Of a stretch of 64,000 nucleotides of DNA, positions 1 through 64,000 are shown in pieces. The first letter of the stretch is position 1. Each line of letters opens with the position of its first letter. Below the pieces are notes generated by a model, which worked only from the letters and a program-made list of their open reading frames with translations, was not told the DNA's origin and made no database searches. Position numbers and translations under genes: made by a program. Origin of the DNA: Heliocidaris erythrogramma (taxonomy: Eukaryota > Echinodermata > Echinoidea > Camarodonta > Echinometridae); the NCBI GenBank assembly GCA_025617745.1, contig CM046853.1:60163233-60227232 (forward strand), written 5' to 3'.

Positions 1-2280
1 CCTAGTCAAAATGAACAGAATCCTAGTCAAAATGAACAGAATCCTAGTCAAAATGAAAAGAATCCCAGTCAAAATGAACAGAATCCTAGTCAAAATGAAA
101 AGAATCCTAGTCAAAATGAACAGAATCCTAGTCAAAATGAAACGAATCCTAGCCAAAATGAACAGAATCCTAGTCAAAATGAAACGAATCCTAGTCAAAA
201 TGAAAAGAATCCTAGTCAAAATGAACAGATTCCTAGTCAAAATGAACAGAATCCTTGTAAAATGAACAGATTCCTAGTCAAGATGAATAGAATCCTAGTC
301 AAAATGAAAAGAATCCTAGTCAAAATGAACAGAATCCTAGTCAAAATGAACAGAATCCTAGTCAAAATGAAAAGAATCCTAGTCAAAATGAACAGATTCC
401 TAGTCAAAATGAACAGAATCCTTGTAAAATGAACAGATTCCTAGTCAAGATGAATAGAATCCTAGTCAAAATGAAAAGAATCCTAGTCAAAATGAACAGA
501 ATCCTAGTCAAAATGAACAGAATCCTAGTCAAAATGAAAAGAATCCCAGTCAAAATGAACAGAATCCTAGTCAAAATGAAAAGAATCCTAGTCAAAATGA
601 ACAGAATCCTAGTCAAAATGAACAGAATCCTAGTAAAATGAACAGAATCCTAGTAAAATGAACAGAATCCTAGTCAAAATGAACAGAATCCTAGTCAAAA
701 TGAAAAGAATCCCAGTCAAAATGAACAGAATCCTAGTCAAAATGAAAAGAATCCTAGTCAAAATGAACAGAATCCTAGTCAAAATGAACAGAATCCTAGT
801 AAAATGAACAGAATCCTAGTAAAATGAACAGAATCCTAGTCAAAATGAAAAGAATCCTAGTCAAAATGAACAGATTCCTAGTCAAGATGAATAGAATCCT
901 AGTCAAAATGAAAAGAATCCTAGTCAAAATGAACAGAATCCTAGTCAAAATGAACAGAATCCTAGTCAAAATGAAAAGAATCCCAGTCAAAATGAACAGA
1001 ATCCTAGTCAAAATGAAAAGAATCCTAGTCAAAATGAACAGAATCCTAGTCAAAATGAACAGAATCCTAGTCAAAATGAAAAGAATCCCAGTCAAAATGA
1101 AAAGAATCCTAGTCAAAATGAAACGAATCCTAGTCAAAATGAAAAGAATCATAGTCAAAATGAACAGATTCCTAGTCAAGATGAATAGAATCCTAGTCAA
1201 AATGAAAAGAATCCTAGTCAAAATGAACAGAATCCTAGTCAAAATAAACAGAATCCTAGTCAAAATGAACAGAATCCTAGTAAAATGAACAGAATCCTAG
1301 TCAAAATGAACAGAATCCTAGTAAAATGAACAGAATCCTACTCAAAATGAACAGAATCCTAGTAAAATGAACAGAATCCTAGTAAAATGAACAGAATCCT
1401 AGTCAAAATGAACAGAATCCTAGTCAAAATGAACAGAATCCTAGTCAAAATGAACAGAATCCTAGTAAAATGAACAGAATCCTAGTCAAAATGAACAGAA
1501 TCCTAGTCAAAATGAAAAGAATCCCAGTCAAAATGAACAGAATCCTAGTCAAAATGAAAAGAATCCTAGTCAAAATGAACAGAATCCTAGTCAAAATGAA
1601 CAGAATCCTAGTCAAAATGAACAGAATCCTAGTCAAAATGAAAAGAATCCCAGTCAAAATGAACAGAATCCTAGTCAAAATGAAAAGAATCCTAGTCAAA
1701 ATGAACAGAATCCTAGTAAAATGAACAGAATCCTAGTAAAATGAACAGAATCCTAGTCAAAATGAACAGAATCCTAGTCAAAATGAACAGATTCCTGGTC
1801 AAGATGAATAGAATCCTAGTCAAAATGAACAGAATCCTAGTCAAAATGAACAGAATCCTAGTCAAAATGAAAAGAATCCCAGTCAAAATGAACAGAATCC
1901 TAGTCAAAATGAAAAGAATCCTAGTCAAAATGAACAGAATCCTAGTCAAAATGAACAGAATCCTAGTCAAAATGAAAAGAATCCCAGTCAAAATGAAAAG
2001 AATCCTAGTCAAAATGAAACGAATCCTAGTCAAAATGAAAAGAATCCTAGTCAAAATGAACAGATTCCTAGTCAAGATGAATAGAATCCTAGTCAAAATG
2101 AACAGAATCCTAGTCAAAATGAACAGAATCCTAGTCAAAATGAAAAGAATCCTAGTCAAAATGAACAGAATCCTAGTCAAAATGAAAAGAATCCTAGTCA
2201 AAATGAACAGAATCCTGGTCAAGATGAATAGAATCCTGGTCAAAATGAATAGAATCCTAGTCAGAATGACTAGAATCTGA
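1..2280. repeat. 21-bp minisatellite array, about 108 units
   Basis: The whole stretch is tandem copies of a 21-bp unit, consensus AATCCTAGTCAAAATGAACAG, with common variants: AAAAG or AAACG for AACAG, CCCAG for CCTAG, and a 20-bp form lacking one C (AGTAAAATG). Because 21 is a multiple of three and the unit has no stop in some frames, both strands show long open frames with heptapeptide periodicity (MNRILVK on plus, TRILFIL on minus). They break wherever a 20-bp unit shifts the frame, so I treat them as artefacts, not genes. The last three units (2219-2280) degrade and mark the true right end; the left end is cut by the window. Confidence 0.97.
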
Positions 2281-2584
2281 TTACGAAATGCGACCAGGCG
2301 ATCTGGTACAAAAAAATGACTAGACGTTTTTTAAAGTGTACATATAAAAGTCAACAGACTTACACGTGTTCCTCTACAAGTATATTAATGCATGAAGCGC
2401 CTACAGTACACATTACAAAAATTTACTCAAAACCCATCTGTTCACTCAGGATCTGTAATTTGCATTAATTTGTGTATATACTTATTGGTTTTGTTACTTG
2501 GTCATATTTTATATGTAAGATGTATTATGCATTTTGTGTATTCTGCTCCATTTTAAATGACATTATTTAATACATTTGTAATTC
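2281..2584. other. Unique AT-rich spacer, no feature seen
   Basis: This is single-copy AT-rich sequence between the minisatellite and a SINE-like tail. I see no ORF, RNA gene or repeat in it. Confidence 0.5.
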
Positions 2585-2656
2585 TCTTCCTTCAGCGCTT
2601 AGAAACAGTAGAAATAAGCGCTTTATAAATGATATATTATCATTATTATTATTATG
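2585..2656 (+). mobile_element. 3' tail of a SINE-like element
   Basis: The sequence AGCGCTTAGAAACAG then AAGCGCTTTATAAATG, ending in a short (CATTATT)-type run, matches the 3' end of the tRNA-derived SINE at 8765-9104, which ends in GCGCTTTATAAATGTCATA. No tRNA-like head is seen upstream, so this is a 5'-truncated copy. Confidence 0.55.
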
Positions 2657-3449
2657 AGTAATACAGAAGACATCGCTATTAGTAATTTATTGCATCCCAA
2701 TCCCGGGATCCCAGTTTCACAGTCAGATATCATTTTATTAATGAAAATATGCAAGATATGGTTTAGTACGACCATCTTCCTCATACAATACCGATGAGGA
2801 TTTTGATAGAGTATAATGCGTATGTATTAGCACTTTTATGCCTATACATGACTTGAAATTGTATTTCCATAATCTCATCAAAAGTTTTGGATAATGGATG
2901 TATTGTATCATATTTATGTATTCATTCATTCTTTACCTTATTACCAATTATCTTCAGAAAAAGCCAGTTCGTAATTAGTAGATGGTAAAGAAAATGACCC
3001 TGAAATGACACCGATTTGTTTTGGTGGACGCCGTGAAAGGGTATAAAGCAGATACAAATTAAAACTCGGTACAAATGACCTTTTTCTGCACATGCGCAAA
3101 TTGTAATTACGAATTGGGCACGTATTTATCTTCATTTTGTAAATGGAGACAATGATATATACATGTGTACAATAAGCACACCAACAATTTAACAAATATC
3201 ATAACGCTTACATGCTAGTGTAGGGCCAGCCTCGCACGAGCCAACATGATGAGACTGGTTGGTTGTGTCCTGGCCTATTTCGTAAGCTGAATTGGGTCTC
3301 CGTGGTTTGAGAATCATTTGAGGTGAACACGGAGCCGAGGTTGATATTATCTCTGCTTCCTTCGATGTCGAGTCGTGGTGATCACTGGATATGACAGAAG
3401 TGATGCAAATATCGTTCATAATTATCATAGGTGAAAATCGCTCTTAAAG
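2657..3449. other. Non-coding spacer
   Basis: Only short open frames with unremarkable composition occur here. I see no domain, splice structure or repeat that I can support. Confidence 0.5.
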
Positions 3450-3702
3450 AATACCAATCAATACCAAACAATATTTTTCTCTGTATGTTAGAGGTTCCAT
3501 GTTATTCTACTATAGTCAAATTATGGGCTTCGAATGTCACTTCTATAAAGAGGTATTAAAAGTTTAATTATACAGTGTACTCTCTATAAGCAGAAAAGCG
3601 AGTCGTGAGTAGACTACTCAACACACCCGTACGCGTTCGCCAAGACATGCAAGATAAAGGCTCGCGCGGAACCCAACTCGGAGGTTCGGTTCGGCGCGAG
3701 CA
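3450..3702. mobile_element. Partial MITE, ACCAATCA-ended family
   Basis: It begins with ATACCAATCAATACC and continues with GAGGTTCCATGTTATTC, GTAGACTACTCAACACACCC and a GC-rich centre. These pieces match, in inverse order, the element at 42520-42852 and, in the same order, the one at 50882-51217. The right inverted repeat is absent here, where the next element begins, so the copy is partial. Internal pairing of CTCGCGCGGAACC with GGTTCGGCGCGAG gives a GC-rich hairpin. Confidence 0.55.
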
Positions 3703-4116
3703 CCTTAAAGGAGAATGAAACCCTGAGGAAAATCAATTTTAATGAAAAGAGAGGATCGAAAGAAGCAATTAAAAAAAAAGTTACATCAAAATCTGTTACG
3801 AAATGAGAAAGTTATGAAAGTTTGAAAAGTCTCACTTTACTTCCTATGGCGATCCTCAAATTGGCAATGTTGCTTTAAAGTGACAGGTTTAGTAGTGCAA
3901 CTCTCCATAATTTTGTACACAAAATTTCATATTTCTCCATTATCTCTCAAGGTGCAGCCTGTCTCCTTGTATTTGACACAACATATGTTGATGTCACAAA
4001 ACGACAAGCAGCATCTTTAGAGATAATGGGCAAAATATACAATTTTGTGTACAAAACATATTGAGAGTTGTACTACTAAACCTGCCATTTTGAAGCAACA
4101 TTGCCAATTTCTCTTG
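3703..4116. mobile_element. MITE with ~93-bp hairpin core
   Basis: It opens with CTTAAAGGAGAATGAAACCC, like the CTTTAAAGG-ended elements at 31837, 36973 and 59404, and has their internal word GAGAAAGTTATGAAAG. A long imperfect inverted repeat, 3858-3950 against 4019-4110, includes AAATTGGCAATGTTGCTT and TTTTGTACACAAAATT in both arms. The transcript would fold into one long hairpin. No ORF is present, as expected for a non-autonomous element. Confidence 0.65.
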
Positions 4117-4415
4117 AAATTTACTGGATGATTATTGCTTACACAAGAAAAAGATAAGGAGAATCATTTTCATTAAAACAGATTAGCTCATTCAGATAAT
4201 TATTGTTTTATTCTAATAAAATATCAAAAATACACGATTTATACAATCTACGACTGGGTTGCTTCATGTATCAACTAAATCGCGGCGAGTTGCCAACTCC
4301 CTTAAATTTATTGTTTTAAACAAATGAGAGATTTCACAGTTACTCCACGAGACAGGCGTCATCTTCATGATCTTACCAACTTCCAATGTTAAGAGCTTTG
4401 TAGCTTCATGGTATA

Positions 4416-5171
4416 ACCAAGGAGCTTTGAAGAGCTGGAGTCACAACTGGCAACAAATTAATTCAAGCAGTTGCCCCTTTCTAAGAATGCACAAAAGAAT
4501 CTACAGGTGCGCTGTTCCCTTGATGTCCGATGTTCGATGCCACCAACTTCATGGGAAAGCTGAGTAGTGATTTTTGTCACAAATTAAATATCGGGAATTT
4601 TTCACTTTTTATTTCAATAAACAAAGTGAAAATTGAGCAGATGATAAAATATGAATACAAAAGTCTAATTGTGTCCAGAAATTTGGCTATATTATGATAG
4701 CAGTTGCAATTTTTGAAAAAGGGACAAATTTGACAATCCTAATATTTGCAATTTGACACTCTTCCGATTACTTCCGACAAACGAAAATCAAAAATGCAAT
4801 TGTTCAAGTTCAAGTACATTCATTTATGATGTTATATGTCAGAATAGTGTCAAGACATGTCAAAGTCGAGTAATTTTGATTCATATATATTTCAGAAAAC
4901 TTTGCACCATTTCTTTTCGCTTGCCTCAAGTAAAGGTAAACACTGCTCATATTACACGAGTGAAAGCGAAAAGTAATTATCATTACAAAAGCATATTTCC
5001 TTTGAAAATGGCCCGTAAGGTTGCAGCCAGGCAGGAATCGTTTGTCTTCTTATCTGCGCTGCAAGGAAGATCGAGATAAGCATATCCCTTACATATTTTT
5101 TCCTCGCTGCATCGAACATGGTTCAAAAAGAATGAGCTACTTGTGACTCCAGCTCTTCAAAGCTCCTTGGT
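4416..5171. mobile_element. Non-autonomous element with 31-bp perfect inverted ends
   Basis: Positions 4416-4446 (ACCAAGGAGCTTTGAAGAGC then TGGAGTCACAA) are the exact reverse complement of 5141-5171. The ~690 bp between them has no convincing coding sequence; the 66- and 108-residue open frames there show no recognisable domain. This is the expected layout of a short DNA transposon derivative. I could not identify a target-site duplication or the superfamily. Confidence 0.6.
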
Positions 5172-5179
5172 ATAACAAG

Positions 5180-6475
5180 AAAACCATTACGAAAACCATG
5201 GTTTAAATAAAAAACTGCACAGCGCATATGCTCTGTATTATTCTAATAAATCATCGAACTATTCATTATCATAATTATGCAATAATCTTTCACGAAAATT
5301 TGAATAAATGAAAATAAATCAAATAAATATATATTAGGGATATGGAAGTACTACATGTCTAACAAATATTGCGACATCGGTAAGTGTTTCTATGAGGAAA
5401 GGTCTTTCGATGCCACAAGCTTCCGAAATGAGAGTTTCCTCAAGAACACTCCTATGCCGTACATTTCCTTCATTGTAGGCCTAACATCGTTTCATGAAAA
5501 CGGAAACGGAAACAACACCGATTATCATGGTATTCCCTATATCATTCGTTCATGCGGTAAGTTTACTGTTCGTTTATACAGATTATTCATTACCATGGTA
5601 ATGCTATGGTTATAAGGACAATAAAATTAAATGAAAACAAAACAGAACAACACCAATTGGTGTTTCCCTTATACATGTATATTGAACCTTGTGTGTATCT
5701 GCATAAAATTCAAACTAAAAAATCTGCTTTTCCGCGTATGTTGGTGTGGGTGTGCTCGTGTTTGTATATGAGTAATGTAGAGAGGGGTTTAAAGAGAAGA
5801 TTAAATTCTGGTTATAGGATGAAAAATGATTTGTATATACTCTCTCATTGTTTTCATTCATTATTAATAGCAAAGAATAAAGCACCTTCAGATTCTTTAT
5901 TTCAACTTTGAAAATGCTCAATGATACTATCGAATCTCGGTCTATATATTATGATGAGAATCAGGGTATACCTAGCAGAACTTTAAGATTTTCATATGAT
6001 AAGCAAGATATTGAAAATATGGAAGATCGTCTGCTAACAAACCAATAAAACCAATCATTTGCCTTTCCCCAATATCCTATTATTAATAATCTTATATACG
6101 CACACTTAATTTTACACGAAAACGTTGTAAAAAAAAGAAGAAAAAGAAAACAAAAAAAGAACGTTGAATGGTACAATACCATTCTTAAGTTGAACTTTTG
6201 GCTTTTGACTGCCGTATAGTTTTCAATATTATTAGCATGTGTTACATCAAGAGCTAAATGGTTGAAAAATATGCTTTATTGCTAATTTATTTGATATCTG
6301 AGCTTGGATCTGTGGTCAAGAGCGTTTTTTTTTTTGTATTTTGCATGACATTTACCAAGTGATTAACCCTGAGGCTGTTTCCGACGCTCTCCCACATTCC
6401 TAATTACCGAACAACCCATTCCTAAAGGTCCTTCCTCTTTCCTGTTTTTGTTTATTCTTGTTGTTGCTTAAAATA
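5180..6475. other. Non-coding spacer
   Basis: This is AT-rich sequence with several open frames of 60-100 codons. None has a domain signature, consistent codon bias or flanking splice sites. No repeat was recognised. Confidence 0.45.
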
Positions 6476-6479
6476 ATGA

Positions 6480-6790
6480 AAGGTTGAGTTCTGGGAAAGG
6501 TAAAAAATTAATTTGTGAGCTTTCTTATTCTTGTTATCTTCGTTTGGAAGATTATCATAGTAGAAAGGTCCCTTGAAAAGGATTGCTCTTCAAATGCCTT
6601 CACATTCAAAATCTGAAAAGAAACAGCTGAAATGTTCGGGCCGAACATTTGTGTGTAGTCCCATATACACATTTCTGTGTGCAGTGCATGCGACTCCCAG
6701 GATGATTGAGTCAATTTCTTATCACTTTGGTCATTCCAAAACCTTACAGCATACACCAACTCCTATGTGCTATATAATCAACCTTACCCA
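6480..6790 (-). repeat. Interspersed repeat R-A, copy 1
   Basis: This ~300-bp sequence recurs at 9108-9330 and 32960-33295 in the opposite orientation. Shared words include GTTTGGAAGATTATCATAGTAG, here in two abutting parts, GGATTGCTCTTCAAATGC and TGTGTAGTCCCATATACAC. No ORF is conserved between the copies, so it is probably a non-autonomous transposon or part of one. Confidence 0.75.
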
Positions 6791-7369
6791 ATTGATTTGA
6801 GACAGTTTCGTGATGCAGTCTCATGACCATATGCAGAACTCAAGTTTATACACTGAACCAATCTGTGGACTCATTTTGCTTCTTAGATTTTTTTTGGACA
6901 AATTTGTTCCGAACCCGCCCCCAAAAAGAGAAGGAAAAAAAAAAAAAAAAAAAAAAGAAGGGGATGAGGCCCAGAAAAAACATCGAATCTTTAATCTTGT
7001 ACATATACTTTGAAATCTCAACCAAGTGTGGAAATTCGTTTAAAATACGGAAATATTTTATGGCGCTTAAAACTACCGAGTAAGCGTTTGGACACTGGTG
7101 ATTATGACATCAAAGAGAGGCCATTAGCCTTCTCACAACGGCATTTACAATTGGTATTTAGTTCACCCGTCAAAGAACTATTATTATTTTCAATTATTGA
7201 TCATGGTTATTAAAAATCAAATTTCAATAGGGAAATCTAGTTTTCATTTTTAAATATCATTTGCAAGGCATGTTAACATAAATATGTGTGGGGGAGGGTG
7301 GGTGTGTGAGTTCTAGCAAGATAGTACAGAGAGAAGGAAAGAAAGGAAGGGGAGAAAGTTAATGAGAGA

Positions 7370-7371
7370 AG

Positions 7372-7407
<36 letters not shown>

Positions 7408-7456
7408 GAGCTGAGAGTGAGTAATAGAGAGAAGGGGAGGAGGGAGATAGATAGAT

Positions 7457-7489
<33 letters not shown>

Positions 7490-7625
7490 AACAAGAGCTG
7501 AGAGTGAGTGATAGAGAGAAGGGGAGGAGGGAGATATATAGAGAGAGAGAGAAAGAAAGAGAGAGAGAGAGAGAGAAACAAGAGCTGAGAGTGAGTGATA
7601 GAGAGAAGGGGAGGAGGAGATAGAT

Positions 7626-7671
<46 letters not shown>
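7370..7671. repeat. Compound GA microsatellite with 87-bp higher-order unit
   Basis: Long (GA)n runs are interrupted by a spacer beginning AACAAGAGCTGAGAGTGAG at 7403, 7490 and 7577, an exact 87-bp spacing, followed by GATAGAGAGAAGGGGAGGAG. The array therefore grew by duplication of an 87-bp composite unit, not only by dinucleotide slippage. The minus-strand serine/leucine-rich open frames here are repeat artefacts. Confidence 0.9.
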
Positions 7672-7673
<2 letters not shown>

Positions 7674-7689
7674 GGGGACGGTGGGGGGT

Positions 7690-8289
7690 TCAGGTACGAT
7701 TTTAATTCCCATCCATCACTCCAAACTCTTGTTCACTTGAACCGTACACTAATATAGGTCAAAGTCATTCATATCGAATGTGATTTCTGATATGATTTAT
7801 TCTTGATGGCTCTTTTTATTCCCCCAAAACCGAAGCAAAACGAATAACTGCACGCATATATACATCAATCTGATGTAAACAAATGCAACATTCTTGTTAC
7901 CATGGTTACTTCAAATTTCAAAGACTCATGAGCGATGGTGATAATTTTACCCAAATTTTAGACTTTACGAAGTTGTAAATATGTAAACTATGGGCTTCAT
8001 GATTTTATAGGCCAAAATGCTTACACTATCTGTACTCGCAAAACATAGCCTACCCGGGGAGCGTTTCATCATGCATTGTTGAATTAAAACAAAGGAATGT
8101 GGTGCTAGCAAAATATAATTTGCACGCGGCAAATTGCAATTTTGAGTGAGTTTTGAGGGTAGTAAACGCAATCATTTTGAATTAAGAAAAACTTGAAACA
8201 AATATTCATAATTTTCTCATTTATATGACATCTCATGTGTTAACAATAGATGATGTGTGCTAAAGAACAAGTAAAATTTACACACGCTT
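7690..8289. other. Non-coding spacer
   Basis: No coding or RNA feature is seen. A short stretch at 8056-8075 (GGGGAGCGTTTCATCATGC) resembles one end of the hairpin MITE at 9722-9868 and may be a scrap of that family. Confidence 0.4.
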
Positions 8290-8705
8290 GATTTCTGCCT
8301 AGATGAGTGGATAGTGGTGAAAGACCGTGAAAAAGATCATACTGCCGAACATTCTGACCGTCGACACGGCCATCCATGAAAAATTAAGACTCATCGCCGA
8401 TATGCGATCACAATGTTTGCAACAAATCGCGCTGATGTCGATCATCAGCATCCTGTAGGGGTACCACGATCATCTCCTGTCGAACAATGCGATGGAATGA
8501 TGACTTCGACATCCCGAATCAATTCCTCCTTACTGATACTTGGGGTTCTCCTGAATGACACGCCTTACTTCTGCCTAATTGTCTTCCGACCTGGCAGTTC
8601 TTCTTCGAACAGATCGACCTTTGTTTACATTGAGGCTCATCCCTTCCTGTTGACATTTTCTAATGTTTCTCCAAAACGTAAACTTCGCAGGAACGTTCTG
8701 TGGTC
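8290..8705 (-). pseudogene. Degenerate mariner/Tc1-type transposase, N-terminal half
   Basis: Read on the minus strand in shifting frames, this stretch shows the N-terminal half of an IS630/Tc1/mariner transposase. The first part, near 8578-8608, reads RRRTARSEDN. A helix-turn-helix segment at 8471-8518 reads FGMSKSSFHRIVRQEM. A catalytic-core segment at 8335-8397 reads DES, a stop codon, then FFMDGRVDGQNVRQYD. The family normally has DEAHF, then a DG/NG word and NRQN, around its second catalytic Asp. Frameshifts and in-frame stops show it is dead. The C-terminal half is missing here; a matching half lies at 12724-12965 on the other strand. Confidence 0.65.
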
Positions 8706-8764
8706 GGCTGCTTGGTCAGGCAAGCTAATGATGGTCTGCTTAGTGTTTGTACCTCAACCATCTC

Positions 8765-9104
8765 ATATGTATGACATTTATAAAGCGCCTTTCACAAACT
8801 GGCTCAAAGCGCTAGATATATATTATTACCCCGGTCATTGGATTCTGGCACGCCCGCACACAGTGTATGCACATTCTCCACTCCCTGGGGAGCATTCCAG
8901 CCAGTCGCCTATTAAGCGCGCACATGCTAAGCAAAGAACATTAACTTTCGCCATCCTACCGGGTACACATTTAACAAATGGGTGGAGAGTGTCAAATGTA
9001 GATTAACGTCTTGCCAAAGGACGATAGTGCTGCGGTGGGATTCGAACCCCGGACCTCGTGGTTCACAGTCCGGGGACTTATCCACTGATCCACAACACCT
9101 CTAC
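8765..9104 (-). mobile_element. tRNA-derived SINE
   Basis: The minus strand begins with a tRNA-like head, about 9104 down to 9030. It has a degenerate A-box region (TGGATCAGTGG) and an exact B-box (GGTTCGAATCC). The anticodon-loop-like triplet is GTG, suggesting tRNA-His, but the stems pair poorly. The body follows, then a 3' end with paired GCGCTTTGAG and AAGGCGCTTTATAAATG. RNA polymerase III would be expected to use the internal boxes if intact. A 197-codon plus-strand open frame spanning this and the transposase remnant is spurious. Confidence 0.8.
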
Positions 9105-9107
9105 AAA

Positions 9108-9330
9108 GCACATGTACTGCACACAGAAATTGGTATATGGGACTACACACACAATTAAGTGACATGAATGTTGGGCCCGAACATTTCAGCTATTTCTAAT
9201 CATATTTCGAATATAAGAGAACTTGAAGAGCAATCATTTTCAGGGGATGTTTCTACTATGATGTTCTTCCAAACTGATATAAAAGGAATGAGAAAGCTCA
9301 CAACTTATTTTTCACCTTTCCCATAACTCA
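9108..9330 (+). repeat. Interspersed repeat R-A, copy 2
   Basis: It shares CTGCACACAGAAAT, ATATGGGACTACACAC, CGAACATTTCAGC, GAAGAGCAATC and CACCTTTCCCATAACT with the copies at 6480-6790 (reverse) and 32960-33295 (same strand). It begins next to the SINE head, so the SINE may have inserted at or near its left end. Confidence 0.75.
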
Positions 9331-9334
9331 AGAT

Positions 9335-9721
9335 TCCCTGTTTTGTTAACCATGTAGGGCCCATACTACGGCTTTTAACTGTGTCCGACCTCTACTCAAA
9401 GGACAAAAGGTCAAAACTCTTACTGGCACTCTTCGACAGATGTTTCGCTCGAAGCAGGCGATAGGTCGGATGTTACGGCCCCTCTTCGAGACTTGATGCG
9501 GGAACTTTGAGGGTGGGAGGATGGTCCCCCCTCCGTGTCAAAGCTTGAGGATCTCATCTGAGCACGATTGGGAAACAACAAGGAAGAATACGAACAAATT
9601 AATATCAACTTAAAATGAATGATTTTTTTCTGAATGACGTATCAGGAATGTGGCTACGATTACGAGTAGTCTTTCGAATAGCTCAATATAATTTAACCCT
9701 ATACTATTACGAAATATAGTC
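9335..9721. other. Non-coding spacer
   Basis: No supported feature. A short minus-strand open frame near 9420-9608 has no recognisable motif. Confidence 0.4.
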
Positions 9722-9868
9722 ATCTGGGGAGCATTTCATGAAAGGAAGTTGTCGGATATTTTATCCGACAACTGTTATAAGCTACAGAAATCCTTGCATC
9801 TGATTGGCTGAGAGCAAATTTGTCGGATAAAATATCTGACAAGTCCTTTCATGAAACGCCCCCCAGAT
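9722..9868. mobile_element. 147-bp hairpin MITE, TTTCATGAAA family
   Basis: The ends are inverted repeats of about 47 bp (ATCTGGGGAGCATTTCATGA against ATCTGGGGGGCGTTTCATGA after reverse complement). Each arm contains GTCGGATATTTTATCCGACA or a close variant, which is itself a palindrome. The central word CTGATTGGCTGAGAGCAAAT also occurs in the copy at 39200-39350, and related words occur at 38270-38413. This small family lacks coding capacity. Confidence 0.8.
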
Positions 9869-9869
9869 T

Positions 9870-10450
9870 CATAGTGCCTTAATTATTCATCATATAGCCA
9901 TTTACAAAAATTAAACGAACGCTGATTTGCTATTGTGAATAGTCTACATGAGACAGGGCCCTTCCCAGACATACATTATGGACACAATCCCCTCCCTTGT
10001 TTCGCAATCTGTGGCTACGCCACTATATTATTTGCAAGTGTCTACCCCTTCACAAAAGTGATTATGAGACTTCATACATACAACTTCAGTATAATACTCT
10101 TCCGAGTTTACGAAACAATGACGTCGAAAATCCGGATCAATAGTTCACAAAATGTCGACATTGTCGAAATTGTCGAAGTTAGCCCGGGGCAAAAAGCGAT
10201 GAATGGAAGCAATCAACATCCTGGAAGTCAAACTGACCATGTGACCAGTTCATATGGAAAGGGGGGGGGGGGGGGGTGCAACATTCATGGTAAAAAGGAA
10301 AACATTTTTATGTCCTTTTAGATTGGGGGTATTGCATAGGAATGGCAATCCATTGCAATGTAAGGAGGTATAAAATCCCAAAAGAACAGAAATGCCTTGT
10401 TTACGATTAAAATAGATTCTTTAAAATGAATTAACAATAAACATAAATAC
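9870..10450. other. Non-coding spacer with a G16 tract
   Basis: A 128-codon open frame (9935-10321) crosses a run of 16 G at 10261-10276 and encodes a polyglycine stretch there. It has no domain signature, and I do not call it a gene. Confidence 0.4.
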
Positions 10451-10464
10451 TTATATTACCGGCT

Positions 10465-10732
10465 GTTGATTCCTCATGACAATATTTCTCCGAGTTAATT
10501 TGGAAAATCGGCCTCGAAAAAGCCCATCGCTGTATTTCGTCGATTCTGACCTCTTTGGGCTCGAAGTCGGACTGGTCCACGAGCTCATTGGGATCAAAGT
10601 GTTGCAGTATTGGCGATCAAAGCTCTTGGCCGAGTTCAGTGATCTCCGTGATGGGGCTGATCGGCAGATCACGGTGTCGTCCATTGCAATTCGATGACCA
10701 CTTCGTGGCAAGGTATTTGATATGATCTCCAT
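10465..10732 (-). CDS. Possible first coding exon, unknown protein
   Basis: This is a minus-strand open frame from an ATG with an in-frame TAG nine codons upstream, reading about 90 codons. It is more GC-rich than its surroundings and rich in Ser and Arg, ending in TRRNIVMRNQQP. It stops at a good donor-like site, CCG then GTAATATAAG. If real, it is an N-terminal exon of a gene running leftward. The basic end is loosely like the region before the first helix of inward-rectifier potassium channels, but this resemblance is weak. No second exon was found. A second frame on the same strand also looks protein-like but contains a stop. Confidence 0.3.
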
Positions 10733-12625
10733 GTCGAGTGACGAATGGTTTGGTGGAAATTTCTAAGTCCTTTTTCTCTAAATGACTTAAAATATACCCC
10801 CACAGAGGTAAATTGTCTCTCCTGCCGAGGTAAAAGCGCTATGATAGAGACGACCGGGCAAGTGAGACGTATAGACACTATAGCAATATCTGAAAAGTGA
10901 AAGTCATACAATCGCTGCAATATGATGTCTAGTCTCGTAATGACTTCTTGACTTGTTGCTTCTCAGGAATGTGCGTTCTCCTTCTCAGACAACACCATTA
11001 TGACTTCATCGTTCATAGCATGAGGCAGTCTGCGAGTGATTAACGTCTATCGCTAGTTCGCCTGCGCACCAACTAATTTATTCCCTGGGTGTTCTTCTCC
11101 TGACGTGCGCGCGTCTAGGACTTCATTTCATTCCGTCTTGAGAGTTTAATTAGTCAATTAGGCAAGGCTTGTTGAAGTCATAGAAGATTGGAAATCATAA
11201 GCTTGGGTTGACAGTAGGTGGCTAGGTGCAGTGTTTTCTTTCAATGCAACTCATCCTCCTCCACGTTGGTATAATAAGGGAGATCCCTACAAAAATTAGA
11301 ATAACATTTACCCATATACTAGTTGCGTTTTCTTGTTTTTATTCCTGCATGACAACTACAACTGCATAGTAGTCGGAATGACAACTATGATACCGTATAT
11401 AAACATTCTGATCACTTGGTGGTCCTGGGCATTTCTTTTTCCGGTTGGGGGATTAGAAATCATAGAAAACCATTTTGCATCGGATGTTACGCCAAATAAA
11501 ACCAAATTCACTTAATTTTACCTTGAACTTGATACCTCAGTGAATCCCAAAACATGCACGAATGAGGATATGAGCTGAAACCATTGCAACCGGTACAGGA
11601 AAACTTGAAATTATAAATAAACAGTTTCCGTAGAGGAAGGGTGTGGGCGCCGGTAGTATAGGGGGCATGTGTTTAACTACACATATCACCATAGTATAAT
11701 GTATGTGGCATATTTCATATGATATATATCATGTTTTATATCTTGTGTATATGAGATAAATCATAAAATCCTGATGTATTTGACAAATTCTTTGTTTGCT
11801 TCTTCGTGCTATAAATTCAGTCATTTTCTATCATGTTTACAAAGCAGCGGCACAGCCACAGTTTTCTTTCGCTCAATTATTGCACACAAATGAAACAAGC
11901 ATTAAATTTCAAGCCTGATATATGTTCCACATCTGAATTATGCATACATGTAACATTTAAAACATCTCAACATCTATTTCGATATACAACGGCACCGATT
12001 GTATGAAATATTATTATCATTTTTCGAATTACGGGGTAAAAAGGATTGTTATACCAGCATGTGATATTATTTCCCCCATTTTCTTAGTTAATGAATTCTG
12101 ACTAATTTCTTACTGTTTAAAAGTAATCATTGATAAACTGTAGTATTCCTTGCCTGGCTGGCCACAAGCGACTGGTTTTAAACCATTTAGCTATGTGCGA
12201 GCGAGCGAAGAGAGTGACTGAAAATAGTATTTAGCTAAAAGGCTGCCGTTGTCTATCAATTTAATTTCTAAATTTTTGGAAAGATGTTGATTGGGTGTTT
12301 ACAGTGAGCTTTTGTTGATGAGAAGTCCGTTAGTTTGCTCTACACTGTATTTTGATTACTTTATTTACATCTATTGGGCTTTATTATCTCGGAAATACGT
12401 TACCAATCACTTGCCCCAGTGTCAGTCTATTCAGAAGGTTTTGCTCTTAATTATACATAATCAGGCCTATTGCTTTGTATGCCCACATATTCAGTGCGAG
12501 GTCGCTTGGTATTTCAGCGGAATCTTAGAGGAATTATTCATACGTAAGTTCTATGACAAAAAAATTCAAATTTATTTGGTGTTCGAGCTGAATCTTCCAG
12601 GAAATTATTTGGCGCATTATTTGGC
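10733..12625. other. Non-coding spacer
   Basis: This is AT-rich sequence with no coding or RNA feature I can support. If the minus-strand exon at 10465-10732 is real, its 5' UTR and promoter would lie here, but I see no clear TATA or initiator element. The first half of the long plus-strand open frame starting at 12291 has no transposase similarity. Confidence 0.4.
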
Positions 12626-12968
12626 ACATTACATCCCATGCCCCTCAACATGGCCCCCAATCCTTTCCACACAGAGATTAGCTCTTTTCTCCATCTCACG
12701 CACAGCCCTGCGAATCATTGGGGAGTGGCCACCACGATCTCCGGATCTGACTTGTTGTGACTTTTTCCTTTGGGGTTATCTCAAGAGCAAAGTGTTCATT
12801 ACCCCTCCACCTGACATTGCAACTCTGAGACAAAGAATCACTGATGAGTTTGAAGCTGTACGCCACCAAGCCCCAATGATTCGCAGGACTGTGCGTGAGA
12901 TGGAGAAAAGAGCTAATCTCTGTGTGGAAAGGATTGGGGGCCATGTTGAGGGGCATGGGATGTAATGT
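12626..12968. repeat. 98-bp inverted duplication of a transposase 3' end
   Basis: Positions 12626-12723 are the reverse complement of 12871-12968 with one mismatch (C/T in CAGCCCTGC versus CAGTCCTGC), separated by a 147-bp loop. The right arm is the normal coding 3' end of a transposase and includes its stop codon; the left arm is an inverted copy. The loop starts exactly where recognisable transposase sequence starts (codons for E-WPPRSPD), so the inverted copy replaced the upstream coding region. Confidence 0.93.
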
Positions 12969-13280
12969 TAAAAAGAGATATCCGAAAGAAGACAATGATA
13001 AGTTGCGATTATTAATTTCATTATTCAATTTGTTAAGTTTATTTCTGATAAGGTGCATTGATTCTTGCAGTGTCTAAACTTTGTCCCAAGTCCAATTTGA
13101 CCCATTGTCTAAAAAGAATGATTACTCAGCCATCCATGACCGTGCATGAATAAATAAGATATCATTGGAAAGAGGAGATATGTGGTTTTAAGATGTTGCT
13201 ACTCAGTTTGGTGTAAAGTTAACACAATCTTCACAAATTTGAAATCAAATCTTGTTCCTTTTTTTTAATACGCACTGTAT
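12724..13280 (+). pseudogene. Mariner/Tc1-type transposase, C-terminal fragment plus 3' end
   Basis: The frame from 12724 to the TAA at 12963-12965 encodes WPPRSPDLTCCDFFLWGYLK and continues to HVEGHGM. The family's third-catalytic-residue region normally reads WPPRSPDL, then TPxDFFLWGYLK, and a ~60-residue tail follows, so about 80 residues of intact C terminus are present. The second C replaces the usual P or L after T. The 3' flank ends near 13278 in a T-run then TAATACGCACTGTA, which looks like a terminal inverted repeat. The N-terminal and central parts, including the first two catalytic Asp residues, are absent. Confidence 0.85.
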
Positions 13281-13948
13281 ATCATGACGGCTCATAGGGG
13301 TATTTTCTGGCAACTGGAAGTATCCATTTGGTCCTCTTTAAAATATCTGGTGGTGTTGTTTATTCGGACTAACACATTTTACCCCAAAAGGCGTCATGAA
13401 GAGAACTTATGGGCATTTGTCTGAAGAAGAAACTCTTAACATGTCTTAATACGGGCAGAATTTCGCACAATCTTGTCGCAACGGAGTAGTGACGTGCGTG
13501 TGGAGGGAAGAGGTGAGGTGTGTATGTGCGCGTGCGTAGGTGTGTGTGTTGATATGAAAAGACACACAAAAAAAGAAGATATGAAACATGGTTCTAATTG
13601 ATTAATTCCATCGATATTTCCTACATCGACATAGGCTAATCAGTTCAGTCACGGTATTTAGTGTTTTTAAAGCATATAGATGCATGCTAGTATATGTAAA
13701 CTTATTTTCATGTTTAATCAATGAAGTTAAAAAAGATGTTATTTCCTGACTTGATCTTTCATTGTAGAATTTCCCTTGACTTTTCGAACAGATTATTTAA
13801 GTATGCCAATGATTTTCAATGAACAAAATAATACAGTGCAATATAGCTCGCGATATTGACATGAGTCCCTGAATAAATCACGCATTTCTTAAACTGCAGA
13901 AACATGCAGAGTATTAGATCCTGTCCTGAAATCATCCTATAATGCCTT
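13281..13948. other. Non-coding spacer
   Basis: A GT-rich patch at about 13495-13560 is the only low-complexity feature. No gene is seen. Confidence 0.4.
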
Positions 13949-13949
13949 G

Positions 13950-14693
13950 TTCACACCATGACGCAGTAAACTTAAAAAAAACCGTCGCGATGAAATAAGG
14001 ACCATTTTCGCCTCAAGGAAAGTTAAGTGGGGGTTACAAAAACTAGCTTTATAAAACGGGTTCAAGAATGTAGCCATCCTGATTGGTCAAATAACACCAC
14101 GTGACCGTGCAAAAAAAGCACTAACGCACGGCAAAAAGGCTCTAAAGCACGGCTGAGCTGCGCGTACATGTACCTCTGGTGCGTGCAAACTTAAAACGCA
14201 ATAAAATCGCTTAGTTTAATTGTCATTTTAGCGCAGGGATTACATGCGCGCACTGAAACGCCCATGACTTTTGTTGGCTGCGCTTATGTGATGTCATCCA
14301 GCAAAGCAAATGGCAGCCTCCATGACTGTGCGACTCTTGGCGTTTCTATGGGGTTCGTAACTTTATATTTTTTACAGACTTTACAATCATATTGCCGACA
14401 CGTTTTATAAAACTATTAATACATGGTTGTGAGTTCGTGCGTTATAGTGCGATCCGGCAACACGAAGGTTTTTATCGTGGTGTCCAACACACTCGGCTTG
14501 CGCCTTGTTGCCAGATCGCACCAACGCACTCCCAACCATGTATTAATAGTATAATATGCAACAAAGCCCTCTAAGCGCGTGTACTTTGTGTTAAGAGAAG
14601 CGGAAATGCGAAATGCACTATACAGGCTTATGCCATTTTATTATTGACAAGGCGGTTTTTGTAAGCGGTTTATCTCATCATGTGTGAACGAGG
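13950..14693. mobile_element. ~745-bp inverted-repeat element with internal palindrome
   Basis: The left end (TTGTTCACACCATGACGCAG then TAAAC) pairs with the right end (CGTTCACACATGATGAGATA on the opposite strand, then AAC), including a following AAAACCG block. Inside, 14411-14465 and 14497-14553 form a second inverted repeat, both arms beginning ACTATTAATACATGGTTG and containing GTGCGATC and GGCAACA. No coding sequence is recognised. Nested palindromes are typical of non-autonomous DNA transposons. Confidence 0.6.
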
Positions 14694-14994
14694 TTCATCT
14701 TCTACATGGTGTGATGGAGTTACGTAAGAGAGCGTGAAAGCTTCCCTAGATGATGAGGCAGGGCGAAGGTATAACCCTGACGCAATCCGCATCAATTCAT
14801 CCAATCAAATGATGATTAGGGCATGGTCTGGCTAGGAGGTGGTATAGACATTCAATCAGGCGTCAAAAAGATGCCATTCGAGGAACATCCGTGATTTCCA
14901 GGGAGAATAAGAGAGAAGGACGTACATGCCTACGATATGAATATACAGAGCGGTTATAAACATATAAGAAAAAATGAGGGAAAATATGATCAAC

Positions 14995-15390
14995 AAGACG
15001 ATGATAGCGCTGATGACGACGATGATATATAGATTACATCTCGGTCCATAAACCTATCGCAAACATTTCTTAGAATGTGATAACCTATAAGAAAATTATT
15101 TAATTGATCATAAAGACGATAAAAGGATGGAGAGATAAATAATAAGATAGAAAGTACGATAGACGGATAAATAGTTTGATTGAAATATAATTGCGGCAAA
15201 GCCAAATCGTGATGAATAATTACATTGGTTGAAATAATCTCATACAATTTTTTTTAAATCTGTGTTCAAAGTAACACCGTATATTAATCTACAGACACGA
15301 CGATCGACATGACGACGATAATGTTGATGATGAGGACGATATGAACTACAACCACGGTTCATAAACCTATCGAATACATTCTATTTCGTA
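14995..15390. repeat. Direct repeat pair, ~85 bp
   Basis: About 14997-15075 (GACGATGATAGCG, then TCATAAACCTATCG-type sequence) and about 15299-15385 (ACGATCGACATGACGACGAT, then TTCATAAACCTATCGAA) share the ordered words GACGACGAT, GGTYCATAAACCTATCG and ACATTYT. They look like diverged direct copies about 300 bp apart. Confidence 0.5.
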
Positions 15391-16120
15391 AAATTCAGCT
15401 CTTTCACAGAGCATCATTTATTGATTGGTGTACATAATATACACATAAAATAACGTCATGAGTAGGCTATACCGCAACAGTCCAAATAATTTTTTATTGT
15501 CTGCATGCGTCGTAGATTACGCTTGACTGAGGCACGTGATTTAATTGGTCACACTTAATTCCATTGCTCTTGGTTCATTAGACCAGATTTAGACAAGGAC
15601 CTAATCAGTTGCCATGACATTCTCACCAATCAGTCTGGAGAAAGGGCGTTGCACATGGGAAAAGCTTAATTATCAGGAACATTGGTATTGTGAAGACAAA
15701 GTCTGATGAACGGCTTTCGCATAGTTTTGGGACATATCTTTTCATGAAATAGCTTCCACATTTTGAAAGTTTACACTTAAAATCAATTATATCTGGTCGT
15801 CAATATTATTTAACGATTAAATATTCATTGTCATATTTATATCAGTTCTATATCAGCAGAATACAATGACACCAGAGAAATTATTGATGCAAAAACATAA
15901 TCATTCCTAATGCTGCGATTGTATCGCTCAAGACAGTTGTCAAACTATTCCTTGTATGCCTTTTCCACTGGTGAATACAAAAATGTTTATCCTTTCTTGT
16001 GATTTTGTAACCTGAGATAAATGTTAAGTACATGTTTTTAAATCTAGCGTCTGCTCTTCCTAGATAAGAGACACTTCTGGTGAGAATCCTATCATTATCA
16101 CAAGTGTAGATAGCCTTGGA
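15391..16120. other. Non-coding spacer
   Basis: No supported feature. Minus-strand open frames reaching into 15881-16323 overlap the repetitive GC-rich region that follows and are not called. Confidence 0.4.
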
Positions 16121-16168
16121 TGGGTGAGAAAGTGGACAGGGGCATTTGGCTTGTCTCGAATGGGTGGG

Positions 16169-17837
16169 TTGCGGGAGCGGGATGGGAGCGGGATGGGAGC
16201 GGGAACGGGCACACCCTTTCGAGAGAAGCCCCCGGTTATCTCGTATGGACGCGTTCCCAGCGAGAAGTTCAATGAACGCGCCACTTCGAGACAACCGGGG
16301 GGGGGGGGGGGAGGGGCTTTCATCGAATGGGTGTGTTGAGTAGACTTTTGTAACAGGCGTTTTAGAAATTTTTGAAAAATGTACTATTGCTGATTTTTTC
16401 GTTTTTCTTTTGTCTAAGATGTAGAAAATATAATAAAACAGTATCTAAATAAAAGCTTTTGACAAGGAAATCATTATTTGTGCAAAATAAAAAGGAGAAT
16501 TTAATAATTATTCATTAAAACACACGGGGACGAAAGGGCAAGTGGCGTAGCTAGGATTTTTGTATTTATTTATTTATTATTATTTTTGTTTGGCGTGACC
16601 TGGGCCCCATAACATAAAAAGTGTTTAGCGATTAATCGCTAAACTCCGATCAAGCGCTAATGACAATCAATCGCTAAAATCCGTAACACAAAGCCCCCCC
16701 CCCCCTTCAATCAAACGCTATTAGAGCTTGATTCATAGCGATCGATCGTTATTAATTTTTGCATACATACACCCTCAAGCGGTTTCTGAATAAAACATGG
16801 ACAAATGTTTCCCATTGTTTTGTCTGTCGTTGTAATTGTACTCAACAGGACATTCACAGACCACAGACACCATACAAAATACATAAGCAAATATCTTGTT
16901 AGTCTTTGTTTTTGGTTAGAATCAAATGAATGTATGAGGTTGCATGTTCATTTAAAATTCAAAGGTCTGGTCGGGTAGACAGTCCAGAATAGAATGTTAA
17001 TTCACTGCGGCGTACTTTTTTTTACGGGGGGGGGGGGGGCACAAGATGGCCATGCCCCACCCCTTATTGGTTGGTGAGTAAGAAAATAGGAAGATGAGTG
17101 AGGAAGATGAAAAAATATTCCCGGGAAAATGTAAATAGGGGTCAATTTTCGCAGACTCTGGTGGTTTCCTCCCCGGGGATAGGAGGGGGGGGGGGGGGGG
17201 GGTTAATTTCCTAAATTGCCTGGATAGGGGGTCCAATATCTCAGAAAATTCCCCGGGATACCGGGGGGGGGGGGGGGGGTAAAACAAATTCCAACTTCTC
17301 CGGGATAGGGGGTCACTTTTGAAAAGGAGGTACTAGCATAGGCCTACCCCTTGTATGGGGAGTTGGGGGCCGGGTACAAACGACCTTTTGATATGGGTAT
17401 TGATAGAATGATAGTGGCATTAAAAGGTGTTTCTAACTTTGGAAAGATGATAAACACATCTTGGCTTATGTCAGCACATGTCTGTAATACAATTTCACAA
17501 TATTTAACAGGTCACGCCAAAAAAATAAAAATAAATAAATAAAAAATCCTAGCTACGCCACTTGCCCTTTCGTCCCCGTGTGTTTTAATGCATAATTATT
17601 CAATTCTCCTATTTATTTTGCACAAATAATGATTTCCTTGTCAAAAGCTTTTTTTAGATACTGTTTTATTATATTTTCTACATCTTAGACAAAAGAAAAA
17701 CGAAAAAACCAGCAAGAGTACATTTTTCAAAAATTTCTAAAACGTCTGTTACAAAAGTCTACTCAACACACCCATTCGAGGAAAGCCCCCCCCCCCGCTT
17801 GTCTCGAAGTGGCGCGTTCATTGAACTTCTCGCTGGG
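16169..17837. mobile_element. Fold-back element with ~340-bp inverted arms
   Basis: The left arm (16256 to about 16605) is the reverse complement of the right arm (about 17508-17837), with small indels. Matching words include CCAGCGAGAAGTTCAATGAA at the outer edge, AAGCTTTTGACAAGGAAATC in the middle and AAGTGGCGTAGCTAGGAT inside. The ~900-bp centre holds three G runs of 14-18 and one C12 run and has no gene. The left flank adds a small array of GGGAGCGGGAT (16169-16207). A second inverted pair, near 16210-16242 and 16289-16334, makes the left end palindromic. No clear target-site duplication was found. Confidence 0.85.
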
Positions 17838-17975
17838 TGGTGACATCATCATTCAAATATCTGTCTTCAATCACCCTAACAGTTAGTGACGCTACCGATA
17901 ATGCATGTTTCTTTTTCCATTTCTGTTGCAGGGTCTCTATTCGTATTTATGTAAGTTTCAAAACTTCTCATTTCA

Positions 17976-18545
17976 GTAGTTCAGTTCAGTTCAGTTCAGT
18001 TTGGTTTATTCAATCATTTAAAATCAAATCAAATATACATATCATACATGATACAAACATTGCAAATTCAGTTTAAATGATTAGGATGCCCCTAAAAGCA
18101 CATGCTTGATAAATGGGGCACCCAATACATAAAAGATAAAGTACATAAATTCATAGCATATAACTAATAATGGGGAAGGGGGGGGGGGGGTCGAGCTTAT
18201 AATGATTATTTGGCATAAGTAGATATTATTGAACTTTTGAGCTTGGTTTTGAATGAAGTGACATTAGTACTTGAAATTACATTAGAAGGTAACGAATTCC
18301 ATATTCGAGGACCAGCAGATTTAAATGCGTAAAGAGTTGACTGATTGAGTGCTAAGGGATAATGGAATTTAGAGTGGGAACGAGTATTATATTGATAGTA
18401 GTCTTTATTATATTGAAATAAATTAGTTATATTAAGGGGTGCTAACTTATGTTTAACATGGAACATCAGAATCGAAATTTGAATTTTATGAATATCGAAA
18501 AAAGTTTTTCATTATAATTCTTAATTTTATATAGAGAAATACAGA
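17976..18545 (-). mobile_element. 5'-truncated CR1/L2-type LINE, 3' end
   Basis: On the minus strand the open frame 18466-18206, extended upstream as KIQISIL, encodes the reverse-transcriptase C-terminal region with the signature YNTRSHSK and AGPRIWNSLPSNVI, common to CR1/L2/Jockey-type LINEs. A 3' UTR follows with the nested hairpin at 18123-18084. The tail has AATAAA and a short tandem run of the pentamer AACTG (about 18010-17980). The reverse transcriptase core and endonuclease are missing. Confidence 0.85.
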
Positions 18546-18962
18546 TGGCAGTAGGTGTGGAGAAAAATTGCCTCAACATCGAGCTTAGGTCAAATCAAAT
18601 TCTTCTCGTCCCCTCCTCCTTCCTTTTTGCGGCCTGCCACAATTTTGTTTATTTGATATTTTTGTTTAAAAAATGAATGAAATAAGAATCTCCGGACATC
18701 TAGACAATGAGGAAACTAAAATGGTTAATGTAATGCAATTTCACCTTGTTTCGAACTTCTGAAGTGCAACAACTAAAATTGAATGAGGAAAATTTGTGTG
18801 TAATTTTACCCAATAGCATTTTTGTTTCCAGGAATATTAAATAACATACATGTAGAACCCTCTCCTCCTTAGTTTCAAAATTTCCGGACGAGAAACTGTG
18901 AATCAATTTTACTTGGCCTTATAGGTCACATCGAAAATGTTCACGTTTTGTTATTGCTAGCC

Positions 18963-19170
18963 ATTCAATTCAAGTCAAGTCAATTTATTTAAAAAACAGA
19001 CATAGCAATCATGACGAACATGATGCCAATTGGGACCCCAAAAACCTATGCTTGTGAGTGGGGCCCCTGAGAAGGATGGGCCAGTCGATCCCAGTGGACC
19101 GGCAAAGTGACCAACGTGTTTCAAGGATCTGCGCCTGCTCAAAATATGGAAGATAGAAGATACGATCATG
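18963..19170 (-). mobile_element. LINE 3'-UTR fragment
   Basis: On the minus strand this shows the same 3'-UTR layout as its neighbours: a hairpin (19067-19032, GGGGCCCC pairing with GGGGTCCC), then AAATAAATTGACTTGACTTG and a short tandem tail. No coding part is recognisable. It lies tail-outward relative to the plus-strand fragment at 19380-19857. Confidence 0.6.
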
Positions 19171-19379
19171 TAACTCTATACGATCCAGTCACACGCGCGC
19201 AGAGCCCCCAAACAAGCAGATCCCAAAGTCCGCCAACCGAGATCGAGAAGTACATTACAAAAACATGTAATGTACAAAACTGATTGCAAGGAAATGGCAA
19301 GGTTATGTAACTTTAGAACATATTCACAAGGAAAAATCTGAATCGCTGAAAACATCGTGAACCCTCCCTTTACCCCCTA

Positions 19380-19857
19380 ATCTTGCTGTACGCATCAAAT
19401 AACAGCTGCAGACCCCCTTGCAATTTAGTCTGTCTATCCTTTCTTGTCTTGTAAAGTGCCCGTGCGTCCCCGTTCTTGTGACAATCTTTGTTTTCGTTGT
19501 GTAATGTTTTCATTTTCATGTTCAGTTCCTCCCTTCCTATAGCTTCATTTCCCTTTCTTTCTTTAATTCCTCCTTTCTCCCTTCTACTATTATTTTCTTG
19601 TACATGTCTGCAAATTATTTATTAACTGGGGCCCATCCACAACAAGCCTAGCTTTAATTTAGGCCCCTCCACTGTATATACATGAACGTAAATCTTTGAA
19701 TTACACGTACTCTCTTTATTTTCAAATTCTGTCATTATTGCGACATATCTGTTCTTGAATTATGTAATCGATTTCTATTATTCCAGAATGTATTCCAAAA
19801 TGTATGACTTGTATTTTGATTGATTTGTGTGGAAATAAAACTAAACTGACACTGAAA
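19380..19857 (+). mobile_element. LINE 3'-UTR fragment
   Basis: It contains the hairpin at 19628-19667 (GGGGCC pairing with GGCCCC, inner AAGCCTAGCTT), then GGAAATAAAACTAAACTGAC and a short imperfect tandem tail. The layout matches the complete LINE 3' end at 23440-23690. No reading frame survives. Confidence 0.6.
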
Positions 19858-19959
19858 TTGTCACATACACATTTGTTTTGTTTGTTTGTTGTTGTTTTTT
19901 GGGAGGTGGCTTTCGAATAACATGTTGACTTGCGTATAGTAAGAATGCTTTATGTAGGG

Positions 19960-20035
19960 CGTGATTGTGTGTGCGCGTGCGCGTGTGTGTGAGGGTGCGT
20001 GGGTGTGCGTGTGCGTGTGTTCGTGTGTGTGTAAT
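19960..20035. repeat. GT/GC-rich microsatellite
   Basis: This is an imperfect run of GTGTGCGC/GTGTGTGT words. A minus-strand open frame of Thr/His/Arg repeats across it is an artefact. Confidence 0.7.
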
Positions 20036-20267
20036 TGGGTTTTTACAGACGTGTATCAATCAGATATGATTATTTTACGTCTGGGGACCGACCTTTAACG
20101 GCACGATCCGAAAGACGTGTCTCAGTCTCGAACATGGGCCCGCTGAATCAGTTTATAACTGATTCAACGCCCAGTTGTGGCGTTTACAACTTATCACGAT
20201 TTGCGAAAGTTTGATCATAGGCCAGCTATATTATAATATGGTTTACTATAGCAAATATATGCAATAT

Positions 20268-20321
20268 GTCAACGTTCTTGGCAAAAGAGGTGTGGCCCCC
20301 AATTTTGCCAAGAACGTTGAC
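20268..20321. repeat. Perfect 19-bp stem hairpin
   Basis: Positions 20268-20286 (GTCAACGTTCTTGGCAAAA) are the exact reverse complement of 20303-20321, with a 16-nt loop. The hairpin is short and isolated, with no other inverted-repeat element around it that I can see. It could be the core of a small MITE or a transcribed hairpin; sequence alone does not decide. Confidence 0.8.
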
Positions 20322-20589
20322 ACTTTAAACCCTAACTATAACGCCCTGGTCAGACCAAAAGTAGGAAAATCTTTAGGAATATATTCCAATACATACTTTT
20401 GTGTATAAAGTTTGAAGGTGGCGCTATTGAGGCATAATTGCATAATTACAGAAATCCTATAATAGCATGAGGCCGTGCCATCACGACCTGGTTGGGTTTG
20501 TGAAATACAACCATTTGCACAACTTGTCCACTGGGAGTATATACAGTGGGATTTTTTTTGTCGGACATGTTTCACTGACTCGCCCCCCT

Positions 20590-23500
20590 CGTTTTTTTCA
20601 ATGCAGGGATTCAAATTGATATCTAACAATAGGGAAAGGAAAAAAGGAGGTGGGGTTGCCTTTTACATTTCAGATAACTTAGTTTTTGATATAAGACACG
20701 AACTAACACACGCGACCGAAGTAATCAAATGTTTATTTATCGAATTAAAAAATCACGGTGACAAAAATATTATTATAGGTGAAGTCTACATGCCTCCCAA
20801 TGCAAACTTTATTGAGTTTATATATATATTATCCAGTCCATATTAGCCTCACCTCTTCTTAATAACAAACCTTGTTTCATCATGGGAGACTTTAACCTAA
20901 ATGTACTTCATTATCATCAGAATTCGAATTGTAGGGACTTCTTAGACATACTACTCTCACATTCATTTATTCTGGCCATCACGAAGCCTACCAGAATTTC
21001 TGATACCTCATCAACCCTCATAGATAACATCTTTACCAATACTAATTCTCCCGTTTTCTCTGGCGTCGTTGTTTCTGACTTATCCGATCATTTCCCTATT
21101 TTTTCCTTTATGTCGAACATCACACAATCATCTCCATCAGGTAATAGTAAACAGAACGGATTTCGAGTGTTATCAGAAGACAACCTCAACAGATTCAGAG
21201 AAAGCCTCTCGTCTATTAACTGGCAACAGGTATACGATATTTAAGATTCCAACTTAGCTTTCGACAAATTTATTGATATATTTACTGAATTGTTTGACAC
21301 CAACATACCCTTACAATGTCCTGCCCGCATAAACTACAAAAAGGTGCCAAGATCTCCTTGGATCTCGAAATCTCTCCTAAGGTCAATAAACAGAAAAAAT
21401 AGACTGTTCTATAAATATAAAGCTAATCCAAACGAAAGAAACAAAAATAGATACACTCATTACCGGAATAATTTAACCACTTTAATCCGCACGGCAAAAA
21501 AACAATATTATTCAAATCAATTCCACATATTCAAGTCAGGCATCAGAAGTACGTGGAAAGTAATCCACAAAGTTTTAAATAAAGAAAATAATAAATCTGA
21601 CTTTAGTAATATTCATGTTGATGGTGAACATATAGATAACCAGACATCCGTGGCCAATGCATTTAATTCCTTTTTTGTAACATAGGCCCTAATCTTGCCC
21701 ATAACATTCCTGAATCCAATATACCATTCCATTCTTTCCTAATGGACAAAATATCACACAGTTTATTTTTTTACCGGTTCACGAAAATGAAGTTATTGAC
21801 ATTGTATGCAATGTAAAGCTAAAAAACAGCTCTGGGTACGATGGTATAACAAATGTTTTATTAAAAAATATCGTTCATGAAATAGTTTCTCCTTTAACCC
21901 ATATTAATCTATCACTAACAAACGGCACTGTCCCCAATAATGAAGACTGCAAAGGTCATACCTATTTTCAAGAAAGGTGACCTACAAGACGTAGGTAATT
22001 ACCGCCCCATATCACTCCTAACAAGCTTCTCAAAGATTCTAGAAAAACTTGTCTATTCTCGCCTTATTACATTTTTAAATAATAATGATGTTCTCTCCGG
22101 GTCCCAATTTGGTTTCCGCAAAAGGCATTCAACTACGCACGCACTTCTGTTATTCATTAATAAAATTGCCAGAGCGATTGACAGTATGTCGCACACTGCA
22201 GGTATTTTCATGGACTTCTCCAAGGCCTTCGATACTATAAATCATGATATATTGTTGCATAAGTTGTCCCACTATGGTATTCGGGGGAAGGCCTTGGAGT
22301 GGTTCAGGAACTACCTTATTGATAGAAAACAATATGTATACATAAATGGTTCCAAATCGACCCTTCAATCAATTACTTGCGGTGTCCCTCAAGGCTCTTT
22401 ACTAGGCCCGCTCCTGTTTATCTTATACATTAACGATCTCCAAAACTCATCTGCAGTCTTATCATTTATCCTTTTTGCCGATGACTCCAATATTTTTTGC
22501 TCTCACCAGAACCCCGATACACGTAAACACTGAATTAAAATGCGTTTCTGAATGGATTCAAGCTAACAAATTGTCGCCTACCAGGTAATATACAAATTAA
22601 CAATAAAAATATTGCCCAGGTTGAATCTACCAAATTTCTGGGTGTTTTTATAGACACTAGACTAACATGGAAGGTTCAAATTGATTGCCTATGTAAACTG
22701 TTATCACGTAATTCAGGTGTAATGAACAAGTTGAAACCTTTTGTACCTGCTCATGTTATGCTTATACTCTATTCTGCCCTGATCTTGCCTTATCTTAATT
22801 ATTATATATTTGCATGGGGAAATTGTTCCATAACCATAATTGACAAAATTAAAGTTGTATAAAAACGGGTTATTAGAATAGTAAATAATGTTGGATTTCG
22901 TGCACATACAAATGAACTTTTCTATAATTGTAACATCCTTAAGATATCTGACTTGTACTTGTATAATCTTGGAATATTTATGTACGAACTCTCGAAAGGT
23001 AATTTACCAGATGCTTTCGTCCCTATTTTTCAACGCAATAATGCTGTACATTCCTATCCAACTAGGCAAACAAAACAATCACCTTTACTGGACCCAAATT
23101 CTGGAACAGCCTGAATAACGAACTAGTTGATAGCCCCTCCAACAATTCTTTTAAACGGAAGCTAAGGTGTTACCTCTCAAGTAAGTACATGTATGTATGA
23201 ATATTCATATCTTGTTGGATCGTACAGGTGGTCACATAGCCTTTGCTTGTGTAACACCGTCATGTCTTTACAATTTTTTTCTTCTCCTTTCTTCTTTTGC
23301 TTTTCTTCATTTTCTCTTTTTCTTTTCTTCATCTTATTTTTGTTTCTTTACTCCATATTCTGAGCTTTGCTCTCCGTGTACGTTTTACAAATCTGATATT
23401 TCTAGTCCGTCCCCCCTTTTCATTGCATCCAAATCAGAATTACTTTATACGGGAGCCTAATCATTTACAAGCAATGCTTTTTATTTAGGCTCCCCACATT

Positions 23501-23690
23501 TTACATATTTCCTCTTTTGCCAGTCGTTTATATATTTCTCAAACTTTTTACCTATTTACTTTACATCATACTTGATCTGAGTTCTTTTGAAATTGACAGT
23601 TATGCTTGTAAAATAACTTCTGAAAAATTGTTTTGATGTAAATGTGGAATGTGGAACAAATAAACTTCAAACTTCAAACTTCATATTTTA
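20590..23690 (+). mobile_element. CR1/L2-type LINE, 5'-truncated and mutated
   Basis: This copy is broken by frameshifts and a nonsense codon at 21242. In order it has the distal part of an APE-type endonuclease (RERKKGGGVAFYIS, GDFNLN near 20885, VSDLSDHFPI near 21080) and a reverse transcriptase (KVIPIFKKGD, NYRPISLLTSFSKILEKL, IFMDFSKAFDTINHD as the motif with the first catalytic Asp, VPQGSLLGPLLFILYINDL, and FADDS as the catalytic pair, 21940-22533). A C-terminal region with STKFLGVFID and SYPTRQ follows (about 22560-23175). The 3' UTR carries the hairpin 23451-23494 and ends AATAAACTTCAAACTTC-type tandem. The N-terminal endonuclease and ORF1 are missing. Confidence 0.93.
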
Positions 23691-23699
23691 ATATGAAAC

Positions 23700-24241
23700 G
23701 TGTTAAAACGCATTAAAACGCATTGGAAAATAATAATGCTCGGTCACATGGTTTGTCTCCCCCACTTTCCAAAAAACGCTCCACAGCACTTGATATATGT
23801 CAGTCTCTTGCAATAGGTCTGAAATAGTCACCTTATTGTGAAAAAGAATTACTCATTTTATTTAAGAAAGGTGTTACAAAATAGTGATAAATAGCCTAAA
23901 TAGGCACATTCGATAACAAATTTGACTAATTAAAAGTACTTATCTAATTTTTATAAAAAGCATTCTAAAGTAATATGTCTTTTGTCTCTTAACAATATTT
24001 GAAGGATTAAAAACAACTTTCAAGCATTCAAATTTGTCCTTTTAAATTGATAGAAATTCATATCTTTTCAAAAATGAATTTTTACTAAGTGAATAGGTTC
24101 TCATGTACGGAAGGGTGCATGTATAGGTACAAATGTACAAATTTTATTAGTTTATATAGTCGTAAGTTTGAAGGGGGAACTATTTAGAGAGCTCTGAAAA
24201 AAATAGGAACACACCCTGAATCCGCTCCCCTTTGCGCCTTG
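23700..24241. other. Non-coding spacer
   Basis: AT-rich sequence without a supported feature, lying between the LINE tail and the next insertion. Confidence 0.4.
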
Positions 24242-24414
24242 GTCCTAAACCATGGGCGTAGACAGGTCCTCATTACGGGGGGCCGGGGGGGGGGGGGTTG
24301 ATTCTCCCAAAGGCCATGAATGGATATATTCTTGTATATATATGGTGTGCGTGTGCGTGTGTGTGTATGTGTGTGTGTGTGTCTGTGTTTGTGTGAGGGT
24401 ACGTGCATCATAAG

Positions 24415-25755
24415 TAAAATGATTTTTGATGAAGAGTTGTTTAAAAAGAATATTTACCTAGTCGATCACATTCTTGAGAGAGAACAGGTGAAAACAATAA
24501 ATTATTTTCATAGACTGGGCTTGAGTGCTGAAAATATTATGGAAATTTGGAAGTGATGTCGTTTTGAAAAGCGAAAAATATAAACGGAACTTCCAGGACT
24601 TATGCTCAAATGACGTAGACAATTATAATATTTCTTTGAAGATTTTTGGAAAAGTTATTTTACTGAATGATGTACCATCTAGAATTAGGTTTACGAAAAC
24701 TTTGTGACAAATCTCCAGCACCTGTATACTTTACGAATAAAAGATGATCACAACCATTTTGATTTTTCAGAAAAAGAAATTTCACAAATATTCATAAGAC
24801 TTAGAACTACAACAATTTTACCGAAAGTCAGGGAATTTCAGTATAAATTACTCCATGGTGCAATATACACCAATGAACATCTTTTCAAATTTGGGTTTGT
24901 TGATAACAACTACTGTTCATTCTACAAGCATAAATCGGAATCATACGAACACCTATTTTGGGCTTGTCATGATGTAAAGGCCTTATGGCAAAAAGTTATT
25001 GAAAAACTAGGTTTAGCAAATCTTCGGAAGGCAGAGTGGAAAGAAATACACGTGGGAATTACTGGATCCGACCCTGAAATTAAATTTTGCAATACTGTGA
25101 TTTTCTTAATGAAATATATTATTTTTAAGACAAGGTCAGAGGGAAAAGTTCCTACTCAAGAAAGATGTTTTCAAAATTTGTTAGAATATCAAAATGAAGA
25201 AAAAGCAATAGCTATTAAAAGGAATAAGTTAGATTTGTAAGCATTTGTTAAGATGGGAGAGATTGCACCGACATGGCAGGACTGGGGGCGATATCCAGGG
25301 GTAAGGAGAGAGAGAGAGAGAGAGAGGGAGAGAGGGAGAGAGGGAGTTGAAAGAGAGGATTTGTGAATGTGTGTGTAGCGTTGTGTGTCTGTGTGTGTGT
25401 TGCGGCTGTTTTTTGTGTTTTTTAAAGGAGGGTGGGGGTTAGGGGAGGTCAAAGGGGTAGGTTTTTGGTAAAGAAGAAAGATATCACTCAATTTTTTTTT
25501 CTTCTTTTCTCAGATGTTTAACATGTTTAATTCATTGAAATAGTTTTAGTGATGATTAATTGTATTTCTGGTAATGTATTTCAGTGTGTCAAGCCTTATC
25601 TTCTATTGCTCATATGATCATGTAAGTCACTGAAATATTTTAGTTGTGATTTTTATTGTATTTCTGTTATGTAATTCAATGAAAATAATTTTGTAAAAAG
25701 GAAAAAAATCCATGTATTATTGAGTGAAATCAAAATAAAGATCACTGAAAAAAAA
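24415..25755 (+). mobile_element. L1/Tx1-type LINE, C-terminal fragment
   Basis: Open frames 24418-24556 and 24704-25240, joined by frameshifts, encode the C-terminal part of an L1/Tx1-like ORF2. The second contains KVREFQYKLLHGAIYTNEHL and then a zinc-knuckle-like segment NYCSFYKHKSESYEHLFWAC, where the usual CxxC has become C-S-F-Y. The sequence ends near 25750 with AAAATAAAGATCACTG and an A-run. This LINE is a different clade from the CR1/L2-type copies to its left. The catalytic reverse transcriptase core is absent. Confidence 0.8.
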
Positions 25756-26109
25756 AGTGTGGGTGGGAGGGATGGAAGGTTTCTACGCAGGGGTAGTTCC
25801 GGGGGAATGGGGTAGGTAGGGGCATATGTGGGTAGGGAGGGGTCCTTGTTTGTTTTTGTTTTTTGTTTTTTTAAATAATAGATTCCGTAAAATTATGATT
25901 TGTTCACTTTGTTTGGATATACATCATCACACTTATATGTCTAATTCTTATATAATCATGTATGAAATAATTTCAATTCAGTTACAGCATTAGAAACGCA
26001 CATTTATTAGAGGAAGAATATTTTGCATGATAATTATATAAGTGATGATAAACTATTTTATTTGTTTATATTGTTAAAACATTCAAAGAGAATATGTTGA
26101 TTGTATAAT

Positions 26110-26275
26110 TTGTTTCATGGAATCGTTAATAAAGATCATTGAAAAAAAAATCATAGAAAATGTTACATGATAATGTGCTTTATTTGTTATATACATGAAC
26201 TTTCATTGAAATGTTGATTTATGATTTATGTATAATTATTGAGTGGAATAAAAATATAAAGATCATTAAAAAAAT
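26110..26275 (+). repeat. Two extra copies of the LINE 3' terminus
   Basis: AATAAAGATCATTG plus an A-run ends near 26150, and AATATAAAGATCATT plus an A-run ends near 26273. Both match the 3' terminus at about 25730-25755, and the third also repeats ATTATTGAGTGGAAT. The 3' end of this LINE family is thus present three times in tandem. Confidence 0.75.
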
Positions 26276-26495
26276 ATACATGTATATATAATATTTATTA
26301 TATTAATTATATTAATTAATACTATATACTTAAGAAAATGTATTCAATAATATGAATGGTGCATAAATATAATTTTTTTCTCATTTCCCCCTGAAAGCTG
26401 GGGGACGATTGTACACAGCACCTTCCTTTTTCCCCCACTTCAAAAAGCGAGGGGATGGATCCCCCACCACCGCTATCTACGCCCCTGTCCTAAAC

Positions 26496-26799
26496 ATTAG
26501 ACTATTTTCTTCCTCAAGCTCCAGAATCATGAGAATAAGATCACCGATGCCAACTGATGGCGCGCTTTTGCTCCGCCACAAATTCGCGAAGAAATCTGAA
26601 CACAGCATACCACCACCTGCTGCAAAGCTGCACTGCGGATTGTAAATATTGCGTTGTGTGGCTTCATTGCAACCAGGATGTTACCGAACGCCAGCGCCGG
26701 GTGAAATATGAGGAAAATCTTGTTTCGTTATGGTGGTGGAAGACAACTAGAAGCCGTGATTTTTACGTGAGGAATAATCCATGACAGACTTGTGCAAGA
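26496..26799 (+). other. Upstream region and 5' UTR of the SH3 gene
   Basis: This is the stretch between the right edge of the inserted element and the ATG. An in-frame TGA lies six codons upstream of the ATG (26782). It is more GC-rich than the introns, as expected for a 5' leader, but I see no clear TATA box or transcription start. The nearby insertion at 24242-26495 would sit in or close to the promoter. Confidence 0.45.
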
Positions 26800-26967
26800 A
26801 TGGAGGTGTTTGAGGCCAAGTTCGATTACATGAAGCAACGAAAAGACGTTCTAAGTTTCAAGAAAGGGGACAAGTTTTACATTATTGACAAACCCAATGA
26901 GGAGTGGTGGAGTGCCAGGAAAGTTGATGACGATACGTTTGGATATGTGCCTTCTATATATTTAGAG
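26800..26967 (+). CDS. SH3-domain protein, exon 1
   Basis: The exon codes for 56 residues from an ATG in good context (A at -3, G at +4), with a TGA in frame six codons upstream. It is almost a complete SH3 domain: AKFDY (residues 6-10, the ALYDY-type motif), LSFKKGD (18-24), EEWWSARK (34-41, with the ligand-groove Trp) and GYVPSIYLE (48-56, the conserved Pro-Tyr face). SH3 domains bind proline-rich peptides in cytoplasmic signalling complexes. The donor is GAG then GTATGT, phase 0. The best guesses for the whole protein are an ARHGAP9/12/15/27-like RhoGAP, whose SH3 is N-terminal, or a Nck-type adaptor; I cannot decide. Confidence 0.82.
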
Positions 26968-28648
26968 GTATGTATCGTCGACTGGAAATTTGAAAGAGGA
27001 CGATTAGTGTGTGTCTTGTCTTGTCAATCAGTGTTGTTGATTATAATGGTACTGAACATGCTGAAAGTGTTACATGCATTATGTAATTAATTGACTACGT
27101 TATTCTTCCTTGCACCACTTGCAATCTTTACTTTAGATCATCTTCATGATAGGCTGCATAGCCCGTTGAAGATTAAAAAGAAGAAGAAGAAGAAGAAGAA
27201 CTCTAGTAGAATAGGGCCATGCCTATTTTCTACATTGGCACGATTGGAATGATTGGTGGTCCAACTAACAATGACTGAAGGGTGCGGGGGGGGGGGGGGG
27301 GGTCAGCTAAAGCCAAGAAGGAGCTACGCCCCAGGGCATTGTCCTTGCTGCTGTCACATCTGCCAGACCATCAGTGGTCCAATAAAATCAGAAACTTCAT
27401 TTTCATTACTGAAAGTTTTACGAATGGTTAACTACTACTAGTGAGTACTAGTCAATATCTGGGCAATAAACTTGGGTGAATTGCAAATTTCACTGTTGTA
27501 TAACTTGTAATTCAATCTTTTTTGCAATATGAACTTCTTATGAAATGGGACCTGTTGAATAATTGTGAAGTTCTATGCAAAGCTTGTTAAAGTTTTTGAT
27601 TTTGCAGCAATTATCATTAATTCTAATGGTTAATAAGCTGGAGGCCAATGGAGGCCAATAGAAGCCAGGGACATGAGGTAGGGTTGGTTGGAAAGGGAAT
27701 TGTCTGGATGGAATCCTTTTTTTGGGTTTCATATGTCTACCGTAATGGGTGTGATGTGTAGTGCATGCACATGGGCCCCAAATTTGAAATCTAGACCCCC
27801 TGAGGAAAAAAAGATAGTGTGGAGCTGCCACTCATGAAACAATTTCTGAGTGGGGCTGTGTCAATTTCGGTGGTAGTCGCAAGTTGAAGAGGTGAAAACA
27901 CCAATATTATTGGCCAAATTTTGAAAAAAACTTCTTTCTACATGTTAGGATGATAGAAAAGCGGATTTCATTTCTTCAATAGGATCTGTATCACCTTGAT
28001 CAAGTGAATTTTTCAGGCTATTTTTGTCCGACGATCTTGCTCCTTTAAAACACATGTATGTGCTGGACATTATACACTCTCTATGGGAGGCAATTCTCTG
28101 TTGTATGAAGGTATGGAGTGCAAGGTTATCTACAATAACCTCGCATATGTGGGAGTGGCATTTAAAATTTCACTTTCAACTCTGAAACAACAAATTTTGT
28201 GGCACAGTAAGTGACTGAGTTGAAGATTCCCCGAGTCCGGTGTGATCTAGCAAATTTAAGAAAATCTTGCGTAGAGCGATTTTGTTGTCTGTTTTACACT
28301 AGTGCAGCAGTGGATTCAAGACAGAATCCCACATAGGCTTGGTCCCATGAGTTTGTTAAGCCCTTTATTTTCTGTTGTTGTTGTTTTATCTTATTTATAT
28401 GACAATCAGTCAATTTTGACTATTACCATCATTTTTTTTTTCACATTCAGACTTTAATCAAACAAAGAATACAATTGACTTCTCAAAGGCAAAGATCACA
28501 TTATATATCTATGTTTATCCTGAGCCACAGATGTAAAATGAAAGATAAAATTTCTATTTTTGGAGGGAGCCCTTTCAGGCATAGAATGATATAACCTATT
28601 GTCGTGTAATTATATCTTTATGTTTTTCCTTTATTGTTCATCGCACAG
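26968..28648 (+). other. Intron 1 of the SH3 gene
   Basis: It runs from the GTATGT donor to a strong acceptor, a pyrimidine-rich tract ending TCATCGCACAG. It contains a short (GAA)n run at 27175-27200 and a G17 tract at 27286-27302. Short open frames in it are not coding. Confidence 0.65.
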
Positions 28649-28702
28649 AAATGTAAAGAGCAGTTTATTGGAAGATTGATACCAGAAGGGAGAAGAAACA
28701 CG
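28649..28702 (+). CDS. SH3-domain protein, exon 2
   Basis: A 54-nt exon in phase 0 at both ends encodes KCKEQFIGRLIPEGRRNT. It follows directly on the SH3 domain and gives a short basic linker. The acceptor (TTGTTCATCGCACAG) and donor (ACG then GTAAGA) are both good, and the frame is open across the junctions. It is too short to be found by length, so its support rests on splice sites and frame continuity only. Confidence 0.6.
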
Positions 28703-31700
28703 GTAAGATTTTTTCTCTTTTTTCCCCTTCAATAATTTTGATTGTGGTTTGATAAACCAATGTACTTCACTTTACCTAGAAAATGTGGCCAAATAGTGCA
28801 AATCCTTTGGTATGCATGTAAGATATGATATAGCCTGCATTATCAAATCTGACATGTCATGCCTAAAAATAGCATATTTTATTCACTTCTAGAGATCATT
28901 GCACAGTTTGTTTACACATTTGTATCACTTAGACTAGTGTACTTTCTAAGCCTTTGAATGCCAATGTTTACAATGTCACATCCTTTACATCATTCCTTCA
29001 GCCTCTGTAGTTTTATTTACATGATTACATGTAGCTGTGATTACGCAATTAAATAATTAATGCAAAATGGATGTCTAGGTTGATATTCTAAATGTACATT
29101 TTTCTACCAAAATTGTTTTGCAGATATTATTTATTTGTAGTATTGGATGTTTTCGAAATTATTTACTATTGTTACCAGAACTCAAGATAACCTTTAAGTA
29201 TGTTTAGTACTATACTACTATGAAAGAGGGGTACATCATGTTTAGCTAGTGGCAAGATATGAACAGCTGCTTCAGGCGTGCTCTGGTGAACTCTCAATAT
29301 CAGAAGCATGATGCTTCATTACACCGTCATGTAGCATATATTATTCAACCTTGCTCTGTCAGTTTGCTAAGAGTGTACATGTAGGTGACAATTAAGATGA
29401 ATTTTTAATTGCATGTACCATCTTTCTGACCATAATAAAAATGTATGCATGATTTCGTTAAAGTTGACATCAGAGATATATCTTTTGTACTTTTGACTAT
29501 TTAACTTGAAGGTGTTATTTTTGTTGACACAATTATGCTGAAAGTACTTTAGGATGATATTACATGTATATGCAGAAGAGTACAATTTCGATGCCATTTT
29601 TATCTTGAAAAAAAATCTAAACATACAGTACTTGTGTTTCAACAAGTTTTATTGCAAGAAATGCAAATTAACAATGTATGTCCATGATACTGATCAACTT
29701 ACTAATATGGTTTGTAAGGGAACTGAAGCTGCAAGATACGGGTGGCAAAACTGGTCTACATACATGTACATGTACAGCTACAATCATTTATTACACAAGT
29801 CTAGTTGTATCTTAATCTTCTCAAATTTTCACAGCCTTTATTTTTTGAAAGTGAGAGCAAGAGATTAAATGTAGGCCTAAATTCAGGCTTTCAGCTGTAT
29901 AGAAGTTTGGCTGGGAGGGAGGTACCCTAATCCATGTCCTTCTTTTTAAAAATCTCTGTATTATTTTGACTGGGTGATGTCATCTTTTGATGATTATTCA
30001 GAATTCAGAAGCTGTGTTTTTTTGTGTGTTCATTGAAGCCTGTGTACAAATTCTACTATCCTCTGTTATGTATGGGGCTATTGCATACTAGCAGTGGTAC
30101 AGGGTTATTCATAGGTTCCTTAGAAGATATGGTTCAGTAGTCCAATTCATTCTTACTTTTACGGGACCTTGTGGATACATGTAGGCCCATATGATTCAGT
30201 GTAGTTTGTCCATTGGGACCGTACTGACATTCACATTGGCATGCATGTGTGTGTACGCCTATATGTAGATCAAGTTTCTTTGTTATTTGTAGTATTTACT
30301 CTGTAAGCAAAATAACTGAGAGATACATGCACATGCACACGAGACATGGAGTCAAATTATCAACTTGTTTGCAGTTAAAATGTCCACACATGCTTTAGCT
30401 GTCGTAAACTAAAGTTGGTTGAGGAGGGAGGGGCTATTTCAATGTTTTTAAAAAAAGTTCTTAAGACAATTAAGGAAAAGAAATATTCTATTCCAGAAGA
30501 TGAATGAAAAAAGGTATCCTGTTTACAAGTACTGCCCTTTTTACAATTGATGTTTAGTTCTTCACATGTTTTAATAGAATAACTTTTGAAATGACAATTG
30601 TTCAAATTTACAGCAAATTACGAAATTGTATTTCATGTAGCTTTATACTATATAGCTCTGTTTCCTCTAGCTATAAAGCACATCTTACATGCACATGTAT
30701 TTTGTCAATCTTTATTGGATATTTAATGGTACATTATTAATATTATATTTGATATGTCTAGTGGTATTACTTTTATGAATGCATGATGAAATATTCATTA
30801 TTCAATTTGCCTTATTGCCTTCATCATTACTTTGCATGCCAAAGCCGGAGTCATGGATTTACCAGTATGTTACGTACGATCCGTGTTATGCTGGGACTCG
30901 GTTCATTCAGCCAAAGCAGGCATGTTGTGCCAGTGAAGTTTATTATGGAGTAAGCAAAATTTCCCCCAAATGCTAGACCAAGTATAGTATACCAGAGATA
31001 AAATTAGGTGGTTTGGCCAACTTTTAATGCTGAATCTTACTTGTAAAACCTACATGTGAAGATGCACAGACATGATAATTTACAGTGGCAGTAAAGTTTA
31101 TGAAGTAAGCAAATGATTGATGAATCCTGCACCCAGTAGGACCAAGGAGTTATCACAGAATTCCTTGGTAGGACTGTATAATAGTAACACTACCAGAGAA
31201 ACAATATATGCCTACCTTGAAAGATGGAATAATCTCATTTTGCAACACATTTGTAGAACTTTAACATTCTTGTGATCAGATGTTGCTATCTTTGAGAAAA
31301 GAGTTGATTATGAACTCTTGATATTCTGATTAAATATAAGGTCTTAAAAAAAATGAAAATGATCAGTTTATCCTTTAAAAACTGATGGTTAATCAGGCAT
31401 GCTTAACTCATGGATCAAAAATATAATTATTCTGTATCTCTAAACTTTTTCCCCTAACCCCACCCCGTACCTGTGGAAATGGTCATTTTCATGTTTTCTG
31501 GAAATTTAGACATGCAGTGACCCCTTTTGCAATTTATTATATTGTGATATCTGATATGCTGCTGAATGTTGTTTTTAAATACCAAAATCATATAACTGTG
31601 CAACAACAGTATGCATCATCTGAATTAAATGTCATTCTCATACCAGTATTCAGAATGTATTATCAAGGGGTTATCACATAATTGTGCAACTCCTTGGTAT

Positions 31701-31836
31701 TATACAGTTAACCTGCTTCAGCAACCACCTGTATAAAAAGACCGTCTGACAACAAAGGCAATAATTTAACTGCATTTCTCATTGAAACCTGTACTAATAA
31801 AAAGAAAACTTTTAGGCTGACATGAAGACTACCTGT

Positions 31837-32390
31837 CTTTAAAGGGAAAGTCCACCCTGATATTAAGTTGGTTTTAAAAGAATCCCCCAAAAAACTAAAC
31901 AAACAGATCAATGAAAGTTCGAGCAAAACCCCCTAAGGAAAATAAGAAAGTTATGAATTTTTGAAGTTGTTACCCATCAAACTCAAAGTGGCAACTTTGT
32001 GATGTATCTTGCGAGCTCCTCTCCCATTTGCTTCATACTCAAAAATTAATAAGTTTCTTTGTTTTTGATGAGAGAATAGATTTGTATCAAACAGGTTTTG
32101 TGTAAAAGCACCAGTAAAATGATAATATGTAGGGTCAGGGTGCATGTATGATAAAATATTTTCTTTAGAGAAAATGGAAATTTATGATTTTTTCAGTACA
32201 GGGCAAATGGGAGAGGAGCTCTTAAGATACGTCACAGATTGCCAATTTGTATTTGATTGATTACACCTCAAAACATTCACAACTTTCTCATTTCTTATTG
32301 GAGTTTACTCAAAATTTCATATATATGTTTCTTTAATTTTTCTGCTTCTTTAAATCAAAGTTGATATTAGGGTGGACTTCTCCTTTAAAG
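31837..32390. mobile_element. MITE, CTTTAAAGG-ended family, copy A
   Basis: The ends are 29-bp inverted repeats: CTTTAAAGGGAAAGTCCACC then CTGATATTA on the left; the right end reads CTTTAAAGGAGAAGTCCACC then CTAATATCA on the opposite strand. The 554-bp element contains AAGAAAGTTATGAATTTTTG and, near the other end, CACAACTTTCTCATTTC, so the inverted similarity extends inward. It has no ORF. Related copies lie at 3703, 36973 and 59404. Confidence 0.85.
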
Positions 32391-32895
32391 ACCACTTTCC
32401 TTGCCCCTCTCGACTCTTGAGTCATATTTATATTTGCAGATTTCTCTATAATCCAATGGTTATTTTTACATAATTCGTATGACTTGGTAATAAGGTCACA
32501 TGCAAAGTATAATAGTGTTAAAACAAACATTTGACACGTTTGAAAGATGATGCTACCTTGAAAACTCCAGTTATGGGAAATGCACTGTGTGTATGTTGAG
32601 GAGTGCAGTTTCTCAATGGAAATGTTCTGTACAGTGAAAGTGAATTTATGATTGTAATGTTGTACATGTGCACATTCCAAGGTGAATCAAACTGAATTTG
32701 TGATAAAGTGACTAATATTTGTAAGTATGCCACAGTGTAAATCTATCCTGTTACAGTATATAAATATGCAATCTCCTTCCTGATTCTGAACAAGCGAGTA
32801 ATATTTCACTCCAAATGTTTCCCATTATTCAGAACATTCTGTGTAATACAAAGTCAGTCCTACGTGCATATGTATTTCATATGTTCCCTACATGT

Positions 32896-33325
32896 CTGCT
32901 GAGAGCCAAAAGGGTGTTTGACTTGAATACTTTAAAGCTAAAGTTGAGTTCTGGTCATGAGATTTTATTGTGAAAGATCTCAGAGCAATTGGGAAAGGTG
33001 ATTATGTAGCACATAAGAACTGGTGTGTGCAGTAAGGTTTTGGAATCACCAAAATAATAACAAACTGACTCAATCCTGCTGAGAGTCACATGCACTGCAC
33101 ACAGAAATGTGTATATGGGACTACACACAAATGTTCAGCCGGACATTTCAACTGTTTCTTGTCATATTTTGAATGTGAGAGCATTTGAAGAGCAATCCTT
33201 TTCACGGGACATATCTACTATGATAATCTTCCAAACTAACATAAAGAATGAGAAAGCTACAAATTATTTTTTTACCTTTCCCAGAACTTGACCTTCTCTT
33301 TAACACAGAGTTAACACCCTTTTGG
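32896..33325. mobile_element. Element with GCTGAGAGCC ends, carrying repeat R-A
   Basis: The left end is GCTGAGAGCCAAAAGGGTGT and the right end is TTAACACCCTTTTGG, an inverted partner missing its last bases. The interior from 32960 to 33295 is the third copy of repeat R-A, seen also at 6480-6790 and 9108-9330, where these ends are absent. Other elements with the same ends have different interiors. Confidence 0.65.
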
Positions 33326-33777
33326 ATGTCAACAAATGATATCTCAGATTATGCAATTTGCATTTTTATTTACCTGGCATGTTTCATTTTTTGTTCAACA
33401 AGTTTTTCCTAGATGAATAATTTTTTTCCAGGTAATATTTCATCATTGATTGTATTCTATTACATGTGAATTCCAAACAATAGAATCATACCTGTACGTA
33501 TCCAAAATCTATCATGTATAGACAGTACTTTGACCTGCATGCACTTAGGTCATATTGTAAACATCAATTTCTTGTCAAACAAGCATTCTCATTTGAATAT
33601 GTTGTCTGTTGCCATTTCTCGTATTATGTCAAGCAGCCAGGAGCGATGACAAAGGTAAGCCCATTCCACTCCGCCTGTACCTCCACTCGTCATCATTGTA
33701 ATTATTGCATTCCTCACATTCCATACCTCACCTACATGTATATATAATAGCACCATAGAGTGATCATGTGACCCCCA

Positions 33778-34170
33778 CTTATTCATTCATTTATTAATAT
33801 GGTCAGTCCGGAAAAGTTGATTGTAGATAAGGAGGGAGATTTTAATGTAGCACAGATTGCAACATTTTGAGGTTTATAATCTGACACAATTATAGTCATT
33901 TAAATTCTCTTTTTAAATCAAGGCATCAACCCCTTCCATGCCACCAGATTTTTGAGCAATTATCAAAAATGAACTTTAAAGAATTAAACATTAACTTTCA
34001 ATGAGATTTTTCTTGAGCAAACTGGACAAAGATATATTGCATAACTATAGGAATAAGCATTATTTTGAAGGCACTGGTTTCTGTATGAGGAAGAAATTTC
34101 AAGCCATTCTCAGCCTAAACACTCAAATTTTTGGACGGGATTTGCCGCCCACGGCATGGTAGCGGTTAAT
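33778..34170. repeat. Duplicated block, copy 1, with inverted ends
   Basis: Positions 33778-34131 recur at 35127-35499 with few differences. Within this copy, ATCAACCCCTTCCATGCCAC (33929) pairs with GGCATGGTAGCGGTTAATG (to about 34172), so the right portion looks like a ~240-bp inverted-repeat element. The first part (TTATTCATTCATTTATTAAT onward) is outside those ends but shared by both copies. Confidence 0.75.
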
Positions 34171-35126
34171 GTGATAAAAACAGGCTACATTTGTATGATA
34201 ATAAGAGAGAGAGAGAGAGACAGACAGACACAGAGTGAGAGACAGACAGACAGAAATGAGAAATAAAGGGATGGGCGAAATAAAGGGGGGAGGGGGATAA
34301 AGTGAAGGGTGTGAGAAAGGGGCAGGAGGAGGAGGGGGGGGGGGGGGGGGATAGAAAACCTGTTCTTTTGAATATGAAAACGATAATATTAATTCTTTGA
34401 CCTTCGTATCAATTGAAAAGCAGGTTTCTGAAATGTAAGTGGCATGAACCACTTCATTATAGTTTTATCTGTCAAGAGTCAAAGTCTATTATCCTGGAGA
34501 TAAATTGATAGCTGTTTCCTGATTGGAGAAGGAAGGATGCTTATAAATGGCACAATAAAGCTAACGTGCACTTAGGGTATTTCCCCGTAACCGAGATGAA
34601 GGCTGTGGGTACAGGGTATTTCCCTGTATCTTGTGTTGATTCCCTGACATTTAGAAAAGCATGTTCCCGTTTTTTTTGCCCAACCTCAACAATCTTCCCA
34701 TTGGTTTGTAATGGAATAGCAATGGAATAGCAATGTTCCAGCATGTGCATGTTACCCTTGTGTGCCTGCAGTCATTAATATGATAATTCTGATTTAGTGG
34801 TAATCTGTATTGATTTCACTCAGGTGGTGTTTATTTCATTTGCATGTGGAATATATATCCTATCTTAATATATGCTGGTACATGAAATGCCATTGATACT
34901 AAATTCAGCAAAAAATTAAAGAATGTAGCATGCCTCAAAATGACTAGAGGATGTTGTGACAGTATATATTTAGAGAATAAAGTTCTACAGGGAAATTGTT
35001 ACAACTGGTGACAGATATCTGGAAACACCATAGATGAAGCAAGTTAATGAAAATGTTAATTGTAGTTAAACTTCATAGCAAGCAGATCAGTCATATACTA
35101 CCCATGCAGGTACAACAAAATCACAA

Positions 35127-35499
35127 CTTATTCATTCATTTATTAATACGGTCAGTCCGAAAAAGTTGATTGTATAGATAAGGAGGGAGATTTTAATGTA
35201 CATTTAGCACAGATTGCAACATTTTGAGGTTTATAATCTGACACTATCATAGTCATTTAAATTCTCCTTTTAAATCAAGGCATCAACCCCTTCCATGCCA
35301 CCAGATTTTTGAGCAATTATCAAAAATGAACTTTAAAGAATTCAACATTAACTTTCAATGAGATTTTTCTTGAGCTAACTGGACAAAGATATATTGCATA
35401 GCCATAGGAATAAGCATTATGTTGAAGGCACAGGTTTCTGTATGAGGAAGAAATTTCAAGCCATTCTCAGCCTAAACGAAATGTTCAACACTCAAATTT
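35127..35499. repeat. Duplicated block, copy 2
   Basis: This is a near-identical direct copy of 33778-34131, 1.35 kb downstream. It has a 12-bp insertion (GAAATGTTCAAC) before ACTCAAATTT and lacks the right inverted end present in copy 1. The arrangement suggests a local segmental duplication, not two independent transpositions, because sequence outside the inverted ends is shared. Confidence 0.8.
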
Positions 35500-36972
35500 G
35501 TTTACTACTTCAAAATCTTTAGAAAACAATAAGTACAAACAACCTAACAAACATAGGCCTTTACTTTTTGATTCATTTGTCTAGGCCTGCATGAAATGTC
35601 AAGGCAATCAACATCCCTTTGAAAAATCAATACTTTCACCTCTGTAAATTTAAAGAAATGGAGAGCATAGTGAGAGCTCCATACTTACTATTTTTTTAAG
35701 GGGGGGGGGGGGGAGGAGCAAAATTATACTGGTCTGTGACTTCATCAGCCCATATTTAGGCCTAATACACATCAAACATTTTATACGTCTCAGAATAAAG
35801 TTTTAGAGATGTATGTGTGTATTGGCCCTTAGTCCATGATGTTATGCCCAGGTATTAGGCTACACCTTTAAAGATAGTGTCCTCTTGTGACTTGCCCACT
35901 GATGACTGTTGCCATGGTGATTTGAGATTTGCCATCTGTGCCTAGTTTTCTGGTGTATTCATCCGAATAATAAGATCATTTGTTGTTTATAAACTGCATG
36001 TGGGAACTTAGTTATGAGCCAATTTCAACTTAAAAATTATCTTGTATCTTTGAGAAATCACTTTTTCCAGAGGATATAATATTCTTGAATTGTAAGCTTT
36101 AAAAAGTCATGTAATGTATTTTGTCAAGTTCAGAATGAAAACGAACAAAACAAAGTTATAATGATGCTTTGTTTTATGTGTTTTATAATGGGAGAATAAT
36201 AAAGAAGTGAATCATTGTATCATTTTGAGTTTCTTATAAAAAAAAATTGTGTGGAGAGTAATAAAGGGAGTCCAATACCTTTATATTTTCCTCTTTTCAA
36301 TGTTTCAACTGTTTTTCAACCAATGTCAGAAATTCATTTGTGAACACCTGTAATTTCTTTACTCTATTGTTATGTCTTTTTCTGTTCTTAGTATTCATAA
36401 TGTTCATAATATCATAGTATGCATGTATCACTGTAATGTGTTTCATATAATCGTGAAATTTACATAGTAGATCATAGTGCATGTTCATTCAATATAATTA
36501 TGTGTATTGTTGTGGAGTCTATGGATCTTGTGAAGAATACTAACCCCAAAACAGGGCTCTGCTGCTTTATTTTCAAACATGGTACCTTTCCAATTATAGT
36601 ATTAGCCCAACAGGATCACAGGTCAGTTGAAGGTTGGTTCTTGATTCAGTGGCTGATTATTTTGAGGGTTTAAACCATTTTGCAGTAGAGCCCTGATAGT
36701 GATAGAAGTATCAATCGATGTATACATACATGTAACATAAACCTGTGTACTTACATATTTAGAAGTATATATACCTCAGTCTGTCTTTAGAAGTATGTAC
36801 CTGTGTCATTTGATCAGTAGTTGTTGGTTGTATTTTCTTTAACTTGAAAGTCACAAAATAGTTGAATTTCATGTAATGATGATTGAAATAAAATGTTTAG
36901 TGAATAAGCAACAAAAAATATAGGGTTAGGGTTGAGATTCGGGTTAGCTGTAGTGTTTGGTCTTGGGTTGCC

Positions 36973-37571
36973 ATTAAAGGGCAATCCAACCTTGGTGATA
37001 AGTTGATTTGTATGAAAGCAGAAAAATAAAAACAGGATCGTGAAAGCTTGAGAGAAATTGGACAAGAAATAAGAAAGTTACGAATGTTTGAAAAATGAGA
37101 TCACTACATCTATGCGAATCTCAAATTGGCAATTTGGTGAGTCGATTGTGACATACTTGTGGACAACTCTCCCGTTTGTCGTACACAAAAATATATCATT
37201 AATTTGCGGTTTTCTCCGAAGCGCCTTTACCCTCGGGGCAGTACTCAAAATATATTGGAGATAGCATATTGTTATAGGTCCTCAGGAAAGAAAAAAATCC
37301 TGAGTAATACATTTTGAAAAAATGACATTTTAGCCATTTTGTGTGTTGGAGCGAATGGGGGAGTTGTCTGCAACTACATCACAGAGATGTTACATGTACC
37401 TACAGTAATCGGCCAATTTGAAATTCCCATATGTATAGTAATTACAACTTTCAAAACTTCATAACTTTCTTATTGTTTGTCCGATTTCGTTCAAACCTTC
37501 ACCAATCTGATTCTCTGATTTTTCCTCTTTCATTCAGAGCAACTTGCCATTAAAATTGGATTTCCCTTTAA
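36973..37571. mobile_element. MITE, CTTTAAAGG-ended family, copy B
   Basis: The ends are ATTAAAGGGCAATCCAACCT and, at the right, AATTGGATTTCCCTTTAA, an imperfect inverted pair. Interior words AAGAAAGTTACGAATGTTTG near the left and AACTTCATAACTTTCTTATT near the right are inverted versions of one another and match the copies at 31837 and 59404. Confidence 0.75.
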
Positions 37572-38269
37572 GAATCTTGTGTCTTACTTAGTATGGGATA
37601 TTGACTGCTTAGTGATTGTTGGCAGAGCTTGTGTTGCAGAACCATTCAGCACACTGTACCAAACCCATCGTTTGTGTGTTGATTCTCATCTTCACTAGCT
37701 TAATATTGATTCAGCTTGTGTCCGTAATCACCTCAGGTTGTCCGGCTTTTTTTTCCCAAGAGACCCTCAAAGGATGCCTTAAACCTATGTCTGTATTAAA
37801 AAGAACTCTAAACGAACAAAGTAAATGTACACTTCTGAGAAATAATGTATTCATTTGTATCACTTTAGCAGTGATCAATATGTTATAAAGACAGTATTAC
37901 ACACATAAAAAACAACTGTTAAAACTTTCAAGTTTTTATGGCTTTGTCGAGTATATCTATTAATAGGGTGTCTGAACAAACGGTAAGGTACTGAAAGATG
38001 CTAAATGTTTATTTATTATCTGCATAATAAAATGAAGAGGAGGAGTGGCTCTGGTGCTTCCACAATGCTTCAATTGATTGAAAATTAGATGTTTGTAGCT
38101 TTCCAAGGTGTTTGAGTGCCCAGTTCAAAAGTTTTTTTTTTAAAGTGGTCTGCGACTTCAAATTTCAGTTCTAATTTTGTAGGAAATATGAAATAAGGAA
38201 ATTCACACTAAAATGACCGTTTAGTATCAAGTATTGGATGTAATTTGATACTTACAAAAGACCTAGGCC

Positions 38270-38413
38270 CCGTTTCATAAAAATTGCTATCAATAACAAC
38301 TGCCTCATTTCTATGACAAATTTGCTCTCAGCCAAACAGATTCAAGGATTTCAGTAGCTTATAACGGCTATTGTAGCTTGTCATTGGTAACAAGTTTTAT
38401 AAAACGGAGCCCT
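38270..38413. mobile_element. Hairpin MITE, TTTCATGAAA family, copy 2
   Basis: The ends are AGGCCCCGTTTCATAAAA and TTTTATAAAACGGAGCCCT. The middle has AGCTTATAACGG and words like GCTCTCAGCCAAACAGATTC, the reverse of the CTGATTGGCTGAGAGC word in copies at 9722 and 39200. About 144 bp, no coding capacity. Confidence 0.75.
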
Positions 38414-39199
38414 GTTCCTTAATTAAGTATCCAGGATAGTAAATGGGAATGTATATTTACACCTTTGCAGACTAATTAATGGTCCCCTTTCATTTGGACT
38501 ATTCATGTTTGTATCATTTTTTTTTTATTGATCAATATAATAGGATTACAGAGTTATCAGAACATGATTATAAACAATAAAGAAACAACAAAAATACAAG
38601 AATCAATACATTTTAACCTATAATTAAAGTGGAGCAGCATAAAATAAATCAGCAGAACTAGTGTACATGTATTTCTAATTCATATTTAGGGAACAGCCTC
38701 TCAAAAGAAGACCTAAATTGATAGCCTTTGTCTCATCCAAAATGATAACCTTTGTCTCCTTGCTTTAAACAGATTGTAACAGAAGATATGACTAATGTGC
38801 ATGTGTCTTCAAATGCAGTCTTCATGTATATACATCACACAATGTTCATTCTTTTAACTCTCACATAGTGGTGTTCATATCATACAAATCAATATTTTAC
38901 TCATATTTCATACATAGCAAGACTTGTGACAAAAAAGGAGTGTATGCATGTACATGTATGCACATGTATTATTCATATTGTTTCTTTATATCCATCAGAT
39001 GATCAATTAAATTACAACTTTGTCAACATGAATACTTAACCCCATTAATAGTGATCAACTTGCTCACTCCCTAGGCATGGTAAGGAGCCATGCCCTGTGA
39101 TAGGCAAGGGGTTAATAAAATATTACACTATACATTTCTGTGATTAAATTTTTGGAATAGGAGATGCAGGGTATGTGAACAGTTTTTATATTGCATGCA

Positions 39200-39350
39200 G
39201 GGCCCCGTTTCATGAAACTTGTTATCAATAACTAGTTGCAATAACTATTATAAGCTACTGAAATCCGTGCATCTGATTGGCTGAGAGCAAATTTTTCATA
39301 GAAATGTGGTAGCTGTTACTGATAATAAGTTATATGAAACGGGGCCCAGA
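39200..39350. mobile_element. Hairpin MITE, TTTCATGAAA family, copy 3
   Basis: The ends are GGGCCCCGTTTCATGAAACT and TTATATGAAACGGGGCCC. The centre has TATAAGCTACTGAAATCC and CTGATTGGCTGAGAGCAAAT. This copy has the best preserved ends of the family in the window. Confidence 0.82.
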
Positions 39351-39439
39351 TCCTTTTAAATAAAGTATGCTTCATCGAGTAGTTCTAGGTTTTGATAGTT
39401 CAGCATTTCAGAGTACTTCCTTATTGAAATTAATTAAAG

Positions 39440-39575
39440 TGTACCAGTCACTTAAAAAAGTAATTTGTTTACAGCAGCTCTAGAAAGTATAAATCAACCT
39501 CAAAAAACTTTACCTGGCCTTCTATGGGTTAACGGTCAAGGAGTATGAAGAAAAATTGAAGGAAAACATATAACC
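39440..39575 (+). mobile_element. Partial MITE, GTACCAATCACC family
   Basis: AGTGTACCAGTCACTTAAAA, CTAGAAAGTATAAATCAACC and GTCAAGGAGTATGAAGAAA match the left part of the full element at 42520-42852. The right half is missing. Confidence 0.65.
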
Positions 39576-40023
39576 TCCTTATAGTTATGGGTCGTCTGTT
39601 ACTTCCTGGATCATTCCTTACTCTTTCAAGCCTTAAAATATTTCAAACTTATGTTGCATTAAAAAAAAATAAGTATACTGAACTTGCAGCTCTAAACAGA
39701 ATATTACTTTCTGTTTGACAAATGGTAATGCTTATTGTTGTGCATGAAAATTTCAAGAGATATCTCAAATTGCATTATTCAGGTACAACCAGAAGCATTA
39801 CCAATTCATTATGATGGCAATTTCAAGTGCAAGTATGTTATTCTACACCTATCAAATGATCAATCAAAAGCAGAGGACTATATAGAAAGTGAAACTGCAA
39901 TATTTCTGCTCTAATTATGTATTGAAACTGAGTCAGATAGTAAAACCTGAATTAATCACTCGGTTGAAAGGACAACCCTAGATTTTGATATGAATATTCT
40001 GGTATCAATTTTCTTAACTGTAG

Positions 40024-40087
40024 AGGGAGCACGACATCCACCTGCAAGCCTTGTCGGAGCTTCATCAGCGTGTTAAGCCATTGCCAG
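40024..40087 (+). CDS. SH3-domain protein, exon 3
   Basis: A 64-nt exon, phase 0 in and phase 1 out, encodes REHDIHLQALSELHQRVKPLP plus one base. It probably forms a short helix (alternating hydrophobic IHLQALSELHQRV) followed by a proline. The acceptor is TTTTCTTAACTGTAG and the donor is CCAG then GTAAAT. The phase joins both neighbours correctly, and the local base composition is clearly more GC-rich than the flanking introns. Confidence 0.6.
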
Positions 40088-42519
40088 GTAAATATCATGG
40101 ATTAATATCTACCAGTATCGATCATCTATAAACTACCGGTAGACAGTATGCTCCATTAGTTTCGTTAATTTGTCTTTCATCCCATTGAATTTTTTGGACA
40201 TAATGACTTTCAAAATTGCCCTATCCATAATTCTTCCTTATGAAGGAATATGATACCATTTTCTCCCCTGACAATACAATTGATGATCTCATCTACAATT
40301 TGTTGATTGGTGATTATACATTTGATAATGTAGCCATTAGTTTTCTGATTGTTGTGAGTGTTCTTCATTATTTTTCATTATATATTCACTTTAATCCCAA
40401 CCAAGTGTGTGTATGATATATGACTTCCAGAATTACATTAACTCATCCCATCTGATACTAATGGTGCATTTATTAGCTTCAATGATATTTGTATGATTAT
40501 TGTCATTTGAAAGTAGTAACTTGTTTTGTTTTGTCTGGTGAAGTCGGCAGAACGAATGATCTTCTTTGTAATCTGTTAATTAATTACACTAACATTACAT
40601 TATTATTTTAATAGTCTCTTAATTCTACCTTTTATTAATTTCCTTTTAGAAAATTGATTGGATTTATGTATTTTTTCTCTCAGATATTCAAAGTTTCTTC
40701 TTCCCTGTCCAACTCTCTCTCTCCCTCTCTCTCTTCCCTAGCTCTTTCTCTCTTATGTAGAAAGTGGATGTTTTGTCTGATCCTGTGTTAGGAGCTACAT
40801 TGTATTTGGTGCACTGGTGTATTAATGAATTCTATAATTTGATTGATTGATTTATTTCTAAATACCATTTTCAGTCCACCCCTCCTCTACCTTGTTCATT
40901 TAGATGTACAATGTAGGTAGTGTTATGAAGATCAGGCCCCTACAGTATATTGCATGACATTATACCAGCTATGATTCAATTACAGTTGTTGATATTAGAA
41001 TGATATTGGTAGTTAATTATTTTAAGCCTTTTTATTTATTTGAAAGATGTGAGGTTATTTTGTAAAGACTTATGTTTGTAAAATAAATTCATTCCTTTAA
41101 TAGCCTTCTGGTTGTGTGAATTATAGCAATATAGGATTTTGAAATTTGAATATAAATGTAAGCAATTTACATAATCTTCATCAAGTTGTATACATGATTT
41201 TCTAGAAGTATACATTTACATATATTACGAAGTCACATTCCTCTAAAGAATTCTGTAGTCTAATTGTGCTGTGGTCTTCTCTCAGCATTCTGTAAATGTT
41301 CCAAGGTGCAGATATACCATTGTATTTGATTTCTTTGTTTATATTAGGAACAAAGCTTCATACAAATCTGAACAAAAAGAGTACTTTTACCACTGAAAAG
41401 TTGGTTTTTCATGTGTAAGTTCACCTTCAACTTATCCATGAACGGTATCAATCACAATATATTATAGACTTTGATTGTGTACAAAGACATTCTACCAGAG
41501 GAAATCGGAACAACCAATTCTAGAACTGCTGTACATATGCTTGTTTGTTGTTAGATAATGAATGGTATTTACCAAATATAATGTGAAATGAAATAAATAT
41601 GTCTGTGCAGACCCAGAAGTCTGTGTTACTATATGAGTTGTCGCCCTTCTAGCTCCAAACAGACAATATTTAAAAAAAAAAATCAAAATTATTATTTAAG
41701 TTAACTGTTGCTTAAATGAGAATAGAAATATATCTTCATTTATGTATATCTTCAGGGCTTCACCTTCTATCACTACTGATATGTCACCATGCTGCCATCT
41801 GTATCATTATGTCTTTGATTGACTTCATTTCATGTTACAAATGACTATGATGTCAATGACTTTGAAACATTTACAAAGTTAGATATCAAAGGGTTATATT
41901 ACCACAAAATCATAAAGAAATAAAATGATTAAGTGCTTAAGGTAGATACAGCCCTACTACCTCTCTAAATTCCATCATTCTATTGGCATGATGCAGGAAG
42001 CTTCCCCTATTGCATTACGTTATTGCTGCACTATAATGTTTAACTCAATGCAAGGCATGGCCAGTCAACTATGAATTCATTTCTAAAGAAGGAGAAATAA
42101 CAGTGCACTGAAATAAAAAAGAAAAACCATAAAAACTCTTTTTTGGTAGTCTTCCATTGTTTGGTTTGCTATGCTTGATGTTCACCTCTAGAAAGGAAGC
42201 AAATAGTTGCCCTCTTCCAAAGTCAGAGTTAAACGGGGGTTGTGAACAGCAGTGTAAACATACACATATATTTTTTCTTCCGGTTTTCCAAATACTTTGC
42301 ATGGTTTAATTGACAGAGTAAATTGTAAGGCCTTAGGGTTTGTAAGCCCTCAGGGTTGCTGTCAATCAACTAATATTAGATGTTAATCATTCATTTAGGC
42401 ATAAAATGTTCATTTTCTATCTCTATACAGTATAGTTTATTCCAGATACTTAGCTGTTTTTATTCACGTTTTAAAACAAGATTACATGTATGAGTGTGTC
42501 TAAACTTCTAACTTCTAAG

Positions 42520-42852
42520 TGTACCAATCACCTGAAAAAATAATTTCTGTACAGCTAGAAAGTATAAAAATCAACCCCAAAGACATTTATTTGGCGGTCT
42601 ATAGGTCAACAGTTGAGGAGTATGAAAGAAATAAAGGAATCATAACATGAAGGTTCGGACTTCGGTTCCACAAGAGCCCCTATCTTGGCGGGTGCGTTGA
42701 GTAGTCTACTCATGAGTTGTTTTTGTAATTAAATGTAATTAAACTTGCGATATCTCTTTATAGAATTCATTTTTGAAGCCCATATTTTGAATATAAGATA
42801 ACGTCATGGAACCTCTGACGTACAGAGCAAAATATTTTTTGGTGATTGGTAC
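42520..42852 (+). mobile_element. MITE, GTACCAATCACC family, complete copy
   Basis: The ends are TGTACCAATCACCTGAAAAA and, at the right, AAATATTTTTTGGTGATTGG then TAC, an inverted pair of about 25 bp. The interior includes TGCGTTGAGTAGTCTACTC and AACGTCATGGAACCTCTGAC, shared with the copies at 3450 and 50882. It has no coding sequence and is about 333 bp long. Confidence 0.8.
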
Positions 42853-45800
42853 CATTTAACATTTATTGTAGGGTTAAACACAGTCCTGATTATTGTTAAT
42901 AAGAAATTTATTTTGTACAGGCTGTTAAGTGAAAATTCTTACAGATCTCTTCTATTGCGCAAATGCAACTTCATGAAAAGGATGTGGAATTCATCCGTAA
43001 AAAAATGAAGGAGAATTCCAAGCGTCATGACTGTAGGAAGGATTTACAATTTTGTACGTTTTAAATGTCAGGTATTGGGTTATTGTGCCAATGTAAGAGC
43101 ATTTTTGGAAGAGTAAGGTAAAAAATAAGAAATATATATAAACAGGCAAGAACTAGATTAAAGAAGCTTGACATATACAGTAGTAAGCTATATGAGACAC
43201 AAATATACTCCATGTACATGTTTGAGAACATCCAGAATAAACACAATTTGAGATCTTGCTTTAATTCAGTTTCATTTACTTTTAAAAAGAGGAATAAAAA
43301 AAAATTCTAAAGCGTATGTACATTCAAACTTCACAATGCAATCCACATTTACCAAACTGCCATACATCATTGCAGCTTTCTTAATTTATGATGTTAGAGG
43401 GTGAAGTTGAACCATTCTGTCATACAAATAGTTATTATTAGAAATATAGACCGCAAACAATCCTTCGATACAAGCTCCTCCCAATTTGAACTCGCCATGA
43501 AAGAAATATGTCTGAAATACATGTATGTCTGAAATATAGGTATAAAAAAAAAAATAGGTATCGCTCGCAGCCATGCTGTGGCATTGTTTGTTTGTGTAGC
43601 TTACACTTCAGATGTTTTCTCTTTAGCATTTCAACTGTTAGCTTGAAAAAAGAATTTTACCAACATCAACACAACTTAAAGTAGACATGTGATAGAGTTA
43701 TATATCAACATCTGCTACAAAGATGCTAGAATTATTTTTTTCGACACAAATTGTCTAGAAGAACAAAAATACTTAATCTTTTCGTAATAAGCATTAGCTC
43801 AAGTTCAAAGTCTTGAAATGAAACTACCAGTTTCAGTGGTTGGATAGCAAAATAAGTGGGAGCAAAATTGAATATAACGGATCAATAGATTAAAGATTTT
43901 ACCTCACTGAGGAATATTTATGAAAAGAATGAATACAATGGACATTCATTTCTTTTGGGTTCACCCTCTAATTGAAATGCATTTAACCGGAAACTGAATT
44001 AATGGCTATGAAAAATCGCTTTTCAAAGGATATTCCTAAAATGGAATATTACATTTATGCAGTCCTGAGTACCAGTCTATGCAGTTTACCCCTTGTATAC
44101 CATTGTTATCTTTACCAGTACAAAACAAGTTCTTAAAATGAAATTCATTTAAACAGATAATTAGGTTATTGTTTATATATCAAAGTTATAAATTATACAA
44201 ACTAATTCATTACCTAACTCATAAACAACAACCTTTTTTTTAGAAATCCATGAACTGGCATTCCTTACATTTGCTGAAAATTGAAAGAAGTAGTTGGAAA
44301 AAACAAGAACAATAAGAACAAAAAATCTCCAACATATTGCATCTATTTCTGTAAAACATAATTGTTAGAATTTATGAAACAGATTCAATAAATTGCATAT
44401 TTGGTGTACCATTGACCCTCTTATTCTTCTCAAAGAAGGAGGACAAACATGTAATATACAAGTAAAATTTTGTCAAATGTTTGACCGTAGCAACAATTAA
44501 ATAGGGTTTTTCCTACCCTTGACCCAATGCTGTGCGACCTATATTTCAACCGAAAGGGCAAAGAATAATATTAGTTCAATAAATGTTGCATCTTGGTCTT
44601 AGATTTTTTATAAATTAAAGTAATTTTCTGGGTGCATCTGAGGTGGCTCAAGGCCAAAACTTCCCAACAGTTTTCTTTAATAACCTAGGACAGTGATAAA
44701 ATGACGGTGTACAGTTCAAGATCTTTAGGGCACTCCAGGGCTGGACAGATGTTTTTTTTCCCCTTCAATTTCCATTTTATATTAAGTTGGGAATTCCAGT
44801 TCCTTCTTTTGATATGTACATGAGTAGAACCTTAATCGTGAATTATAATTTCCAAACCAATTTTTACAAGTATCCACAATTATGATAAGTGAATCAACTA
44901 TAACCCAAGAATTCCAATTGCTTCTTTTGAAATGTATCAACATGATTAGAACCTTAACTGTAATTTCCAAACCAGTTTTTACAAGTATTCACAATTTAGT
45001 GAATCTACTATAACCAAAGGCATTTATTTGTGACAAATAAATCGTAATAAATGCTAGTTCTAAAAGATGCAAATGTTTCAGGGTTTGCGTTTTCTATCAC
45101 AGGTGTATCAGAAATAATAAAACAAATGAAATCTATTTTTGAACTCATTTGACTTTTCCCAATAATGAATAATTTGGATTAATCCTCTAAGCAAAGTTAT
45201 GACTATGTAATACATGTATATCCCATTTTCTGAGATTAAATGTATCCCAATATTTAAGATAAAGAATGGGCATATAGGGGAAGTGAAATTTACAACATTC
45301 CAGAATTGAATAAAGCATTCATTAAATGGCATAAACTTGTGTATATGCATAATTTTATAGGCCTCTGCAATCTTAAAAAAAATCAACATTGATAGAAGGT
45401 AAAACTTGTAATTTCATAAGGACATCAGTAATATTAAGAGAACAGTAATATAACCCCAAATAAATACATAGCATTTAATAGACTGACATGGATATTTTGT
45501 CCTATAATTTTGAAAATATTGAAATGTGAAAATCATTTAAAAGCAGACAGAAAGTCTTGTGAGAATCATGTGAAATTTGCAGCATTATCATCTGCTTAGG
45601 GTGAGAATTCTGTCACGTTTTAATACCTCTTTGCTGAGCAAATATTATTTCCTATGTCAATAGTATGGGTGGGACCTTCAGATTATTTTCTTAATTTTCG
45701 CACTACGGTATTTTGAGTTATGGTCAAAGTAAACAAGTGGGGGACTATTGTATATTTCTCTTATGCATGCCAAAATGTACATACTGTATGATATGACCAC

Positions 45801-46853
45801 ATTAAAAAAAAAATTGTTTTCTATGTGTGGAATGATCATAGTGAAGAAGCAATCAGTCACTTGTTTTAATACAGATCTGCATGTGTGTCTCCATCCAATA
45901 CCAATCTTTGATTTACATAACCTACATTTCATATTTACATTAGGGTAATCAAATATGTGAATATGAAATACATTTGATATTCCCAAGGACTAAATACTTA
46001 TTTGTGAGGACTTGTCAGGTTAAAAACTGATTTCAAATGCATATTTAAGATATGCATTTTAAATATGCATTTTAGTTAAAGGTAAGGCATAAAGTTGGTT
46101 AATTTTGAATGCACCACAATTTAAAAAAAACAAATTTCCACCTTTTATTTAAAGCATAGACACAACATTGAAAAATTTACTCTATGATACTTCACATTTC
46201 ACAATCGTTAGATAGAGACTGAGAATTCATAAAAGAAAACTGTATTCTAAGAGGAAACAGGTTTGTCCGACCAGACAGAGACTTTTTAAATAATTGATAC
46301 TGATTTTAGTTATCAGATATATGTGAAGCCTTTCTGTACATTGTACATTTCATAGTGATGTAATATTTACACATGGAGATTACATGTAACTATTTTGCCC
46401 ATGCTGATTACATAAGAAACCTCATGTGATGGTCCCTAGATGGAGAGGAATGTTTAATCTCATGACTAAAATAAACAGCACCAATCATATGTTTCTAGGA
46501 AGCAGAAGAATGCATTTACCATTAATTAAGAAGCATTATCTAAACACAAGAGATACAAGAAACTTGGAGACATGTACATATAAAGCAACACATGGTTGAC
46601 AAATTATGCTAAAGGTACATGTCGGCTACATGAAGCCATTGGCAGTCAATTATAAACACTGAAAAGTATCAAATCATAATTGTAATATTACATGTGATAT
46701 TCAAACAACTTGAGAATTTATGAACATGGACCTAGGGCAAAGGCATTTTTTGTTTAAAGTATTTATATAGTCATGTGTTCTGCTTTTTCTATCATTAGCC
46801 AATAGTTCTAGCACAAGGAAAATGATGTGTATAGATGAAAATGTGTATTATCT

Positions 46854-47317
46854 GCTGAGAGCCAGAAGAGTGTTAACTCATATAGAGTTAACCCTTTCAA
46901 GACAGGAATTATTCAAAGGCTAAATTGATCACATTTTGTTCTTCAAATTGGCAGCAATATTATTTTCCTTTTAGTGCTACATGGTTCTAATAAGGCATAA
47001 TGTCTTTGAAAATAGTATGCATGGTTTAGAATTTTGTTGTAAAGTTGAAAAAAACATTTTTATTTTACAAAATATGATTTTGAACCTCTTAATGAGTTCC
47101 CAAGTAGATTTTAAATCTTATTCTCTTTTAAAAAATTCCTGGCATCAAACGCAATATGGTCATGCAGCAAAGATGGACATAGTTTGTGTAGAAAATTTTC
47201 CCCTTTCTGCTTATGCATCTGGTATATTTTTTAAAACTCTGAATCAAAAGTTATTAAGCCAAACCACAAAATGTGGTCAATTGTCTTGAAAGGGTTAACA
47301 CCTTTCTGGCTCTCAGC
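46854..47317. mobile_element. Element with GCTGAGAGCC ends, 464 bp
   Basis: The left end is GCTGAGAGCCAGAAGAGTGT then TAAC; the right end is GTTAACACCTTTCTGGCTCT then CAGC. A second inverted pair sits just inside (GTTAACCCTTTCAAGACAGG against TTGTCTTGAAAGGGTTAAC), suggesting one element nested in another. A 102-codon open frame inside has no recognisable domain. Confidence 0.8.
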
Positions 47318-47778
47318 GGAGGATATGTCCATGTGAGACAGGCATGTACTCCAGTTGATGCAGATATTGCACGTGAATCTACTTTAATATATACCTCTAC
47401 CTATACCATCTCGGATATACATTGTACATGATATGACGTTACATAGGGTCCATTGGACAATAAAAACACCATTTCTTATTGATTTGTCCTTAGAATCATT
47501 GATCATGGGTTGTTGGGTGGAACAACAGGATGTGCCACCTACCGTGGGGAAACCTTGCTCCAAATCTTTTGTGTGAATCAAATTCATTTATTATATGGGT
47601 CATATGTAGAACCAGACGGAGTAGTATTTCTGTATTTTGCAAGCTTAATTGGGAATTCATTTACTTTTGAAACACTATAAACCAAAACCTGTGTCCAAGA
47701 AATATACTCACAAAGTAGAATAACTTTCTTCTACTCGATTAAAGACAGCTGTTAAAGCACCATGAGACAAAATCGTTT

Positions 47779-48132
47779 GGAGCCAGAAGGGCGTTAAAGG
47801 GATACGCCTCCAGGCGGCTGTGGGGAAAGTCAGGATTGCGTAAACCCCATTCACTCGTATACAAAGTTTGTGCATCGAACACGTCCGTCAGACTGCTGGG
47901 ATTACATTTCGGACTGCACAAAGCTGACCTAATCTCGCATGAGAGCTCGAGCTTAGGTGGAGTGTGCATGTTGCGCGGCGACCAGTCTGTCCGAAGATTG
48001 CGCCCCGCGGGGCAGTGGCATGATCAGGTAACGATCCCGGTGCCCTCTCGCGGCATAAAAACGTCCGCAATCTGCGGTTGAGTATCCTTTTAAGTCCCAT
48101 CATTTGTAAAGAGTTTACACACTTCTGGCTCC
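47779..48132. mobile_element. GC-rich element nested in GCTGAGAGCC-type ends
   Basis: The outer ends are GGAGCCAGAAGGGCGTTAAA and TTACACACTTCTGGCTCC. Inside, TTAAAGGGATAC (47794) pairs with GTATCCTTTTAA (to 48092). The interior is strikingly GC-rich for this window, with words such as GCGCGGCGACC, GCGCCCCGCGGGGC and CCTCTCGCGGC. It does not match any small RNA I can recall. It is a nested non-autonomous element or a captured gene fragment. Confidence 0.65.
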
Positions 48133-48426
48133 CAAAATATCGCTTGTCTGATTGTGTAATGGAAATGATGTCTTATTTGTGCAGTAGTAGATCTTCGCCG
48201 GGGGGGGGGAAATGAATAAAATGAAGAAATGAATAAAAAAAACCCGAAGTTTTCTCAGGTGGGCCTGCCTTGCCCTGGAGCACTTCACTTGTTAATCTGT
48301 CTTACTTATTTGCTTCCACAGGTCTTTTCTTGAAGAGCTACCCATTTTTTTTTTAAATTTAGTTCTTTTGCATTTAGAATGTATCTACCCTTTATACTGG
48401 AAGAGGAGGTGTGTTTAATATCGCCT

Positions 48427-48494
48427 GCTGATCGAGCCGAAAAGGAACTGACTCTCTGTAAACTGATATCCTTAACACCCTTCTGGCTCTCAAC
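48427..48494. mobile_element. 68-bp element with GCTGAGAGCC-type ends
   Basis: The left end GCTGATCGAGCCGAAAAGG and right end TTAACACCCTTCTGGCTCTC then AAC are an imperfect inverted pair enclosing about 25 bp. It is one of the shortest members of the group. Confidence 0.5.
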
Positions 48495-50881
48495 AATGTA
48501 TTCCTTTCAAAAATGTTGATCTCTTGGTTCCTTTCCAAATCTTTAAAGTTATATCAGACTAACATGAGATTTCCTTGATCTTTTTTACCCTCAATTTATG
48601 AAAGGACTATCACTATCTAAGAGCTGTCCAGGTACTGTAAAGTTTCACTTTATTTCTTTTTAACTTTTTGGTGTGGCTCTTTGCATAAACTGCTTGGCAT
48701 GCTGCATGATTGCTTCTGTGTCTCACCACTTTGCACTTTTCCTTATTAAAAAAACCTTGTTTCTGCATGATGTGAGCCTTAATTATGCTTTGTTTTAAGG
48801 TCTTCATATTGGTTTGCAATGGTTCTTCTACAGATTTTATTTGCAGATGCATCTTTTTCCCCCTTTAGAATATTCATGGAGTAGACCTGCTAGCATACAT
48901 AAATGTAGCTTCTAGCCAACAGGGACTTTCATTTCTTAAAATTCCTGAAATTTAATGATTTCTTGAGGTACCAAAATAACAGTTTGTGACCAGATTACCT
49001 GTAGTGATCCGATTCAAGATGTTTTGTACGTGCAGCATCCGTGTACAGCAATCTATCTACAGCGAACAGTTGGTATTACAGCATTAAACAGCAAGATTAT
49101 TTTTTCAGTGATATTTTTAAATGAACATGGGTTAATGTTTATTTTGTTTTAATCGATGATTGAGATGTGAGGTAATGAATATTCTATATTTATACACTTA
49201 TTTTCAGTTTTGCTCATGAGTGTCATGAGTCCTTCTACAGCATAAGCTGGTATTGTGGGAAGAGAACAATGTATTTACCTTCAAAAAATTTAGGATTTTA
49301 CTTCTGTGAAAAGTAAACCTGAAAGTAAATTTACTTCAAAGTGATAAGGATCTAGCTGAGTGTCATGAGTCCTTCTATAATAAGTTGTTAAATAAATTCC
49401 AGCATACTTGCTCATTTGCATGTCATCTGCTCATTAATGTCATATTTTATCATTTTGGAGGCATCAGCCAATCATTTTGCTGCTATTTAAGGTACCATTT
49501 AACATGTTTAGCATAATTAAAAATTTGAAGTTGAACCATTAAAAACAAACTGCCAAGGAAATATTCCTTCTAAAAATGTATTTGAAGGTACATTAGAATT
49601 TCTCATTAAATGACCTATATTTAAAAATATATGATACTTATTAAGATCAAATGGTTGTAAATTTTGTGATGTACAGAACAATACACATCATCAAAGATCA
49701 ACATGTACTTGCATTTCATAGGTCCTTTAATTGCATAAATGCAAGAACTTAGAAAACAAAGAAATGCAAGAGGCAATTTGTTCTTTTTAAGATGGTGAAC
49801 ATTTTTTTGATCAGAACTTGCTAACATACGTATGTTTCTTCAAGCAGGTAATGACTTATGCACAATTATAGTGCTTTAATTTTTAGTGGAAGAATGTTAA
49901 ATAGTACTTTTCATCCCAGCAAAATGCATAAGTGCAGACAGTGGTGTTCAAAGGGTTACATGTAGATGTCAAGAGATGTCTGTGGGAATAGAAAGCTCTG
50001 GAAATGGATCATGGCATTCTCTTTTTTTTGCAGTGTATGGTCTACTTCAATAGGTATTTGTAGCAAATTCTGTGATTTGGGATTTTCTGCTTTACACACT
50101 CTTTCAATTTCAGCCACATTTTGCAGTGTTTCATATTCTATTCTTTTAAACAGGTATTGCAGTGTTGTTGGTAAACGTCAAGTAAGAGATTTCATTATTT
50201 TTTTTTTTAAACACACCTTTCAAAAGAGTTCGCTTTTAAATGTCTGAATTATTGAAAAATTACATGTTTAGTGTTGGATTTTTGGATTTAACAGTCACTG
50301 AAATGTTGAGATATAAGTGACATTCGCCTTTATTTGCAGAAGATAAGGGGTACAATTTCTTATACTTTATAGCTTTAAGAGCTTTTATAGATTTTTAAAG
50401 ATTGATTGTTGTGAATGTTCATTGTTATTTTCATTAAGGTGGAAAGATTCTCAATGTTAGTGCAGTAAGAAATATGTAAATAATATGTAAATAATTGCCT
50501 GGTAAAATAAAAACAACCTCTTGTTATGTAGTCAAAGTGAAAATAATTATATACATTCAGAGTTGGATGTGGACCAAGTAATTTGAACTCTCTCACAATC
50601 ATCTTTTGAATAAGGTGTTTATTCTGCTTTCCAGTACCACCCCCGAATATTAAGACTTGATGCAAGTACTTTGGACTGCTCAGTATAGAAAATGATCACA
50701 AAGAAATTGAAATGTTCATGTCCCATGTTCATTGTGCATTCCTAATGGACCTTCATGTTTTGGTGAAATTTTTAACGCTGCTTGAATATTATTGATCTGC
50801 AGTAGTGCGTGGTTGCTCCATGCCTAAGAGGTGTGTTCATGCAATTATCAGTCATTATGTTATTGCCTGCATAACATAGAG

Positions 50882-51217
50882 TTACCAATCACCACAAATA
50901 GGGGTTCTATATTATGTTGCAATATATTGAAATATGAGCTTCAAATGTTGAGAGAGATATTGCAAGTTAACTCCACACCTAATAAACAGTGACTTGTGAG
51001 GAGACTAGTCGATGCACCTGTACGCCCTCGCATAGATCACAATAAGGGCCCGCAAGGAACCGATCTCGGAGATGGGTTCTGCGCTAGGCGGTTTTATGTT
51101 TTCCTGCACTCTCTTCAAACTCCTCAAATGTTAACACATAGAAGGCCAGGTAAAGTTTTTGAAGTTGATTTTATACATTCTAGCCATACACAAATTATTT
51201 TTTCAGGTGATTGGTAC
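50882..51217 (-). mobile_element. MITE, GTACCAATCACC family, reverse copy
   Basis: The left end is TTACCAATCACCACAAATAG and the right end is ATTTTTTCAGGTGATTGGTA then C. The interior contains the reverse of words seen at 42520-42852, such as CACATAGAAGGCCAGGTAAA, and a GC-rich middle near 51010-51090. It has no convincing ORF. Confidence 0.75.
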
Positions 51218-51564
51218 CCTTTAACCTACCAGGAATGATATTTTAAAGAAGATAAGGATATATGTAAGTGTGAATATGCCTGTATAGGTTATGTCCATGC
51301 CTCATTTATTTTTGGCAGCGCAATATTCTGGTATGCTTCAGTTGCCTTTCAGTGGATGATAAAGCAATAAGCCATTTATTGTATCCCCCGGCAGTATGCC
51401 GGAGGATACTTTGGATTCAGCAGCGTTTCGCCGCCGCCGCCGCCGCCGCCGCCGCGTCACATTTCTCGACGAATTTTTTTCAGACTTCCTGTGGACGTGT
51501 ATCTTGGTAAAATCTGGACCCCTATAGTTTCTGGTGATGCTGCCCCCAGTGTTCCGTCTTTTAT

Positions 51565-53114
51565 AGGGTAAAAGGCCATATTTTTGGGGATAGTTTGTGT
51601 GCGCTCTAGCGGTCACATTTCTCAACGGATTTTGTTCAAATTTTGTATGAAGGTGTCTCTTGGTAAAATCTGGAACCCTATAGATTTTGGTCATGCTGCC
51701 CCCAGTGTTCCGTCTTTTATAGGGTCAAAGGTCATATTTTGATAGATGTCTTGTGTGTACTCTTGTGTGCGCTCTGGCGGTCACATTTCTCAACGGATTT
51801 CGTTCAAATTTTGCATGAAGGTGTCTCTTGGTGTAATTTAAAAACGTATAGTGTTTGGTGATGCTGCCACCAGTGTTCCGTCTTTTATAGGGTCAAAGGT
51901 CATACTTCAGGGCATGGCGTGAGTGCACTCTGCAGGCCACATTTCTCAACGGATTTTGTTCAAATTTTGGATGGAGATGTATCTTGGTATAATCGACACA
52001 TGTTTAATTTTTGGTGATGCTGCCCTCGTTGTTCCGTCCTTTATAGGGTCAAAGGTCATTTTTCCATTTCTTGCACTCTTACTTCTGCATTTCTCAACGG
52101 ATTTCGTTCAAATTTTGCATGAAGGTGTCCCTTGGTGTAATCTAAAAATCTGTACTTTTTGGTGATGCTGCCACCAGTGTCCCGTCTTTTATAGGGTCAA
52201 AGGTCATACTTCAAGGGATGGCGTGAGTTCACTCTGCAGGCCACATTTCTTGATGGATTTCTTTCAAATTTTGTATGGAGATGTATCTTGGTATAATCTA
52301 CACATCTTTACTGTTTGGTGATGCTGCCCTCATTGTTCCGTCCTTTATAGGGTCAAAGGTCATTTTTCCATTTCTTGCACTCTTACTTCTGCATTTCTTG
52401 ACGGATTTCGTTCAAATTTCGCATGAAGGTGTCTCTTGGTGTAATCTAAAAACCTATAGTTTTTGGTGATGCTGCCACCAGTGTTCCGTCTTTTATAGGG
52501 TCAAAGGTCATACTTCAGGGCATGGCGTGAGTGCACTCTGCACGCCACATTTCTTGATGGATTTCTTTCAAATTTTGTATGGAGATGTATCTTGGTATAA
52601 TCTACACATCTTTACTGTTTGGTGATGCTGCCCTCATTGTTCCGTCCTTTATAGGGTCAAAGCTCATTTGTCCCTTTTGTGCACTCTTACTTCTGCATTT
52701 CTTGACGGATTTCATTCAAATTTTGTATGGAGATGTATCTTGGTATAATCTACACATATTTAATTTTTGGTGATGCTGCCCTCATTGTTCCATCCTTTAT
52801 AGGGTCAAAGGTCATTTTTCCATTTCTTGCACTCTTCTGCATTTCTTGACGGATTTCGTTCAAATTTTGCATGATGGTGTCTCTTGGTGTAATCTAAAAA
52901 CCTATAGTATTTGGTGATGCTGCCACCAGTGTTCCGTCTTTTATAGGGTCAAAGGTCATACTTCAGGGCATGGCGTGAGTGCACTCTGCAGGCCACATTT
53001 CTTGATGGATTTCTTTCAAATTTTGTATGGAGATGTATCTTGGTATAATCTACACATCTTTACTGTTTGGTGATGCTGCCCTCATTGTTCCGTCCTTTAT
53101 AAGGTCTCTCAACA
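51565..53114 (+). repeat. ~150-bp tandem repeat with 304-bp dimeric unit
   Basis: Each unit contains GGTGATGCTGCC, TGTTCCGTC, TTTATAGGGTCAAAGGTCAT and GGATTTCNTTCAAATTTTG. The AGGG of successive units starts at 51565, 51721, 51889, 52045, 52193, 52349, 52497, 52653, 52801 and 52945, with a decayed one at 53101. Spacings are 156, 168, 156, 148, 156, 148, 156, 148, 144 and 156. The alternation of 156 and 148 shows a 304-bp dimer. One type has CTCATTGTTCCGTCC and the other CCACCAGTGTTCCGTC. The repeated 64-codon open frames here are artefacts. Confidence 0.93.
51721..52958 (+). promoter_or_regulatory. Array of DR1-like AGGGTCAAAGGTCA sites
   Basis: Eight units carry AGGGTCAAAGGTCA exactly (51721, 51889, 52045, 52193, 52349, 52497, 52801, 52945). 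One has AGGGTCAAAGCTCA (52653) and one AGGGTAAAAGGCCA (51565). The sequence is two AGGTCA-type half-sites in direct repeat with one spacer, the known binding pattern of HNF4, RXR heterodimers and COUP-TF. Whether anything binds is unknown; the motif may be conserved only because the satellite is young. Confidence 0.5.
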
Positions 53115-53772
53115 CATTTCTTTCAAATTTTATATGAAGATGTGTCTTAGTGAAACCTACACATCTAATTTCTACACCATCCTTTTGTTTGAGGGAGGGG
53201 ATGGGGGAGGGTCTTTGTCCCTCCTTCAAATCGCTGCCAGTGCCGGGGGATACATTTAGCATTGCGCGGCCCCAGCAATGCACATTTCTAGTTGTGCTAG
53301 AAATGCACTGTTATTTTCAAAAGTGCAGGGTTCATTTATAGACTGTACACTCTAACCCCCCCTCCTCTAAATACAACCTGTATAGTGTTGCATCCAGTAT
53401 GTTAAAAGTGTTAATATACCATTTGAAAATGCTATCACTCCTCGGCCCCTTTAATATGGTGATTTAGCTCTAATACTTTTTAGAGTGTATAGATATTTGC
53501 ACCTTTCCAGCAATATTAGGCCTTTACTTTCTTATTCAGCACATATACTGGTATTCAGATTTATGTATGTGTGTTCCAAGTGACTAGTTTGACTAAACTT
53601 AAAGTATGTTCAGAAGTGTAAGTTGGATACAATCTGGTTTGCTGAACCAATGTTCTTTGATGAATTTTTATCTCCTAATTAAGCCAGTTGTTCATACACA
53701 AATATCCAAAAGTCAAATTACATTTATAGTTTTCTAACCCAAACCTACATACAGTATATATGAGGGCTATAT

Positions 53773-53795
53773 GATATATATATATATATATATAC
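53773..53795. repeat. (TA)n microsatellite
   Basis: A run of about eleven TA dinucleotides within intron 3. Confidence 0.9.
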
Positions 53796-55167
53796 ACTTT
53801 CACTTTCTTTATATATATATAGCTTTGCACAAATGTATTGTGATGGTGCAAAGTGAACCACAGTATTTGAGTGTTCTATTTTAAGTACATGTTATTGAGT
53901 GTACAATAAACTTGCACTGGATGGGAATGACAGGGGTACCTGGTATTAATGAATTTACTATGGATTTTCACAATCGATTTAGATTGACATCATCACATGT
54001 CCGTGAATAGCTCAATATTGAATGCACTTATGTTCTAATCGGTTATGCTGTTATTCACTTTGATTGAGTGTGTGCTCATTATATTCTTCTTTCCGTGGGT
54101 ATATTAGATATAGAATTACAAACTTAAATATATGTTGTTAAACAAATGTCTGATGAGAGATGATTGCTGTAGCTGCACAACTTTATTCTTCATTTTAAAA
54201 ATCGAGTTTGTTGAGTTGAATCCAACAATTTTCTTCTCTAAGCGCAAGTCGAGATATCAATTTAACATACATGTGTAGTCCAATTTGTTGGCTGTTATGC
54301 AAAGCATGTTCATGTATCGTGTGCTAAGATTATGAGAATTTGAAAAACAATGTGCAGTGTCGTGAATTTTTTTCTTCTTCTAATACATGTATTGCTTGAT
54401 AAATGTGTTTATACTTGCATGCCATTTTGTGTATAAATGTGATTTCCCAAAACAATCTCTGGCACAAGAGAGAGGCTAAGTTTTGTTGCCATCCTCAATA
54501 ATTGATGTATAAAGTTGTTGGCCTCCTGTTTTGTAATGTCTAAGTGTACCTGTTTGTTCTAACCTATCATCAAAATGCTTTATTAATACATATTTGCTCT
54601 TAAGTCTGTTTTTATATCTCCCAAACTCCTTGCCACTGTTGATGTGCATGTATGTGTGTTTTTTTTTTTAAGTTATCGCCTTTTATGGCTATATATGTAC
54701 ATGTATATATATGTTCTGATAAATAGTGTCCCTCAATATGTTATGCAAGGTGTTCAAAAGAATTGCAATTTTGTGCGACACTAGCCAGTAGGCTCTTTTA
54801 AAATGAAAGTCTATATTTGATTGTTGCATTATTGAAATGTACAACATGCAAAAGTGTGATTTATCAATTCAATATGATTTGAGCAGGTGTGATGTGAAAA
54901 TAGAAAATGCACTTGTGAGGGGAAAGATAATTTCCATTTTTTTGATCATTTAGTTCTTGCAATTATGTTGGTCATTCTGACAAACAAATTCTTTCTTTTT
55001 TACCTCCTAGAATCTGAAAGTCATGCATGCCTATGGCAGTGCATCATGAAGTACAATAATTCTTTATGTCAAATGAAAAATGAATTCTTTTTTATTCTAT
55101 TCATGTCTCTAACTCGTCGTTGCTTCATCTTATAATGAATCATCCCCTGTCTGCTACCTTGGTACAG

Positions 55168-55257
55168 CCCATGTATTGGGTCAAGCCCTTGGAGTGGATG
55201 TTCCGAAGGAGCCAGCATCCCCAGCCCCTCATCACATGACAAATCAGCGTCAAAAAA
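55168..55257 (+). CDS. SH3-domain protein, exon 4
   Basis: A 90-nt exon, phase 1 at both ends. With the G from exon 3 it encodes AHVLGQALGVDVPKEPASPA and then PHHMTNQRQK. This is a flexible, Pro/Ala/His-rich linker. The acceptor follows a good pyrimidine tract (CCTGTCTGCTACCTTGGTACAG, seen as two parts around 55146-55167) and the donor is AAA then GTAAGT. Because both phases are 1, the exon could be skipped without shifting the frame, so alternative splicing is possible. Confidence 0.62.
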
Positions 55258-55781
55258 GTAAGTGTTTTGATGAGCATAGCATCATTAGTTTTATCCCTTT
55301 TTATTTTTGTTATGAAGTGATGGTAGATACCTTTTGGTGTTCTTTGCTTCCCCCCCCCAAATAAGGGATGAAAAAAAAAGAAACGGGAGCCAGTTTCTGG
55401 GAACGGTCGTAAGTCTAAGTTCATGGACATCTCATTGAATGTTTCTATGGGATGTCCAAGAACATAGACTTATGACCACTTCGAGAAACTGGCCCCAGGA
55501 CTTTGCATTATTCCCACCAAATACCATTCATGACAGGTTCATATGCCATCTTTATATGTTTGTGTTATTTGCATGCTATTCATGTATGCTATTCATGTAG
55601 CTTTTGGCCTTGAAATTCTTACCATTGAGCATGAAAAAAAAACCCACGAAAAGGTGAAATGTTGCTATGCACTTGTGCTTTATTTGAATTTGAAGTATGA
55701 ATGAGAGTCAGTGATGCCCAAGCGATGGCTCATGAAGTAACTCGGTAGTTTTTGTTCCAAATTTCTCAGTCCTGATACCAG
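55258..55781 (+). other. Intron 4 of the SH3 gene, 524 bp
   Basis: This is the only short intron in the visible gene. It contains the palindromic element at 55386-55500. Confidence 0.6.
55386..55500. mobile_element. ~115-bp hairpin MITE
   Basis: The left arm (GGAGCCAGTTTCTGGGAACG, GTAAGTCTAAGTTC, GGACATC) pairs with the right arm (GATGTCC, GAACATAGACTTATGACC, GAGAAACTGGCCCC). Arms of about 45 bp with a few mismatches flank a ~20-bp loop. Located inside intron 4. Confidence 0.8.
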
Positions 55782-55998
55782 ATGTACAGGTGGATGATCC
55801 AGAGCCAATCAGTGAGAGACTTCGCAGCCCTCCACCCCCTCTTACTTCACCCTCCTCCAGATCACCCCGAAATAGCTTTAAGGGGGATGTCCACTCCCCC
55901 CCGGGGCAGGAGCCCCTCCCCTCAACCCTTCCCCAGACCCAAATCTAAGAACGGGTCTTTCAAACAGGAGGACGATTCCCTCCCTTACCATCACAAAT
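55782..55998 (+). CDS. SH3-domain protein, exon 5, with apparent frameshift
   Basis: From phase 1, the exon encodes VQVDDPEPISERLRSPPPPL, then TSPSSRSPRNSFKGDVHSP, a proline/serine-rich low-complexity segment likely to carry SH3 or WW ligands. After the C7 run at 55896-55902 this frame hits TAA within 22 codons. Reading one C fewer opens a frame that continues RSPSPQPFPRPKSKNGSFKQ, then EDDSLPYHHK, to a strong GTAAGT donor, again in phase 1. The part after the C run is clearly of the same compositional type. The simplest reading is a one-base error or polymorphism in the homopolymer. An ATG at 55782 is in the wrong frame and is not a start. Confidence 0.6.
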
Positions 55999-56325
55999 GT
56001 AAGTAGACAAGAGAGTGAGATCACTTCTCGTCTTTCAACCAAGCATCTTTTGCTGTGCTGGGGACTCTGTTGCCTCACCTAACATGGGAACGTGCTACCA
56101 GTCTCTTCTGTAACCTTTCTACAAATGTACTAATCATATTATAAGTATTTCTTTCTGATGTCTTTACCCAATTTCTGCACTATATGATCCAAAGACAATC
56201 TGGCGGGTTGCATCATCTTATTTCACGCTCTACTGGACATTCAATTCTGGAGAATACAGCAAAAGAAATGTTATGCTCTTTTAATTACAAAATTACTTCT
56301 ATGTAATTCTCTCTTCATTTTGTAT

Positions 56326-56442
56326 GCTGAGAGCCAAAAGGGTGCTCATGCAAAAGGACATGATTGAACCCATTGCCTATGGGAACCAGGTGGGAATTAG
56401 AGAATTCAGTAGTTAGCGGGTTAACACCGACCTTTCTCTCAG
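56326..56442. mobile_element. Element with GCTGAGAGCC ends, 117 bp
   Basis: The left end is GCTGAGAGCCAAAAGGGTGC and the right end is GTTAACACCGACCTTTCTCT then CAG. The ~80-bp interior matches none of the other members. Confidence 0.65.
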
Positions 56443-56689
56443 TAGATGATTACCGGTACTGGTAATTTAAAGAGTGGAGGTGATGGGTTTCTGTCTATTT
56501 TACTCAATATTAATCTTGACATCATATGGCCTATTAAAGTGTGGTCCCATTTGATAGGTCATAATGAAGATAACTAACTAAAATTATTCCAGAATCGGTC
56601 TCCTGCAGTTTATGTGGAAAAGGTATTGGATATGCCACTGACGTGAGAAATTTGGTGCTGAAGGCTCATTGGTATAACCCTTGTAAAAA

Positions 56690-56817
56690 AGTACCATAGT
56701 ACCCATGGTAATTTGACTAAATTAACATCAAATCATGCAGAGTACTAGACCAAATTACCATGATTTGATGGTAATTTGGTCAAATTACTGTCAAATTACC
56801 ATGGATACTATGGTACT
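56690..56817. repeat. Nested double hairpin
   Basis: The outer arms 56690-56716 and 56791-56817 (AGTACCATAGTACCCATGGT then AATTTGA) match over 27 bp with one mismatch. Between them a second perfect 14-bp inverted pair (GACCAAATTACCAT, 56748-56761 and 56768-56781) has a 6-nt loop. The outer and inner arms share TTACCAT/ATGGTAA words, so the inner pair may be a duplicate of part of the outer one. It is probably a small MITE. Confidence 0.85.
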
Positions 56818-58204
56818 TTCTGTTCTGTAGCACTTATTTTATCATATTGGTGGCATATTCAATTCGTTTTTCACAGAAACTTAAGGAGGCCTGTTTGGGA
56901 ATGGTGTATATTCTTAGTTACTGTTACTTTTAGCAGTCAAATGGGCCCACCCCTTTTAAATAGAACATGGTCACTGCCTTTGGACATGTAATTTCAATTA
57001 CAGTTTGTAACTTGTTTCAAATGTGACCTAAAGCTGTTCTCAGTTTTGATAGGGTCGGTGTGCATTCAATACTCAATCATGGGACTATTAAAAGGGACTT
57101 ACATACTGAAATTACATCTTGAAAGAGTGGGTCCATGCTTAAGGTTGGTGACAAGTAGCTCTTGCCTATTTCTTCTATTAATCTATTTACATTTGTTCAT
57201 AACATTGAATCAGAAGAGCTACATGAATTTAAAAGCATGGTGATGGTATCATTATAGAGTGAATAGATATATTTCTTTCCACTTTCATATTTTATTTTTA
57301 AATTGTGCTTGTAAGCTTTATATCACATATTGCTGCAGATATGTTTAGCATTACCAAATCAAAGATAAGGATTGATCGTTGGCAATATAATTCCTTTCAT
57401 GTGTATAAACTTCAAGAGCCTAATTAACATGAACAGATATTTTGAGGATTGAACTATATTAGAAGCAGGGAAGATGGAGAAGGATATTTTGAATAATAAT
57501 TTTCATCTAGCAGGTTCACAGGTGCACATTGCTTTCTAAATGCCGTCTTATACTGGTATTAAAAAAAATAAGTCATCTTTGTTAATATGCTCTGTTATTC
57601 ATAATCTTTTCTACATGTATCATGCTATATCCTATATAAACAATTTTTCTTTAAAAATATCTGTAGAATTGTTCATAATCATGATACTGCACTTAACTGC
57701 TGAAAATAATGTATTATCTTTAAAATATTTTTCACAATTTTTTCACTTTTGAAGTGTGAATTTACTAACTTTGTGAGCTAGAACAAAGAATAATTTCAGG
57801 AGTTTCATTCACATAAAGGAATAGGATTTCTGTCTATCAGATGGGGGAGGGGGTGCCTGCTGCTAATTTTACTTTGCCCCCACTTGGAGAAAAACCGAGC
57901 CAAGCTGTACTCCATCAGAATGAACAGAAGTGCATTAAGTGTAATTTTTCATAGGTGGGGGTCTTTATATCGTACTTTGCTCCTAGGTTATTGAAAAGCT
58001 TGATTATTTGTCATTGTCATCCTTAAAATACTTACGACATTATTTGATTAGTTGTCGTGAAGTAATATTTTTCTGAGGTCAAGATGATTTAGTAGCCAGT
58101 TAATTGAAAAGAAGTTTAAATAAATGGCACAAACAACCCTGCTTTTTGCAGATAGTGCATTTTGGTGATTCTGTGAGATGCATTCCGTATGGAATTCAGC
58201 ATTT

Positions 58205-58293
58205 CATCCGTTTCATTCAAAAAAATGAAAAGTAGCTTATAACAATTACTTTAACTTGTTTTTTTATGACAAGTTTTATGAAACGGGGGGCCT
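58205..58293. mobile_element. Fragment of the TTTCATGAAA hairpin MITE family
   Basis: TAGCTTATAACAATTACTTT and TGACAAGTTTTATGAAACGG followed by GGGGCC match the right half of copies at 38270 and 39200. The left end is degraded (CATCCGTTTCATTCAAAAA). Confidence 0.6.
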
Positions 58294-59403
58294 TGAGAAT
58301 TCATCTGCTATGTGTACATCTGCTCTTCATTAGAAGAGAAATGTATCAACATGCTCCTTGGTATCAGCGCCTGATGGGTTAGGCCATAACCACTGTGACA
58401 GAACAATCGTGTTGTCATGGTTACTTCTGTAAACATGCTCACCATGGGAAGTATTTGCAGGTGCAAGGTTTCTTGGAGGATTGACTTGTGATCTTTTGCA
58501 CTTTTGAGACATTTACAGAGAGGAGTGGAGGGGGGGGGGGGGGTATACTTTAGCTAGTTTGGAGGCACAAACCCTTGTCAGTCATAACTCATAATTCAGG
58601 GTTTGAAGATTACAATTCTGCATATTATAGGCCTTGTTTTGTAGCTGCTACACAGCCAGAGACTGACAAGATTATGTTAGGTTAGGCTCAAGGCATTAGG
58701 AATTTTGTCTGTGCCTGAAGACTATTGTAACAGGGAAAAAGGGAATGTAAATATGATGCTACATGTACATAAATTACTGCATACCTCTGGAATCTCAAAG
58801 AGACTTTGTGGCTTCATTTCTTCTTCATGCCTGTACCACTACATTAGTTAGCTGATGGGGTAGACATTAATCTGATAGATACTTAGATATCACAAACTGT
58901 TTGTTATATCATGAGATATTAAGATTTCACAAAATGTGTGTTAGTATCTGAATAGATACATCCACTATATACAAAATTCCTTGCTCTTTTGAAGGATTGA
59001 ATACACATATTTTTTTGTCCATAGAATTTTGCCATGACATCACAAGACTCCTCAATTGGTCTCACTGATTATGAAGTGTGTGAGATATAAGTACCTAACT
59101 GTACACATCTAGGAAAATAGGTAGGCAGTTTTAGAAAATAAAAAAGGACAACAGTTTATAGGTCAAATTCAGAGCTGTGATAGGGTACATAATGCAACAG
59201 CTTTCTAGTGGACACATTTTGAACATTTGAGTGTCTTTTATCTTCTTTTCCCCTCGACTAAAATTGGTGTGCAAGAGATCCTTGCGAGGTGATAAGGTTG
59301 GGCTATAATAACTCAATCAAATTTTTCATTGTATCACATATCCCTCCAGGTCTACCACATCATACAGTCTTTTAGTAATCCATACAGGAGACATGCTCTG
59401 GGT

Positions 59404-59910
59404 TGTTAAAGGGAAATTAACTCTTTCATAGAAAATTGGTCTGCATAAAAGAAAAAAAAAATGTGTTAGAGAAATTTCTGAAAATTGAGATCACTAATGA
59501 TGTGGAGATCCTCGCATTGGCAATGCAGTCAAGGTGTGTGATGTCATGCATGGAGATTGAGCTTTCTCTTTTGTTTTGTACACAAATTACTCAAAATATC
59601 CCTTTTCTCAAGTCCTCTTCTTATGGTGAAACAGACATACCTGTCATGGGAAGACATGTAAACATATGTTAATGTATCATGGACTGAAAGCCTATTCTGG
59701 GGTCATATGTTATAATTTTTTTGTACACACCAAATGGGAGTCAGAGTTATTTGTGTATGACATCACACATCTTGACCGCATTGTCAATAGGGGATTCCCC
59801 ATAGTGATCTCAGCTTTCTCAACATCCATAACTTTCTTATTATTTTGATTTGTCTCAAACTTTAAACTTTTATTATTCTGCTTCTGAGATTTTGCTGCTG
59901 ATACTTTAAG
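59404..59910. mobile_element. MITE, CTTTAAAGG-ended family, copy C
   Basis: It starts GTTAAAGGGAAATTAACTC and ends GCTGATACTTTAAG. Interior words such as GAGAAATTTCTGAAAATTG, GATCCTCGCATTGGCAATGC and CATAACTTTCTTATTATTTT match the arrangement at 31837 and 36973. The ends are more worn than in copy A. Confidence 0.6.
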
Positions 59911-60178
59911 CCTCCATGAAGGGTTGATTCCTCTTTTAGTGTTTGTCATGACTATGAAAAGAATTGTCTATGTATGATGTATCTATCTCTCAATGAATAC
60001 ATTTTGCTTCATAATGGCCCTAATGCACACTCATTCAATTTAAATGATTATACTCATTCCATATGATTATACAAACACATTTGCCCATAGCAACCAAACC
60101 TCACATCATTGTAGATCAAGTTTGACAATTCTAGATAATTCTTATCTCTTTTTATAGATATATCTGAATTGAAAACAG

Positions 60179-60202
60179 CTTATTATTGTTATTATTATTA
60201 TG

Positions 60203-60257
<55 letters not shown>
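60179..60257. repeat. Compound (ATT)n-(TA)n-(TG)n microsatellite
   Basis: A short ATT run is followed by about 13 TA and then about 15 TG dinucleotides. Confidence 0.93.
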
Positions 60258-60258
<1 letters not shown>

Positions 60259-60377
60259 CACTAGACACTTGTGTGTTTCCCTAATACGCCAATCCCTATT
60301 ATGACGGAATAAATGGCATTGGTAGGATTCGCCTTTCCATAGGAGATAGACATATACATGTATATATATTTTTTTTG

Positions 60378-60405
60378 GAGGGGGTGGGGGGGGGGGGGGG
60401 GGGGG
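60378..60405. repeat. G-rich tract including G20
   Basis: GGAGGGGGTGG leads into an uninterrupted run of 20 G. This is the longest G run in the window. Confidence 0.9.
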
Positions 60406-62765
60406 TGGTTGAATTAATTGAATAGAATGAACAGCTGGTACTTGTGAGATAACAAGTGCACAATATGATTTCTTTAAAGTATGGTAACTTTACATACAAT
60501 CACTAAATCCTAAATACATATAACTAATTGGAAAGAGGGAGTGTCGGGTATGAATCATGATAACAAAAATTTTTAAACATTCTAACTGTGAGATGATATT
60601 TTCTCAATTACTCGTGAATAATAGATTAGACTGAATCTCACTCAGTGGTTCAATGAGAATGCATGCATGGATGGACGCCATGGCGGCTTTCAAAAAGATT
60701 AAATCTGAAAGGATAGAGATTTTTCAATTGATGTTGCTTCCAGCATGTACATATTGGTTTCTGTTGTCTAGTCATGTCAGGTATGTCTATTGAAGATATA
60801 CATTTTCTATGTAAAAGTAAAATATTTGAATATATTTAGTATACTCAGTCACAACTGAAAGAGTGCTGTCAATGTTAATTATAATCATATAAAAAATGAG
60901 ATGATATTGTGGTACAGTCAGTCCCAGTGTAATAGACCTTTCATATCTAGGATTGATAGATTAACCTCAAAGGATTTTGAGACCTGCATCATTCAAAGGT
61001 CAATGGCGGTTGATAAATGATAAAACAGGAAAGGTTTGATAGCTAACTTTGATTTCATTGAATTGATGCAAATTTAGATATCAAGCAGGTTTTGGTACTA
61101 CCTTTACTAATCCTATGTCAGTTATCATTACAATCATCCTCACTAATCTTTCAAGGGGAATTTGCTAGTTTCAATTCAATTCAATGGTTCTATTATATTC
61201 TCACCGCGGCAGTAATGATCCCGAATTGTAAAAATATTAACAGAGTAAAAGTGAACATTTAAAATACATCAAAATACAAATTTCAACAAAAAATATGTAT
61301 AGAGTAACGAGATACAAACACACCATGATAATGAATCAATAAACAAAAACATTCTAGTGTTCACATATTGCACTTTGAAGGTTGGATATTGAAATTGAAG
61401 TGGGTAAAAATAGGAAAGACCTGGCTGAAAAGGAAAAGAGAAGAGAAGGAATTGATATGAATACCAATTACATTTTGTCCTCAGTTATTGTATAAATGAG
61501 TCATTAATAGATTTTTGCTAACAAGACCTTTGAATTTGAGGTCCCATAAAAAATGTTTAAAAAAAGGATATTTGTGGTTTGTTGATAACTGTTTATTACA
61601 AATTAGAATTTTAGTTCAACAAAGAAGTTGAAAAGTTGAGGTAATACATATTATTTTTCAGTCATTGCATTGTAATTACAAGATGGTCCTGGAAACTTAA
61701 ACATTTCAGGTTTTTGATTCATATGAATTCCATGGAGTCACTTCCTTGAGAGTACCATACCAACTTTACCAAGAGGGTCAGTGCTCACATTGGTGCTTTA
61801 TTCTATCGATTTATTGAGTTTTCTGTAAAATATTAACTAGCAAACATCAATCACTACAAATAAGAACAAAACCTGCATTCCTCTCTGAAAATTTGACTTG
61901 TGTTGGAAGGCATAATTCTACCCAGTTTCTGCTTACCTATTAAATAATGAGGGAACTTTACCAGTATACATCCAAGATTTATCCATGCAGTGATGAAAAG
62001 TGGCCTTTCAAATTAAAACCAGCCAGATTGGTATTAAGGGGCAGGGGGGGGGGGGGAGATGTGAGTCTTAAAATTTTCTGACACCTCACCCCCTCCCCCC
62101 CCCCCCAAAAAAAAAAAAAGGTCTCCATGTGCCCTCACCACCCTTGAGTAAAACTATGTAATTACACAAGAATTTGATTTGAAGGAAGTAGCCAAAGGAG
62201 GGAAAGGTCAAAAAATTGTTTCTGTGAAGTGACCTGTGATTCGTCACTGATTATATAAAATGTCATACAGCCGAAACATCTATGGAACATAATGGTCTTA
62301 CTTTAGGGATCATATAAGAACTTCTTCGTCCTGCTGAAACTATTCTAAATACTGGTATCTGTAACAATTCAAGTGCATAAAGCTTATTGTTAGATAGACT
62401 TCTATAAAATAGATACATCTCTAAAACTTGGGGCCACCTAATACGCCTACCTACATTAGCCCAACTTTTCAAACTAACCCTGTTATTCTGGAAATTAGCC
62501 AGGTTACAATTAGCCTAATTCTTAGTGGGCTATATCACTTTTGTGCTTGGGATATTGGCTCAAATTATTATCCTAAGCAAACTACGGTTAGTTTATGAAA
62601 TAGCTATTCGTTTGGCTATATCACAATTTTTCTAGCAGATTACACTTTTTTTCTTCTGACTGGACCAATCAGGAAAGCAACATGATACAAATGGAACTAT
62701 TTGATTGTTATGAATGTTTTTTTACATTTTAATATCATTTTTACAAATGAAATATTTTTTTTTGT

Positions 62766-62832
62766 GCTGAGAGCCGGAAGGTCATTAACTCTGTGTAGAA
62801 TGATAGGATTTAATGCTGTTCTTGCTCTCAGC
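62766..62832. mobile_element. Element with GCTGAGAGCC ends, 67 bp
   Basis: The left end is GCTGAGAGCCGGAAGGTCAT and the right end is GTTCTTGCTCTCAGC. Only about 30 bp separate the ends. With the copy at 48427 it is one of the two smallest members. Confidence 0.6.
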
Positions 62833-64000
62833 AGATGCTCTTTTCAGCTACTTCCAGATATTCCTTTTAAAGTAGAACGTTAATGATTTTAAATATTGGC
62901 TTAATACTTATTATTGCATAGATGGCATAAATTAAACAAGGTTATCCAAATTCAACGCTTGGAAACATTTGAAGTAATGATTATTATCAATTATAAAACG
63001 GTAAAATACAGCCCCCGATATAGCAGCTGAAGAGCTCCTCGAACGCTGCTGAGATAATGTGACGACACACCCTGGACCAGTCCTGTCTAAGCAGACGATG
63101 TCCCATAACATCTTACACATTTTTCAGAGCGTATTTTGTCATCTCCTCTTCACTTATTTCTCTTCCTTCACTAGCGTCAGTCTTAATGTTAGTCTGTTGC
63201 CTCACTCTTAACTTCGTGTATGGTATTATTTTGATGAAAAATGCAGCGTTAAAAAAATAAAGGAATCAGTCACTTGTAAACAAAATAAGACGCCATTGTA
63301 TTTTCAGCTGCTTGCACCGGACCATGTTCGGCGTTTCAAGAGGGAACGAATACCATCCTGCTATTATTCGGAGGGCTTTTCAATTTGAAAGTGGGGTTTA
63401 TTTCATTGATCATTGACCCTTCTCCTATGTATTTACAATCAAACGGTTTTAGCTATCAGAATCAGTTTCACTTTCCCTTTATAATGGTGTGAAATAAGGT
63501 CATGTTTAAATACACCAAACTCTTTATAATTTGATAAATAATTGCATTGCGATTACGTTCATTCATTATAGGACGTCGTCTGCTTATTTAAAGCAGGATC
63601 GATCCCGAGTGTGACGACATCAAAACATCGCTATATTTCTGGCGAATCCTCGGATATTCCAGATGCTGAGAAGAGCTTTTATTTGTGTTGTTTTTATAAT
63701 CACCAGATACGCAGTTGACATAAAACTTATACGATTGCCATCTGTAAGCTTCCCAGTTTCTAGTGATACATTAATTGCCATATTTGTGATTTTCTTTGAA
63801 TATCTACTTTAAATGTGAAAACTGGCGCTAAAATAGAAAGGTTTGCCCTTGGGAATACTTCTGGAGAGGACTTGAGATATTTGCACTGTGGAAGTGTTTG
63901 CTTTCTTTTTCATACCACATGGAGTTTGTACCTCTATTTACAATTATACTTTTACTATTTTGTTAAATAAAGAATACTCTGTGAGTTTAGAATATGGAAT

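Follow-up and report, generated by a model that had tools for sequence, protein, structure and literature searches.

Does the recurrence of a nuclear-receptor DR1 word in most units of a tandem array from the sea urchin Heliocidaris erythrogramma reflect selection for receptor binding, or only the way in which the array grew? The array lies in a stretch of 64,000 nucleotides (the window; contig CM046853.1 of assembly GCA_025617745.1, positions 60,163,233 to 60,227,232), and all positions below are those of the window. DR1-type sites are bound by HNF4, RXR, COUP-TF and others. Exact copies of the word AGGGTCAAAGGTCA are found at eight positions (51721, 51889, 52045, 52193, 52349, 52497, 52801 and 52945), and two further copies carry one mismatch (AGGGTCAAAGCTCA, at 52653) and two mismatches (AGGGTAAAAGGCCA, at 51565), all ten being on the + strand. 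The steps from motif to motif are 156, 168, 156, 148, 156, 148, 156, 148 and 144 bp. These counts, the single strand and the 144-168 bp spacing are as described in the original prediction, which also classed the word correctly as a DR1: the eight exact copies (GGGTCAAAGGTCA) read GGGTCA-A-AGGTCA, two half-sites in the same orientation separated by a single base, in agreement with the consensus RGGTCA-N-RGGTCA. With up to three mismatches to AGGGTCAAAGGTCA allowed on both strands, the whole window holds 16 matches, compared with a mean of 5.46 and a maximum of 12 in 100 shuffles. In a shuffled unit the chance of a DR1 is 0.0003, and that of any listed DR, IR or ER pairing of RGKTCA is 0.0036. 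The DR1 word of the ancestral unit is somewhat unusual, and its eightfold repetition adds nothing to that.

Tandem Repeats Finder describes the array as 10.7 copies of a 156-bp period (51456-53106) but gives a better score to a 304-bp period present in 4.4 copies (51784-53106). Alignment from a common anchor resolves 11 units (51459-53139), in line with the earlier count of about eleven, at spacings of 156, 168, 156, 148, 156, 148, 156, 148, 144 and 156 bp. A search of the window with a unit profile returned 11 units and a partial twelfth (Table 1), and no unit elsewhere in the window scored better than E = 1. The eleventh unit is cut just inside the DR1 word (TTTATAAGGTC), after which the next unit begins. 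The 11 units that reach the DR1 place thus comprise eight with the exact word, two altered within the half-sites and one that is truncated.

Nine of these 11 units are of two types, A and B, which largely alternate as dimers. Units u3-u4, u5-u6 and u7-u8 form three A/B dimers that are 92-94% alike and are followed by B, A and B; the pair u10-u11 is only 82-87% like the other dimers, and u11 is truncated. Over their homologous parts some units are near-copies (u6 and u8, 99%; u7 and u10, 98%). The A and B consensus sequences differ at 18 of 121 columns, and their longest shared run (20) is matched in about half of shuffles. Because most units belong to these two largely alternating types, the eight exact DR1 copies are not independent, and since they are copies of one site we dismissed the idea that eight separate sites had arisen by chance. 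We estimate that separate unit lineages number about four (u1, u2, A and B), and in one of them, u1, both half-sites are changed.

It had also been claimed that the surrounding satellite is less well conserved than the word. On average this is the case, as units u1-u10 differ pairwise by a mean of 0.043 within the 14-mer and of 0.183 elsewhere, yet the 14-mer does not stand out from other places in the unit. Among 120 gap-free 14-mer windows, five have a strictly lower pairwise difference than the motif and four are tied with it (the motif counted among the ties); those with the lowest differences are shifted upstream (TTTATAGGGTCAAA) or located at TTTGGTGATGCTGC. The quietest 14-mer, TTTATAGGGTCAAA, lies 4-5 bases upstream of the DR1 word, and TTTGGTGATGCTGCC, which forms a block of its own 20 bases upstream, is equally constant without containing a receptor word. 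The comparison of the word with its neighbours in the unit alignment, proposed with the original claim as a check on it, therefore speaks mostly against special constraint.

Changes were counted by parsimony on a tree of the units, with 121 columns and ten related units and hence low power in either direction. The columns together hold 66 changes, 25 of them in CpG-containing columns. Three changes fall in the motif, whereas the rate in the other columns would give 8.2 (Poisson 0.036), or 6.0 when CpG-containing columns are set aside (Poisson 0.15). Fewer changes than in the motif are found in 12 of 108 windows, nine of which overlap the motif from upstream and three of which lie in the separate TTTGGTGATGCTGCC block. 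Expressed per column, the 14-mer has 0.21 changes, the six columns before it 0.17, the separate block 0.13 and the columns outside the motif 0.59. In column shuffles the deficit at the pre-named place has a nominal value of 0.067-0.069, and some window as quiet as the motif appears in 0.91. The 20-mer around the motif, TTTATAGGGTCAAAGGTCAT, has three changes, and some 20-mer is equally quiet in 0.19 of shuffles. The changes are carried by u1 and u8; dropping either one alone brings the value at the named place to 0.03, and dropping both brings it to 0.005, with an unchanged run of 20 bases (0.018). Variation in the DR1 word is below the average of the unit, but to no special degree, within the low power that ten related units provide.

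These results bear directly on the possibility that the array is a receptor platform, in which the DR1 word would be under selection and the array would bind HNF4, RXR, COUP-TF or similar receptors and act as an enhancer, insulator or sink for its gene. Such a platform would be in keeping with a consensus DR1 in eight units on one strand at regular spacing, with the rarity of the word in shuffled units and with the nominally low number of changes at that place, and the human literature documents that repeat-borne HNF4 sites and Alu-borne DR2 RAR sites are bound. Conservation of the word, however, exceeds neither that of neighbouring positions nor the look-elsewhere control. Both changed units are altered in the half-sites themselves and a third unit loses the word by truncation, so that the half-sites are changed or cut off in three of 11 units. 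Moreover, the DR1 copies are largely recent duplicates, and the biology of the element described below is a sufficient cause of their repetition. The conserved receptor platform of the original prediction is thus unsupported, and we consider it very unlikely, although nuclear receptors may bind the word as such.

The sequences on either side of the array indicate a different origin for it. Taken together, they resemble a mobile element of about 1.9 kb that has the array as its core (Table 1). We consider it probable (roughly 0.8) that the tandem repeats make up the central module of a non-autonomous Helentron (HINE, of the DINE-1/Pearl/Cg_HINE kind) and that the DR1 word is a passenger in it.

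Table 1. Predicted parts of the element that contains the array, in window coordinates
Feature	Position	Strand	Basis or remark
Probable 5' terminus, 2-4 bases before the 5' subTIR	51376..51379	+	Position only, by analogy with mite HINEs
5' subterminal inverted repeat (subTIR) TGTATCCCCCGGCA	51380..51393	+	100% complementary to 53241-53254
IR, inverted copy of the 5' subTIR, GCCGGAGGATAC, forming a hairpin with the subTIR	51398..51409	+	Sequence and fold
(CGC)9 microsatellite, set between the left module and the array	51429..51455	+	
Central tandem array with a period of 156 bp (A/B dimer period of 304 bp over 51784-53106)	51456..53106	+	
Degraded partial twelfth unit	53107..53166	+	nhmmer E 2.3e-09
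3' subterminal inverted repeat TGCCGGGGGATACA	53241..53254	+	Exact inverse of the 5' subTIR
3' palindrome GCATTGC-9 nt-GCAATGC	53259..53281	+	Stem of 7, -7 kcal/mol, z -2.2
Second palindrome CATTTCTAG-5 nt-CTAGAAATG, located at the probable 3' end or spanning it	53283..53305	+	Inverted-repeat search and fold

The two subTIRs agree at all 14 bases, and the nearest match to them in the window beyond the element has three mismatches. The IR is 12 bp long with one mismatch and starts four bases past the 14-mer (as a minus-strand match it extends over 51397-51410 with two mismatches in 14). Folded as single-stranded DNA, the left subTIR/IR pair reaches -11.4 kcal/mol (z -5.2), a value that none of 200 shuffles matched; for the right hairpins the advantage over shuffled sequence is only modest (z -1.9 and -2.2, matched by 10 and 8 of 200). 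The left flank of the element is T-rich (CCATTTAT). None of the 17 ORFs that overlap the element (at least 50 aa on the + strand, at least 55 aa on the - strand) has a Pfam domain at E 0.01, which fits the lack of transposase coding that characterises HINEs, and the 144-168 bp units have the length of satellite-like central repeats. No second copy of the element was found in the rest of the window. We also rejected a classical satellite, i.e. a long heterochromatic array, as the array measures 1.65-1.7 kb and has element modules on both sides.

Two features of reading frame were observed in this region. An open frame of 128 codons on the - strand (51338-51724) takes in the first unit, part of the second and also the CGC run, which it reads as poly-Arg, and has no Pfam match. 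Unit lengths of 144, 156 and 168 preserve the frame and a length of 148 breaks it.

The closest structural counterpart is Cg_HINE of the Pacific oyster. In its description (PMC7492417), the left module consists of a 5' subTIR, normally of 11-12 bp, an IR complementary to it (7-12 bp long and 1-12 bp away), and a microsatellite; core repeats with cluster consensus lengths of 138-181 bp follow, and the right module holds a 3' subTIR and a palindrome. Insertion there prefers TT and produces no target duplication (PMC7492417). The element described here matches it in the order and kind of every module, and its unit length, which is close to one nucleosome, falls inside the 138-181 bp range of the oyster core repeats. 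Because all Cg_HINE substructures are present in the same order (subTIR, IR, microsatellite, core, subTIR, palindrome), we file the element as a putative HINE, an assignment made on anatomy and one with which all structural points assessed here agree. The comparison is one of structure rather than of unit sequence, and there are differences: the microsatellite is CGC here but of the GTCY type in several Cg_HINE, and an array of 11 units is long for the kind, the Cg_HINE average being 3.6 per array and the longest 29.3. DINE-1 and HINE-Mo of flies and mites offer a further structural parallel, with 12-15 bp subTIRs, an IR or palindromic subTIR, 3' stem loops or palindromes, T-rich targets and, in some, tandem repeats (PMC4067079). 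Core repeats of about 160 bp in a modular element are likewise reported for Pearl elements (CvA and kin) and for BIV160/Cg170.

The perfect 14-bp inverted repeats that flank the array could instead be the ends of a cut-and-paste TIR MITE with internal tandem repeats, in which TGTATCCCCCGGCA would be the TIR and a 4-5 bp stretch (TTTA/ATTTA) the target duplication. ATTTA does adjoin both ends of the element (51374-51378 and 53254-53258) and can be read as such a duplication, and Pearl was itself first described as a MITE before it was re-filed as a Helentron. On the left, however, the putative duplication is displaced by one base and on the right it shares bases with the repeat, and a TIR MITE predicts neither the hairpin formed by the left IR nor the microsatellite module nor the palindrome that follows the right repeat. 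We therefore regard this classification as unlikely.

The quiet blocks within the units raise another possibility, namely that TTTGGTGATGCTGCC and TTTATAGGGTCAAAGGTCAT act as signals in the maintenance of the array or the recombination of its repeat and that the DR1 word is a by-product of one of them. The blocks carry two changes in 15 columns and three in 20, respectively, compared with the 0.59 per column outside the motif, and each monomer of the related bivalve satellites BIV160 and Cg170 contains two shared, well-conserved motifs, whose role is given as unknown. The forward BIV160 primer matches CTTTTATAGGG at 10 of 11 bases, a match at least equalled by 28 and 15 of 500 shuffles in two tests, and the reverse primer matches GGGTCAAA (at least equalled by 45 and 26 of 500). 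These primer matches, which are the only sequence tie to BIV160, are nevertheless weak and were tried in several ways, and a relation of our unit to BIV160 is a weak lead. The quietness of the 20-mer is within chance among ten related units (0.19 of shuffles), and the published study offers no statistical support for a tie between the BIV160/Cg170 motifs and array junctions. Maintenance signals are in our view an unlikely explanation.

If the element is a HINE, a plausible history of the array can be outlined from what is known of the family. The Rep/helicase of an autonomous Helentron would recognise the subTIRs and the 3' hairpin, and the element, itself apparently coding for no protein, would be copied by rolling-circle replication and inserted into T-rich DNA. 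Its core would have been lengthened by replication slippage or unequal exchange, with duplication of the A/B dimer as the latest step. The DR1 word would already have been present in the ancestral unit, where it was possibly made by a 7-base duplication (GGTCAAA GGTCA), and would have been multiplied along with the unit. The anatomy, the dimer pattern and the lack of special constraint on the DR1 word are the observed part of this explanation. Because the array sits between the modules of an apparent mobile element, repetition of the DR1 word needs no receptor; the observation is real, and its most likely explanation is an ordinary one.

A striking array that looks regulatory can thus arise from ordinary growth of the core of a mobile element. 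Receptor words are known to have been multiplied by mobile repeats in the case of Alu elements with DR2 or HNF4 sites (PMC1785376, PMC3252374), but in those studies the sites are dispersed and their binding was determined by ChIP (for HNF4 also by binding arrays), whereas here they are predicted sites in a tandem array. Similarly, the ISX Helitron of Drosophila miranda is a Helitron-type element that spread a protein-binding word, the MSL recognition element, and its recruitment into a regulatory network is reported (PMC6417741), whereas the word described here is known from sequence alone. It seems highly improbable to us that a HINE family with a consensus DR1 core has spread receptor-site arrays genome-wide, which would place dense HNF4/RXR-type arrays near many genes or create a receptor sink. 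Because the Alu receptor words and the Drosophila Helitron word have already been reported, such a spread would vary a theme already known. Were copies elsewhere bound by receptors, they would form a tandem-array counterpart of the Alu-spread receptor sites and a case for testing the regulatory effects of Helentrons.

We searched several collections for relatives of the element. A distant-mode search of phages with an element of 1875 bases, searches of viral contigs with three patterns and a search of bacterial and archaeal genome contigs with one pattern returned no relatives; these results are no evidence of rarity, because such collections are not expected to hold an animal genome. Rfam gave no match in the whole window at the gathering threshold. 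Open-licence publications retrieved with TTTGGTGATGCTG included none on repeats by title, and those retrieved with GGTCAAAGGTCA together with satellite and repeat included none on this repeat by title. Among the open-licence papers listed on satellites, tandem repeats or Helitrons and nuclear receptors, no title or abstract opening mentions a DR1-bearing Helentron or satellite, and three papers on oyster satellites (PMC8268682, PMC11136912 and PMC7348941) contain neither GGTCA nor TGACC in their main text. A review (PMC12628747) points in general terms to remnants of transposable elements as sources of binding sites.

A single host exon is recognisable in the window; it encodes an SH3 domain on the + strand (about 26.8-27.0 kb) and has GTATGT after it. 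The array, which the original prediction placed inside a large intron, could lie within an intron of this gene. Between 23 and 64 kb, Pfam searches of 122 ORFs on the + strand (at least 50 aa) and 78 on the - strand (at least 55 aa) found only the SH3 exon and a LINE zinc-binding domain. The latter type of domain (zf-RVT) marks a second LINE remnant at 24689-25240, and in the remains of another LINE at 20816-22533 the endonuclease and reverse transcriptase domains are split between different frames or ORFs.

Other repeats are distributed along the window. A minisatellite at 1-2277, cut by the window start, comprises 109 copies of the 21-bp unit CCTAGTCAAAATGAACAGAAT with 93% matches and is open in several frames on both strands. 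An inverted repeat with 98-bp arms that are 99% identical (12626-12723 and 12871-12968) overlaps an ORF on the + strand (12291-12965); this ORF has no Pfam match and includes the stretch SPDLTCCDFFLWGYLK, which we take to be transposase-like. Two direct repeats of about 350 bp (33777-34120 and 35126-35477) are 94.6% identical and 1.0 kb apart, a spacing like that of LTRs, but their ends are ACTTAT...AAAC rather than TG...CA and equal flanks were not seen. Fold-back stretches of 147-558 bp that are 64-82% self-complementary and perhaps MITE-like occur at 3858-4110, 9722-9868, 31835-32392 and 56586-56902. Finally, three copies of a dispersed repeat are located at 39434-39579, 42517-42626 and 51086-51224, one of which ends about 155 bp upstream of the element.
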